Shown: positions 1-64,000 of the stretch, one piece after another
Position numbering within the stretch: the first letter of the stretch is position 1
How the letters are laid out: every line of letters begins with the position of its first letter
Source: Xanthostigma xanthostigma
Lineage: Eukaryota > Arthropoda > Insecta > Raphidioptera > Raphidiidae
NCBI GenBank assembly: GCA_963575645.1
Contig: OY754467.1
Coordinates: 8,866,001-8,930,000, forward strand
Direction: 5' to 3'
Length of the DNA stretch: 64,000 bases
Notes under the pieces: generated by a model
The model's input: only the letters and a program-made list of their open reading frames with translations
Told to the model about the DNA's origin: nothing
Databases searched by the model: none
Made by a program: the position numbers and the translations under genes

Positions 1-1
1 T

Positions 2-633
2 TATGGTTCAGTTTGCCAAACTAACCGTGCGCTACGTCCATTTTACGGTCGACATAATCGTCCATCCGAGCAAGTTATTCGGAAAACCATGGATCGTTTT
101 CGAACTACGCATACTCTAGTTGATAATACGCATCCACAAAGACGCCATGCAGTGCGCACAGAAGATGCCATTGCTGCTGTGGTGCGTAGTGTTGAGGAGG
201 ACCCGAATGAGTCGATACGCCGTCGTGCACAGCAATTGGGACTGTGCCCATCCACGTTGTGGAAGATTTTGCGAAAAGATCTTGGCTTACGAGCTTACAA
301 TATCCAGCTTGTGCAAAAGTTAAAGCCGCGTGACCATTATGCGCGCCGTACGTTCGGTGAATGGGCCGAAAACAATATTCAGCTTGATCCTCTTTTTCAA
401 CGCAAAATTTTGATCTCACACCTATGGATTACTTTCTTTGGGAATACGTGAAGTCACTAGTCTACGCCGATAAACCACAGACGTTGGATCACTTGGAAGT
501 CAACATTCGCCGCGCTATTGGCGATATACGGCCCCAGATGCTCGATAAAGTGATCGAAAATTGGACTTCCCGATTGCGCTTCATTCAAGCCAGCCGTGGC
601 GTCCATATGCCCGAAATCATATTTAAACATTAA
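2..633 (+). pseudogene. IS630/mariner-type transposase, internally deleted and cut by window edge
   Basis: An open frame runs from base 2 to 451. Its early part, reading YGSVCQTNRALRPFYGRHNR, resembles the DUF4817 helix-turn-helix region found in front of many insect IS630/mariner-like transposases, and a second helix-turn-helix region follows (IRRRAQQLGLCPSTLWKILR). After about residue 135 the frame jumps. A second frame, 424-633, carries the usual C-terminal end, DYFLWEYVKSLVYADKPQTL through HMPEIIFKH. The catalytic DDE/D core between them is missing, so the copy cannot encode an active enzyme. The true start lies before the window. Family assignment is from recognised motifs, not a search. 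Confidence 0.8.
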
Positions 634-639
634 TGGCAT

Positions 640-1195
640 AAAATTATATTTTAAACAAAGCCAACAACGTGGCCAGCAACCTTATTTTTACGTGTTTTAT
701 TTCATTTTAAACTTGTATACCTCTAAAAAAAACACCCATTACAACCTGTATATTATGTCGGCATCCAAAAATAAAGATGTAGGAATCTATAAACGTATCA
801 TTTACATACCTCAAAATCGAACTACGTACATACATTATTATGTACAAGCTGCGTTACAAAAAATAACAAAAACCACAGTGTTTAAGTTGTCGGACGTCTA
901 TAATTTATAAACTGATCAGTTTCTTTTGAGTATAGCTCCGCGTAGATACGGTCTTTTAGCGAGAACAAACCATTTTAGCTCAGAAATCGCGTACGGGATC
1001 CCCGCTTTCCATCACATTTTTCGTTTCTACTCATTCTGTGTAAAGCATTTTCAAATCGGTACAGTAGTTTCAAACATGAAACTTTCCTCTATATTAGTAT
1101 AAGATTACCTAATTTCTGTATTTTGCAATTATTTTTTGAAAAAATCAACACAGCTCTTATGTTTGGTTGAACATAATATGTTATATATTGCACAT
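640..1195. other. No gene recognised
   Basis: AT-rich sequence after the transposase fragment. A 104-codon ORF at 596-910 overlaps the transposase tail but resembles no family I know and has AT-driven composition. I see no repeat partner elsewhere in the window. Confidence 0.4.
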
Positions 1196-2052
1196 ACCGC
1201 TAGTGCACATACCGCTAAACTAGCGGTATGTGCTTTATTATCACTTTGTGCATCAGAGCTGACTTTCGTTCATATAAGAAGTTATATCTAAGTTAATTTC
1301 ACACGAAATCCATTCAAATTGAAGCTTTTTGAGGAGATTCTGATCTATAAAAAACAGAACCATTTTTAAATCAATTCGAGTTCATAAATGCTATTAAAAT
1401 TGTAATTGAAAATCACAAAGAGCAGTTGTCGGTTGGTCTGTACGTACGTACGTACGTATGTACGTCACGACTCTACAGATCGCAATTTTGGTCGGGTTGC
1501 CTTGGATTATATTTTATTCATTTTGTTTACTATCAGACCAGAACCCTATTTAAATTCACTAAAATGTGTTCAGTAGTTTAATTTTTATAAACAGTTTTAT
1601 TTTATTATTTTTGACAGCTAATAGTTTGAAAAAACAATATAGGTAATAATAATTGCTGTGTAAATATAGTGTAAATCCATAAAACAAGTGCTACACTTCT
1701 ATACCGTGATAACACCATTACACCTAGTAGGATTCGTGGCGTAATGGTTATGCAGTTAGATCCCCAAGGGCAAGGCCCTGGGTTCGATTCCTTACGAAGT
1801 AATTGATGTTTTTCTTTTTTTTTCTTTTTATTTTGTTTTATTATTTTATTCCACTTGATATTAATTATATATTATATTATGTATAGTTCTTAATTTTTTT
1901 TATTTTTGCGAACCTAAAAAAAAATATTTTTTCAATTTTTAATTATTTATTTCTTTAAATTTTTAAATCTTTTAAAAATATTTTTTAATTGTAATTTTTT
2001 TATCATACAGTGGAAAACTTGCGGGATGTGCACTTTTGGTTTTGCCAACTAT
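1196..2052 (+). repeat. Unclassified ~860-base interspersed repeat, copy 1, with internal tRNA-like core
   Basis: The same sequence occurs inverted at 60981-61841, so the ends can be set by where the two copies stop matching. It begins with a palindrome (GCACATACCGCTA, then TAGCGGTATGTGC), contains an (ACGT)n microsatellite near 1440-1465 and a tRNA-like segment at 1731-1800, and ends near GTGCACTTTTGG...GCCAACTA. No coding region and no clear terminal inverted repeat is seen, so the class is open. The tRNA-like part is central, which argues against an ordinary SINE, where it forms the 5' head. Confidence 0.75.
1731..1800 (+). other. tRNA-like sequence inside the 860-base repeat
   Basis: Pol III-type internal boxes are clear: A-box TGGCGTAATGG at 1737-1747 and a perfect B-box GGTTCGATTCC at 1781-1791, about 33 bases apart. 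The anticodon and T stems do not pair well, so it is unlikely to be a working tRNA. The amino-acid identity is unclear. The partner is at 61243-61313. Confidence 0.6.
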
Positions 2053-2094
2053 TTTTTTTTTTATTTTTGACGTTAGTACGGCTGGTATTTGTAA

Positions 2095-2251
2095 TATAGA
2101 AATAATTGAATATTGGATGGGGCAGCCAAAATATATTAATTCATTTTTTTTTCTTTTTTTCACATTAATAAATAAATTTATTAATGTGAAAAAAGAAAAA
2201 AATCTATTAATATATTTTGGCTGGTCCATCCAATATTCAATTATTTCTATA
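2095..2251. repeat. Short foldback (palindromic) MITE-like element
   Basis: Arms of about 75 bases are inverted around position ~2173. The left arm starts TATAGAAATAATTGAATATT and the right arm ends with its complement. An AT-rich loop joins them. It would fold into a long hairpin. Superfamily unknown. Confidence 0.8.
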
Positions 2252-2892
2252 ATATGTTATGGTATTTTTGAGGGATTTAAAATAGCCTCAAAAAGTTTTC
2301 ATTATGTATTTAAACAGTTTTTCTGGGAGAGGCACCTCTATCCCTCCGCTGCACAGGGGATTTTCCATAAGCTCCCGACACCTCCACCCCGAAAGTGGAA
2401 GACAGCCGACTTTTTGAAAATCGACTGGATCCGCCCATGATAGACACTGAGTCCAGTGTCGTATCAAAAACCAAAAGAAGTTCAAACGAACTTTTGAGAT
2501 ACGCTGTGGTCAGTGGTGTATAGTACTTACGTAAAGCGCGTGAGATAGAATGGTTGAGATAATTATACGTACAGTGAAATAATACACGAGCTATAACATT
2601 TCAACGTCAACACTCCACAATAACCATAAATCATTGTTACGACCCAATAATGGGATCGCCTTACACCATTGTTGACTCTCAGTCAACAATTTTAACTACT
2701 TGATACGTGTCAGACTACTTAGGAGAAGTTAGAAGTTTAACAAAAAGTGACAGTTGCGTGAAATCAACAGCTGTAAAATTTTAAACGCATCGCTTTTACT
2801 ATAGACTGACGTCTGACCCCATAGAAATTCGACGGAGTGTGAATATTCAGAAAAACATCTTGGAATTAAAAAAATAGGTAATAGTATATTAC

Positions 2893-2996
2893 ACCACACT
2901 GGCCGAAAGTTTGATATTCTTGCACTGCGCGCCATGATACCCGAGGCGGAGTCAAGGATATCATGACGCGCAGTGCAAACTTTCGGCCAGTGTAGT
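2893..2996. repeat. Inverted repeat CACACTGGCCGAAAGTTTG / its complement
   Basis: Two arms, around 2896-2935 and 2955-2992, contain ACTGGCCGAAAGTTTG and GCACTGCGCG in opposite orientation around a short centre. The right arm and the following ~200 bases recur at 8792-9021. Confidence 0.65.
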
Positions 2997-3180
2997 GTAT
3001 ATACAATTTTTCTTCATACCTCAGTCGTAAATACGCTTATTAAATACTTATTAATTACATAAAAACACAGATCAATTCTAAGTAAACAGCTTTGATGTTA
3101 TACGTTAAAACATGAATGACAGCTGTTCGCGACTATTTGTAATATGGAAACTACATCTAAACAACAGTTGATAGGTTGTT
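2960..3180 (+). repeat. Interspersed repeat, copy 1 (partner 8792-9021)
   Basis: Shares with 8792-9021 a series of blocks: GACGCGCAGTGCAA, CTTTCGGCCAGTGT, TTTTTCTTCATACCTC, AATGACAGCTGTTCGCGACT and TAAACAACAGTTGATAGGTT. Both are in the same orientation. No coding capacity. Class not determined. Confidence 0.7.
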
Positions 3181-3259
3181 TTTTCTTTACACTGCGACCT
3201 TAAAGATCTTTTATGAATTCCCTAATAGGCACTTAGTTTAACTCCCAGTCGGGTAGAAT

Positions 3260-3725
3260 CAGTGCCGGATTAATCATTAGGCAGAGTAGGCAACTGACTA
3301 GGGGCCCGTGCACGCACCAAGAATAAACTTTTCATTGAACGAAAATTTTAATTGAAAATTTGTATGAAATTTCTCAACAACAATATTATTTTCTTTCGTT
3401 GTTTATTGTAATTTATAGCATTTAACAAGATAAAATTTAAAATAACTACGTCACGTCTGATTTCTCTTTCTTGACCCATCAAAAAACCTGGATCATCAAT
3501 TATCTATAATCTATTCATTAAGACCATTTCAATAAAGCTAACGAGTCAGGTAAGGCAATGCTGCAGCATCTAGTCAAAGTAATCATGTCGTCACAATATC
3601 ACATAAGACATTGAAGTAACAGGATGCCTGGAGCCGATCATCTGGAAGTTACTCACATCCCTTCATCAACTTGAAAAGACCTGATTGCATTGCCTAGGGG
3701 CCTGGACAGGGTTAATCCGGCCCTG
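3260..3725. mobile_element. hAT-type MITE with 8-base target duplication GGTAGAAT
   Basis: Terminal inverted repeats are CAGTGCCGGATTAA and TTAATCCGGCCCTG. The flanks 3252-3259 and 3726-3733 are both GGTAGAAT, the 8-base duplication typical of hAT elements. The element is 466 bases and non-coding. It interrupts a LINE-derived sequence whose uninterrupted relative lies inverted at 53987-54095 and carries the same octamer once. Confidence 0.92.
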
Positions 3726-3755
3726 GGTAGAATGCTTTTTATGAACCTTATTACC

Positions 3756-4140
3756 TTACTGCTGCTCTTCATATGTCCTCGGGTTTTGGAAAAGGCCTGT
3801 TAAGATATAGCAGCCTTTTGGAGAACACTGCTTCACATTCACATAGGATGTGTTCAGCAGTTTCTTTTGCTTCTTTACAGAAACGACAGTTATCATCCCA
3901 TGGACTTTACCCATTTTTGAGAGTTGATATCTCAGAGGGCAGTGGCCTGTGAGGAGTCCTGTCAATATTCTGAGCTTTACTGAGCATATAAGGAGATTCT
4001 TTAGTCCTTTTAGTGCTGTGCGAGATAAATCTCTTTGATTGTCTCAGTCCTGGAGTGGACTTCCAACGAAAGGCTTTCTTTTCGTTCTCCCCTTTGCGAA
4101 CCTCTAATTTGACATGGCTCTTAAAATAGCCACGGATAGG
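3756..4140 (-). pseudogene. Non-LTR retrotransposon ORF2 C-terminal remnant, frameshifted
   Basis: On the minus strand the translation contains LLTGHCPLRYQLSKMGK in one frame and, after a shift near 3910, a C-x2-C-x7-H-x4-C cluster read as CRFCKEAKETAEHILCECEA. This pairing of a conserved 'TGHC.L...L..M' stretch with a CCHC-like finger is the usual end of RNase H-bearing LINE ORF2 proteins (I/Jockey/R1-like groups). Upstream residues up to about 4140 are in a third frame. The frame changes show it is dead. The 3' untranslated part continues leftward to ~3184, interrupted by the hAT MITE. Confidence 0.7.
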
Positions 4141-4275
4141 TTCAGGGCCTATCAAAAAATAAAATAACTGTATACACCGTGGACATAACTGTGTCCATCG
4201 TGGGCACAACTGTATCCACCGTTTATAAAAAAACACTTCACGTAATCAATGGACGTTCCCTTAGTTAAACTCGTA

Positions 4276-5116
4276 TACAGGGTGTCCCATTAAGAATGGG
4301 ACATAGAACAACCGCAGATTCTCCAATTCAAAATAAAACAATTAAGCGAAATATGCTTAGATAAAATGTTACTCGTTTCCGAAATACGGGGTGTTGAAGT
4401 CGAAAACTGAAAAATTATTAATGTCCATAATTTTTTTAATACACCGTATAATTTTACTCAAATCGGCACACTTGTTAAATATCATAAAATGCACCTAAGA
4501 ATAAAAAAATTAGTTCAGTACGCTCTACCAGTGGCGTACGGCAGGAGTAAGTAATGCTTGTACCCCTTCTAAATGTTACGCCGCTGTCTAAATTTTAATT
4601 TTGACTATAATAATTTTAATTTTTTTGATATTTTCTAAGTCAATAATGTACACTTGTTAGTTTGTTGTATAGTCATTGGTTTTCGAGATATTCGCAGTTT
4701 TTTAAGACAGAATTGTAAAAATGAACATTATTAATAATAATACAAATAAAATCTATATATATATATCGTATGGTCTGAGAAATTGGTCGACAATTTTATT
4801 TACTTGAATACAAATAAAAAGTACATGTCTCTCTATCTTTAACTGCGAATATCTCGAAAACCAATGACTTTACAACAAACTAACAAGTGTACATTATTGA
4901 CTTAGAAAATATCAAAAAAATTAAAATTATAGTCAAAATTAAAATTTAGACAGCGGCGTAACATTTAGAAGGGGTACAAGCATTACTTACTCCTGCCGTA
5001 CGCCACTGGTAGAGCGAGTAACATTTTATCTAAGCATATTTCGTTTAATCGTTTTATTTTGAATTGGAGAATCTGCGGTTGTTCTATGTCCCATTCTTAA
5101 TGGGACACCCTGCATA
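4276..5116. mobile_element. Long foldback element, TACAGGGTGTCCC family, copy 1
   Basis: Flanked by TA and ending in TACAGGGTGTCCCATT and its inverse. The whole element is close to one palindrome with arms of ~400 bases. The right arm lacks about 130 bases present in the left: it jumps from GGTAGAGCG to AGTAACATTTTATC. A fuller copy is at 57477-58386. TA flanks and CAGGGTG ends suggest IS630/Tc1/mariner mobilisation, which is inference. Confidence 0.85.
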
Positions 5117-5269
5117 CAAATATCACTGCATTGCGTATGCCGCTTAACATAAATAAGGGGGTGGGAACACGACGATAATTTATTCATATTTCGATGTTGC
5201 GTATAGGGTAGATTATAGGCTCTGAGGAAGTGAAGACATAGTTTTACAGTAATTATTAGAAATACCAAC

Positions 5270-5789
5270 TTTAATTAGATGTACAAAGGAATGCTAGTCT
5301 AATGAAAGGGTATCAATATTTTATATATTTATATTTTAACAGAGAGTAAAGAAGTTTCATTAATAGGCGACTCTTCAAACGGTTCCTTTGATGTTTGACT
5401 ATAGTTTTCAAGATCTTGAAATGGGTGAATGTGCAACAGAATTTTGTGAGCCCTCTCTGAAATTGTTATATTTTAATCGTCAAGTAATAAATCGCTATAA
5501 GAACCGTGTGGTTGAAATAAAACTTTTTTTAATTTGTTTTTACCGCTCTCACTTTTTGGGAAATATCACAAATGAAATAATTCGTAAATAAAATTACGTT
5601 GACTGTGCTTATATTGGGTTACGTCCGTAGCTATGTTTCACCTTTCGTTCCGCCAACTGTTAGTCGATGCCTTGGAATATAGCGGAAACTGAGTGAACAC
5701 GTTATTTCCGTCCGAAAAAAAGACCTGAGTTACTCTCAAGTCGCGCCTAAAGGATGTTTACTTTAAAAAAAAGTTAAACTTTTTGTTTT
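5270..5789. other. No gene recognised
   Basis: AT-rich sequence between repeats. A 67-codon ORF at 5388-5591 has no recognisable domain and no repeat partner; I do not call it a gene. Confidence 0.35.
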
Positions 5790-6045
5790 TGACGTGATAA
5801 CGTCTTATAAATTGATGAATCACCAATCTTATAAATTGATGAAACACCGGCTGCATGCACGAAAAAGTGTAACGTTCCTAACGTTCCGCCTGACCCTGTG
5901 CGTGCTTTTCTCGAAAACGGCCCTAACGATTTGGATGAAATTTACTGAAAAGGGATTTTGGGGGGCAAAAAATCGTTTTAGCTAGGTCTCATCTCTCGAA
6001 AAAATCGTTTTCATACAAATTTTATCATTATAAAAATCAATTTTT
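5790..6045 (+). repeat. ACGTGATAACG repeat family, partial copy
   Basis: Nearly identical to 36831-37080: it starts GACGTGATAACGTCTTATAA and continues through GGCTGCATGCACGAAAAAGT and GGCAAAAAATCGTTTTAG. The right half seen in the 36.8-37.4 kb copy is replaced here by another repeat. A third copy is inverted at 31537-31740. Confidence 0.8.
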
Positions 6046-6790
6046 CCGTACCTCAAAAGGATAAAAGGAAGGATTAGGATCACTTCGTTGTCCGTCTGCC
6101 TGTTTGTCTGTCAAGACACTTTTTTCTCAGGAACGCGTAGAGGCATCAAGTTCAAATCGATATAAAATACTCAGGTCTACAATCCCTTGGAGCTGTGCAA
6201 AAATCAAACTTCTAAGTCAACGCAATCCAAAGATATGGCCGTTTATGACGCATATTTTGACACTCGCAAGGTAATCAAAACCTATAGGGCCCTTCCCGTT
6301 GACCTAGAATCATGAAATTTGGCAAGAGGCAATGTCTTATAGCACAAGTAAAGGGAAAAATCCGAAAACCGTAAATTTGTAGCTAAACATCACAAAAAAT
6401 AGTGTTTTTAAACCGCAACAACATGCTACGCACGTACACAGTAACAGTTCTAATACAAAACAAGCGTCTGCTACCGGTGCGTTTATACAGCACAATATGA
6501 GAACCCTCGTATACAACACGGTACGACAACTAAGCTATCAGGTATAATAAGGAGGTACAATACAGTTCAGTGGTTCATCTGAACTCATTGCAATTACACG
6601 CTGAGTTTGCAAATTGACCGCGGCGTTTATCGATGTATACTTATAGGTATATGGGGACGACAGTTTTCCAACGGCTAAGCGGGAAAAATCTTCAAGACTC
6701 GATTCCCGCAATGGATGAACTATTTACAAACGTTTAGGTCTGTACGGAACTCTCGGTGCGCAAGTCCGACTCGCATTTGGGCGTTTTTTT
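6046..6790 (+). repeat. Interspersed repeat with CCGTCTGCCTGTTTGTCTGT block and CTCGGTGCGCAAGTCCGACT end
   Basis: Recognisable blocks found widely in insect genomes: a (CTGT)n-like start, CTCAGGAACGCGTAG, CCCTTGGAGCTGTG, CCCGTTGACCTAGAATCATG, and a tail GTACGGAACTCTCGGTGCGC. The complement of part of the tail recurs near 7500-7520. No intact ORF. Class uncertain. Widespread occurrence is from memory. Confidence 0.55.
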
Positions 6791-6799
6791 TTAATAATA

Positions 6800-8290
6800 A
6801 ATTGACAATCCGATTGATTAAAACTTAAGAACTCGGGAGTGATGGAAACGCTCGGCTCCTCTTAATAATGAATGTTCAAAAATTTAAAATCGTCTTCGAG
6901 TGTCGCGTCTAAGTTTTATAGAATAAACGCCTTTGATTTTTCCATTTCGTGTCTGTCTTCTTTAACAACCGGTGGCATTTCGTACGGAGACTTCAATGCT
7001 CAATTAGAAAATGAACTTGCGTTTAAAATACTTTTTCTGTGGAAGTAATTTATCTTCATATTTAAAATAATTATATACTTTCATTTTTTTTAAATTATTT
7101 TATCAAAAAACAAAAAATTGGTTGATTCGACTCTGTATTTAAAGTAGATATAAAAAAGTGACAACTTTTTGCTGTAAAAGGGGTTATAAAATATTAATAG
7201 ACTTAATAGACAAGTCCATTGTCCATCAAAGATTGTAATAAATTCAGAATATAATTAAGACGTGCCTATAAATAGATACGTCGGCAGTTCGGCTTCTTTG
7301 TGCTCTCATTTTTATAGCATCTTTTGTTGTGTGTATTGGTTTGTTTACTTTGAAAAAAAAAAAACGTTTCTTTATCACGCTAGCATAATAAGTTAATAAC
7401 TTTATAATAAATAACTTAATAAATTACGTTAAACATATTAAATTCATATTTTAAAATCGGGCCGTCATTAAAAAACCGGTTGGGCGCAAATGTAACTTGC
7501 GCGCCGAGGGTTCCGTACATTAAACAAAAATGTAAAACACATTTAATCCTTTAAAAAATAGACAAATAGTAGTTAATGTATCTAGATTGCATTGCAATCT
7601 ATAGGTATATATACTAAAAATCTCGGGTCACAGGGTTTGTTGTCGAACTCCTCCGAAACGGCTTGACCGATTTTTATCAAATGTTTTGTGTATACTTGGT
7701 ATGTCTGCAGAATAGGTCGTAGGCTATTTTTTATACCCCTATAGGTGATAAGAAATTTTTTTTAATTTTTTGACAAATATTTTTTTTTTATTTTTTATGA
7801 TTTTTCATTAAAAAATACTTATAACCCTAAATTTCCACCGTTCTACCACCAACCCCTATTTTTTAATAGCGATATTAATATTTTTACTTTCATCTACAGG
7901 TGCGCTATAAGGTTGCAAGATGGCAATATAACGGTAAATTTTTATGCATTTTTTATTTCAAATCGGTTTATTTTTTAAATTATTTTTATCTCCCATAGCA
8001 GAATGATTGTGGTAATTAAAAACAATAAACATTATTTTAATTAAGTGGCAACTGACAAACGACTCTCGATGGAGGTTCTTTCGCCTTAAACAACTCAAAA
8101 TTGAAATATTACACCATGCAGAGTGCAGACCAAATCTTACTTTGTTAGTTTGTTTTATAATTAAATGCAGAATGCCGCAGGGCACAAGATACAAGTCCTT
8201 TTTAAAACATGTCAGGGGTGGCTAAGTACGTTTAAAATACAATTCAGACGTGACGTCATGAAATAGTACATTGTACAACTTCCGTTCGAG
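6800..8290. other. No gene; repeat scraps
   Basis: AT-rich. A block at 7615-7770 (TCGGGTCACAGGGTTTGTTG, GAAACGGCTTGACCGATTTT) resembles the ends of dispersed insect repeats. ORF 7958-8194 (minus) has no recognisable domain. Confidence 0.4.
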
Positions 8291-8294
8291 TTAT

Positions 8295-8736
8295 GGCCGC
8301 TGCACACGAGGCTAGAAACGCTGCTAGATTCCTTGCTAGATTTGCCTACTAGTTTTCTAGCGCTGGTTTTCTTGATTGCTGTTAAGTGCTCGCTTCACAC
8401 GAGATTATTTTTCAAGCGTGTTTTGTGGATAGATCTGGTGCGCGCGCAGTGACAGAATATAAACACAGAGCAAAACGTGTCTGTTGTCTGGCAGAATGAC
8501 GCCATGTGGGCGTTTGTCAAGTGCCCACGTGAAGATACTGCTTCCTGATTGGTTCTTGCTCATTTCTAGCCGCATTTCTAGCAGGGAAAATATCTTCTGT
8601 TCTAATTTTAAAACCTACTTCTGAGCTAGCAAGGCAGCCCGCAGTGACGTCATTTACAGCTTCGAACCCAGCCTACCGGCTAGCAGGACTCCTAGCAAGG
8701 AATCTAGCAGCGTTTCTAGCCTCGTGTGCAGCGGCC
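8295..8736. mobile_element. MITE with GGCCGCTGCACACGAGGC ends
   Basis: Terminal inverted repeats of at least 45 bases start GGCCGCTGCACACGAGGCTA and end with the inverse. The body is rich in CTAGC motifs. No clear target duplication is seen. Degenerate relatives lie at 9540-10270, and one end recurs near 63694. Confidence 0.8.
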
Positions 8737-8791
8737 TTTACACACGGTAGAATAATTTCGCTTAGAGAAATAAATTAACACTCTCCTCTGG

Positions 8792-9021
8792 TAGCATGAC
8801 GCGCATTGCAAGAATATCAAACTTTCGGCCAGTGTGGTGTATACTATTTTTCTTCATACCTCGGTGATAATTACGCTTATTAAATACATTAATTACATAA
8901 AAGAAATTTCAAGCAAGCAGCTTTGAAGTGAAATAAGTAAAAACACGAATGACAGCTGTTCGCGACTATTAGCTATAAAGAAGTTTCTATGGAAACAACA
9001 TCTAAACAACAGTTGATAGGT
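8792..9021 (+). repeat. Interspersed repeat, copy 2 (partner 2960-3180)
   Basis: Same block order as 2960-3180, ending CTAAACAACAGTTGATAGGTT. The two copies differ by many substitutions and small gaps, so they are old. Confidence 0.7.
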
Positions 9022-9099
9022 TATTGCACCGCCCGAACGTACGTACTTGCCTCATCGGTGCGTGTAATCCCACCAATGCGTAAATGTTCTATCTTACAA

Positions 9100-9460
9100 T
9101 TGATGCCCAAAGGATATACTTTCGATCGAGGTATGAAGAAAAAGTGATTTTATTTTAACGCGATAATATATGTATATGATTATAGCCTATGGTCATCCTG
9201 AAGGTTCATTCTAAATATTGATGAAAAAAATGTTGAAATGGATGGGTAGTTTCGGATAACTCACAAAATTCGCACTCTCTTGTCTTCTTTATCGACCGTT
9301 TTTATTTGTTGTCATAAATCTGTTTTTGTTTCCAGGAAAATTGGACAGCCCTGTCGCATGAAGAGATGGTATGCGTGCATAACCACCGTGTGACGGCATC
9401 AAAGTCTTTTAAAACCTGCGCTACTAATCTAACAACCAGACAACTAGCTGATCGGTGCAG
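9100..9460 (+). repeat. Degraded Helitron-family fragment
   Basis: Contains TTTTATTTTAACGCGATAAT and TTCATTCTAAATATTG blocks shared with the Helitrons at 18608-18841 and 59852-60107, but neither terminus survives. Confidence 0.5.
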
Positions 9461-9539
9461 TGTAAAACATCAATAATTATAAAATCTCAATAATTAATAA
9501 AGTTGAAATTTGAATCAAATTATTATTGTCAAAATTAGA

Positions 9540-10270
9540 ACAAAATTAAAAATTGTTAAAATTAGAACAGGGACTATTTTCCTTGCTAGGTCCGCTGCTA
9601 GATATGAGCAAGAACCAGTCAGGAAGCAGTATCTTGTCACGTGGGCGACTTGAACAAACGCCCACAAACCAACATGTCGTCATTCTGCTCAGTCAGACAA
9701 CAGACACGTTTTGCTCTATGTTTATATTTGAACCAGAGAACACACTTGAACTGCACGCGCACCCGATTTATTCACAAAACTAGCTTGAAAAGACGTATCG
9801 TGTGAAGCGAAATTCAATACTAAATGTATCTTCAGCATTAAAAATTGAATACCTTCAAGAACAGGAACCCAGCATAGAGGCCGCTGCACGCGAGGTTGTT
9901 GTTGCCGCTAGGACTTGTGCTGGCTAGCGCGCTGGTTACAGCGATGGAAATGACGTCATTGCGAGATCGCGTGCGTGGTCACAAGATGGATTTTTAAAAT
10001 TAGAACCGGGGCTATTTTTCGTGCTTGTTCGTCTTCTTGTTTTGAACAAAAACCAATCAGGAAACAGTAGCTTGTCACGTGGGAGACATAAACAAACTCC
10101 CCCAGACATGGCGTCATACTGCGTGTGTTCTGTTCAGAGACAATTAACGGTCACTTTTGTTAACATTCGACCGTCCCTGCGCGCGCACCAAACACATCTA
10201 AAAAGCTAGTTTCAATACACGCATCGTGTGAAGCGAGCACATAAAATTCAGCGTCGCAGCACGCTTAAAA
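9540..10270. repeat. Two degraded tandem relatives of the 8295-8736 MITE
   Basis: Segments 9540-9790 and 9980-10230 are related to each other in direct order: a GGGACTATTTTCCTTGCT-like start, AGGAAACAGTAGCTTGTCAC, then a CACGTGGG box and an ACATG-CGTC segment. They are inverted relative to 8295-8736. GGCCGCTGCACGCGAGG at ~9880 marks a MITE end between them. Short ORFs here follow the repeat and are not genes. Confidence 0.65.
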
Positions 10271-10678
10271 CCCAGCAGCTAAATCTAGCGGCAAAAGCAG
10301 TAATTTATATCTGAACAGAGTGTTGGATCGGGATGTTGGGGACCTGGATAGAATAAAAAGAACCGTTAGTATGTTTATTAATTTATTTTTGTTTATTAAC
10401 CTTTATATAAATGACTTTTGATTACAATTTATTATTTAATCATTTATTAGATTTTGTCGTTTGTAAAAATTAAAATGAGTAATTACTACATATTATATTG
10501 TTTCTATTTAGCTTATATCTAGAGTCTAAAAAAATCTCAAATCGCATTTAGCTTCCAATTTTTAATATTGAATAATATTTTAAATAATTAAAAAAACGGA
10601 CAGTCGATTTTTATTTTAAATAAAATAAAAAAACATTTAAAAATTGGAAATCGGACTATAGATATAAGCTTGAGCTCA

Positions 10679-11072
10679 ATGGCGTAGCTAGAAAAATCAC
10701 TAAAGGGTCTTCACATTAACCCGAAATTTAAAAATTGTGTTGTGACTTTCTTACTAATTGATATTAGTTGAATAGTCCGATAAAAACTACAGTCTCTAAG
10801 ATTTATCAAATACCGCCCTTTCATTGTACCCATATTCTAGAATCTAGAGGATCAGACCCAAGATGGCTGACCAATAGACAACGACTTTGTCTTACATGTC
10901 TCTTGAAAAAATTACGATAACATTTACACAATTTTAAATTTGTATATTTAGTTACAAAAACTATATATTTTAATTGAAACCTACGCCCCAAAATGGTGGA
11001 CGATGTTCAGAGACTTTACGTTGAACTATATAGCTTCATTTGTTTATTAAAGACACAGTAGCTACGCCATTG
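10679..11072. mobile_element. MITE with CAATGGCGTAGCTA ends
   Basis: Inverted termini CAATGGCGTAGCTA and TAGCTACGCCATTG enclose ~394 non-coding bases. Ends of the form 'A/GGCGTARCTA' are common in hAT MITEs, but I could not find a matching 8-base duplication. Confidence 0.65.
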
Positions 11073-11079
11073 CTACAAA

Positions 11080-13731
11080 CAAATGAAAATCTGGATTTAG
11101 TGTTAATTTATTGAGGAAATCTACAGTGTTTTGAGATATCTTAATAAATATGCTATAGTTTAAAAATATGGCAGAGTTTTGATTTTGGCAAAAACAACTG
11201 ATTGTAATCATCGAACAATTGTTTTTTTTTATTTAGTTCTAAATTGTAACCTAAATTTTTATCTTTGAGCATAACGATTGAAATTTACCTGGTATCAAAA
11301 CTTTATGTAAATGATTTTTTACATATAGTTACCAATTAACTATAGAACACTAGCGTCATTTAACCTCACATTTTCATCAAAATTATTTTAAAAACAATTT
11401 TCATGACTCCAAAATTTATACCAAACGGATTTTTTTTCTAACATGTGACAGTAATAATTTAGTGTTCTATAAGTAGTCATAAATGATGCACATTTTAAAA
11501 AAATATTTGGTCATCAACTGTTTTATTTTTGTTGAAACATTTTGATGTACTTGAACACTAACCTAACTATTTAAATTTGCACAATATGGAGGCGATCTGA
11601 ATCTATTGTAACAATCAAACTATCATTGTCTAAAATATATCTAGATATAAAAGAAATATTAATTTACAGATTTTACATCTGCGATGTAAATATAAAAATA
11701 TTACAATTTAAAAATGACTAATATTAATTAAAAACATGTCTCAAAAATTTCTCAGTATAAGTAGTTTTTAAAAGAGTGAAAGAACTGTAAGTTCGTAAAA
11801 CTTATTAGAACTAAGAGTCTATTTTAAACGAGTCCTTTCGGACTCATTGCGAAACAAATTCGCTTCATTATTTTCTCGATGCGATTTTGCCTGCCAGTAG
11901 TGTTCTTTCAAAATTACAAAAATGTGTCAAGGGTCTCTTGTTACACCAACACTACCTAATAAATGACACATTTTACTTTTAAGTACGGTGAAACTGTCGA
12001 GTTTGCACCGTTGACAATATTACATATTTAAAATTTTTTACAGGGTATGTACACGAATAAGAAAATTTTTATTTGCAAATCAATTACAACACTGATACAT
12101 TTATATGATTTAGGAGATCTTGTTAATCGCCGCACTGCAACACTCATCGGTGTCCAGGACATTTTGATTTCGCGCTCTCGAAAATTCTTTGTTCGATATA
12201 TTCAAACAAAACAACACTTTTGAATACGTTGATTCAACTGACAGTTGACGTATAACAAGTGAATATCAATAAAAATGGCGTTTCACGCATGCGCGGTACT
12301 TAAAGTTTAACTGACAGTTGGTATATGATAACAAATGAATATTGATACAATATTTTTTTTCCGTATTAGTAAAACACGGCCGGTTTATGAAAAATCACAA
12401 ACGAAATTTAAATTCCACAATTTGTATTTCGTAGACGCTATTTAACCATATTTTAATACTTTGGAAGAAAACGTTTCAAAAACTTACTCCGCATGTTCTG
12501 AACAGGTATCGAAATTACCACCCGATAAAAAAATTATTTTGAAAAGTTTACAATACCTTTATTGGACATACCGTTGACTCCCAAATTCTCAGCTGAACGT
12601 TCGGAAGTTACGATGTACTACGGGAAAATGAGCCTTGCAGTGCGACAAACTTCCTTATTAATATTATTAAAAATAGTAGACATCATAATGTGAATTGGAA
12701 TGATAGTAAGAACACATCTGTTAAAAAAACACTTTACCGAAATTTTAATTTAAAGTTTTCAAATTGAAAAAAAAGTTCTTATTGCGTTTTTCTTCTCTAG
12801 CGAGAAAACGTTAAATTGAAATTTCGATTTATATGAATAATGACAAAACAACATCGCTTATTTATTTTTAAACACGTTTGAAATATAATTGGCGTAAAAC
12901 ACACTTATGTTTAAAAAAATTTTCAGGTTATGTTTCCTGAAACATTATTAATGCAAAGATCGTCAACTGTTATAAATAATTAAATTTTGATGACAAGTTT
13001 CATAATGTTTTGTTAAACATAAAACAAAATGGATTAAGCTGTAAAAGCTAAACACAAGAAAACAATAGAATTTCACAACACTAAACAAAAGAAATTCATT
13101 TGTTTTTTGGTCTCAACAAAACACGGTCTTCAATAACATTTAAACTCCAGTGAGAAGGTACATCATAATTGTGGTTCAGACGTTCATTTTTTCACTGCAG
13201 CGGGGAGAGACAGTACTGCTTGTCAGAATGTTTCAAAAGTAGCGACGTACCAGATATATGAAAGTCTCTTTCGGCTGTAGCAAAAAACCACGCACCGAAG
13301 GATTTTATCATTAATAAAGTTAAATGCCTGCAATGGGGTGGCCTCATAGAAGAATTCGGCTTTGATATAAAACGCCGAAACCTACATTAATTGAACTAAA
13401 CGAAATAATACACGATTATTTTTTTTTTCGACACAAGTAAAGAACGACACGTTCTCTACTGATCGCAACTTACAATAAAAACAGTAAATAAACCTACTAA
13501 CAGTATTAATCTAGACTGAAATCTAAGCATATTCAAAATTATGTACCTATACAAATATATTAAAAAAAAAACATCCGTATTTATTGAGATCCTAAACGGA
13601 GTCAAGATGACGACGTTTGTTTATCATTTTTTGTTTTGACATCGGCAACATGGCGCTGTCGCACCATCATTTGTTTGACAACAGACTCTTCTGTTGTCAA
13701 ACGTCTGTATAATTTTCAATATTTATTTATC
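11080..13731. other. 2.6 kb AT-rich stretch without recognisable gene
   Basis: No ORF over 60 codons until 13636, and none there with a domain. A small direct repeat (AACTGACAGTTG followed by an AACAARTGAATATYRATA block) occurs at ~12235-12350. No transposon ends were recognised. Confidence 0.45.
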
Positions 13732-13897
13732 CAGTGTCGGTCTGGCTTCAGGGAATACCGGGACTTTTCCCGGTGGGCCGGTCCGGTCTGGATCTTTTTC
13801 TTAGTTACTACACGGTCACGTAAAGGCGTGATGAATTCATTTCGAACAATCGTTTTACAATTTTCCCGGTAACTTTTTAGGTCCCAGACCGATCCTG
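13732..13897. mobile_element. hAT MITE, 166 bases, duplication TATTTATC
   Basis: Ends CAGTGTCGGTCTGG and CCAGACCGATCCTG. Flanking octamers at 13724-13731 and 13898-13905 are both TATTTATC, the 8-base duplication of hAT transposition. Confidence 0.9.
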
Positions 13898-13921
13898 TAT
13901 TTATCGACAGATGATCATGAG

Positions 13922-14208
13922 CAGGCCTGGGCAAATGGCGGCCCGCGGGCCGGATCCGGCTCGCAGCGCACTTTCATCCGGCCCGCGAAGCATTTTAGAA
14001 AATTTTAGAAAAATAGAAGCGGAAATAGAATGTGAGGACCTTTTTTTTTTTTGCTCTCCGAATGCGGAAATAGAATGTGAGGACCTTTATAGAATGTGAG
14101 GATCTCTTTTTCTGCAAATTTTTGGCCCGCAAAGAAATTTTTGTCAGCCATCCGGCCCGCGGTCAAATTTTCATGTGGCCCGCCGATCAAAAGATTTGCC
14201 CACCCCTG
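13922..14208. mobile_element. hAT MITE, 287 bases, duplication ATCATGAG
   Basis: Ends CAGGCCTGGGCAAATGGCGG and TTTGCCCACCCCTG, the familiar CAGGGGTGGGCAAA type of hAT terminus. Octamers 13914-13921 and 14209-14216 are both ATCATGAG. It lies only 24 bases from the preceding hAT MITE. An internal duplication (GGAAATAGAATGTGAGGACC, twice) is seen at 14020-14085. Confidence 0.93.
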
Positions 14209-14748
14209 ATCATGAGCGTCATCAAGATTCCTACAAATGTTCACCAGTGGTCTTAGGATCTCAATTTCATCGAAAAAATTAAAAATGTGTATCACAACAT
14301 CGCTTTCTTTTTAAAAATCGAAACAGTTTTTTTAAATATTATTATGTAACGCGTACTGTTTCAAGGTTTTCATTACACAGAGAAATATTCAAAATACAAG
14401 ATGAGCATTTCATTTAATTTTCGTCAAAATATTAACAACATCTCAAGCCGAATTTTCATGCACGTGTGGTTCATATTTGAGCTGTATTTCCTTGTACACA
14501 AAAATAGCTCGGACTTACGAGTCACGCGATGTAATCGAAATGTCGCGTGTGCACATAAAACCGTTACGAGTGCCGCTTTATGACCACTCGCACATATAAA
14601 TACAGCTTTGATTCAGTTTTTGAGCTTAATATAATATTACAATGATACAAATTATGAAATATTACAAATCGACAATTTATGGGATTCAATTTTTCCAATA
14701 ATGTAGTGTACAAACAAATCCTCTTGGTTTCCGGGCTTGTAGACCGCG

Positions 14749-14932
14749 GTCCGTTGGTATTTCTACCTGACGTTTCGTCTACAACTGCGGTAGACATTAT
14801 CGAAGGCGATATGGCTGCTCATACTTACCTACGAGACGCCTAGGACACTCCGTTCGATGCCACGTCGCATTTGATAACGTCTACCACAGTTGTAGACGAA
14901 ACGTCAGGTAGAAATACCAACGGACCACGGTC
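14749..14932. repeat. Inverted repeat with GTCTAC/GTAGAC hairpin and GAAACGTC motif
   Basis: Two arms in opposite orientation contain TTGATAA-like sequence, GTCTAC, a 7-base loop, GTAGAC, then GAAACGTC. Motif positions are 14769-14801 (minus) and 14871-14905 (plus). The same module recurs at 60786-60820 and 62612-62647 with the flanks ATACCAAYGGACCACGG and CCGTGAAAGCCTRCACAC, so it is part of a dispersed repeat. Confidence 0.75.
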
Positions 14933-14969
14933 TAGAAGCTCGGAAACCATAAAGATTTGGAACAGCGCC

Positions 14970-16630
14970 GACCGTGAAAGCCTGCACACCTGACTGTACG
15001 AACAGTTTCGTGCTTTCGATAGCGATCGATACTTGTAAATGACAATCGACACACGCGGACTTTTCGAGCCAGCGCTTTAGTAACCTGTCGACTGTCGTCG
15101 ATGCTAACTCGACTAACTGGAATTAATTTTGAAATGGTCAGAGTAATAAATCTTTTTGGTTTGTAGTTTTTTACAAGTGCTCAAATTCAGATAAAGATTA
15201 AACTTTAAAACTGTTTTCGACGTTATCTATTTATCACAATTTATAACAATATTTTAAATATAATAATCAGAACAGTCTTAAAGTTTATTGGCTATGAAGC
15301 CCTTACTTGAATTTGGGAATTACTCAAAAGAAGACTTGACACTTATTCCATAGGGCCATTGTCAAAAATTTAAAACCAAAAGAACTTTTTATTGCTCTAC
15401 ACTATTTCAGGATGTATTATGATTTTCGTAACAATATGCGCATGCGTCGGCATATAATGAAGCAAACAAGACTCATAAGTCAACGCTTCTAGCTCATCTC
15501 TTGCCTCTTACTGTTTGTGACTCTGTAGGCGATGACTTAAAGAGAGGCTACTGTACAATTCAATTTTATTGGCACATTTCACGCAAGCGCACTCAAGTTT
15601 TATTCGAGGCGCTGAATGAGCCGTCCATATAAAAATCGACTGACAGAGATCGACGTGTTTTGACGTCATCAATGCTATCACCATGGCGACAAGCTATACG
15701 CAGTAATTCCGCATGGCGCTAGTGCATTGCATTTACAAACATCGATATCGGCGCATTCTGAAGTCATACTGTGTACTAACAAATACATTATACATAAATA
15801 TAATATAATGGTTTGTTTACCAATTCTACACTAAATGTTTATATTGAGTAATCTATGAAGACTAGAGTATAAAAAAAGAAATTAAATAAATTATCAGTCC
15901 TCTATTAAAAAAGATCGATATTAAAAATTGTTATTTTTATTATTAGTTTCTCGGCTCAAATATCTATTTTTACAAATGCAAGATCCTATCTATACAAGTT
16001 CAAGATCTTTTATGAACCTTTAATGCAGAATTATAAAACAAATCTCGATAATTTATATATTGTTTAGTCAGAAGTTTAGAATTTATAAATATATTTCTTG
16101 TTCTTCACAATATTTGCGTAAAGACACAAAACGTCTGAGGTAAGGAATAACCTACTTTAAATTTACATCATTTGTTTTCTTCGAAGAATTCGGTTCTCGA
16201 AAACTTCTGGTTCTTAAGGGCGATTCCTAGAAAGGACAGAAAAAATTTGTTGTATATCATGAAATCTATACAGATAAATAAAATTGAAGTATCTGTTTGT
16301 AATATCAAAATAATAGCTTTTTACTAAATACATGTGAAAGTATATACGGTACTTATGACAAAAAAACAATTTTTAAAGTTTTTGTCTGTCTGTCTGTTTG
16401 TTCCGGCTAATCTCCTAAACGACTGGACCGATTTTGACCCAACAGCCCAACATCTAATAGCCCAACAGCCAACAGGGCCCAACAGCTGTTGGGCTTTTGG
16501 CTGTATGCAATTACTAAAATTCTGGTTACGTAACACTTAAATAGCCCAACACTAGAATTTCGCATAAAATGTTTCACTTCTGCAGTTAGGCGTACCACGA
16601 CGGCATATTATTAATTTACTATTTATTAAT
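14970..16630. other. No gene recognised
   Basis: AT-rich sequence. The segment 16360-16430 has a TTTTTGTCTGTCTGTCTGTTT run followed by GGACCGATTTT, typical of dispersed insect repeats. Next to it, GCCCAACAGCTGTTGGGC at 16480-16497 is a perfect 18-base palindrome surrounded by AGCCCAACA repeats. Confidence 0.45.
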
Positions 16631-17640
16631 AACTAAGGCTATACTATGGGAAAAATCGCGTTTTTAGTCGATTTTCGACATTTTCCAATAACTCGCTTTT
16701 CTGGTCCAGACGGCTCATACTAACACGTAATGACACTCCGAATGAAAAAATAAGTTCAACTTATAGTTCGGTGGGCATTTAAAGTGTTTTTAAACACCGA
16801 AGCGACGTTCGAACGCCTCTATCTCCGAAACGGTTATAGATACAGACCTCCGGATGCGCTCATTGAATTCAGCGTGTCGTTTTCTATCTGTACACCGAAT
16901 TTTAAATGCATCCGATGCGTAATCCAGACTTTCCAGAAAACCACTTCGAACGGGTCTATCTTCGAAACGGTAAGTGATACGAAGCAACGGAGGGGCTTAC
17001 TGACTTCAGCGTGTCATTTTACATAAGCCTACCGAATTTGAATCGGATCGGAGACATTGTCCAAAATTGTCTTAAAAAAATCGCAAAAAAACTAAGGCTA
17101 TACTATGGGAAAAATCGCGTTTTTAGTCGATTTTCGACATTTTCCAATAACTCGCTTTTCTGGTCCAGACGGCTCATACTAACACGAAATGACACTCCGA
17201 ATGAAAAAATATGCCTAGCTGTGCGATTGGTGGCCTCATAAAGATATTTTCAATGTATTAAAAATTTTTATGTTGCCCTATCTCCGAAACGGTAATAGGT
17301 ACAGACCTCCGGGTGTCACCACTGAATTCAGCGTGTCTTTTTCTATCAGCAAACCGAATTTGAAACGTATCCGAAACCTATTCCAGACTTTCCAGAACAT
17401 CACTTCGAACGGGTGTATCTTCGAAACGGCAGGTGTAACAACTCAACCGATGGGCTTGGTGACTTCAGCATGCGATTTTTTTCTTAAGCCTACCGAATTT
17501 GAATCGGATCCGAGATAGTGTCCAAAAAAAATCGCAAAGAAACTAAGAATGCGAAAAATCTCATTTTTTGTCGATTTTCGAAAATGGTAATGATTTCCGA
17601 AATGGTAATCTCTGTGTGATGAAACTTAAGGTATCGTTTT
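16631..17640 (+). repeat. Tandem repeat, ~455-base units, with internal ~220-base half-units
   Basis: Unit starts are at 16631, 17090 and 17541, each beginning AACTAAG and continuing to an AAAAATCKCRTTTTTWGTCGA-like stretch. The first two are almost identical over ~130 bases (GACATTTTCCAATAACTCGC, GGTCCAGACGGCTCATACTA). Each unit contains two diverged halves built on CTTCGAACG, CGAAACGGT, TTCAGCGTGT and CCGAATTTGAATCGGAT. Short ORFs here are by-products of the repeat. Confidence 0.85.
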
Positions 17641-17788
17641 CTGTCAGAAAATTTTTAATTCACTTACTTTCTATAAAATCGTTCAATACTAAACGAACTG
17701 TAATTTTAAGACTTTATGCATAGCTTCATTATAAGTAAAAATAGTTCCTTAATAAATCAGTAATTCAATTTATGATAAGTCGACTTAC

Positions 17789-17890
17789 GCCGGGCCTGGA
17801 TAATAATAGGGCGGAGGCCTTTCATATTCAGTCGCAACAGGTGGATTATGATATTGTGGCGGGCCACCGTTTGGGAAATCTTCCCAATGC
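17789..17890 (-). CDS. Prominin exon: Pro/Tyr-rich tail, penultimate or later exon
   Basis: Acceptor TTTTTGTTGCAG, donor GTAAGTCG. Reads HWEDFPNGGPPQYHNPPVAT and ERPPPYYYPGP. It joins the preceding exon in frame across a 9.2 kb intron. The open donor means at least one more exon lies at lower coordinates; I could not recognise it. Confidence 0.8.
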
Positions 17891-20800
17891 CTGCAACAAA
17901 AACGAACGTTAAATATGAAATTAAGCGATCCACTGGGAATAACGAAATTCGCCAAAAAGCTTACAAACATTAAAACGGACGAGAAAAAAAAACAAACAAA
18001 AAAACATTTATATCATCATTATATTTTATTAGTTTTCCTTCAAAAAGAAAAAAAAAACATTATTTTTTATATGACACAAAAACACTCATTGATTTTCTTT
18101 GATACAAGCTTGGAGTGTTTTACGATTCGAGACGATTAATTTATCGCTACGCGCCATTAGCTGGAATTACTTATCGTTACATCATCAATAAATATTATAT
18201 CGATATATAAATAGTATCAAATATTCACTCGATTAATTTGAGTTCAATTTTATACCGATAGATCGATAGCTGAATGATTCGACAATTTTACGTTTATGTG
18301 AACCTACACATTAAAATGTATGCATAACAGCAGGTACGGTAAAAAAAAAGACGGGTTGCACTCCGGGAGTGCCGGCAGAAGTGAAAACTTGAATATTAAC
18401 GTCTTACGAATTTTCGATCAAAATGGTTTGTATCATAGATTGCATTTTTATGTACGATATTTCAACGCTAGATGTTTAACGTTGTATAAATAAAAGTTTT
18501 CGTCTTACGCATTTTCGATCAGGATACGTGACCCTGACGCGAGTTTTACGCTAAAGAAGTTTTCACTTAAAAAAAAAAAAAACCTGTATAAAAATAAGCA
18601 ATAAAAACTAGCGATTCGACTTCGCCTGAATTTGTAGATTGCCACCGTTTTTTCGTCGGCTTACGTTGCAAAATTGGTCTCCACGAAAAGCGATTTTATT
18701 TTAACGCGATATTATATAGCCTATGTGCTTCCTGAACGTCCATTCTAAATATTGGTGGAAAAAAAATTTTGAAATCGGATGAGTAGTTTCGGAGATTACC
18801 GCCTACATCCAAACTTTACCTCTTTATAAAATTAGTATAGACTCCATAATCAATATAGGTGTTCAATAAATACAATTATCGACCAATTTTTCAGACAATA
18901 TATTAACAAAAAATATAATTAATACATTAACGTTTCGATCCGGATAATATAGGTGTTATTGTTAACAAAATAGTTTGTGTTTTTTTTTATTGTCACCAGA
19001 TGTCCAGGTTCCCTTACCTAACTTGACTAGTTTTTTTAATTACTACCAGATGCCGTTTTTTTAACTTATTGTTATCCAGTCACGGCAAAATCGGGAAGGG
19101 GGGGATGGGATTATTTAAAAATTATGTACAAAAATTATTTGATATTAACCGGATTCCGTAGGCTATTTAGTTTAGAAACTAATTTAAAATTAATGTATAA
19201 GAAAACGAAGCTTTTTATTATTTAATTTTGAATAACGGCAGGTAGAACTAAATAAATACAAAAAATAAACGCCATCGCACGGAAAAAAATGTATTAATTA
19301 ATTAAATGTGAAATTAAAATAACAATAGACGTCATCATACGTTAAAACCATCAATTAGTAAAAAAAAAAATAAATAAAAACAGTAGGTACCCTTGAATAT
19401 ATTATTTATTATATAATATGAGAGTTCAGAATACAGTAGACCCCCGGTAATTCGGCCCCTGTCTAATCCGGCACCCCCTGTAATCCAACATGGTCTATTA
19501 TTTATTATTGAATATTTTTTTGACAATCTTCGCTAATGCATGATATATATAACATATAGAAATCTTATCATTGGATCTGTAATTTGTCAGATTACAAGGT
19601 ACTCTTTTGTAAAAAATTCCGGACTATAGGGGGTCTTAGGCAGTACTCTATAATCCGACAAATTCGATAGTCCGACACTGCCCTGCAAAATGTTTGTCGG
19701 ATTACCAGGGGTCCACTGTATCTACTTCCACAAATGTTGAAAACTGAGTGTAGATAAACATTCCTCTTTTGTTTTAATCAACTTTTTCAGCTAAATTAAT
19801 AAATATTGCAAAAGTGTTCACAAATAAGTGGTTTTAACGCACAAGGTAGAAAAAAGGCTATTTTTTATTGCGAAAGAGTTAGTCATTTAACGGAGATTAA
19901 AATTTTTTTAAAGCAACCGAGGATATTTTACTTTTGAGGAAATGCTTTTCTAGTTCATTAGTCCTGTAGATGCTCTCAGATGTCTCTTAATATCATGTGG
20001 CAATAAAATAAAATAATACGTCTAAAAGTTTGTTTTTTTTCTAACTCTTTTACTAGCTTCGTTTTCACTTAGTATATTTTGTGGCAGAATTCAGCAGTTA
20101 AGGAGGTTGAGCCGTTTTACGAAGATAATGAAAAAAATCTGAAATAAAGTTTTTCTATTAGATTTTTTTATGACAAAATTTTCTGTAAAAAATCCACTCT
20201 CATTAGGAGATTTATAAAGTTAAAAATTAAAAAAAACTTTTACATGTAGTCTTATGGAAAATATGTCAACCTAGCATGCAAACGGTACATTTTAATTTTT
20301 TGCAAATAACCAAATAATGTCAGCAGTTCCGAAAACTAAATATGTAAAGCATCGATGTCTTACGCATATTTTAATATTTTTTCCAATTTAATTAGGAGAC
20401 TTTTAATCAATAAAAAAAATTATTAAATCTTAGCACTTTTCGATTATGGACTTTTATTCTTGACAATTTTAACAATTTTAACTGAATTTTCAACTTTTTA
20501 ATGATTTAATTTTTATTTTTATTACTTCTAATTTCTTTTTTTAATTATTTACTGCAAAAAATGTATAAAATACAGATATTTACATAAATTTATTTTTTCT
20601 AACCTAACTTTGTACAAAAAATTCAAAAGTTAATCCATTAAGTAAATTACTGAAATAATTAATTAATATTAAAAAAATTATTTATTTATGCCTTTATGAC
20701 AATAATTTATTGGTATCATCGACTTATAACCGTTTGTAAAAATTTATTATGGAAAAGTTCCCATTTAGAATTCGACTTACTTTTGATTGGGACTGTAACG

Positions 20801-23800
20801 GATCAACCTCCTTAATTAATAAAAGAGACAAAAATTCAGGAGTTAAGGTGGGTCACAAAAAAAAATAAAACAAATAAACGGCACATAGTCATTGTCCGAA
20901 AGATTGTAAAATATCGATTTATTTTAAAATATTAGACGATCATCAATATTTTTATTGTGGAGATATCGATAAATAATCATCCAGCCGTAGACGTAGCGAA
21001 TCGTTTAGAGAGCCGAAGGAACGAAAGAATTAACTTGTGAAAAATTAGTGGAATAGAAAATCACCTGTTGTTAAACTTGATATGCTGAAAGTAGGGAACG
21101 CGAGTGAATGAGTGACGAGCCAACCGGTTGTGGGGCATACATCATTCTTTGATAGCGTCAGTTTGTGAACTGAAGCAAAAAAGCTCAACTTTTTTATAAT
21201 ATTACAGAAAACCGATGAAATCACGTCATAATTATATACACAAATAGTTGCTATTGAATGACACTTAAAAACAAAAGTCTTTAACTGAAGACACGTGTCA
21301 AATTAAAAAAAAACACCAAAGAAAAAATAGCAAATGCACGTCCATAACAGTGTAAAATTATTTAAAACAATAACTAAGCGGTTAAACAATTGAAATTGAT
21401 TTCTTTTTGTTTCTAACCGAAATGTTCAATTTGTCGTAACTAGTCTAATGTAGTTTTCGGCTTCGAGAACTGCCTCGGGGCAGGTCAGGCCGAATTGGTT
21501 ACTATTGGTTAAATAAATAATAAACAAATTTCTATAACCAATAGTTACTCATTCGGCCTGACCTGTTCCGGGGCAGTTCTCGATACCGAAAGCGCCATGT
21601 CAATGCTTTAAAATAACAATTTTCGTCATAACACACCTGTGTCACTAGAACATTTGTACCTATAAGACTACCCACGAAACGAAGTGGAACAAGCCGCCAT
21701 TTATAATCGAGAAAAAAAGTATACTACATAAAAAAGAGACTGTGTATTTTACACTACACACTACAAAAACAAAACTGATACAATCGTAAAAAAAAAAAAC
21801 AATAATCGCACCGACCACCTGGATCGAACTTACGACCTTCGGGTTGAAAGGCGTCCACTATTTTTCTCACCCACCATAGTATAACGAATACATATACAGG
21901 GTGTTCTACAAGCTCTATGACAAACTTTGACAGATGGTAGGCTGCTTGATTTTAAACATATTTTTTTTAATAAACATGTGCCTGATTCGTTTTTGTTTAG
22001 AAAATACAAGCATTTAACCTTTATTAACAATTAACAATAAAAATTTAATTTAAAACTTAAGACTATAAAAATTGTTCGAAATGTCCATCCTCAGCTTGAA
22101 TGCAAGCCTCACATCGACGAACTAAAGGTTCGGTCACTCCAAGAATGAGATTTGGATCAATTCTTATTTGGCTAGCTGCATCTTGAATTCTTTCAAGTAA
22201 CTACTGATGGGTAGCGATTTCAACACGGTAGACCAGCTGCTTCATGTGTCCCCATAAATAAAAATCCAGAGGATTCAGATCGGGTGAACGAGGTGGCCAT
22301 TATATTGGACCTCCTTGATCTAACAATAATTATTGTCATAACAACCGATATTTCTATTTATCAGCCTACGTTTTTGATTCTTTAAATGCTTGTAACTTAT
22401 AAACAAAAACGAATTGGACCCATTTTTATTAAAAAAAATATGTTTAATATCAAGTAACCTACCATCTGTCAAGTTTGTCATAGAGCTTGTAGAACACCCT
22501 GTATAGTAGAATCAGTCCTCTGTCAGTACCTAGATCGGGCAGACGAGCTGCGCAGGCTGTGTTAGCTTGCAGAGCGATCAGGCACGCCCAATTACCTGCA
22601 CACTAGTCAGCGTAGCTGTAGAACGACGTACAAGACCGCACCCCGCCGTATTTAGTGACGAGCTTGTCTACTGCCCAACGCAACACAATGGTAGCATTTA
22701 AAAATATTTTTCTAATACGGCCCTATTACAACGCATGTAGTCAAAGGACTTAACGACTGTCGTCTACACCAAACATGATTGAGATTGGCTGATTCAAGGT
22801 CAAAGAAATTGTTGACCGAACATCAAAGTGCCAATAGAGAACTGATTCTAATAAATATATTGGCTCTACTATGGCACAACTAGTGATGTGCCGGATATCC
22901 GTATCCGCGGATATCCGAGGGAGAAGAAAGATCCGTATCTATATCCGTTAGTTTTTGGCGGATCTTTTACGGATCTTTTACCTTATTAATTTTCAATTTA
23001 TAGATGAAATTTTATATATATAGGTGATTAGGTAATAATGAAAAACTGTTAAATTCCATTCAGATTATTTTTTAAAATCGTATTTGGCACCTTTATATTG
23101 CAAACATTTATCGTAGTGAGTACCATACTAATAGTACATAACTCAAAGGTACTAAAAAACTTTCTTTATAATGAGATATTGCACATCGATCTTTGGAAAG
23201 ACACAAACTGTTATGAGAGTTAACTCTTAAAGAGGTCAATAACTTTTTCCCATAACAGATAGTCTCTTTCCAAAGGTCGATGTGCAATATTTACCGCCGC
23301 GTACTTTAAGAAAGTTAAGATCCGCATCCGCGGAACTTGAAACCAAATATCCGTATTCAGATCCGTATCCGCGGATATACATTTTTAACGATCCGGCACA
23401 TCACTAGGCACAACATCGTACGGCCGGTTTTCATGGCATAAATGCCGTTACAACTTTTGATCACTTGAATCGATTGATACCTTACCGTTCCAAAAGAAGT
23501 TATGCTTCAAAAACCAGTATTTATATTGAAAAAACTCACAGAGAAAGAGAGACTACTGTAAATAATGGCGACTTGAAGAGCAGCTGTTTCGTAGGACATA
23601 TATAAAAAATATGAGAACCGCAAATCTACGCGGATTTTACTTTTTCAAATGCATTTTTCATTTTTTCACGTCAAAAAAAAAAAAACAAAGCAAAAAGACA
23701 CAGAAATGAGTCTACGATTATATATTTATGTCATCACAGAACAACAGCGTTAAAAAATGCGGACAACCAAATACATGCTTCTAAAAAGTATACCCATTTA

Positions 23801-26800
23801 CCAATTAATTATTTAAGATGTAGAGTAAATTGTTACGTAAATATATAAGCGGTCGAAGCACGATAAAACCTACGACAAATAAAAATAAACATGTACGCTG
23901 TTAAATAGTTAATTGTTTTAATTTACCGTAAGTGTACATACAATCGCTACATGTGAATCGTTTTATCTTTGTTCCATGCCTGGCTGGCCAGTGCTCTACG
24001 ATTCAATAGAAAAATTAATGATTTTTAAATCAGTTCGATTGAAGTTATCTTCTTTTTTCTTATTATGATATCATACAAAAGGGAAAAAAAATTTTCAAAC
24101 ACAAAAATACAAACTCATCGCCCATTTGAACACAACGACAAAATAAAAATGTTCCGTACATTGAACAGTAAAAAAAAAAAGAATGCGTGAGACCCTCGCG
24201 CGTTGGAAGTGAAACTTTTTAGGTTGTAGCATTCGTTGATTTTATTATTTCAGGATTAGGAAATGGTTATGTGAAATTTGAGGTTAGAGAAAATGCTACA
24301 TGTACACAGTACGCACTGCGCATGACGCTTTGACAAAGAGAGTTGAAACGATTCTCCCACCCTTTCCATGCGACTGCCGGAGAAGGGAGGGGGCGTTTCA
24401 CTTTTCGTCTGATCCAGACCAACTTGCACTAGCGCGCCTAAAAAAGTTTCACTTCTAAAACGATAATTAAAAGAAGCAAATAATAACTTTACCTGTTTGG
24501 TTTAGCATTAACATTTACTCTTCGACTAAAATTCAGACATTTGGGACTTCTGATATAAGAGAAGGGCCTAAAGTATGAACAAAAAATAATAAACACAGAT
24601 GCAAATTATACAGTCAAAGCTATAATACAAGCATGAGGAAAAAAAAAACTTAAAACAAAATAAGTTCATTACACAAGCAGGCAATAATTGAACGTGGAAA
24701 TTTTTTTTAATAGGTATACAGACCACCCGTACCAGTCGTTTTTTCGAAAACGGTTAGTCGTAGAGAGTTGTGTCAAAAATCTGTATTATAAAAGCTCTAA
24801 TGAAGAATCGAATGATGATATTTTTTTCCCCCGGAAAGGTCGGCTTCCCTATTAATTTGCTCCGGAATGTTGAAAAGATATTTAAACAATAAGCAAGTTT
24901 TGTAGGGCATTTTTTTTTTGTTACTGCCACCCCTGGTAAGTAATATTCGTTTGAAATTATTAAATTAACATGTCATAAAGACGAACTTAATTTTAAAAGT
25001 CCGCATTTAAAATCTAGTTACCTAATTAAACAATAGCTTAAAGCTGTTTTCCATTTACTTCTAAACACTGATGAGCTCTTCTAGATATGCTATGAGTACC
25101 TCTAAGTATTTTTCGACAAAAAAAAAAAAAAAAACAATTGCAATTTGTAAAAACTTATTGTGACATTGTTTAATTAGATAACTAGATTTTAAATGTCGAC
25201 ATTTAAAAAAGTTCGTTATTATGACATGTTAATTTAATAATTTCAAACGAATATTACTTAACAGGGGTGGCAGTAACAAAAAAAATGTCCTACAAAACTT
25301 GCTTATTGTTTAAATATCTTTTCAACAATACCACTTTCGACCTATCGTGCCATTTAAAATTCCAGAGTTCAGAACATTCCGGAGCAAACTAATAGAGAAG
25401 CCGACCTTTCCGGGGAAAAAAATCATCATTCGATTCTTCATTAGGGCTTTTATAATACAGATTTTTGACACAATCTTCTACGACTAACCGCTTTCAAAAA
25501 AAACGACTGATACGGGTGGTCTGACTCACCCTGTATAATTTATTCACAATTGACAGTGCGTACCTACATATTTTATAAAACGTCAAAATTGTCACACTAT
25601 AAAATAAAACAACGAATCGAATACGTGAAAATGTTAAAAAAGAGTGTGTTCATGTCAGTTTTCACAATGATGCGCAATTGTTAAATTTGTATCCGAAATA
25701 ATTATCGTTTGTACCTAAAACTATCTGTTAAGTTTCGTGATTTAGTCCGTCTGTTGAATTATCGATATGCGATCGATTCATTACGCAGCTTCAATATTAA
25801 TTAATGACGCACATTGCTTCTTTTCATCTAGCTGAAATTTTTCATTTTGAAATCAAGCTACACGCGCAGAATTGCAAGATCTACTTTAGACCGCGACCGA
25901 CTGTAAATAATAGACGCTGGACAAGTCATTGGCGTCTATATAATAAAAATAAATCAAAACAAAACTATTGATTGATTTTATTGATCTGCTGTACCTCGTA
26001 TTAAATTGAACATTCATGTAATATGCAATAAAAATCAATGTTTTTGTGTATTTCACGATCAAATGCTGTGAAAGGAAGCTGTTTACATTATAAAAACAAA
26101 TAATTTCAATTAAAAATGTGTATGCGTTTGGTGTTTTGAGGTTACATTTTTAGTATTCGGTGTTTTCGCAACAAAGAGATTCATCGATTTCAATCGAAAA
26201 CAAATATTTAATTTTTTTTAAATAAGGTAAGATGGGGCAAGTGCCTCTCTGGGGCAAGTGCAATATCTGCCATTCTATTTTAGACACATGCATGTTTTCC
26301 ACTGCCAACTATGAATTAAATAGTTTACTAACATATTATTCCGTACTTTATTCACTGCTGATTTTATATAATCGATATACAGTAGAGACGCGATAATCCG
26401 GACTAATTAAAACACAGCTAATCCGGATTATCAAAATGTCCGGATTACTGGATGTAATTTTAATTATCAAGAAAACAAACTAAAATGTGTGCTCAAAGGA
26501 TTTATTCAAACGTAAAAAATAAAACTTTTAATTTGTCAAGAATTTCGTTTTTTACTTGCAGTGATAAAGTAACGTGTGATCGTTTACGCGGCGCCATAGT
26601 GCGTTCTCTATGTATTTCTATCTGAGTTGGACAACGACTACATACATACTAAAACCACCTAACTTCTCTCACTTCTCCGGCAACAAATATATATGTAACT
26701 GTTTGTAACACACCGCCGGCCAATAGTGTTGACGCAAATAATGCCGGTACAGCTACTCAATAACTAAGTATCATGATCCGGATTACTGAAACTGGAAAAA

Positions 26801-29800
26801 TCCGGACTACAATGTACATAATACTATCAAATGACTGTCCGAATTACCAAAGAATCCGGATTATGAAGGTTCGGATTAACGCGTCTCTACTGTATTATTG
26901 AATTTATTCGTGTGCGAATTACGAAACATTGTCCAATAAACGCACAGACCTACTGCAGTAAGTCCGTGCTCAAAAGCAAACTGCAAAAGTGATTCGATTT
27001 AGAAATATCAGTGCGTTGTCAAATCAAAAATGCAAAAAAAATATATATATATGCCGCAACAATACACTTTGCGCGTGAAAATTACTTACTTGGGCGCCAT
27101 ATCGGTGTATCTCATGTCGTGTCCACTGCTTCCGGGAACGTCTCCGCCAGGTCCCCTCGCTATTATCGGCTGTTCGCCCGTGTGATCGCTAGTATAACCG
27201 GCCTGGTTTTCGTATGACTCCTGATGGTAAGCTGGACCGCGTCCGTGTTTCTTAGTTTTTTTCTTATTGCGTTTATCGTGCACACTGCGGTAATAATAAT
27301 GCCTTCTGTAAGTAGTGGTGGGAAAACACAAAGTTAGCAGAAAGCAGGTTAGTGTTAGCAACAAAGAAATAGAAATTGTGTTAGTGAGTTAGTGACAGAA
27401 TATCAATTGATGAATGTACAAAGCTTTGGCAGTTTGGCCAGCTGACAACTTTCACGCGTGCGCAAACATATTCGTTTTTATTGGTAAAACTGGATTTTGA
27501 CATTTACCTACAACACCTAACCTCAAACTAATTATTTTTGTTTCTTAAACATTCTATGACCCAGCTTGAATATGAGATCTATTGTTTTTGTCTAACCGTT
27601 TTTTTTAAATGAAAGACAAATCCTCAAACTTTTGAAAGTGGAATTTTGTTGACATTTACAGCACATAACCTCAAACAGTTCATTTGTCAACGTTTAATAT
27701 TACAGTCGCCATATTTTTCTCGCTATTAGAATTATGACTGTTCGTTTTAGAAAACTGTTTGATTGTTTCATTCGAATGAAAACAAGGAAACGAAATAGGC
27801 TTTATGTGTAGGTGCCTATGTTTCAGAATTTTGATATCGACATGAAAGTTGTCTGCAATACAATATTTACATAGTGAAAGACTGATAATCATAATATTAA
27901 AATATTGTTGCTAAACTCTCAATCATTTATTTATTGGGAATGCAAGAAATGACCGGCATTCAAACGATTCAAATTTTGAGTTTTGTAATATAAATCCATA
28001 TTATTTTCTCCATTTTGTGTTTATTACAAAACATATTTAACTTTTGGAAAAATTAGACACGCAAAATTGTCAGGCAACACTATATTTTAACAGATTTAAA
28101 TGAAAGTAAAATGAGAATTGGAAATATAATATTTAGATGATAAAAAAAAAACAAACAAAAATACTTATTGGTAATATTTGCATATCGGTAGCTATTCAGG
28201 AACATATTAAATTAATTGAGCGTTCGAATGAATAATCGAGTTTTAACATGTTTATAACTTTAAAAAAATATACAGGGTGCCACACAGAAATCCACAATCA
28301 CACAAAATAGAACCGACTGCAAGCGAGTTCTTAGTTTTTGAACATTCGTGATATTTTTAATGGTGGCAATTTAATACGCAAAAATGTTTCTCATTGACAA
28401 AATTCATTTTAATAATCTGTACGTATTTCGTAAGTAAGGCTTTCCGTAGAACACGAAGCATAAGCTTTCCCGTTTGCGTACTAAAGTCGTTCAGGTATAA
28501 TAATATATTCCCGATAACTACCGATATATGCATATATCGATATAAATGAAGAATGATCGTTACTCGATATTATTAATGAATAAGTGAACTTATTGACACA
28601 GCATGCAAGTAAAGTAAACTGGCCGATCGGCTCACTTACTTGCCAAGCGGGATGTTATCTCTGTCAGCGTATGCGTCATACAAATACTCACTGTAACGTA
28701 CACAACAATTGTCAACCGATGTCTCGTAAAGTCAACAAAAGCATGCACTCACCGAGGCCCGTGGAAAGGTTATTTACGTAGTAAAAATTCAAAAACGATT
28801 TTTTTTTAAATAATTCAATTTCATTTCTTTTTATTAAAATAATTAGTTTTTGATGTTATTTATGACGAATGCTTGAAACAAACTGATATCGATCAAAATT
28901 TGACGTTTTTTTGAAAGTATTTTTCCACAATGCCCCAAAGTGAAACAAGAAAATGAAATATAAATTCCATATATCGATAAAGTTCTTTATTAAGCCTTCC
29001 GTTTCGGACAGACGGAAAAAGTTCTGTGTCTGAGGAAAATAGTAATGATATCGCGGTAAGCATTTGTCCATAGTTTGAAATACGGATTTTCGTCTCAAAT
29101 TGGTGCTCCCAGATTTAGTGTGTTGTGTTAAATGTGAATGAGCTAAATACGAACTTTATAGATAAATGACAAAAACAAATAATTGACTGAGATCAAATAT
29201 TAAAACATTTGAAAGTGCATTTGTGTTTCACTTGTTCATGACGACGTCACCTGGCGGGTATTTCAAAATGAAAACGGCAGAACTTCGATGCAAGAAAAAA
29301 GTTCGTGGATTGAATTTTTTTGATTTTCGTGCGATAAAAAAAATATTCAATCTCAGACAAAATTGAACAAACTAACGAAATTAGAAAATTCAGTTGTAGA
29401 ATAGAAATTTACCTTCGTTAAAAAATCATTACCAGTGAAGCCAAAAACCTCAGAACAAACACTACAATTGGCGTCCCCGAGTGAGAAATATAAAAATGAC
29501 ACATACGGAAAAAACAAATAAAGAACGGATTAGAAAAATTACTTACTGTTCAACGAGTGGGCCGGGATACGGATCAGATTTTTGGTATAACGTTCCCAGT
29601 TTTACAGATAAAATTATGGTCGGTATGAACAGTAGCACACAACATCCGAGACTGAACCAAAAGCCGTTCTAAAAAAGAAAAATAAAAACACTCGTTGCAA
29701 ATATTTTGATTGTTTAAATATATATATATATAAGCAAAAGTGAATTTTCGACATACGAATGGATTTAATATTCTATCACAGGTGGCAGTCAGCGTTGCGT

Positions 29801-32800
29801 TGTAAACTTTACTCAAGGGTCCGCACTGGCCGACGTTCGTCTCCACTTCGGTAGCAACATGTCCGAGATAATGATGTACGCGTCCTTTCAAATTTTCGGC
29901 GAATTCTTTGGCAATCTAAAATTAAATATACAATTCTCGTTCAAACTGGATCGGCGTCTGTGCCACGCAGGATTGGAAACATAGGAAAATAATGAGTGCA
30001 ACAAGGAAGACAGCGATTAGTGCACCATGTAGTGTCACATAGTACCGCTACATGCGCTTAATAACGACAAAGACAAGGAACATTTCCCCCAGAATCTGTA
30101 GCCATCTTTTAAACAAATAAATTTTACTTGGGTTAATTTTAAACGGGTCGTTGAGTGTGCAATATTAAAACCTGATATAGTATCGGCACAATAAAAATAA
30201 CCAGAAGCATAACTCGAAGACGGTCAGTTTCATGTAGTTACTGACGGATTCGTAACCTTAGTTCCAAGTTAAGGTAGTTTGGTAGCCAAATGACTTAAAC
30301 ATGACCCTACATTTTTTTATATTTATTCAAAAGATTATAATTAAAGACACCTACAGAAAAAGAATCAGATTTTTTTACCAATTAATTAAAGTTATGCAAA
30401 AATACACGAGCGTTATGAGTGTCCTTGTTCAATAACTTCGGAAATTGAGGGTTTGTAAAAAATTGACAAACTAACCCCACAAAAAAAAACTTTTTAATGG
30501 ATAGAACAATGTCTGAAATACAAATTGCAAAAATTTCAGAATAATTTACTCCGTACTTTTGATTTTATTAACTTTTTAATACTGACATGTGGCCTCTATC
30601 TCTGTTGTTTATCGGACACACTCTCTCCTCCATATTTGCTAGGGGAAAAATGGCCTCTGTACCTTTTGTAATTTAGATTTTTTTACAAATCTTCCAGATA
30701 ATCTTGCCCGCTTCATTCATTTTAATTTATAAACATCAATTTTTTAAAAAATAAGCTCAAAGATTTGACAATATAACATCAAGTTGACAGCTTGAGGTTA
30801 TGTTTACAATTGCGCGCGACCGTGGTGACAGTGACTAGTGACAGCTGGGTACTAATCAATTAATATTTTATTAATTACATTACTATAATTATTTAACTAT
30901 AATTCGCATTAAATTAAATCAAACAAATTTTTATGTGAATTTCTATTAATTATTATAGCATGATTTGAGTAATTATTTGAGAAAAAAAAATCATTTATTT
31001 GACTAGGGATTGCGGCTCCCAAACCACCTTCAAGATGAAATTTTATTGCCTTTCCATTTACTGTCATAGCAAGCACAATATCAAATGAAATAAAATAACG
31101 ACCTACATAAAGTAACTAGATACAATGTCTTCCCGACGAGTAGGAAACAATTTGCTGCAAATCTTCCAACACTTGAGACGGTACAGCACTGACCGCATCA
31201 GAATAGAATCTCCGGGTACCCAAACACCAAGGTTACGAGAAGGAATAAAGCGCGTAACAGAGAATTATACTTTCGGTTATTTATTTATTCTTACGGTATC
31301 GGTAGTCATGCAAATTGTACTGGACGACAACAAGTGAGTAAATCGTTACACGACGATTTAATATGAATATTTTTGTCACTTACTTGAGAGACAACTTCAG
31401 GACCTTTGTTTTGTAAATAAACTTGCGCTTCAACAACTTCTAATTGAAGCTCTCTAATAGCATCGCTGAACGATGATCGATTAAACTTCAGTTCAATTTC
31501 GAGACGACTAGCAGTTTCCTACAATTTTAATGTTCATAAAAATTGGTTGTCTGTAAAGTCGGTTTACGGACGATAGTTTTACGTGATAACGTATTCCGCT
31601 CGAATATCATATTTAATAATACATAACTTAAATTTTAGTAGCGGTCAGGCGGAACGTGACACATTTCGGAACGTGACACTTTTTCGTGCATGCAGCCGGT
31701 GTTTCATCAATTTATAAGACGTTATCACGTCAAAAGCATTTTGTATCAAACATTAGAATTATAATTTATAAAAATTGGTTGATAATTTTATTTATAATTT
31801 ATAACCTCCACTTACATTGAGATCATATGCGTTAGCTACCATCGGATCAACTAAAGTACGCTGATACATTTGTAAAAATCGGGCGTTTCTATTCAAAGCT
31901 TTCTTTATATTCTCCAATTCCGGTTGATTGTTGATATTATTGGCAGTATCGGATAAATTATTAGCTAGATTCAACAGATTTATCGACGTTATGTTGTTTT
32001 CCAGCTGTAACGCAAAACAAAAACAACTCGGTCTGATTAAAACGTTCGCACGATACGACGCCAAAACAATTCAAAACCATACCACTTCCGTAAATTTGTA
32101 GAATGCGATATCGCCGAGACCTGAGTCGGCGAGTTTATCCAGTTTTGCGATCGCCTCCGGCGTGATAATTGTAATGTCTTTGGCCATGCTGATTTTATCT
32201 TTGAGTTTTGCGATTTGTTCGCTTATTCCATATTTATCCAAATATGTTCGTAAATCTTTCAGATCGTACTTCTGTTGTAAGTCCAAAACCTAAACAACGA
32301 CCACAATTTAAGTAAGAAACGATTATGTTAACAAACAAATTGGAAAATAGATTGCAACTGTTTAAACAAGAAGTAAATCAGTTGTCGTTATTGCCAACAA
32401 AAAATGTCGAAACATCTCTACCTTGATATAAATTATTAGCTATGTTCCGACCTCTCTGCGAACGGTAATATCAAAATATGCTGATTACCTCAGATATTTC
32501 TCTCTCCCTCTCTCACTCTTTGATCACAAAACGGTCACAAAAGCGTTCCAACCAATGTCAGCACATGTACCGTCACAAGACAGTGCAAAGTCGGCGCATG
32601 CGCACAAAACCGATAGAAACAGTTTCGTTACGGTTTCAGAACCGCTCGTTTAGAGCAGGTTGGAACATACCTACCTATTATTTTGAAGCAATAAGTCAAA
32701 CTGTAAAAACAAATTACATTGTATAAGCTCTTGTTCTGGTGACAAGAAGCGATCGCGCGACTCAATTGAATGTGAGGTCCGTTCGACTCATTCAACGCGC

Positions 32801-35800
32801 TTATCTTGTCGATCAGCGTCCACAGCTGGCTGGCATCGGGATCTGTTGGATTTCGAAGCGGGTCGCAGGCGCCTCGTTGAGTCACCATGCCTACCAGCAT
32901 CGCTGCGATGCACACGACCATCAGCGCGGACGAAAACAGGAAAATGACCGCTACTCCCCTATTAAACCAAAAACATTTCATATATTAGATAACTGCGCAT
33001 ACAATATTCTGTAATTCAGTTCTTAGTAAAGATGGAACGACATCGATAATTATCAATGTTTTTGACTATCAAACGTTATTGATAGTTTGATATTATTTAG
33101 TTTGGATTTGATCTGCTGTGTTGTTGGTTCGTTTCAAAGATAATAAATGCAAGCTAATTTTCCTGAAAAGCTGATTCTTTTTATTAAATATCTTTTAATC
33201 TAGTCAGGCACTACACTTTTTAATTTTTTTAATTTCTTTATTAACGTCTTAACTTTTAATTAGTTAATTAGATAGTTTTTTTTTTCATTTTCTTCGACAA
33301 CTTTGGGTGAAAGTTATGAAAACATGACGCCGATCCGTCGCTTTGCAATAAGACCAATGTTAGTATGCTTACTTTTGAAGTCAATTATTTATTTAAATAG
33401 TCGGTTAACCCTCCCTCAAATTTTCAGAATTTGTTTAGATGTATTTAAACTTCATATAAAAAAAGAATCAAGTCTATTTTTCCAAATTACTATTGTGTTT
33501 ATATCTCTATACTAATATATAAAGCTGAAGAGTTTGTTTGTTTGTTTGAACGCGTTAATCTCAGGAACTACTGGTTCAAATTGAAAAAATTTTTTTGTTG
33601 GATAGTCCGTTTATCGAGGAAGACTATAGGCTATATAAAATCAGGCTACGACCATTAGGAGCGGAGCATTAATGAAAAATGTTGCAAAATGTATCTCAAA
33701 AATAAGCTTCTATTCAGGTGAAATGCACTAACTAAATATACTCATATTAGCGTTGCCAGAATACAACGCCGGCTAGCTCAATCGGTAGAGCACACGACTG
33801 TCAATATTAGGGTCGTGGGTTCGAGCCCTACGTTGGGCGAATACATTTTTATTTTCTACATTGCTTTCTTCTAAAGCTTACATTTTTTAATTTTATTTAA
33901 TTAATTAAAAAAAAATTATTAGTTAAAAAAAGTATAAATACTGCTTTTTATCGACAAAAACTTTTGAACGGTAACTCTGATCATCATAAAATTTGGACAC
34001 AACATTCATCTCGGTAAACTAAGATGAATGTGTGTACTCATGTTCCTCCCTTCCCCATTCGTTTTTTTACACCCGGGTGAAACCGGGCGGGACCGCTAGT
34101 CCTTAATAAAACATTTGGAGTTATTTAACGAAATTTTGAAAACTACTGTTAGTTTGGTTACCGATTATCGATAACTGTCGATAATTTCTCCACCTCTAGT
34201 AGATAGTAGGTTTTGCATTAAAATACTCACAGCATTAGAAACTTGCTCCCGGCACCTTTGTTGCAGCAATCGTCGCCGTAGCCGTCCGGCCTTTTGCCAC
34301 AAATTCCGCACATAAGACCGCACGAAATGCACAGCACAATGAGAAGTAGCACCGAACTAATAGCCAGGCCGGCGTACCACCGATAAATTGAATATTTCTG
34401 AATGTATTCGTCGGCTTTATTGATCGAACCCTGATCGTTGATATCGTGCGACGCCCGTCGCAGGATATGGGTGAAGTTGTTGACTTTCTCCTTTATCGCT
34501 TCACCTTAAAAAATTCAGTTCCGGCTTCAATACAAACTTAGTTAACATTTTTACCGATAGAGGCGTGTAAAAAAGAGACACAGAGCGATAAAAAATATTC
34601 GACTCTCTTCTAATATTCTGAAGAAATGTTGTGCTTATGATATACAACTGGTAGATGTAATAAATAGTCTGGATATTTCAGTTATATTTTACGACAAGAC
34701 ATTTGTCGTTTTGTTATTTTTTTTTTTTTTATTTAAAAGTTAAAACGTTTCGCCTAAAAAGGCATCATCAGTTTATCTCTTTTAACTGTTCTTCTTATAC
34801 TTTCTTTTTATAGAAATCCATTATAACCGATGATGCCTTTTTAAGCGAAACGTTTTAACTTTTAAATAAAAAAAAAAAAATAATAACAAAATGACAAATG
34901 TCTTGTCGTAAAATATAACTGAAATATCCAGACTCTATTTATTCTGAAGAAAGTTAATCGGATATCGACTGTATCAGAGCTCTTATCAACAAAATTATCT
35001 GCTTGTCTTTGGTGGTGACAGCGTTCAACAGGTTTCTGTCAAAAACAGTACCATAATTATTCTATATAAAAACCGAAACTTACCCGCATCAGAAATGGCC
35101 TTTTTCACTTTTGGAATGCTTACGTTGACGGTTTTTTGAATTTCTAATTTGATGTTATCGAACGTTTGTTTGCCTTTCTGAACTTCTTCGGTGATGTTAT
35201 TCAACAACAGTTCCGAAATATTGTTTAGATATTCAGAGACATCTGGTAACTACAAACAGAATTACAATCGTCAATCAAAGAAATCTTTTGAAATATAACT
35301 GTGTGCGCGTAGATAATTGACTAACTGAAAAACAAAACAAAGTGCAAACGTTTCTCTCTTTTTTTTTGTACTCACCCTTGGAAAATATCTATCAAGGTTC
35401 TGCATGAAAATAAATCAAATTACTGTTAACATTCACGACTTGCGTATAAATAATTTTATGCTTTCTTTTATTATTAGAGAAGAAATTACAATTTTATACC
35501 ACTTATTCGAACTAGAGATGAGCTACGGAAATCGATGTCGATGCTTTTTCCATCGATGTTTTACAACCAATGTTTCTGCGGCATCGATGTTTCAAAGCGA
35601 TGTTTTTAAACGCTTTATATTAGTTTGGGTTGTAACTAACTATGTATGTATGCATGTATGCATGTAACGGAATCTTTGAGCATAATTTTCACCAATTTCC
35701 CGAAGTCTGATTAATTTGAAACTTTGCATACGTATCAAGGACCGATGACAATGCAATAATTTGATAACAGTTTCCCATTATCCTTATTAGGACCCCCAGG

Positions 35801-38800
35801 ATTAATAAATTCTTTTATAGATCCTCAAACTAAAAAGTGAAAAATAAATATAGTTTAAAAAAAACTAAAAAACACGCTTTATATCGAACTAAAAAGTAAA
35901 AAATAATTTTTTTAAAATAAGCTTAAAAAGCGTGGGGCGCTTTGTTCCACATTTTCGTACATCGAGCGCCCAACGCTTTTTAAGCTTATTTTAAAAAAAT
36001 TATTTTTTACTTTTTAGTTCGATATAAAGCGTGTTTTTTAGTTTTTTTTAAACTATATTTATTTACATCGATGGTTAATTGTGATATATCATTTGATGTT
36101 TGTTTTGATGCTCATCTCTAATTCGAACTGGATAAAATTGCAAATTCAGTCTTAGATTTGTACCCGGGATCAAATCTGAGGATTTTACGTAACACAAAAA
36201 ATAAGACACAGCCATTTTGATAGGACTTACACGAGGCTTTTAAAATTTCCAAACGAAACAAAACAAACTTACAGTATTAAAATCTACAGTAGTGTCGAGC
36301 TTGCCGATCTGATTCATGTTACCGAATTCCTTGCACTGTCGAACGCCGTTATTTTGGCACTGGGTCAGCTCGTGCAAGAGTTGGTTTTTCACATGACGCA
36401 ATCCTAATTTGAAAAAACAGAACAGGAAAATTAAAAACAAAACCGTTCAACCGCCGATAAATAAAAATTTCGAGTACAAATGAAAAATTATCTAACCATC
36501 GTTAAGTTCGGAAGCGTTGATGCGCAGTTCATTTGTCACGCGTTTCATTTTTTTCAAATCTTCGCTGACTTGTGGAAGATCGGTCACGATGTTCGCCAGA
36601 TGGCTCACCGAAACGGCATGCGAATATTCCTCCAATTTGCTTTGGACAATTTCTCCACTCACTGAAACGATTGGAAAAAATCAATGTGACGTCATAAAAC
36701 TAGCTGGCATCATGTAATTGGGAATTATATTCAGTGATGGATTTAGGTTTGCTGCCGCCCTAGGCCCCATTCGATGCGAAGCCCTTTTCGATAAAATGAA
36801 TTTCATTAATATTGATCCAATATTGACGTGATAACGTCTTATAAATTGATGAATCACCAATCTTATAAATTGATAAAACACCGGCTGCATGCACGAAAAA
36901 GTGTAACGTTCCTAGCGTTCCGCCTGACCCTGTGCGTGCTTTTCTCGAAAACGGCCATAACGATTTGGATGAAATTTACTGAAAAGGGATTTTGTGGGGC
37001 AAAAAATCGTTTTAGCTAGGTCTCATCTCTCGAAAAAATCGTTTTCATACAAATTTTATCATTATAAAAATCAATTTTTTGACGTATGAAAATACTTAAA
37101 TATTGTAAGTAGGTTTTGGAATTTTATATAAACAATGAAACAATTGTTTTCAAAATATTATGACAGTTAATCTTTGAGACTTAAAATAAATACGAAAGAA
37201 AGAAAGTTAAAAAAAACAATTATATTATAGGTGGTGAGTAATTTTAATAAATAAAATTAACCTAAATTTGAAGCAAAAGATGCAATATCATAGATTCGAA
37301 TTATTATAATTATTATATAAATTTAGGTTATGTATTACGGAATACGTTATCACGTAAAACTATCGTCCGTAAACCGACTTTACAGACAACCAATTTTTTT
37401 TTTATTTAAAAATAACTTTATTTATTGAAATATAATTTTTAAATTTAACTAATAAACATGACAGATAAATAAGTTATAAATTAATCTCACTAAAGGAACA
37501 GAAAGTAAGCTACTCGATAAAGACTATAATTGATCTATTAAAAAATTAACGTCTTACCCATACAGATTGAGAAATAAATTAATGAATTGAATTATAATAT
37601 ATTCTATAGAAAAATTTTTATGAAAACTAATCTGAACCAATTTTTGAAATTGATTGTTTTTACTTTTCGCCTCTAAAATTTTGCCGCCCTAGGCCCGGGC
37701 CTCACGGGCCTAGGCGTAAATCCATCACTGATTATATTATTGTTGAATTCTGTCATTTTTGTGCAAATCTTCAGTTCTAGTTCTTTCAGGCACCTGATTA
37801 TGTACTCGTCTGTGATTAGGTGTGTTTGTTGCCTAGTCCCGAACTGTTAAGTGTATGCTGGCAAAATAGAACTCTTCAAGCACAACCGCGTGTTTGTGGT
37901 CAAATTTTCGAACTATTTCTGCCAATCCTATAGGAGTCTAACACTTCTAGAATCAGGTCCAAACAGTTCGATAATCTGAACGACAAAGAAGAGTTCTGTA
38001 TTGTCGACAGGCAATTTACCAGTTTAGAACTTACCCAACAAATAAACCTGATATGACATCCGGAAAAGAAACCTTTTTATAACGGCGCCCAAACATCTCA
38101 GATTTACGTTGATCATTAAAAATAGTTTAGTTCAATCATAAAATTTAACTCACTGTCCAATATTTCAGTCAAGCTTTCCTCAAGTTCCTTGAAATTAACG
38201 ATGAGCAACATATCGAGCTGGGCTTCGGTGTAATTGAGGTAGGTCCGGGTGTCCCTGATGCTCACTCGCCAATTGTCTGGAAGACTTCTGGTGCCGCTCT
38301 CCATATATTGATTAGTCATAAACGTGCAAACCACTCCGAACCTATCAAAACAACCATTATTTTAATATGGCCTTTTTATATTACGCGATCGGAAGCGATC
38401 TACAAGCCAGAATATATTGTAACACGTTCCCAACCCCTAACTGCCACGTCACTGGCAGACAACAACAATAGCACACAGAATTACGTGGAAGAATATCGGA
38501 ACATGTAGAGAAGAGTTTCTGTAGAAGCAGATGGCCAAAATCCCGACCTTCCTAGAACTGCGTGAAGAATATCAATGCAGGTAGAAAAGAATTTCGAATA
38601 TTCGAGAAAAAGCTAGAAAATATACCCCACGCATATTTCAGGGCAGTCATGGTTGTGTAGTGCTAACGTACAGTTTTCGGTCGCCAGACATAAATCCATT
38701 GAGTTCACATATAAATTCATAGAGCGCTTAGAATATAAACCTTGTACATCTTGTACATAGTGACTTTGTATTAAGGCCGCTTTACACAGGTGTAGTAGCT

Positions 38801-39608
38801 AAAGCAAGTAATTAAATTTAGCTACTCGCATTGCGTGAACATTCAGGTACTGGCGTTTAAGTAAAAGTTTTAGTCAAGTAGCTGGCTTGTCATCCTATTC
38901 ACTAAAGCAAGTTGGTCTCCCACCACGCGTCGTAGCAACTAAAACGTGCACTAAACCCGTCTGGACAATTCCAGAGTAGAACAGTGTGGTTGACTTGATT
39001 AGTGATCTTTGAAGAAATTTAAAATAACAATAACAATATTAATTTAGCTACTAAAAATATTGATAATGTGTGTAGACATTAACTAAACGGTAATTCACTT
39101 AAATTTAGTTACTTGCTTTAGCTACTACACCTGTGTAAAGCCGCCTTTACTTAGAAGTTGTTGTTTTGTTTGTTACATTATTTCTACTTCATTTCCATTA
39201 TATAAGAGAAGTACTTTTAGTTTGTTTATTTGTTTTGTTAACGTTTTTATTGCTGTAAATAAATATTTACCACCACGTCAAAGAACAGTTTTGTTACAAT
39301 ATCAACTAAATAAATGCATTATTGTTAATATACTCACAACAAAGCCGTGCCCACGCAGATGAGCATGAACGAGAGTATGACCCTCCGACACATGTCGTGC
39401 TTCTTATCGAACGGCTGCGAGCGCGCTCCGCATCGGCCGCAGCACCTGCAGCAGCAGAAGAAGAGCGCGACGAACGGCATTATCACGACGAACAGCAGCG
39501 CCAACAGCACAATCACCAGCAGCCACGAATAGTGTTTGAGAAGTCGCGTCCATTCCGATAGAAGGCTGTCGGTCGCATGCAATCCGTGATTATCGTACAC
39601 GATGTATT
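17789..39608 (-). CDS. Prominin-family five-transmembrane glycoprotein (prominin-like), 15 exons, first and last exons not found
   Basis: Prominins are pentaspan glycoproteins of plasma-membrane protrusions, binding cholesterol-rich membrane; in insects the family includes photoreceptor and mitochondria-linked members. Fifteen minus-strand exons, each bounded by AG and GT, join in frame: 39338-39608, 38154-38341, 36497-36661, 36273-36403, 35376-35399, 35084-35249, 34231-34504, 32718-32958, 32083-32289, 31816-32004, 31384-31518, 29757-29915, 29547-29668, 27090-27305 and 17789-17890, giving about 863 codons. Layout matches the family: TM1, Cys-rich loop (CCCRCCGRCGA), TM2, a long extracellular region, TM3 (YRWYAGLAI), Cys-rich loop, TM4, a second long extracellular region ending VGQCGPLSKVYNAT, TM5 (NGFWFSLGCC), and a cytoplasmic tail ending in Tyr/Pro-rich sequence. 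Upstream signal-peptide exon(s) and the final exon are not identified. No frame breaks were seen. Which paralogue it is cannot be said. Confidence 0.9.
18341..18572 (+). repeat. Repeat with GCACTCCGGGAGTGCCGGCA end
   Basis: Starts at GACGGGTTGCACTCCGGGAG and ends near AAGAAGTTTTCACTTAA. A shorter inverted version is inserted in the piggyBac-like MITE at 40554-40715. The start contains the palindrome CACTCCGGGAGTG. Confidence 0.65.
18608..18841 (-). mobile_element. Non-autonomous Helitron, second family, copy 1
   Basis: On the minus strand it begins TCTATACTAATTTTATAAAG and ends GCTAG followed by T, matching Helitron rules (5' TC, 3' CTRR, insertion at AT). It shares TTAACGCGATATTATATAGC-type sequence with 59852-60107. 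No Rep/helicase. It lies in the large prominin intron. Confidence 0.75.
18842..19431. other. Prominin intron, no feature recognised
   Basis: AT-rich intron sequence. No ORF with a domain and no repeat partner seen in the window. Confidence 0.4.
19432..19720. mobile_element. pogo/Tigger-like MITE, TA-flanked
   Basis: Ends TACAGTAGACCCCCGGTAAT and TTACCAGGGGTCCACTGTA, with repeated TAATCCGRCA-type motifs inside. TA duplication and CAGTAGA ends are typical of pogo-like MITEs. Confidence 0.8.
20098..20815. mobile_element. piggyBac-like MITE (TTAA-flanked), copy 1
   Basis: TTAA at 20098-20101 and 20812-20815 flank the inverted ends GGAGGTTGA and TCAACCTCC. The inside matches 40153-41025 and 54921-55479 in inverted orientation (GTAAAACGGCTCAAC end; TTTTGATTGGGACTGTAA end). 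TTAA flanks are the piggyBac signature. Non-coding. Confidence 0.82.
20816..21451. other. Prominin intron, no feature recognised
   Basis: AT-rich intron sequence. Nothing I can name. Confidence 0.4.
21452..21594. repeat. Short palindromic element
   Basis: Arms of ~58 bases begin GTTTTCGGCTTCGAGAACTG and end with CAGTTCTCGATACCGAAAGC, around a ~25-base AT loop. Confidence 0.8.
21811..21884 (-). other. tRNA-Glu-like sequence (SINE head or tRNA pseudogene)
   Basis: On the minus strand GCCTTTCAACCCGAAGGTC followed by AAGTTCGATCC resembles the anticodon and T arms of tRNA-Glu(TTC). A-box-like TGGTGGGTGAG is at 21866-21876. Stems are imperfect. It abuts the transposon beginning at 21895. Confidence 0.5.
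21895..22503. mobile_element. IS630/mariner-like element with internal deletion
   Basis: TA-flanked ends TACAGGGTGTTCTACAAGCT and AGCTTGTAGAACACCCTGTA; the inverted repeats run ~55 bases or more. Inside is the C-terminal part of a transposase on the minus strand (22063-22300). The 5' part of the gene is gone. Confidence 0.85.
22063..22300 (-). pseudogene. IS630/mariner transposase C-terminal remnant
   Basis: The minus-strand frame starts at WPPRSPDLNPLDFYLWGHMK, the classic end of the catalytic domain (third acidic residue in SPDLNPLD), and ends CEACIQAEDGHFEQFL with TAG. An in-frame TAG at 22201-22203 interrupts it. Upstream catalytic residues are absent. Confidence 0.85.
22881..23406. mobile_element. 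hAT MITE, 526 bases, duplication GGCACAAC
   Basis: Ends TAGTGATGTGCCGGAT and ATCCGGCACATCACTA. Octamers 22873-22880 and 23407-23414 are both GGCACAAC. Internal TCCGTATCCGCGGATAT motifs are repeated near both ends. Lies in the prominin intron. Confidence 0.92.
23415..24716. other. Prominin intron, no gene recognised
   Basis: AT-rich. A GC-richer patch at 24345-24440 has no coding signal I can defend. Confidence 0.4.
24717..25535. mobile_element. Long foldback element in prominin intron
   Basis: The right end is CAGGGTGAGTCAGACCACCC in inverse; the left end is TACAGACCACCCGTACCAGT, having lost ~9 bases of the terminus. Arms of ~390 bases are inverted around AAAACAATTG near 25130. It would give a very long hairpin in the pre-mRNA. 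Confidence 0.85.
25536..26377. other. Prominin intron; one isolated transposon-like end
   Basis: At 26227 the sequence GGTAAGATGGGGCAAGTGCC looks like a known type of transposon terminus, but no inverse partner was found. The rest is AT-rich. Confidence 0.4.
26378..26894. mobile_element. pogo/Tigger-like MITE, TA-flanked
   Basis: Ends TACAGTAGAGACGCG and CGCGTCTCTACTGTA with TA at both borders. CCGGATTA-type motifs are repeated inside each end. Non-coding, ~515 bases, in the prominin intron 195 bases from an exon. Confidence 0.88.
27090..27305 (-). CDS. Prominin exon: cytoplasmic tail, basic then Gly-rich
   Basis: Acceptor CTACTTACAG, donor GTAAGTAA. Starts RHYYYRSVHDKRNKKKTKKH, a strongly basic juxtamembrane stretch, then YHQESYENQAGYTSDHTGEQ and DMRYTDMAPK with several tyrosines. 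Confidence 0.85.
27306..29546. other. Prominin intron, no gene recognised
   Basis: A 2.2 kb intron. 28271 has an isolated TACAGGGTGCCAC end without a partner. ORFs of 65-80 codons show no recognisable domain. Confidence 0.4.
29547..29668 (-). CDS. Prominin exon: TM5
   Basis: Acceptor TTTCTTTTTTAG, donor GTAAGTAA. Reads NGFWFSLGCCVLLFIPTIIL, then LGTLYQKSDPYPGPLVEQ. TM5 follows the NPF/NGFW junction as in the family. Confidence 0.93.
29757..29915 (-). CDS. Prominin exon: end of second extracellular region
   Basis: Acceptor TTAATTTTAG, donor GTATGTCG. 53 codons with the family signature VGQCGPLSKVYNATLTATCD and then RILNPF, two conserved cysteines before TM5. Confidence 0.93.
29916..31124. 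other. Prominin intron, left of the nested ORF
   Basis: AT-rich. ATAACCAGAAGCATAACTCG at ~30199 recurs near 44279 as ATAACCAGAAGCATAGCTCG, hinting at a shared repeat scrap. Confidence 0.4.
31125..31337 (+). CDS. Candidate nested small gene: presequence-like N-terminus plus one membrane segment
   Basis: A 70-codon ORF on the strand opposite prominin, lying wholly within a prominin intron and ending 46 bases before an exon. The N-terminus is Arg/Ser-rich and free of acidic residues for the first 24 positions (MSSRRVGNNLLQIFQHLRRY), like a mitochondrial targeting sequence with a possible RRYS/T cleavage site. Residues ~48-64 (TFGYLFILTVSVVMQIV) form a plausible membrane helix. I do not recognise the family. 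The end reads AACAAGTGAGTAA, which is both a TGA stop and a good splice donor (GTGAGTAA), so it may be only a first exon. It could also be chance. Confidence 0.35.
   Translation: MSSRRVGNNLLQIFQHLRRYSTDRIRIESPGTQTPRLREGIKRVTENYTFGYLFILTVSVVMQIVLDDNK
31384..31518 (-). CDS. Prominin exon: second extracellular region
   Basis: Acceptor AAAATTGTAG, donor GTAAGTGA. 45 codons in phase 0, from ETASRLEIELKFNRSSFSD to KGPEVVSQ. The intron before it is almost filled by the repeat at 31537-31740. Confidence 0.9.
31537..31740 (-). repeat. ACGTGATAACG repeat family, short copy filling a prominin intron
   Basis: Inverted relative to 36831-37397: starts TTGGTTGTCTGTAAAGTCGG and ends GACGTTATCACGTCA, with the middle reduced. 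It contains a small internal duplication of GGAACGTGACAC. Occupies most of the 297-base intron 31519-31815. Confidence 0.8.
31816..32004 (-). CDS. Prominin exon: second extracellular region
   Basis: Acceptor GCGTTACAG, donor GTAAGTGG. 63 codons in phase 0, from LENNITSINLLNLANNLSD to VANAYDLN, with sequons NIT and NLS. Confidence 0.9.
32083..32289 (-). CDS. Prominin exon: second extracellular region
   Basis: Acceptor GTTGTTTAG, donor GTATGGTT. 69 codons in phase 0, reading VLDLQQKYDLKDLRTYLDKY to IAFYKFTEV. Mostly predicted helix. Confidence 0.9.
32718..32958 (-). CDS. Prominin exon: TM4 and start of second extracellular region
   Basis: Acceptor GGTTTAATAG, donor GTAATTTG. TM4 reads GVAVIFLFSSALMVVCIAAM; then CDPLRNPTD, followed by NESNGPHIQLSRAIASCHQN. 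The donor is less strong than others, but the frame continues without loss. Confidence 0.88.
33000..33505. other. Prominin intron, no feature recognised
   Basis: AT-rich. ORF 33303-33515 has no recognisable domain and runs into the Helitron. Confidence 0.4.
33506..34099 (+). mobile_element. Non-autonomous Helitron carrying a tRNA-Lys-like sequence, copy 1
   Basis: Begins TCTATACTAATATATAAAGC and ends in the hairpin CACCCGGGTGAAACCGGG followed by CGGGACCGCTAG and T, as expected for Helitrons. Compared with the shorter copies at 46704-47047 and 49842-50197, ~250 extra bases lie between the GGAGCGGAGCAT block and the TTTTTGAACG block; they hold the tRNA-like sequence at 33767-33839. The same insert is in the copy at 62769-63366. 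Lies in a prominin intron. Confidence 0.88.
33767..33839 (+). tRNA. tRNA-Lys-like pseudogene inside Helitron
   Basis: GGCTAGCTCAATCGGTAGAG, then GGGTCGTGGGTTCGAGCCCT and ACGTTGGGCG follow tRNA-Lys closely. A-box TAGCTCAATCGG and B-box GGTTCGAGCCC are intact. The anticodon loop reads CTGTCAA, which would be GTC rather than the Lys CTT, and the anticodon stem does not pair, so a working tRNA is unlikely. Confidence 0.7.
34231..34504 (-). CDS. Prominin exon: TM3 and Cys-rich cytoplasmic loop
   Basis: Acceptor TTTTTTAAG, donor GTGAGTAT. Reads EAIKEKVNNFTHILRRASHD, then IYRWYAGLAISSVLLLIVL and CISCGLMCGICGKRPDGYG with DDCCNKG. The W-Y-A-G-L start of TM3 and the cysteine pattern are strong family marks. 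Confidence 0.92.
34664..34933. mobile_element. Foldback element with GATGATGCC hairpin-GAAACG motif in both arms
   Basis: Arms of ~110 bases begin AGTCTGGATATTTCAGTTAT and end with the inverse. Each arm contains GATGATGCC, a T5 loop, (A)GGC, then GAAACGTTTTAA (34745-34771 minus, 34827-34853 plus). Lies in the intron between two prominin exons. Confidence 0.82.
35084..35249 (-). CDS. Prominin exon: first extracellular region
   Basis: Acceptor CTGTTTGTAG, donor GTAAGTTT. Reads LPDVSEYLNNISELLLNNIT through VKKAISDAG with sequons NIS, NIT and NVS. Confidence 0.9.
35376..35399 (-). CDS. Prominin microexon, 24 bases, eight codons
   Basis: Bounded by TTTTCATGCAG and GTGAGTAC. Reads NLDRYFPR and joins its neighbours in phase 0 on both sides (..TVDFNT/NLDRYFPR/LPDVSEY..). 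Because it is a multiple of three it could be skipped without breaking the frame. Confidence 0.78.
35610..36110 (+). repeat. Interspersed repeat ending in a ~230-base palindrome, copy 1
   Basis: Starts at AACGCTTTATATTAGTTTGG with a (TATG)n-like stretch, then GTAACGGAATCTTTGAGCAT, and ends in a palindrome 35838-36067 with centre TTCCACATTTTCGTACATCG. A second, internally multiplied copy is at 47897-48686. It lies ~210 bases upstream of the prominin microexon. Confidence 0.82.
36273..36403 (-). CDS. Prominin exon: first extracellular region with paired Cys
   Basis: Acceptor TCAAATTAG, donor GTAAGTTT. Reads GLRHVKNQLLHELTQCQNNG then VRQCKEFGN. The two cysteines fit the conserved Cys pair of this prominin loop. 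Separated by only 93 bases from the preceding exon. Confidence 0.88.
36497..36661 (-). CDS. Prominin exon: first extracellular region
   Basis: Acceptor ATCGTTTCAG, donor GTTAGATA. Reads GEIVQSKLEEYSHAVSVSHL through VTNELRINASELND with a sequon (NAS). Helical heptad character. Confidence 0.88.
36732..37730. mobile_element. hAT-type element, 999 bases, duplication ATTATATT
   Basis: Ends CAGTGATGGATTTAGG and CCTAGGCGTAAATCCATCACTG-type inverse; GCCCTAGGCCC occurs inside both ends. Octamers 36724-36731 and 37731-37738 are both ATTATATT. It holds a nested repeat at 36831-37397 and no transposase. Confidence 0.92.
36831..37397 (+). repeat. ACGTGATAACG repeat family, longest copy, nested in hAT element
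   Basis: Starts GACGTGATAACGTCTTATAA and ends CGTTATCACGTAAAACTATC, then CGTAAACCGACTTTACAGAC and AACCAATT. ACGTGATAACG is inverted at the two ends. Homologous to 5790-6045 and 31537-31740. Confidence 0.8.
38154..38341 (-). CDS. Prominin exon: end of TM2 and start of first extracellular region
   Basis: Acceptor TTTTGATAG, donor GTGAGTTA. Reads FGVVCTFMTNQYMESGTRSL and continues with an N-glycosylation sequon (NYT). Joins the previous exon in frame (..GTALL/FGVV..). Confidence 0.9.
38773..39147. mobile_element. MITE with AAGGCCGCTTTACACAGGTG ends, in prominin intron
   Basis: Inverted ends of ~35 bases: AAGGCCGCTTTACACAGGTG and its near-inverse, continuing GTAGTAGCTAAAGCAAGTAA. Loosely like the GGCCGCTGCACACGAG family at 8295. 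Target duplication not clear. Confidence 0.75.
39338..39608 (-). CDS. Prominin exon: TM1, Cys-rich loop, TM2
   Basis: Acceptor CGTTACAG precedes and donor GTGAGTAT follows. Reads YIVYDNHGLHATDSLLSEW, then a hydrophobic run (SWLLVIVLLALLFVVIMP), the cytoplasmic CCCRCCGRCGA cluster, and most of TM2. The first codon is shared with an upstream exon not found in this window. Confidence 0.9.
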
Positions 39609-40152
39609 CTGTAACGAGAAAACGTCAAATTATGACAATTGGGCTTTTGAATGAAATTTATTTTTTGTCATAAATGGAAAGATCGTATATAAGTTTTATA
39701 GCAAAACTATTTTTCTTTTTTTATTTTCGTTATAATTCAAAAGTTAAGTATATCAAATTAAAAATAAATTTTTGTACCCAGTTCCGAGAACGCGCCGACA
39801 TTTCCCGAACATAATGTGACGTCATAATGTTTTAGTCAATACACATGTAGAAGCCATTGATAGTATACTGCGTATATACATTTTACCATTATGACGTCAC
39901 AACTGTCAAAAACAATTTTAGTGCGTTTGCAGTCACGTGATTTTTTTAATATTTTATCAATTTTAAATTCCATATAATTAATTTAAAAAAAGTTTTTTGA
40001 AAGTTTTTCGCATTGATTATCAATATTATTTATAATCAAGTTTTAAAATACTACAAAAAAATCGATAATTATTTTTTTTCAAAAGTCTAATTGTCTACTT
40101 TCACCCCACTGTGGAGGGCGTTGTGTTCATCAAATTTGTGGGCATTTCCCCT
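39609..40152. other. Upstream flank of the first recognised prominin exon
   Basis: Must be intron, since the exon at 39338-39608 begins with a splice acceptor and mid-codon. No signal-peptide exon recognised. Confidence 0.5.
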
Positions 40153-41025
40153 TTAAGGAGGTTGATGCGTTACAGTCCCAATCAAAAGTAAGTCGAATTC
40201 TAAATGGAAACTTTTCCATAATAATTTTTACAAAAGGTTATAAGTCGATGATACTAATAAATTATTGTCATAAAGGCATAAATAAATAATTTTTTTTAAT
40301 ATTAATTAAATATTTCAGTATTTTACTTACTGGACTAACTTTTGAATTTTTTGTACAAAGTTAAGTTGAAAAAAAATAAATTCATGTAAATATCAGCTGT
40401 ATTTTACATATTTTTTGCAGTAAATAATTAAAAAAGAAATTAGAAGAAATAAAAATTAAAATTAAATCATTAAAAAGTTGAAAATTAAGTTAAATTGTTA
40501 AAATTGTCAAGAATAAAAGTCCATAATCGAAAAGTGCTAAGGTTTAATAATTTTTTGAAGTGAAAACTTCTTTAGCGGCGTTGTACACTTTTTTTTGTAA
40601 TGGGTAAAAAATGTTAAACTCGCGTCAGGACACGTGACCTGATCGAAAATTCGTAAGACGTTAATATTCAAGTTTTCACTTCTGCCGGCACTCCCGGAGT
40701 GCAATTTTTTTATTGATTAAAAGTCTCCTAATTAAATTGGAAAAAATGTTAAAATATGCGTAAGACATCGATGCTTTACATAGTTCGTTTTCGGAACTGC
40801 TAACATTATTTGGTTATTTGCAAAAAATTAAAATGTACCGTTTGCATGCGAGATTGACATATTTTCCATAAGACTACATGTAAAAGTTTTTATTAATTTT
40901 TAACTTTATAAATCTCCTAATGATTTTGGATTTTTTACAGAAAATTTTGTCATAAAAAAATCTATTAAAAAAACCTTATTTCAGATTTTTTTCATTATCT
41001 TCGTAAAACGGCTCAACATCCTTAA
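40153..41025. mobile_element. piggyBac-like MITE (TTAA-flanked), copy 2, with nested insertion
   Basis: TTAA at both ends (40153-40156, 41022-41025), with GGAGGTTGATGCG and CGGCTCAACATCC. Longer than copy 1 because ~160 bases at 40554-40715, homologous to 18341-18572, are inserted. Confidence 0.82.
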
Positions 41026-41054
41026 CGTCACATAAAATTACCAACAGATATACC

Positions 41055-41375
41055 TAATACGCGCCACGGATCTAAAAGGTTCGGAAGTTAGTCACAAACA
41101 GCGTCGCAAAAGCACATTTTAGAGCCGTTGATACTTCCAGCTACCTGCACGGAACGTGCGCTCGTCGGTGATTGGCCGTGATCGCTCGTTGCCATTGTCA
41201 CTTGTCAGTTGTCGCTTTCCTGCTTTAAAGTACAGTCGAGTACGCTATTGTCAAGTTGTTATTGTTATTTTAGTTTTGTTGAGTTGCGAGTTTGTAGTTT
41301 TTCAACAGACTGTACAAGCGCAAGCCCGCACTCGCATCTTTCTTCCGAGCCTTTTAGATTCGTAGCGCGTATTAT
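41055..41375 (+). mobile_element. ~320-base MITE, TAATACGCGCCACGAATCT family, copy 1
   Basis: Inverted ends of ~37 bases, TAATACGCGCCACGGATCTA and the inverse of CTAAAAGGCTCGGAAG. Two relatives lie inverted at 44341-44666 and 45143-45457. ORFs here and in the relatives are shadows of the repeat. Confidence 0.85.
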
Positions 41376-41379
41376 ACGT

Positions 41380-42330
41380 CGCTAAAGAAATCCCCCCACT
41401 TCAAAAATATATATTGAAGACACCGGTACTAGGAACCACAGTTTTAGCGGCTGGTGAACTAAAAAAAATGTCCTGAAAAATTACATTTTTGATAGAAACT
41501 CGAGCTCGTTCTTTGTACGTAATTTTTGCGTCCAGAAATTTAAGCCCGCGGTCTGAGCTCTTTGGTTTCCAACAACATGTTTTTGTTTTTAATAAGCGGC
41601 AAAAAATCTTTAAACATTTGTCTGCGCAATGAGCGCGAGGCATGGTGCAGTCCCCGGGAAAATCTGACGGTATATATGTAGAGGGATTAAGGTACACATG
41701 AAAATATAGTTATGTGGTACGCACTATACATGTACTAAAATGTAAAATGGTCGTCGAACAAAGAGAAAGGAAGTTGAAAAAAAACTGTCCCATTACCGAA
41801 TATCAATGCAATGAAATTAATAGTTATTGGCGTAACTAGTAGTCTAAGTCATTCATCGCGCTGACAGGTCATGACTTAGCCTACAAGTTACGCCCATAAT
41901 TTTATTCAACAATTGCGCGTTATTCATGTTTTATTTATTGTTATTAATGAGATGTTGTAAATATCTATTTATTTCTTTATAAAAAAAACTGTCAATACTA
42001 ACAGCACCAAACAGCACGATTCAATGTTTTGGTTTGAGGTTAGCCGGTTATGAATAAACTCCATGTCGAAAACATTCGGCCTCTCAATTTTAGCCTCAAT
42101 GGGTAACAACGGAGTTGTTGTTACCTACTATTTCGTTACGACTTAGAAAATAGTTACGTTTATTTTCATTACTCCACAATGGCCGAGCTAGTAGGAATCT
42201 TCATTGAGTTATGACAAGTAATTGTCACCAGTCGGTAAATGGCTATTTAGGGTTCGGTTTTTAGGCATGATAAAACATGAATAGCGCGCATGAGTTGAAT
42301 AAAATTAGTTTTTCGACGGCCACGTTTTTA
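41380..42330. other. No gene recognised
   Basis: A 98-codon minus-strand ORF at 41401-41697 has no domain I recognise. At 41826-41897 a short inverted repeat GGCGTAACT...AGTTACGCC is present. Confidence 0.4.
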
Positions 42331-42546
42331 AAACGAACTAAAAAGTATAAAATAATTTCTTTACAGACAGATTTTTAACTTGTCTGCTTTGAAACGAAAA
42401 ACGTGGGGCGCATTATTCGTTGTATCTCATAAATACATTTTTTACATTGGTAGCTACTCTCTACACTTATTATTATAACTGTCATATGCGCCCCACATTT
42501 TCCGTTAAAAATCTGTCTGTAAAGATATTATTTTATACTTTTTTTA
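42331..42546. repeat. Palindrome with ACGTGGGGCGCAT / ATGCGCCCCACAT arms
   Basis: Arms carry AAGTATAAAATAATTTCTTT, CAGACAGATTTTTAAC and GTGGGGCGCAT, all in inverse on the other side. It resembles the terminal palindromes at 35838-36067 and 48452-48686, which have GTTGGGCGCTCG and GCGCCCCACGC at the same place. Confidence 0.75.
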
Positions 42547-42794
42547 TATTTTTATTAGTTTCTTCTTTTCAGTATTCTCTTGTATTGTCATTTAATTCTG
42601 AGTTATGTTAAAAATTTCAAGTCTCAAACTCATGGGGAAGTAAGTTTAAAATCAATTACAAAATTCCACCCGGACAAACATATACAAGAAAGCGAGTTAA
42701 TAAAAACGTGGTAAAAATTAAACGTGTCTTGAAAATTAACACGCTCTCGTTCTTCGTTTGTTTACTCGACGTCGGACATGGGACAACTACGAAC

Positions 42795-43383
42795 TAGTGA
42801 TGTGTCGCTCCTGAGCGAGTCGTTCACAATGAATGACTCCTTTCTCGAAGCGGAGCGAGCGCTCTTTTTTTTGTGAATGAATCACTACGAGCGCCATTGC
42901 TCTGTGCTGAGCTGTTCTGTACTGTTGCATTCGCACATTTACAGAGCGCACACAGCACAGGCCACAGAAGCACTAGTGAATTTTGCACGTACGGAGTTAT
43001 CTATGCTGAGTCATTTAATGTTGAATGACACACTGTAAGTGCAATAGTACTAAGCTTACAGTGACTTAAACCATTCACATTGACGTCGTTGACAAAGATA
43101 TAATATTGTAACAATAAACATTGTTATTGTCAAGTTTTTATTATAGTTTATCCTAAATGCGAATAATATATGATCAGAATCATATTAAAATAAGCTCAGA
43201 GTGTGTATTGTGTCCTGAGCATGCATGATGACAGTTCACACCTCTGCAGTCTGCACTCTTGTGTACTATGTACTGTCTAGTGTCGCTCCTTTGAACGACT
43301 CGCTCTGAGACTGAGCGACTCTTTTTAGTGAGCGGAGCGCACGCAGCCAGCTCCCAATAAAGAGTCATGCGGACACATCACTA
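42795..43383. mobile_element. hAT MITE, 589 bases, duplication CTACGAAC, copy 1
   Basis: Ends TAGTGATGTGTCGCTC and GACACATCACTA. Octamers 42787-42794 and 43384-43391 are both CTACGAAC. Inverted copy at 56532-57142 and a truncated copy at 63766-63945. Confidence 0.92.
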
Positions 43384-43439
43384 CTACGAACACCAATGGC
43401 GATCGCATCACGGTAGAGCAATACACACGCGCGTACAAT

Positions 43440-43640
43440 AAACGCAGAAAAAGGGAGGCAGCGCACAGTAGTTTTACGCCGGCGGTTCGCCATCCCACAA
43501 TTTCCAGAATTTCACGGCGCAGTCGAAGAAAATCAATCGGCGGCGGCGTGCCGTGAACTTGACCCAGTGATACACAGAGAGCGGCGGAGTCTGCGAGGCT
43601 CCTCCACTTCTACAGTACGCGAGACGCTATATACGTTTTT
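43440..43640 (-). other. GC-rich patch with a short minus-strand ORF
   Basis: Unusually GC- and CpG-rich for this window (GCCGGCGG, CGGCGGCGGCGTGCC). On the minus strand a ~50-codon frame reads SVYHWVKFTARRRR...FFDCAVKFWKLWDGEPP and stops. I do not recognise it. It may be a promoter/5' UTR island for the upstream-missing prominin exons or a captured fragment. Confidence 0.3.
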
Positions 43641-44340
43641 TTTGTTTTGTTTGTTTTTCCAACCGACATAACCGTCACAACCTATATTATAGATATACCG
43701 AAGAACCAATTACGCAAGATTATAATAGACTAGCGTGACCTGTGCGAATTATTCGCACTAAATAAGTATAATAATTATCACTTTACAAAATTATTTTTTA
43801 AATATGATTGCAGGTATTCAATTCGTTTCTAATTTTGCACACTGCTTATAACGTTCTTCTTTTTGTTGCAAAAGAAATATTTTACTAAATTATTGTCATA
43901 TAGAGGCGCAAGTAGCAAAGGCGTTGTTCAGCGTTGCCCGTCAGATAGCAGTATGCAGTATACAATATGAAGGTCAGATGTATATGACAGATCGCGAAGT
44001 GTTAACGTTACGCCGTCAGATGGCAGACGTTGTTCAGAGTTTAATTAATTTAATTTACAAAAACAATAGCAATAATAAATTTTTTAGTTGTCGATGTCAG
44101 TAGAGCAAGCAATTATTTGTAAAATGATATATATAATTTATGTGGAGAAATTGTGTGGTTTTTTTCTAAAAAGGGAGGCAAACATCTTAAACCTTAGCGT
44201 ATTAATATATATGAACGGCATGGCCTCCGCAAGAGAACCGGTATGCCCCTAGCCTGGGGGCAACAAGAATAAATAAATAACCAGAAGCATAGCTCGGAGG
44301 CGGTGTCTTTTAGGCCAGTCGTACACGGACCGCTTCAAGT

Positions 44341-44666
44341 ATAATACGCGCCACGAATCTAAAAGGCTCGGAAGTTAGATGCGAATTCGGGCTTGCGCTT
44401 GTACGCAGTTTCTTGAAAAACTACAAACTCGCAATTCAACAAAACTAAAATAACAACAACAACTTGACAATAGCTAACTAGACTGTACTTTAAAGCAGGA
44501 AAGCGACAAGTGACAAAGGCAACGAGCGATCACGGCAAATCACCGACGAGCGCACGTTCCGTGCAGGTAGCTGGAGGTGGTGGGAGTCTCAACGGCTCTA
44601 AAATTTGCCTTTGCGACGCTGTTTGTGACTAACTTCCGAACCTTTTAGATCCGCGGCGCGTATTAT
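44341..44666 (-). mobile_element. ~320-base MITE, TAATACGCGCCACGAATCT family, copy 2
   Basis: Inverted relative to 41055-41375 and in direct order with 45143-45457. Ends TAATACGCGCCACGAATCTA and CCGCGGCGCGTATTATA. Non-coding. Confidence 0.85.
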
Positions 44667-45142
44667 AGTCGAAACTGACTGCTTCAAGCACGATTTAGCA
44701 CTATCCGATGAGGTATGACCAAAGTGATTAGAACAGAAATTAATTAAAACTTTTCAAGGGTTTTTTATGTCGAGTCGTTTTCAAGTGATCGTGGTACAGA
44801 CAGACAGACAAAAATTGATGAAACACAATTCTCTCGTCGATAGATATACTAAACAAAATATCTACCCAAATTACAGACAAATATATATCGCGTTCCAATT
44901 TTATACATTAGCGTTAAAAATATCAAATCAGATTGTCATATTTTCTTGACGAAGTTAGAATACTAACTGCCCGGTCCGGTTCGCTCGGATACAAATATTT
45001 TCGCTTACTGCTCATAACCCTTTTGTCGTAGCGTAATAATATATTCGCTTTGGTAACTTGTTACTCGTCCAGAAAAGATTTTTGGTAGGTATTGAAAGAT
45101 TTTTTCAAATCGTTTTAGTGGTACTCGAATTTTGAGTTAACA

Positions 45143-45457
45143 TAAATACACGCTACGAATCTAAAAGGCTCGAAAGTTAGATGCGAATGCGGACTTGCGC
45201 TTGTACAGTCTGTTGAAAAACTACTAGCTCGCAACTCAACAAAACTAAAATAACAATAACAACTTGACAACAGCGTATTCGACTGTACTTTAAAGCAGGA
45301 AAGCGACAAGTGACAAAGGCAACGAGCGATCACGGCCAATCACCGACGAGCGCACGTTCCGTGCAGGTAGCTGTGAGTCTCAACGGCTTTAAAATGTGCC
45401 TTTGCGACGCTGTTTGTGACTAACTTCCGAACCTTTTAGATTCGTGACGCGTATTAT
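45143..45457 (-). mobile_element. ~320-base MITE, TAATACGCGCCACGAATCT family, copy 3
   Basis: Same orientation as 44341-44666, 477 bases away from its end. The left terminus is altered (TAAATACACGCTACGAATCT). Confidence 0.83.
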
Positions 45458-45611
45458 ACAGACTTCTTTATTATTAGCCGCTACCCGCGACTCTGCACGA
45501 GATTGAGATGAAAGAATGTTTTATACAACACAGCCCACATTTCATTTTTTTAATTTATTGATAAAAATATTTAACGAATTTTCGAAAATCCTTTCTTGCT
45601 CACCTACGTTA

Positions 45612-46106
45612 TACAGATTGTATCAAATCAAAACGGTCCATAGGACATTCTGTGTGTAAGACAGAGACGATATTATATAAAGATCTAAAGCAGTAAGTAA
45701 GAATGAGATAAATGATCGCTAATATAGTTACTGTAGTTACGTAAATAAATAATTACGTACACTGTAAATCTTTTTACCAATTTATCAATAATTAAAACAA
45801 CTACAAATAAAATTATGTTGGCGGTTGAATTACCACCATAAAACCATTTAATTATTTGGATTTTTTCCCGAACAGTATAAATAGCCATTTTATCAATAAT
45901 TTCACTAGTGAATACTGACATTTGATAAAATTGTGATTTTTACTGTAGAAAACAAAGACGATACTATCAGATTGTATAACCACAGTAATTAGCTATTAGC
46001 GATCATTTATCTCATTCTTACTTACTGCTTTAGTGCTTTATATAATATCGTCTCTGTCTTACACACAGAATATTCTATGGACCGTTTTGATTTGATACAA
46101 TCTGTA
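45612..46106. mobile_element. IS630/mariner-like foldback with transposase start remaining
   Basis: Ends TACAGATTGTATCAAATCAA and its inverse; arms of ~130 bases continue through GTGTGTAAGACAGAGACGAT. The loop holds the first codons of a transposase (45826-45921, minus). A deletion derivative. Confidence 0.85.
45826..45921 (-). pseudogene. Transposase N-terminal remnant (DUF4817-like)
   Basis: Minus-strand frame starts MSVFTSEIIDKMAIYTVREK and continues IQIIKWFYGGNSTAN, the 'Y.V.E...I..WY..GNS' start common to IS630/mariner-like transposases, then runs into unrelated sequence. Confidence 0.7.
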
Positions 46107-46703
46107 TATTAAGGAGCTCCTGTGCACGATTTCATGCTTCTAGACCCACTGGATTAGGCGGTACGTTCAGTGTAGGTAGTTAGGAGTTTTATTTAAAGAA
46201 GATTTACAGTGTAGCCCTTTGATTGTCTTTTATTACATTCTGAGTAAAAAGAGAACGGAAGATAGATTACCATTTCCGTTTAACGTTCGTCTTTTTCTTT
46301 AAATCGCATTTTATTACAAATAAACAACTCTAATACAAGACCTGTTTTATAAAAAAGTTGACAATAATCAACTACAGGTTTTAAACACAACGTAAATCGA
46401 TACTACAAAATAAGTGTACCGATTGATAGAGAGATGTGCTACTTTCTTCAAGACCAGTTGATCGATCACCAGTATCTACAAGAAAAAAGCACGGATGATA
46501 CAGCCAGGGGCGTAACTAGCTTTTTGAGGCCCTGGGCAAGAAATCACTGCCCCCCCACACTAAATTATATTAATTAAATAAAGTTACTTATTTTCCCAAA
46601 ATAATAGGTTTAACCAATAGTGCAACCAGAAAAACAAATTTTGGAGGGAGTTCAAAAAATGTTAGCAAGGTGTTTCCATTGATTTCTACGAATAATTTTT
46701 AAA
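46107..46703. other. No gene recognised
   Basis: At 46506 CAGGGGCGTAACTAGCTTTT is a typical hAT-like terminus, but no inverse end was found. Confidence 0.45.
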
Positions 46704-47047
46704 TCTTATACTAATATATAAAGCTGAAGAGTTTGTTTGTTTGGTTGCTTGAACACGCTAATCTCAGAAACTACTGGTTCGAAATGAAAAAAAAAATTTT
46801 TTTTTGATTGTCCGTTTATCGAGGCTATAGGCTATATAATATCACGCTACGACCAAAAGGAGCGGAGCATCAATGAAAAAAGTAACTCAAAATTTGTCCG
46901 TCCGACAAAAATTTTTGAACGATAATTCCGATATCATGAAATTTGGACACAACATTAATCTCTGTAAACTAAGATGAACGTGCGTAATCATGTTCCTCCC
47001 CCTCATTCGTTCTTTTGCACCCGGGTGAAACCGGGCGGGACCGCTAG
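46704..47047 (+). mobile_element. Non-autonomous Helitron, short form without tRNA-like insert
   Basis: 5' TCTTATACTAATATATAAAG, 3' CACCCGGGTGAAACCGGG hairpin then CGGGACCGCTAG and T. The AAAATTTGTCC...TTTTTGAACG part is continuous where the long copies have ~250 extra bases. Confidence 0.88.
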
Positions 47048-47638
47048 TTATGTGTATTTTTCTTGTTCTTATTTCGAGACCGAGGAGGGCATGTCCCCAT
47101 CCCTGTCCTATTGATATGGGCTACTGGTTTTAACTCTTTCAGATTAACTATTTATTTGAAAAGGAATAAAATTAATATGATTAATATAACTGCACGCGTA
47201 CAAAAAAAATATTTATTATTGTAATTGATTTTAATTGTTCTAATAATTTATAATATTTAATTGTTCTAAAACTTAAAAACTATCTAATTGTAGGTACCTA
47301 CTCTTCTTGTTTTCATTTCCCAAAAAGACGTAGTTTTTTTTAAATAAGTATAATAATAATAGTTTAAAGCTTATAGTGCGTTTTTTTCTACAAACTCTAA
47401 TCTTATCAACATTACAAAAACATCGGTTTTAAAACATCCAAAGTAAAGCATCTGTTTTCAAAACATTGATTTCTGATGTTCATATGTGATTACACTCTGT
47501 ATATTTATTACACTACCGTAAAAGGGGATGAGCAATAAGTGAAAATGTATAACGCAAGTCGAATTTTAGTTAAAGTCAACGCTTATAAATAAAAAATAAT
47601 GTCCTAGCTCCTTGTTTACACAGCAAGCGGTGTGCGCT

Positions 47639-49048
47639 TAGGGTTACCAGACGTCCCGGTTTTCCGGGACATGTCCCGTTTTCGCCCTCCTGTCCCGGTG
47701 TCCTGGATTTTTTTCAAAATCTATGCAAATGTCCCGGTTTGTACTTCAGGAAATAGAAATTTTTTTTTTTCTTTCAAACCTTATGGCTTATGATTTCGAA
47801 CCTGTGTCTCGAAGTATATTTTACACATGTATATATTCATGATTGATGTGTTATGAACAAATAAACATACTGACCACTATAATTAAGTCTCTTTTTAAAC
47901 GCTTTATATTAGCTTGGGTTGTAAATATGTATGTATGTAACTAACTATGTATGTATGTCCGTAACGGAATCTTTGAGCATAATTTTCACCAATTTCCCGA
48001 AGTCTGATTAATTTGAAACTTTGCATACGTATCAAGGACCGATGACAATGCAATAATTTGATAACAGTTTCCCATTATCCTTATTAGGACCCCCAGGATT
48101 AATAAATTCTTTTAAATCTTTGAGCATAATTTTCACCAATTTCCCGAAGTCTGATTAATTTGAAACTTTGCATACGTATCAAGGACCGATGACAATGCAA
48201 TAATTTGATAACAGTTTCCCATTATCCTTATTATTAAACGCTTTATATTAGTTTGGGTTGTAACTATGTATGTATGTCCGTAACGGAATCTTTGAGCATA
48301 ATTTTCACCAATTTCCCGAAGTCTGATTAATTTGAAACTTTGCATACGTATCAAGGACCGATGACAATGCAATAATTTGATAACAGTTTCCCATTATCCT
48401 TATTAGGACCCCCAGGATTAATAAATTCTTTTATAGATCCTCAAACTAAAAAGTGAAAAATAAAATATAGTTTAAAAAAAACTAAAAAACACGCTTTATA
48501 TCGGACTAAAAAGTAAAAAATAATTGTTTTAAAATAAGCTTAAAAAGCGTTGGGCGCTCGATGTACGAAAATGTGGAACAAAGCGCCCCACGCTTTTTAA
48601 GCTTATTTTAAAACAATTATTTTTTACTTTTTAGTCCGATATAAAGCGTGTTTTTTAGTTTTTTTTAAACTATATTTTATTTCACTATATTTCTATCCTC
48701 AAATTATTCAAAATCGTGTTCGTCTCATATTAAATTACACGATTTCAATAGATATCGATTGTGGATTGATACACACAGCACACTTCAGATGTTTCATCAA
48801 TTTTTGTCTGAAGAAGGGTTTTTTAAAGTTATTATTAGGGTCGGAGGATTTTTCGTTCCTGACAGTTGCTCGGTACTGAGATAGAAGTGTAAAAATTGGG
48901 AACTGATAGATAGGAATAAAAAAAAATAATTTTTTTACAACAAATTTTTTTAGATTTCAGAAATTTTTCATTCTTCAATTATCAATAGGGAGGGGGGGTG
49001 GCTGTAAAATGTCCCCTTTTTTCATTCAGACCATCTGGTAACCCTATA
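47639..49048. mobile_element. hAT-type element, 1.4 kb, duplication TGTGCGCT, with nested repeat
   Basis: Ends TAGGGTTACCAGACGTCCCG and CATCTGGTAACCCTATA. Octamers 47631-47638 and 49049-49056 are both TGTGCGCT. The centre (47897-48686) is another repeat. No transposase frame. Confidence 0.9.
47897..48686 (+). repeat. Interspersed repeat ending in palindrome, copy 2, with tandem multiplication
   Basis: Homologous to 35610-36110. The segment from AACGGAATCTTTGAGCATAA to CCCATTATCCTTATTA occurs three times (starting ~47962, 48114 and 48282), the middle one without the AACGCTTTATATTA start. It ends in a palindrome at 48452-48686 (GCGTTGGGCGCTCGATGTAC centre). Confidence 0.85.
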
Positions 49049-49472
49049 TGTGCGCTATACTGTACTTTCACCACGAGCGCATATACTCGACACGGTACAA
49101 TTTGAGAAAAAAAGACCCGACACATCGAGACGAATCGATTTTGAAATATTGGCGCGCCGTGCACGACCCTACTTAAAACAGAAGCGAAGCATAACGCAAA
49201 CGAAACGAACTAAAAACGTTCTTGTGTAGGTACCGGCACGTAGTATGTTAGTTTCGCTTCGCAAGTCGATCTCGACGTCGAGCGGTGTTCGCTGTCGCCC
49301 AGCCAGCTATTTAGTTAGTTCATGAACCTCGATGCGACTCGCCAACGCGGCGTGCTGTTGCCTGGCGTTCATTTTGTTTCGACAATTCACGCAGTTTTTC
49401 GTTTAAACAATACAACGCGATCGTATTTTGATTGTTGCGTTTAAACGAATAAATAACGGATTTTTTTCAACA

Positions 49473-49617
49473 ATGAGTGACGACAAAAACGAAAGGCTGA
49501 TCGAGTACGTGCGCAGCCATGTTGTTTTGTACAATACCGACCTGAAAGAATACAGTGACAAGAATTTAAAAAACAAAATCTGGAACGACATTGCGCGGAA
49601 ATGCAATTTTACATCGG
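49473..49617 (+). CDS. MADF-BESS gene exon 1
   Basis: Starts MSDDKNERLIEYVRSHVVLY and ends KCNFTS plus one base before the donor GTAACGC. Upstream, 49200-49472 is GC-richer than its surroundings and probably holds the promoter and 5' UTR. Confidence 0.9.
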
Positions 49618-51329
49618 GTAACGCTTTTTTTCTTATTTTTTTTAAACGGATTATCAAGGCCACCTGCTGTCAGAGTTGTCCGGGTCTAGTACCGATTGAT
49701 TTTTTCAATTTATTATCGTTTAAATTCAATTGAGGCTGGAATCACCGATTCTATAACTGGAGATTTTAAAAAAACGGGACCTCTAGAACTTGGCTATTCC
49801 CTGCAAGACCAACAAATATTTTATTATAATTTTATAACTTACTAGCGGTCCCGCCCGGTTTCACCCGGGTGCAAAAAACGAGTTGGGGGGGGAGGTTCAT
49901 GAGTACACACATTCATCTTAGTTTACCAAGATGAATGCTGTGTCCAAATTTCATGATGATCGGAGTTACCCGTTCAAAAGTTTTTTTTTCGGACGGACAC
50001 ATTTTGAGTTACATTTTGCAACATTTTTCATTGATGCTCCGCTCCTATTAATCGTGACGTGATATTATATAGCCTATAGCCTTCCTCGAGGCTGTCCAAC
50101 AAATTTTTTTTTTCAATTCGAACCAGTAATTCCTGAGATTAGCGCGTTCAACCAACCAAACAAACAAACACTCTTCAGCTTTATATATTAGTTTAGATAT
50201 AAGAATCTTCCATTAATCATTATTAAGTGTTTTTTCTTTACTTACAAATTAAAAAAAAACTCTATCAACTTATACCACGACTTTTTATGCAAAATGTAAC
50301 ACTTCTAAGAGTTTTCATAAGATGCAAATTATCTTATACTTAATGAGTATTTACGAAACTATAACGTTTAGGAAAAACATTTATTTACAATTAAGTTTCT
50401 TGTAAAAATAAACAGAACAATAAACCGTTATGAAAAGCATAGCATTATAATAGGAAAAAAACGTTATAGCACATATTATCTCTTCTGTGCATGCGCCAAT
50501 TTTCCTTTTGATACATTAAAATTTGCTTTCGAACCGCTAAGCCGTTTGTCCTGTATCATGCCCGCTGACAAACAGACATATGAGGAGACGTTTTGGACTC
50601 AGAGGACTTCAAAACGAAAAAATATTATGAAATTTTGACCGAAATTAGTGCCTTTCTCTATTTGTTTAGTTGGAATGGTATTATACAATATTTTTATTCG
50701 CAGGTAACGAAGCAAAACACATCTGGAAGAATCTGCGTGACTGCTACCGAATATCGATGAAAAAACAAAAGAGCTGCAGGAACGGCGACACCTCTAAAAC
50801 GTCGAAAATCTGGAAGTTCCACAATCAGATGGGTTTCCTGTCGCCGTACATGAAAGATCGGCCGAGAAACAACAAATTCCTGTACGTCTCCGAAGAAAAT
50901 ATTGAAGCCGACGAGACAAACAATTATACAGACGAAGATGTCAACAACGACGCTCAAGAAATTATCGATGTCGACGAAATCGACTCGAAAAAAATGCGAT
51001 TCGACGACTCGAGAACGGACGAGCACATGCACTTTCTTCACCAGCCGACTATCCACGAAGAACAACGAATCGAAGACGAACAGCCGATGTTCATCAACGA
51101 AATGGTGAAACCGTCTCAGGACAGTCTGAAACTGTTTTTCGATTCGATGTACGCGGCGACAAGGGATTTACCGACGAGTTTACAGCGCGTCGTTAAGAAG
51201 AAGATCTTCGAAGCAGTTTCCGAAGCTGAAGAAGCAGCTGAAGAATCGACTGAAACGATAGACCGACAATTTCAACAGCAATCCGGTTATATGGGAATCC
51301 AAAATGCGAAACACGAATTGAACTTTTAA
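49473..51329 (+). CDS. MADF-BESS domain protein (Adf-1-like putative transcription regulator), two exons, 256 aa
   Basis: MADF domains are Myb/SANT-like DNA-binding modules of insect regulators such as Adf-1; BESS motifs mediate protein contacts, often dimerisation. Exon 1 is 49473-49617, exon 2 50704-51329; joining at TCG G/GT AAC keeps the frame and closes the MADF domain. MADF spans residues ~9-97 (RLIEYVRSHVVLYN, IWNDIARKCNF, then AKHIWKNLRDCYR and SKIWKFHNQMGFL). Residues ~105-150 are acidic. A BESS motif is at ~188-223 (DSLKLFFDSMYAATRDLPTS, then LQRVVKKKIFEAV). The ATG at 49473 is the first in frame next to RLIEYV. The intron holds a Helitron. A likely poly(A) signal AATAAA is at 51977. 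Nuclear localisation is inferred from the family. No target is known. Confidence 0.9.
49842..50197 (-). mobile_element. Non-autonomous Helitron in MADF gene intron, short form
   Basis: On the minus strand: 5' TCTAAACTAATATATAAAGC, 3' CACCCGGGTGAAACCGGG then CGGGACCGCTAG and T. Lacks the tRNA-like insert. Confidence 0.88.
50704..51329 (+). CDS. MADF-BESS gene exon 2
   Basis: Acceptor TTTTTATTCGCAG. Begins NEAKHIWKNLRDCYRISMKK after the split Gly codon and ends NAKHELNF TAA. Confidence 0.92.
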
Positions 51330-52134
51330 ATAAGAAAGAAAAGAAGATAGCCACCAACAATTAAACACAGTAAAAATCTTGCCGTTTACATCCCCTGTCC
51401 AGCATATTTTGGACGGTTAAAATTGCCTTAAAATTATTCTTTATAGATCTATCTATGGAAGATTTGTTTTTCTAACAGTTATCGAGATTTTTGCAACAAC
51501 ATATTTTTACTTAACCGGCTTCCAAAAAAAAAAAGAAGTTATCAATTCGTCAATTATAGATTTTTTATAATGTTAGTTTGGAGGCTATTCTCGACGATTT
51601 TTCTTCAAAGCTCCTTTGTGACCTCGTTTTTCTCCCAAAATTCCCCTTTTCGCCTAGACTTAACGCGGAATTCATTATTATTAAAAAAAAGTACTTGGAA
51701 ACTAACAGAAAAAGTGTTTAATTGACGTGCGAGTGCGAAACTGATGTATATATTAGGTATAGATGTTTAAATTGTGAGCATGCTATCGGAAATTTGCGCG
51801 GATCTGTTTTTACTTGCAAAAAAAACTCGGCTTCACTTCTGTTTATGGATTAAACAAGATTATTTCCAACCCAGTAATTAATTAATTATAGATATAAATT
51901 TAAACCTGTCAAAACTTCGCACAGCGTTCATAAATCAACTCACATTTTGTGGTAAAAAAAGTATTATTGTTGTATTAATAAACAATGTATAGCATTTTTT
52001 TTTTTTGTTTAATATACGTTTTCAACCTTTTTTGTTCCCTTTTCTTTCACCGTTCCCGTTAGTATATTTCAGATAGAAAACTACCAAATTTCTACTTTAA
52101 AATTTACGTTTGAAATTGATGATCGAATGACAGG
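51330..52134. other. 3' flank of the MADF gene
   Basis: Likely 3' UTR up to the AATAAA at 51977-51982, followed by a T-rich run. No further ORF recognised. Confidence 0.5.
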
Positions 52135-53879
52135 CCTCTGAACAAACCTTATGGAATTTGGTTCTCGGTTAAATTGAACGAAAAAGGTTTTATTTTATAG
52201 TTTAAAGGTCACTAAGAAAAAGTGTTCATAGGCGCATAGCCTAAAAACCATGAATAGATTTTTAGATATGTTTAGCGAAGTTTTAGATATAGGGATATCC
52301 ATTGAATTCACAAACATTTTCCATGTTCAACTTTTGTGCTTTTTTTAGAAATAGAAAAACAGTCGAAAACTAGGTAATGTTGGAAGGTGTCGCCCTTTAT
52401 AAAATAATAATGTCATATTCGGATTCAGCACACGCGAAAATATATTTCTAGAGCTTAGGATTTTTTAAGATTGTGAATTCAATGAATATCCCTATATCTA
52501 AAATCTCGCTAAACATAGGGTAGATGTACCGTTTGTGGCCACTGTACCATTTATGGCCACTTTGAGATTTATATTGATATATTAAGCATTTCATTCGTTC
52601 TATAGCATTATATAGTATGTTTCTAGAGTTTTTAGATATGTTGGCAACACTGTGAATACTATCCTATACTTGTCAAATGTATAGTTTCAATAATTATTGA
52701 AAAAACATCTGGACCCGCAGTGTATCTCAGCAATTTTTAATTACTCTTAGTAAGAATCTTAAGAAAGACTCTGGTAAGTAATCATCGATATTTATTAGAA
52801 ATCTTAATATTTCTAAAATGTTTAATTTATATATACTATTTAGACAACTTAATAATTTATAAAAAAAAAATAATTTACCAATAATCACCTAAAATATGTA
52901 TAAATTGGCCCATGGCTACTACTGGCACATCAAAAATATACAAGCACTATTTTTGGCCACACCATGGCCACAAGTAGTGCATACGTTATCCAGTTTTGGT
53001 CATCATATTTATTTATTTAATATATTGCATTGTTCACGCGTTTATTCAATTATTAATGTTTAAGTAATTAAGAAAGTATTTTAAAATTAATTGGAGTACA
53101 CTAGTTAGTACATATAAACTAATTTTTTTCATTACTTTGTTATTTATAGGTTAACGTCAAAATGTCATCGAGAGTAAAAAAGAAGACTATTGAAAAAATT
53201 CCTAAGTCAACAAACTCCACAATTAGTAAACAAAAAAAAAATAGTAGTCGTCGTGAAACGCGTGACAATTAATGTGAAACATACATTTTAGCAATATTCT
53301 AGTAACTAAATTTCGCCCTGTAACTAAATTTTGCTCCGTCAACTAAAAAAGTAAAAGTTTAATATAATATAACATATATTTTAAATAGTTATTGTATTTT
53401 GTTCAAGTGTATTAAAAATAAACGAATATATCAATTATCAATTAAGTAAATATCTATAATACTCCCTCCAGAAAAAAACAGTTACTTAATATGACCAAAA
53501 GTGGTACAACCAATGGCCAAAAATAGTGCACTGTGACCACAACTGGTGAAACAGGTATTATAAAACAATTTTATTTTTTTTAATAATAAATGAAGTTTAA
53601 AAGGTTTTTGCTTATAATAAGTCGAATACTAATACATCAAAGATTTGATTAATTGACTCCTTCTTATTAAATATTTTGTTTAAATTGATTTAATTCATCA
53701 TCAAAGACACGAAATTGCTTAAAATGGCCACAAACGGTACATCTACCCTATCTGTAGCTAAAATGGCTTTTAGGCTATGCGCCCATGGACACTATTTCTT
53801 AGCGACTTTTACACTATAAAATAAAACCATTTTCGATCAATTTAACCGACAACCAAATCCCATAAGGTTTGTGAGAGGT
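52135..53879. mobile_element. Outer TIR element interrupted by a second TIR element
   Basis: Inverted ends ~120 bases long: CCTCTGAACAAACCTTATGG at the left and CATAAGGTTTGTGAGAGG at the right, continuing TTTTATTTTATAGTTTAAAG and GGCGCATAGCCTAAAA. A separate element at 52516-53750 sits inside it. Confidence 0.82.
52516..53750. mobile_element. TA-flanked element with TAGGGTAGATGTACCGTTTG ends, nested
   Basis: Ends TAGGGTAGATGTACCGTTTG and CAAACGGTACATCTACCCTA with GTGGCCAC next to them; TA borders. Many TTTGGCCAC motifs occur inside. At 53163-53273 a 36-codon ORF (MSSRVKKKTIEKIPKSTNST) could be the start of a lost transposase; that is a guess. Confidence 0.82.
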
Positions 53880-53986
53880 TCTTTCCGTTATTTGTTTACT
53901 ATAGCGGCTCGAGTTTAAAGGCATTCTCGATGATAAGTCAAGACATATAAAGCACTTTGTAAGATATACTGTCATGGAAAGCAGCC

Positions 53987-54095
53987 CCCAGTAAGGTAAT
54001 AAGGTTCATAAAAAGCATTCTACCCGACTGGAAATAAAACTATTAGGGGATTCACAACAGATCTTTTAGGTCGCAGTGTTTGTGATAAATATCAG
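53987..54095 (+). repeat. LINE 3' region, empty-site relative of 3184-3760
   Basis: AAAAAGCATTCTACCCGACTGG runs through without interruption; ATTCTACC at 54017-54024 is the single copy of the octamer duplicated around the hAT MITE at 3260-3725. Flanking TAAGGTAATAAGGTTCAT and AGATCTTTTAGGTCGCAGTG match the other side. Confidence 0.85.
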
Positions 54096-54277
54096 GTGTC
54101 TCATCTCCCCATATAAAACTAATCTAAGCCAACAAGATGTTCTGCCAGAATGTTAATCGAATTGCTCGAGATATCGCAAGCAACATCACGAAAGAAAAGG
54201 GAACCAATCAGGAGCTCGGAAAGCCAAACGAACATGGCTGCCTACATGTAGAAAAACGACAACTTCACTCTTATGCT

Positions 54278-54485
54278 CTCCTTTTTCTTTTTTTAAAGGT
54301 ATATCCAATTGCTTATATCGACATATATAGAGCATATGCATCATAATATACAAGAGAATATCACTTGGGGATGGCAATACCTCTTGGTATCTGGCCACAA
54401 AATATCCATGAGCAGAGGTGGGATTCGAACCCACTACAGTGCGATCCAAAGGCCAGCACGCTGACCATTACACCACGCTGTCCTC
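54278..54485 (-). repeat. tRNA-derived SINE
   Basis: Minus-strand head with A-box TGGTGTAATGG (54465-54475) and B-box GGTTCGAATCC (54421-54431), followed by a ~120-base unrelated body and an A-rich tail (TTTAAAAAAAGAAAAAGG). Head closest to a tRNA-Gln type by eye. ORFs here are shadows. Confidence 0.65.
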
Positions 54486-54920
54486 TCTCCTTGTTCTGTT
54501 TCAGATAGGATTAGTGTATCGATTATTTGAAATTTTCGACCTTGATCTTCCATCCCAGTCACACTTCATTTGTGTTGCGTAACAATATAAATGACATTTC
54601 TGCACTGTGTTTCACAAAACGTCAAATATTTGTACAGAACACCTGTTGTCTGACGTATTGTGAGTTTATATAAACGGCGGAGGAAATTAAAAAGACAAAT
54701 TTAGCACAATAACAATAATTTTATAAACGCGCCACGTCAAGCTGTGATAAATTGCTTTCTGATGACGACGACAAACGATGAGGTCGGTTGCTGCGAACCA
54801 ATTAACCGATCGAAATGTGGTCATTTATCATTCTCGTTTAAAATTTCTGAAAATTAAATCAAAATGTTCCACTTTTCGAAACATCGCCACTTTTAATTTC
54901 GTGAACTGAAGACACCGTAT
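54486..54920. other. No gene recognised
   Basis: AT-rich sequence between a SINE and a MITE. Confidence 0.4.
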
Positions 54921-55479
54921 TTAAGGAGGTTGATGCATTACAGTCCCAATCAAAAGTAAGTCGAATTCTAAATGGGAACTTTTCCATAATAAATTTTTAC
55001 AAAAGGTTATAAGTCGATGATACCAATAAATTATTGTCATAAAGGCATAAATAAATATTTTTTTTTTTTAATATTAATTAATTATTTCAGTATTTTACTT
55101 AATGGACTAACTTTTGAATTTTTTGTACAAAGTTAGGTTAGAAAAAATAAATTTATGTAAATATCTGTATTTTTAAGTCTCCTAATTAAATTGGAAGAAA
55201 TATTAAAATATGCGTAAGACATCGATGCTTTACATAGTTAGTTTTCGGAACTGGTGACATTATTTGGTTATTTGCAAAAAAGTAAAATGTACCGTTTGTA
55301 TGCTAGGTTGATATATTTTCCATAAGATTACATGTAAAAGTTTTTTTTTTAATTTTTAACTTTATAAATCTCCTAATGATTTTGGATTTTTTACAGAAAA
55401 TTTTGTCATAAAAAAATCTATTAAAAAAACTTTATTTCAGATTTTTTTCATTATCTTCGTAAAACGGCTCAACCTCCTA
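54921..55479. mobile_element. piggyBac-like MITE, copy 3, right TTAA lost
   Basis: Left TTAAGGAGGTTGATGCATTA; right end CGGCTCAACCTCCTAAAA has TAAA in place of TTAA. About 160 bases shorter than copy 1 in the middle. Confidence 0.8.
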
Positions 55480-56088
55480 AAACTTCGAAATTCCTTGAAG
55501 GTCGTAGGCAGAAAAAACACTTCAGGGGTATTAGAAAATCTAGTTTTTCTTACTAGGTCGTATTTTATAGCGACAACGCAATTGAGGCAAGACATTTTGG
55601 AATTTTTAATGAGTCAAAAAAGGCGACCAATTTAGTTATTGTCAGTGGCTTCTTGGAATTTCCTTTCTCTTCAGATGAATCATGACTTTGCAGACTAATT
55701 CTCCACAAAAGCAATCTGAACACAATTTAACAACAGCACCGCAAAGAAGAGAAGCCTCTATCACAGCAGGGGTGTCAGACTGATTTTTCTAAAGGGCCAT
55801 TTCTATAAGATTTAAGTTGTGTTAGCGGGCCTGACTCTAAATTAAAAACTAAAACACATACTAAATTAAAATCTTTATTTAGTTTAAATCAATTTTCATA
55901 TAAAGGTAATAAACATACATCGTAAAAATATAAAAATACTATATGGCCCGCGGGGGGTCGACCCCGAGACCTTCGCGCGTAAATTTCATTTGATATGGTA
56001 GCTATATAAAAATCATTAATGCATTACAGAAAAATCGTTCCATATGCAACATTGACCGGATACCCAAGTAAGGTTCGTACTTACGCAT
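55480..56088. other. No gene; truncated hAT end
   Basis: At 55769 CAGGGGTGTCAGACTGATTT is a common hAT-type terminus. GGCCCGCGGGG at ~55944 may belong to it. The far end was not found. Confidence 0.45.
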
Positions 56089-56290
56089 TATACAGGTGAT
56101 TTTTAAGTTGATTCTATAACAGCGTGTAGAAATCAAATAGAGGCCCAAATATTTCAAGTACCTAGCTTTTTTTATCAAAACTCAAAAATGAAAGAGAAAC
56201 GGTCTTACAAAGTTTTATTAAATTTTATAAAATTTTGAGGTCGGTCCTGGCGTTATGTTATGTCACTATGGAAATATGTTATGTCATTAT
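56089..56290 (+). repeat. Single arm of the 58758-59231 foldback
   Basis: TATACAGGTGATTTTTAAGT, then CAGCGTGTAGAAATCAAATA, GGTCGGTCCTGGCGTTATGT and ATGTCACTATGGAAATA follow one arm of the foldback at 58758-59231 in order; the second arm is missing. Confidence 0.8.
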
Positions 56291-56531
56291 CAAGTAATTC
56301 ACAAAAAATATTCGAAGTTGTCCCCGTTTTGTTGAACACAAAGATGCGTGCTTCTGTACACGCTTGTAGTAGCGATAAGGGCCTTCCCCGAATTATTTGA
56401 GATGCATTTTCGATCCGTGCTATAATTCCTTCGCGTGTGTTAACCGGGCTTTTAATTAATTAAATAAAACTTAAACTTACTGTGTAATTACTTATTTTAA
56501 GAAGCTCTTATTTGCACGCGGGCGAATCCAC

Positions 56532-57142
56532 TAGTGATGTGTCCACATGACTCTTTATTGTGAGCTGGCTCCGCTCACTAAAAAGAGTCTCTCAGAGAGA
56601 GTCGTTCAAAAGAGCGACACTAGATAGTACGCACTACACAAGAGTGCAGACTGCAGAGGTGTGAACTGTCATCATGCATGCTCAGGAGTCACTTAGCATT
56701 GCACAGCACAATACATACGCTCAGCTCTGAGCTCATTTTCACATGATTCTGATCTTATATTATTCGCATTTAGGATAAACTATAATAAAAGCTTAACAAT
56801 AATGACGTTTATTGTTACAATATTATATCTTTGTCAACGACGTCAATGTGACTGGTTTAAGTCACTGTAAGCTTAGTACTATTACACTTACAGTGTGTCA
56901 TTCAACATTAAACGACTCAGCAAAGATAACCCCGTACGTGCAAAGTTCACTAGTGCCTCTGTGCCCTGTGCTGTGTGCGCTCTGCAAATGTGCGAATGTA
57001 ACAGTACAGAATAGCTCAGCACAGACCAATGGCGTTATTGGCGTTCGGAGTGAGTCATTCACAAAAAAAAAGAGCGACTCGCTCCGCTCCGAAAAAGGAG
57101 TCGTTCATTATGAACGACTCGCTCAGGAGCGGCACATCACTA
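56532..57142. mobile_element. hAT MITE, TAGTGATGTGTC family, copy 2, octamer GAATCCAC
   Basis: Inverted relative to 42795-43383. Octamer GAATCCAC at 56524-56531 and 57145-57152, with two extra bases (TA) at the right border. The 117-codon ORF across it is a shadow. Confidence 0.88.
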
Positions 57143-57152
57143 TAGAATCCAC

Positions 57153-57476
57153 GAGCAAAAGCTAGATTAATATTATAAATCCCGGATTAAAGTTTGATAA
57201 CGTGTCACAGAAAAGTTTAGTCATCTTTTATGAAAGTTATTCTATGTAAGTTTTTTAACATAATATTTTCTTTTCGTACATTTTCATTAAGTTCGGTTTA
57301 GTCGACAGCTTCTTCTGTCCGTGCGACCGAGTTTATGCAAAATGAATGTTCGTTTTAATATCGCCGCGTATGAATGATGTATGGAAAGTAGGTCACGTGC
57401 ACTATTCGCCATTATTAAAGTTCATGTATAAAAAACACCGTATAGTATGGCCCCCACGCCACAGCTGACTGGTATA
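57153..57476. other. No gene recognised
   Basis: AT-rich spacer between two elements. Confidence 0.4.
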
Positions 57477-58386
57477 TACAGGGTGTCCCATTAAGAATGG
57501 GACATAGAACAACCGCAGATTCTCCAATTCAAAATAAAACGATTAAGCGAAATATGCTTAGATAAAATGTTACTCGTTTCCGAAATACGGGGTGTTGAAG
57601 TTGAAAACTGAAAAATTATTAATGTCCATAATTTTTTTAATACACCGTATAATTTTACTCAAATCGGCACACTTGTTAAATATCATAAAATGCACCTAAC
57701 AATAAAAAAATTAGTTCAGTACGCTCTACCAGTGGCGTACGGCAGGAGTAAGTAATGCTTGTACCCCTTCTAAATGTTACGCCGCTGTCTAAATTTTAAT
57801 TTTGACTATAATTTTAATTTTTTTGATATTTTCTAAGTCAATAATGTACACTTGTTAGTTTGTTGTAAAGTCATTGGTTTTCGAGATATTCGCAGTTAAA
57901 GATAGATAGACATGTACTTTTTATTTGTATTATTATTAATAATATTCATTTTTACAATTTTGTCTTAAAAAAACTGCGAATATCTCGAAAACCAATGACT
58001 TTACAACAAACTAACAAGTATTGACTTAGAAAATATCAAAAAAAATTAAAATTATAGTCAAAATTAAAATTTAGACAGCGGCGTAACATTTAGAAGGAGT
58101 ACAAGCATTACTTACTCCTGCCGTACGCCACTGGTAGAGCGTACTGAACTAATTTTTTTATTGTTAGGTGCATTTTATGATATTTAACAAGTGTGCCGAT
58201 TTGAGTAAAATTATACGGTGTATTAAAAAAATTATGGACATTAATAATTTTTCAGTTTTCAACTTCAACACCCCGTATTTCGGAAACGAGTAACATTTTA
58301 TCTAAGCATATTTCGCTTAATCGTTTTATTTTGAATTGGAGAATCTGCGGTTGGTCTATGTCCCATTCTTAATGGGACGCCCTGTA
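57477..58386. mobile_element. Long foldback element, TACAGGGTGTCCC family, copy 2 (near-complete)
   Basis: TA-flanked ends TACAGGGTGTCCCATTAAGA and its inverse. Arms of ~440 bases are nearly exact complements, so the element is one long palindrome with an AT-rich centre near 57940. Copy 1 at 4276-5116 has lost part of one arm. Confidence 0.9.
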
Positions 58387-58440
58387 TATATAATATCTAA
58401 ATTAATAATTTAACAATCTATTTCTATATTATATCGTATA

Positions 58441-58757
58441 CTAGCGGTCCCGCCCGGTTTCACCCGGGTGCAAAAGAACGAATGTAGGTGAGGGACATGA
58501 GTACGCACGTTCATCTTAGTTTACCGAGATGAATGTTGTGTCCAAATTTCATGATGATCGGAGTTACCGTTCAAAAGTTTTTGTAGGACGGACAAATTTT
58601 GAGTTACATTTTTCATTGATGCTCCGCTCCTATTGGTCGTAGCGTGATATATAGCCTACATAGCCTTCCTCTATAAATGAACTATGAAACAAAAAAAACA
58701 TTCAATTCGAACCAGTAGTTCCTGAGATTAGCCAAACAAACAAACTCTTCAGCTATA
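58441..58757 (-). mobile_element. Non-autonomous Helitron, short form, cut by a foldback insertion
   Basis: Minus-strand 3' end CACCCGGGTGAAACCGGG, then CGGGACCGCTAG. The 5' part ends at AGCTGAAGAGTTTG; the TA-flanked foldback at 58758-59231 is inserted there, and TATAGTAGG-like remnants continue beyond 59231. Confidence 0.8.
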
Positions 58758-59231
58758 TACAGGGTGAGTTTTAAATTGATGCTTTTTTTTTACAGCGTGT
58801 AAAAATCAAATAGACGAGCAAATATTTCAAATAGTTTTTTTATCAAAACTCAAAAATAAGAGAGAAACAGACTCACGAAGTTTAAATAAATTTTATTAAA
58901 TGTTCTTTAATTTTGAGGTCGGTCCTGGGGTTATATTATGTCACTATGGAAATAAGTTGTTATTATCAAGTATGTGTATTGTTCTGTTTTTGAGAGAATT
59001 GTGTGTGCCTCAATTATTTTTGATAATAATAACATATTTCCATAGTGACATAATATAACCCCAGGACCGACCTCAAAATTAAAGAAAATTTAATAAAATT
59101 TATTTAAACTTCGAAAGGCTGTTTCTCTCTTATTTTTGAGTTTTGATAAAAAAACTATTTGAAATATTTGCTCGTCTATTTGATTTTTACACGCTGTAAA
59201 AAAAAAGCATCAACTTAAAACTCACCCTGTA
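58758..59231. mobile_element. Foldback element with TACAGGGTGAGTTTTAA ends
   Basis: Near-perfect palindrome of 474 bases, TA at both borders; arms of ~215 bases meet at GTATTGTTCTGTTTTTGAGA near 58985. Confidence 0.9.
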
Positions 59232-59851
59232 TATCAGTATAGTAGGTAGATATAAAAATCTCGCGTCACAATGTTCGTCCGTGCTAATCTGCGAAATCAC
59301 TGAACCGATTTTAATGAAATTTTGTACATGGCCAACGCTACGTAATAAAAAACGTGTGCATAGAAGCAAACGGATGTCGCTTTTTTACGTTATGGTGGTG
59401 TCGCGAGGAAACCCAAATCTGCTGCTTCTATGCACTGCACGTTTTTTGTTATGTCATCCCCAGTCATTTTACGGCCGCTATCTTACGGGATAGCCAGATA
59501 CAGTTAAAGTGATATACATTATTAAGTATTTGATGCTCTTGATTATTTAGCGGCCAAACTAAAATCCACCCGGACGAAGTCGGAACAGAAAGTTCGTTTA
59601 ATATTGTTGTTATCTAAGTGGTATATTATACTATTTTCGGTTTTGTTGACACGGTAAATAAAAGTGAATTTTATTGTTGAAAAGTAAAACGCATATAAAA
59701 ATGCAATGTTTATTAGTTATGGAACAGTTGAGCGAATAAAAATGCATTTAGTTTACTGTCGCCATTTATATATATGGTCGTTGCGCAGTTCTTAACGACA
59801 TAACGATGTTTCATATTATAGTTTATTTGTCGATATGATTTTATAGAAGCA
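59232..59851. other. No gene; repeat scraps
   Basis: 59250-59350 (TCTCGCGTCACAATGTTCGT, CTGAACCGATTTTAATGAAA) is the type of sequence that ends many dispersed insect repeats. No complete element defined. Confidence 0.4.
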
Positions 59852-60107
59852 TTAGCGGGCTGGTCCGTCTTCGCCCAAATTTATAGATTGCCACCGTTGT
59901 TTCGTCGACTTTGGTTGCAAAATTGGTCTCCACGAAAAGAGCTTTTATTTTAACGCGATAATATATAGCCTATGTCCATCTTGAAAGTTCATTCTAAATA
60001 TTGGTGAAAAAATTTTTGAAATCGGATGAGTAGTTTCAGAGATTACCTACTGTATCCAAACGTATACAAGCTTTACTTCTTTATAATATTAGTATAAAAA
60101 GTATAGA
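59852..60107 (-). mobile_element. Non-autonomous Helitron, second family, copy 2
   Basis: Minus strand starts TCTATACTTTTTATACTAAT and ends CCCGCTAA before T. Shares ACTACTCATCCGATTTCAAA and TTAACGCGAT-type blocks with 18608-18841. Confidence 0.7.
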
Positions 60108-60490
60108 TATAACAAATTTTGAATCGTGAAATCGTCTTTTTTTAATTTATCTTAACTCGCGATTTTGACAGACACCATAGATCGACTTTTAAACCAGTAG
60201 TTATATAATTATCTAAAGCCGTCCGCGCACGGGTCGACCGTTTTGCAATTTGAGTTTCAAGCCAGTTCACGACGCGATCACTCTGTGACCTTAAGTAGAG
60301 AAACGGTCAACAGAAACACGATCGATTTGAAACCAGTCGCAAGTGTAAATGTGCGTCTTTCCCTTTTTTTTGTCAAGTGCGGATGTGCTCTCTGCTCGGT
60401 CGTAGTCTGTGCTTCGAATACAACCGAGCAGAAAACACAATCACGCTTATAGACACCAGCCGTCGACACGCCAACTTCTGAGCCGCCAAG

Positions 60491-60757
60491 AAGATAGATA
60501 GATAGATATATTTATTTCGAAAATAGCATAAAAGCTATGAAATATTAATATATATACATTACATAAATAATAATTAAAATACAGATAAAATTAGAACTCG
60601 TCAATACAATAGAGACATTTTTCTATTAAATATTTTTTCAATTGTCTTTTAAAAGGTGATAGATGTAGGTCTTTAATTTCACTCGGAACTTTATTAAAAA
60701 TGTCAACTAAATTAAAATTTACATTATTTCGATACATAGAGGATTTTGGCAGATGAA
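60491..60757 (-). pseudogene. LINE 3' end: ORF2 C-terminus, short 3' UTR and (ATCT)n tail
   Basis: Minus-strand frame ends at 60591 with a typical non-LTR retrotransposon C-terminus: LHLPKSS...NVNFNLVDIFNKVPSEIKDL, then FKRQLKKYLIEKCLYCIDEF and TAA. The 3' UTR ends in (ATCT)n, on the plus strand AGATAGATAGATAGATA at 60491. 5'-truncated: it joins another repeat at ~60758. Confidence 0.75.
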
Positions 60758-60785
60758 GAACACTTCGCCCGCTGCCACATCGCCT

Positions 60786-60820
60786 TTGATAATGTCTACC
60801 GCAGTTGTAGACGAAACGTC
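60786..60820 (+). other. GTCTAC hairpin - GAAACGTC motif
   Basis: TTTGATAAT, GTCTAC, loop CGCAGTT, GTAGAC, GAAACGTC. Same module as in 14749-14932 and 62612-62647. Confidence 0.6.
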
Positions 60821-60980
60821 CGGTAGAAATATCGATGGACCACGGCCTACAAGAAGATTTGGAACATATATAGCAGCCTACACACTTGAATGAATAAGAC
60901 ACGTCGCACGTATTCTCTCTATCGCACTGTCATTCTTTCTCTCTCTCTCTATGGGTTTATTTTCTTAAAGGGTATTCAAC

Positions 60981-61841
60981 AATAGTTGGCAAGACCAAAA
61001 GTGCACATCCCGCAAGTTTTCCATTGTATGATAAAAAAATAACAATTAAAAAATATTTTTTATAAATTTAAAAAGATTTAAAAATTTAAAGAAATAAATA
61101 ATTAAAAATTGAAAAAATATTTTTTTTAAGTTTGCAAAAATAAAAAAAATTAAGAACTATACATAATATAATATATAATTAATATCAAGTGGAATACAAT
61201 AAAACAAAATAAAAAGAAAAAAAAATAAAAAAAAAATCAATGATTTCGTAAGGAATCGAACCCAGGACCTTGCCCTTGGGGATCCAACGGCATAACCATT
61301 ACGCCACGGCGGCCTAATACGTGTAGTGGTGTTATCACGGTATAGAAGTGTAGCACTTGTTTTATGGATTACACTATATTTACACAGCAATTATTATATT
61401 GTTTTTTTAAACTATTAGCTGTCAAAAATAATAAAATAAAACTGTTTATAAAAATTAAACTACTGAACACATTTTAGTGAATTTAAATAGGGTTCTGGTC
61501 TGATAGTAAACAAAGTGAATAAAATATAACCCAAGGCAATCCGACCAAAATTGCGATCTGTAGAGTCGTGACGTACGTACGTACATACGTACGTACATAC
61601 GTACAGACCAACCGACAACTGCTGTTTGAGATTTTCAATTACAATTTTAATAGTATTTATGAACTCGAATTGATTTAAAAATGGTTCTGTTTTATAGATT
61701 AGAATCTCCTCTTTTCAAAAAGCTTCAATTTGAATGGATTTCGTGTGAAATTAACTTAGATATAACTTCTTATATGAACGAAAGTCAGCTCTGACGCACA
61801 AAGCGATAATAAAGCACATACTGCTAGTTTAGCGGTATGTG
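60981..61841 (-). repeat. Unclassified ~860-base repeat, copy 2, with tRNA-like core
   Basis: Inverted partner of 1196-2052, aligned over its whole length. (ACGT)n at 61571-61605. The tRNA-like part at 61243-61313 keeps A-box TGGCGTAATGG (61296-61306) and B-box GGTTCGATTCC (61252-61262). Confidence 0.78.
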
Positions 61842-61844
61842 CAA

Positions 61845-62611
61845 TAGTATGACTTTGTCATGAAAACAAATGCAACATACACTCTGAGACTCGTAGACTT
61901 TTTTTTCCCACATCCCAGTTGGCGATAACGTTTCTCCTACGAAAACATTATTTGTTTTTTTCTTTTTGTGTAAATAAAGAGAGTATAGTACAAGTTTGAT
62001 AAAAATTTCATGTGGTTTTCGTCTGAATAAAACATTACCGAAATTGCTGCCGTATATACATGAAAGTGCGCGTCAAATGAATTTGTTTTTATGAGGCAAG
62101 GAAGTTAGTAGTTCGAAGAAAGAAAGAAATAACGAGTGCTGGCATTACTGATCTCTAAATGTATGGACTGTGGATGGCGACCAATGTATTGCGCCCACTG
62201 CAAAGCGATAGGCATTTGTAGAGGCAGATCGCTTTTCAACGCAGTAAAAACAATAGATATTAGTCAATAATATCACCTATTGCAAATTACCACCGACAAA
62301 CAATTTTTATTGTCAACTAGCGCCACGCGTTGCAGTGGCTCTTGCCGTAAATTAAGTAGTATAGCGTGTGTTGCTTTAACGCCCAACAGATGGCGCTGTT
62401 TTTTAAATCATGTTTTCACCTGTCATAGGTTCGATACCATACAATACGTACATAAAAACACGCGCGTATTTGAGTGCAACGTTATGACAAAGTTTCAAAG
62501 CAATCGGTAAAGAACTTTCGGAGATTTAAGATTTTGAACAAACGATTAATTCTTCTTGGTTTCGTTCTTTTTGTATGTATATGAGCAGACTTTGCCCGAT
62601 ACCACATTGCC
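61845..62611. other. No gene recognised
   Basis: AT-rich, a few short ORFs without recognisable domains. Confidence 0.4.
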
Positions 62612-62647
62612 TTTGATAATGTCTACCGCAGTTGTAGACGAAACGTC
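62612..62647 (+). other. GTCTAC hairpin - GAAACGTC motif
   Basis: Same module as 60786-60820, followed by ACCAATGGACCACGG and CCGGCCGTGAAAGCCTACAC, matching the flanks near 14930-14990. Confidence 0.6.
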
Positions 62648-62768
62648 AGGTATAGTAATACCAATGGACCACGGCATACAAGCCCGGAAACCAAAAAGAA
62701 TTGAATCAACACCGGCCGTGAAAGCCTACACACGTGGATAAAACGAACATTTACATTTTTATTTAATA

Positions 62769-63366
62769 CTAGCGGTTCCGCCCCGTTTCACCCGGGTGCA
62801 AAAGAACGAATGGGGAAGGAAGGGACATGAGTACACACATTCATCTTAGTTTACCGACATGAATGTTGTGTCCAAATTTCATGATGATCGGAGTTATCGT
62901 TAAAAAAAAGCAGTATTTATACTTTTTTTAACTAATAATTTTTTTTAATTAATTAAATAAAATTAAAATAAATTTTAATGTAAGCCTTAGAAGAAATCAA
63001 TGTAGAAAATAAAAAATAAATAAAAATGCATTCGCCCAACGTAGGGCTCGAACCCACGAGACCCTGGTATTGACAGTGTTGTGCTCTACCGATTGCGCTA
63101 GCCGGCGTTGTATTCTTACATCGCTAATATGAGTATACTTAGTGCATTTCACCTGAATGGAAGCTTATTTTTTAGATACATTTGGAACATTTTTCATTAA
63201 TGCTCCGCTCCTAATGGTCGTAGCCTGATTTTATATAGCCTATAGTCTTCCTCGATAAATGAGCTATCCAACAAAAAATTTTGAACCAGTAGTTCCTGAG
63301 ATTAACGCGTTCAAACAAACAAACAAACAAACAAACAAACTCTTCAGCTTTATATTTTAGTATAGA
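62769..63366 (-). mobile_element. Non-autonomous Helitron carrying a tRNA-Lys-like sequence, copy 2
   Basis: Minus strand starts TCTATACTAAAATATAAAGC, ends CACCCGGGTGAAACGGGG then CGGAACCGCTAG and T. The ~250-base insert with its flanks (TTACATTAAAATTTATTTTA side and AAGCTTCCATTCAGGTGAAA side) matches copy 1 at 33506-34099. Confidence 0.88.
63033..63107 (-). tRNA. tRNA-Lys-like pseudogene inside Helitron, copy 2
   Basis: Minus strand GCTAGCGCAATCGGTAGAGC, loop CTGTCAA, then CTCGTGGGTTCGAGCCCTAC and GTTGGGCG. It carries the same loop change as copy 1 and likewise has an unpaired anticodon stem. Confidence 0.7.
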
Positions 63367-63693
63367 TAGATATCACCCAACCCTAGAACACACAATGGAC
63401 TCAGAAGCAAGGGAACTAAGTGGCGTAGTTCATACATTACAATTAGTGGATTGTGACTTCCGTACATTTTTTTTTACATAAGACAATGAACTATAATAAT
63501 TACACCGTCCATTAAAAACCAGTGTTTTGTTTCAAATTAAAATGGATGACATTGACACGACATTGAAATCAGCTTCCTCTAGAGTTGACTGATTCTTTCT
63601 TTGTTCTCATTTAATGGACTGCCGTTTGTCATCTCTTTCTTTCTGAAATTCAGGAATCTTATACATTTACATAATTTCTGATGAAACCAGGTA

Positions 63694-63945
63694 AAGGCCG
63701 CTGCACACGAGGCTGAAGACACTGCTAGAAACACTGCTGGGACTTCTACTGGCCGATAGACTGTAGTGATGAGTCCCGTCTCGAAGCGGAGCGAGTCGCT
63801 CCTTTTTTTTGTGAATGACTCACTCCGAGCGCTATTGCTCTGTGCTGAACTGTTCTGTACTGTTGCATTCGCACATTTACAGAGCGCACACAGCACAGGC
63901 CACAGAGGCACTAGTACGGAGTTATCTTTGCTGAGTCATTTAATT
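63694..63945 (+). repeat. MITE end plus truncated hAT MITE (TAGTGATG family, copy 3)
   Basis: GGCCGCTGCACACGAGGCTG at 63696 is an end of the 8295-8736 family. From 63766 TAGTGATGAGTCCCG, GCGGAGCGAGTCGCTCC and TGTACTGTTGCATTCGCACA follow the hAT MITE at 42795-43383, ending early near GCTGAGTCATTTAA. Confidence 0.75.
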
Positions 63946-64000
63946 CCTATATATCTGTTCTATTGTATATTTTATTTTGATCAATTTTATTACTAGCTCT

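Follow-up and report, generated by a model that had tools for sequence, protein, structure and literature searches.

Helitron copies in the window

The window, by which is meant the whole 64-kb stretch of DNA analysed here, harbours five copies of one non-autonomous Helitron, two in a long form that carries an insert with a tRNA-Lys-like body and three in a short form that lacks it, together with pieces of a sister Helitron. The features are as follows.

33506..34099, +, long-form non-autonomous Helitron, copy 1, with termini TC...CTAG
33702..33951, +, insert of copy 1 (approximate edges, from comparison with the short form)
33767..33839, +, tRNA-Lys-like body of copy 1, with loop CTGTCAA at 33798-33804
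34072..34087, +, 3' hairpin of copy 1, CCCGG(GTGAAA)CCGGG, 5 bp, 12 nt from the element end
62769..63366, -, long-form Helitron, copy 2, reading A, then TC...CTAG, then T
62912..63169, -, insert of copy 2 (approximate edges, with a private deletion at the right edge)
63033..63107, -, tRNA-Lys-like body of copy 2, 75 nt, with two extra bases
46704..47047, +, short-form Helitron without insert
49842..50197, -, short-form Helitron without insert
58441..58757/58759, -, short-form Helitron without insert, 5' end missing
18702-18814 and 59951-60096, -, tRNA-less sister Helitron pieces

Both long copies open with TCTATACTA; copy 1 closes with CCGCTAG, is preceded by C and followed by T, and copy 2 closes with CTAG and is flanked by A and T. 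An earlier sequence-only reading had described two long and three short copies, the long ones sharing an insert of about 250 bases with a tRNA-Lys-like body and the loop CTGTCAA. All five copies were recovered at the same positions, with the insert (~250 bp) and the loop in both long copies and no insert in any of the three short ones. The stability of the 3' hairpin of copy 1 equals that of shuffled sequences (z -0.03).

The tRNA-like body of copy 1 is 85% identical to a tRNA-Lys-CTT sequence used for comparison, with 5 of 7 pairs formed in the acceptor stem and 2 of 5 in the anticodon stem. ARAGORN, run with the bacterial code, calls no tRNA in the window, nor does Rfam report a tRNA match there at its gathering scores, so that the two inserts are decayed tRNAs and not genes.

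Two further features of the window were recorded. Near-perfect inverted repeats (352 nt, 99%) lie at 57473-57824/58039-58390 and at 4274-5127, and with related stretches elsewhere in the window they perhaps constitute a fold-back element family. An open frame of 219 aa at 50670-51329 (+) matches MADF and BESS domains and is perhaps an exon of a transcription-factor-like gene.

Spread through the genome

Whole-genome searches covered 623 Mb in 28 contigs. The Helitron ends would suit an insect, probably a lepidopteran. With a long copy as the query, the 40 candidates scored out of 5,364 comprised the query itself and 39 copies at 93-95% identity, each spanning more than 97% of the query length. 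The tRNA likeness of the inserts is far beyond chance: the exact 22-mer GGTTCGAGCCCTACGTTGGGCG from the tRNA 3' half occurs at 907 places in the genome and its backward control at none. The first 30 of these loci in chromosome order were fetched whatever their surroundings, and every one is within the Helitron.

The tRNA 3' half also exists in a version with CCCCAC, a 31-mer of which is found at 921 places. These were suspected of being native tRNA genes or a SINE; both of the two places read have Helitron backbone adjoining the insert, one of them (L091) with no recognisable 3' backbone within the 431 bases read. In total, the tRNA 3' half is present at no fewer than 1,828 exact-match places (907 plus 921, of which 32 were read). 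The two sets mix forms of the element, since a loop with the lysine anticodon CTT is found in 7 of the 66 CCCCAC places on contig C1, and 2 of the 30 loci read for the 22-mer (L049 and L057) hold a third and longer form, here designated XL.

The consensus of 49 full-length long copies has TC...CTAG termini, and 41 of these copies lie between A and T while 8 do not; the same flanks were found for 11 of 28 short copies, whose ends were less exactly set. The element has the TC and CTRR termini of a non-autonomous Helitron and is inserted between A and T with no target duplication. The Helitron_like_N domain has 89 matches in the genome, many with equal scores, and 32 of them lie in open frames of 1547-1575 aa (e.g. 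at C4:22521072, and three on contig C16 at C16:25398-74825); autonomous Helitrons look recently active. Two Helitron segments have no exact matches among viral contigs.

A probable single acquisition of the insert

The searches yielded 122 copies of the Helitron, of which 99 (57 long, 38 short, and 4 XL) entered a tree, the other 23 having too little of one end or duplicating the window copies (L001, L061). The tree was built on the Helitron backbone with the insert removed and is unrooted, and copies with an interior of more than 380 bases were classed as XL, two long copies lying close to that limit at 365-366. All 57 long copies fall on one side of a branch, with an ultrafast bootstrap of 96, a value that had not yet stabilised, and an SH-aLRT of 90. 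The genome search and tree that had been proposed for the long form thus place it as one group. The free tree explains the short form with three changes and XL with four. When the 38 short copies are constrained to one group, the resulting tree gains 3.55 lnL over the free tree and is not rejected (p-AU 0.54).

The junctions point the same way. One junction, CAAAATTTGTCCGTCCGACAAAAA, is common to all 38 short copies within 4 edits, its core GTCCGTCC being exact in 28 of them. The short copies are therefore not independent deletions, and the scatter of short copies with varied breakpoints that would have contradicted the sequence-only reading was not found. Both insert edges are present within 3 edits in 53 of the 57 long copies; the other four are without one edge, and these losses look like private deletions. 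The common edges and the single long-form group support the earlier proposal that the tRNA-like segment was acquired once and then moved with the Helitron, and hence that one Helitron subfamily acquired and spread it.

A longer form with a generally better tRNA

The XL form was read in five copies: L015:2494, L049:1173, L057:1090, L075:2652 (-), and L089 (-), in the last of which another repeat stands in place of the 5' part. In the four that have both parts the interior measures 413-460 bases, as against the usual ~279 in long copies. Across all five XL copies, identity to the tRNA-Lys-CTT used for comparison is 85-92%, and the anticodon is CTT in three and GTT in two, within the loops CTCTTAA (L075 and L089), CTCTTGA (L057), and CTGTTAA (L015 and L049). 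Rfam tRNA scores exceed the gathering score of 29 bits in L015 (43.7), L089 (34.0), and L057 (29.6) and fall below it in L075 (27.4) and L049 (27.1). The anticodon stem, with 1 to 3 of its 5 pairs, is imperfect in all five copies, so that no copy read shows an intact gene.

Among 58 long copies, the median identity to this tRNA-Lys-CTT is 84%, the loop is CTGTCAA (anticodon GTC) in 50, and on average the acceptor stem has 4.9 of its 7 pairs and the anticodon stem 1.2 of its 5. Their Rfam tRNA scores, among the matches listed, run from 24 to 31 bits, with L002 (24.6), L005 (24.1), and L015:1768 (24.1) below the gathering score and L057:109-181, a long copy with loop CTGTCAA, above it at 31.0. 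As this last copy outscores three of the five XL copies, the two forms overlap in tRNA quality. No Rfam tRNA match with E up to 1 is listed for L003, L031, L040, L091, and L092, all sources of long copies. Rfam matches to the miRNA families MIR476, mir-788, and mir-228 all fall under their own gathering scores and were set aside. XL, which is ~135-180 bp longer and has the better tRNA, appears to be the older of the two forms, and the long form its shortened descendant. The loop CTGTCAA is shared, as the sequence-only reading had it; within the series CTCTTAA, CTGTTAA, CTGTCAA it looks derived from the canonical CTCTTAA rather than characteristic of the source gene.

The 3' part of L075 and L089 is unlike that of the other three XL copies. 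Within it, a 61-base stretch is identical in the two, which are otherwise ~86% alike, and a 31-base piece of this stretch, used as an XL 3' marker, has 287 exact places in the genome. The part upstream of the tRNA in L089 was considered as source DNA and was ruled out; because it matches another repeat found in L015, L089 was taken as a truncated copy.

A CTT loop, GACTCTTAAT, together with an intact 3' half occurs at 301 places in the genome. For 36 of the first 100 listed, a listed XL marker follows 261-322 bp downstream, in every case on the same strand, where ~0.06 would be expected. These places at least are therefore dispersed elements and not native genes; the remaining 64, which have no listed exact marker nearby, could include native genes.

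As to what preceded XL, a sister Helitron family represented by L052:2483-2623 (TCTATACTAATATTATAAAGAGG...) and by the two pieces in the window has the 5' part in common and another interior with no tRNA; the L052 copy aligns to the short form with a score of 129, against a maximum of 41 in 100 letter shuffles. Because the sister Helitrons show no tRNA, a tRNA-less element is favoured as the older state, and the short form as ancestral, though this is not proven. The opposite order, with XL as the old form and the short copies arising once through an internal deletion, would be allowed by the unrooted tree and by the similar divergence of the two forms from their own consensus (4.4% for XL, whose four copies make a poor consensus, and 4.5% for the short form). 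We consider it unlikely, however, in view of the tRNA-less sister families, a CGTC at the short junction that is not seen at XL edges, and the short-like bases that the XL copy L075 retains at its left edge.

Origin of the insert

A tRNA gene taken up along with flanking DNA accounts for the insert more readily than a SINE does. In long copies and in most of the XL ones, about 65 bp of common DNA precedes the tRNA. Runs of four or more T occur 7, 19, 60, 66, and 120 nt past the tRNA in the long consensus. No target duplication is detected beyond chance, the longest word common to the two edges of the long consensus being 6 bases (P 0.35 versus shuffles), and none of the 32 copies read shows the insert away from the Helitron backbone. 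The insert thus fails three SINE features, namely a tRNA head at the 5' end, a target duplication, and a body free of T4+ stops. That the insert might be a separate SINE with its own target duplications had been named as a finding that would overturn the sequence-only reading; it did not materialise.

An alternative nonetheless worth weighing is that a SINE derived from tRNA-Lys entered one Helitron by retroposition and travelled with it from then on. A Metulj SINE of subfamily 4 lies together with a Helitron-like element in Heliconius (PMC4016481), and SINEs have been described from several Lepidoptera (PMC8010984). Against such an origin stand the ~65 bp of common upstream DNA, the T-runs that from 7 nt past the tRNA would end a Pol III transcript, edge words of 6 bases at most, a length reached in 35% of shuffles, and the lack of any copy away from the backbone among the 32 read; we judge it quite unlikely.

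In our assessment it is probable that a Helitron took up a tRNA-Lys(CTT) gene with its flanks, that the resulting XL form gave rise to a decayed long form that multiplied, and that the tRNA is a passenger. A non-autonomous Helitron of ~345 bp would have taken up host DNA comprising the gene and its own 5' and 3' flanks, in place of a few bases between ...CAAAATTTGTC and CGACAAAAAC, conceivably by template switching or read-through during rolling-circle transposition. The first tRNA-bearing form would have been XL, about 135-180 bp longer and with a more complete tRNA. A descendant may then have lost part of the A+T-rich 3' flank, and the tRNA would have drifted, its loop passing from CTCTTAA through CTGTTAA to CTGTCAA and its acceptor and anticodon stems becoming damaged. 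This decayed form, represented by the long copies in the window, would have multiplied, presumably mobilised by Rep/helicase proteins from other loci of the genome. The search for a native source gene gave nothing, the genome having no exact match to a 55-mer of tRNA-Lys-CTT as known from other eukaryotes.

Passenger or functional tRNA

Divergence was compared in 31 long copies selected independently of the tRNA 22-mer. Outside CpG sites the tRNA stands at 0.0193, the two backbone parts at 0.0227 and 0.0192, and the remainder of the insert at 0.0263 and 0.0262; at CpG sites in the same copies the figure is 0.0387 for the tRNA versus 0.0259 and 0.0252 for the backbone. Across all 57 long copies, the non-CpG divergence of the tRNA part is 0.0298, compared with 0.0214 and 0.0277 for the backbone. 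The tRNA part is conserved no more than the backbone, and this together with the damaged stems indicates that it is probably a passenger.

Long copies show less divergence than short ones (median 2.5% versus 4.5%; among copies that were not top hits, and with 7 of the 57 long copies dropped through ties, 3.0%, n = 22, versus 6.2%, n = 9), so the long form seems to be the younger burst. This difference could suggest that the tRNA segment is retained for some use, such as Pol III transcription or an aid to transposition, and that it caused the long form to spread. The A and B boxes, which match the consensus in both long window copies, could be read in the same sense. Yet the tRNA is no more conserved than the backbone in the 31 copies or in all 57, a test that lends no support to the tRNA as a selected part, and the acceptor and anticodon stems are damaged across the 58 long copies examined; selection for use is accordingly the most doubtful of the explanations weighed here. 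The sequence-only reading had suggested that the boxes could make the copies Pol III-transcribed. With T-runs beginning ~7 nt past the tRNA, however, any such transcript should be a short tRNA-like RNA and not the element.

We would put forward with considerable reserve, as rather unlikely, a further idea: that the captured tRNA-Lys gene worked, and that some copies, the ~300 with the CTT loop before others, may be transcribed by Pol III into tRNA-like RNAs. If true, it would show plainly that a Helitron can take up a non-coding RNA gene and spread it en masse, and tRNA-like loci would form a pool throughout the genome.

Relation to known systems and implications

Helitrons carry host DNA, including pieces of host genes, and Hel-2 and Lep1 are lepidopteran non-autonomous Helitrons. 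Hel-2, which is described as prevalent in Lepidoptera, resembles the element in the window in its 5' TC, its 3' CTRR/CTAG, and its flanking A and T, although length and interior differ (PMC4344730). The word tRNA does not occur in the main text of that paper or in PMC6544945.

Another related case is a repeat of 21,461 copies in Heliconius melpomene in which Metulj SINE subfamily 4 and a Helitron-like element lie together (PMC4016481); there, as here, a tRNA-derived sequence has multiplied to thousands of copies alongside a Helitron-like element. Metulj is a SINE, however, whereas the insert of the window lacks the three SINE features and resembles a tRNA gene plus its flanks. In Arabidopsis, the tRNA-Cys genes likewise lie inside a Helitron annotation, but they form a local cluster with no reliable Helitron prediction over the tRNA genes, while the copies described here are dispersed and have Helitron ends.

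A 2023 paper remarked that a capture of this sort would have no precedent (PMC10701932). Searches of open-licence papers brought up no other tRNA-capturing Helitron, and a tRNA inside a Helitron is not described in the available portions of PMC8010984, PMC6685494, PMC4344730, and PMC6544945. New here are the XL form and the graded loop series CTCTTAA, CTGTTAA, CTGTCAA.

This graded series, from a near-complete tRNA to a decayed passenger, suggests that rolling-circle transposition can mobilise a Pol III gene. In such genomes, tRNA and SINE annotation may be inflated. The series also offers a natural test of whether tRNA genes carried by a transposon stay active.
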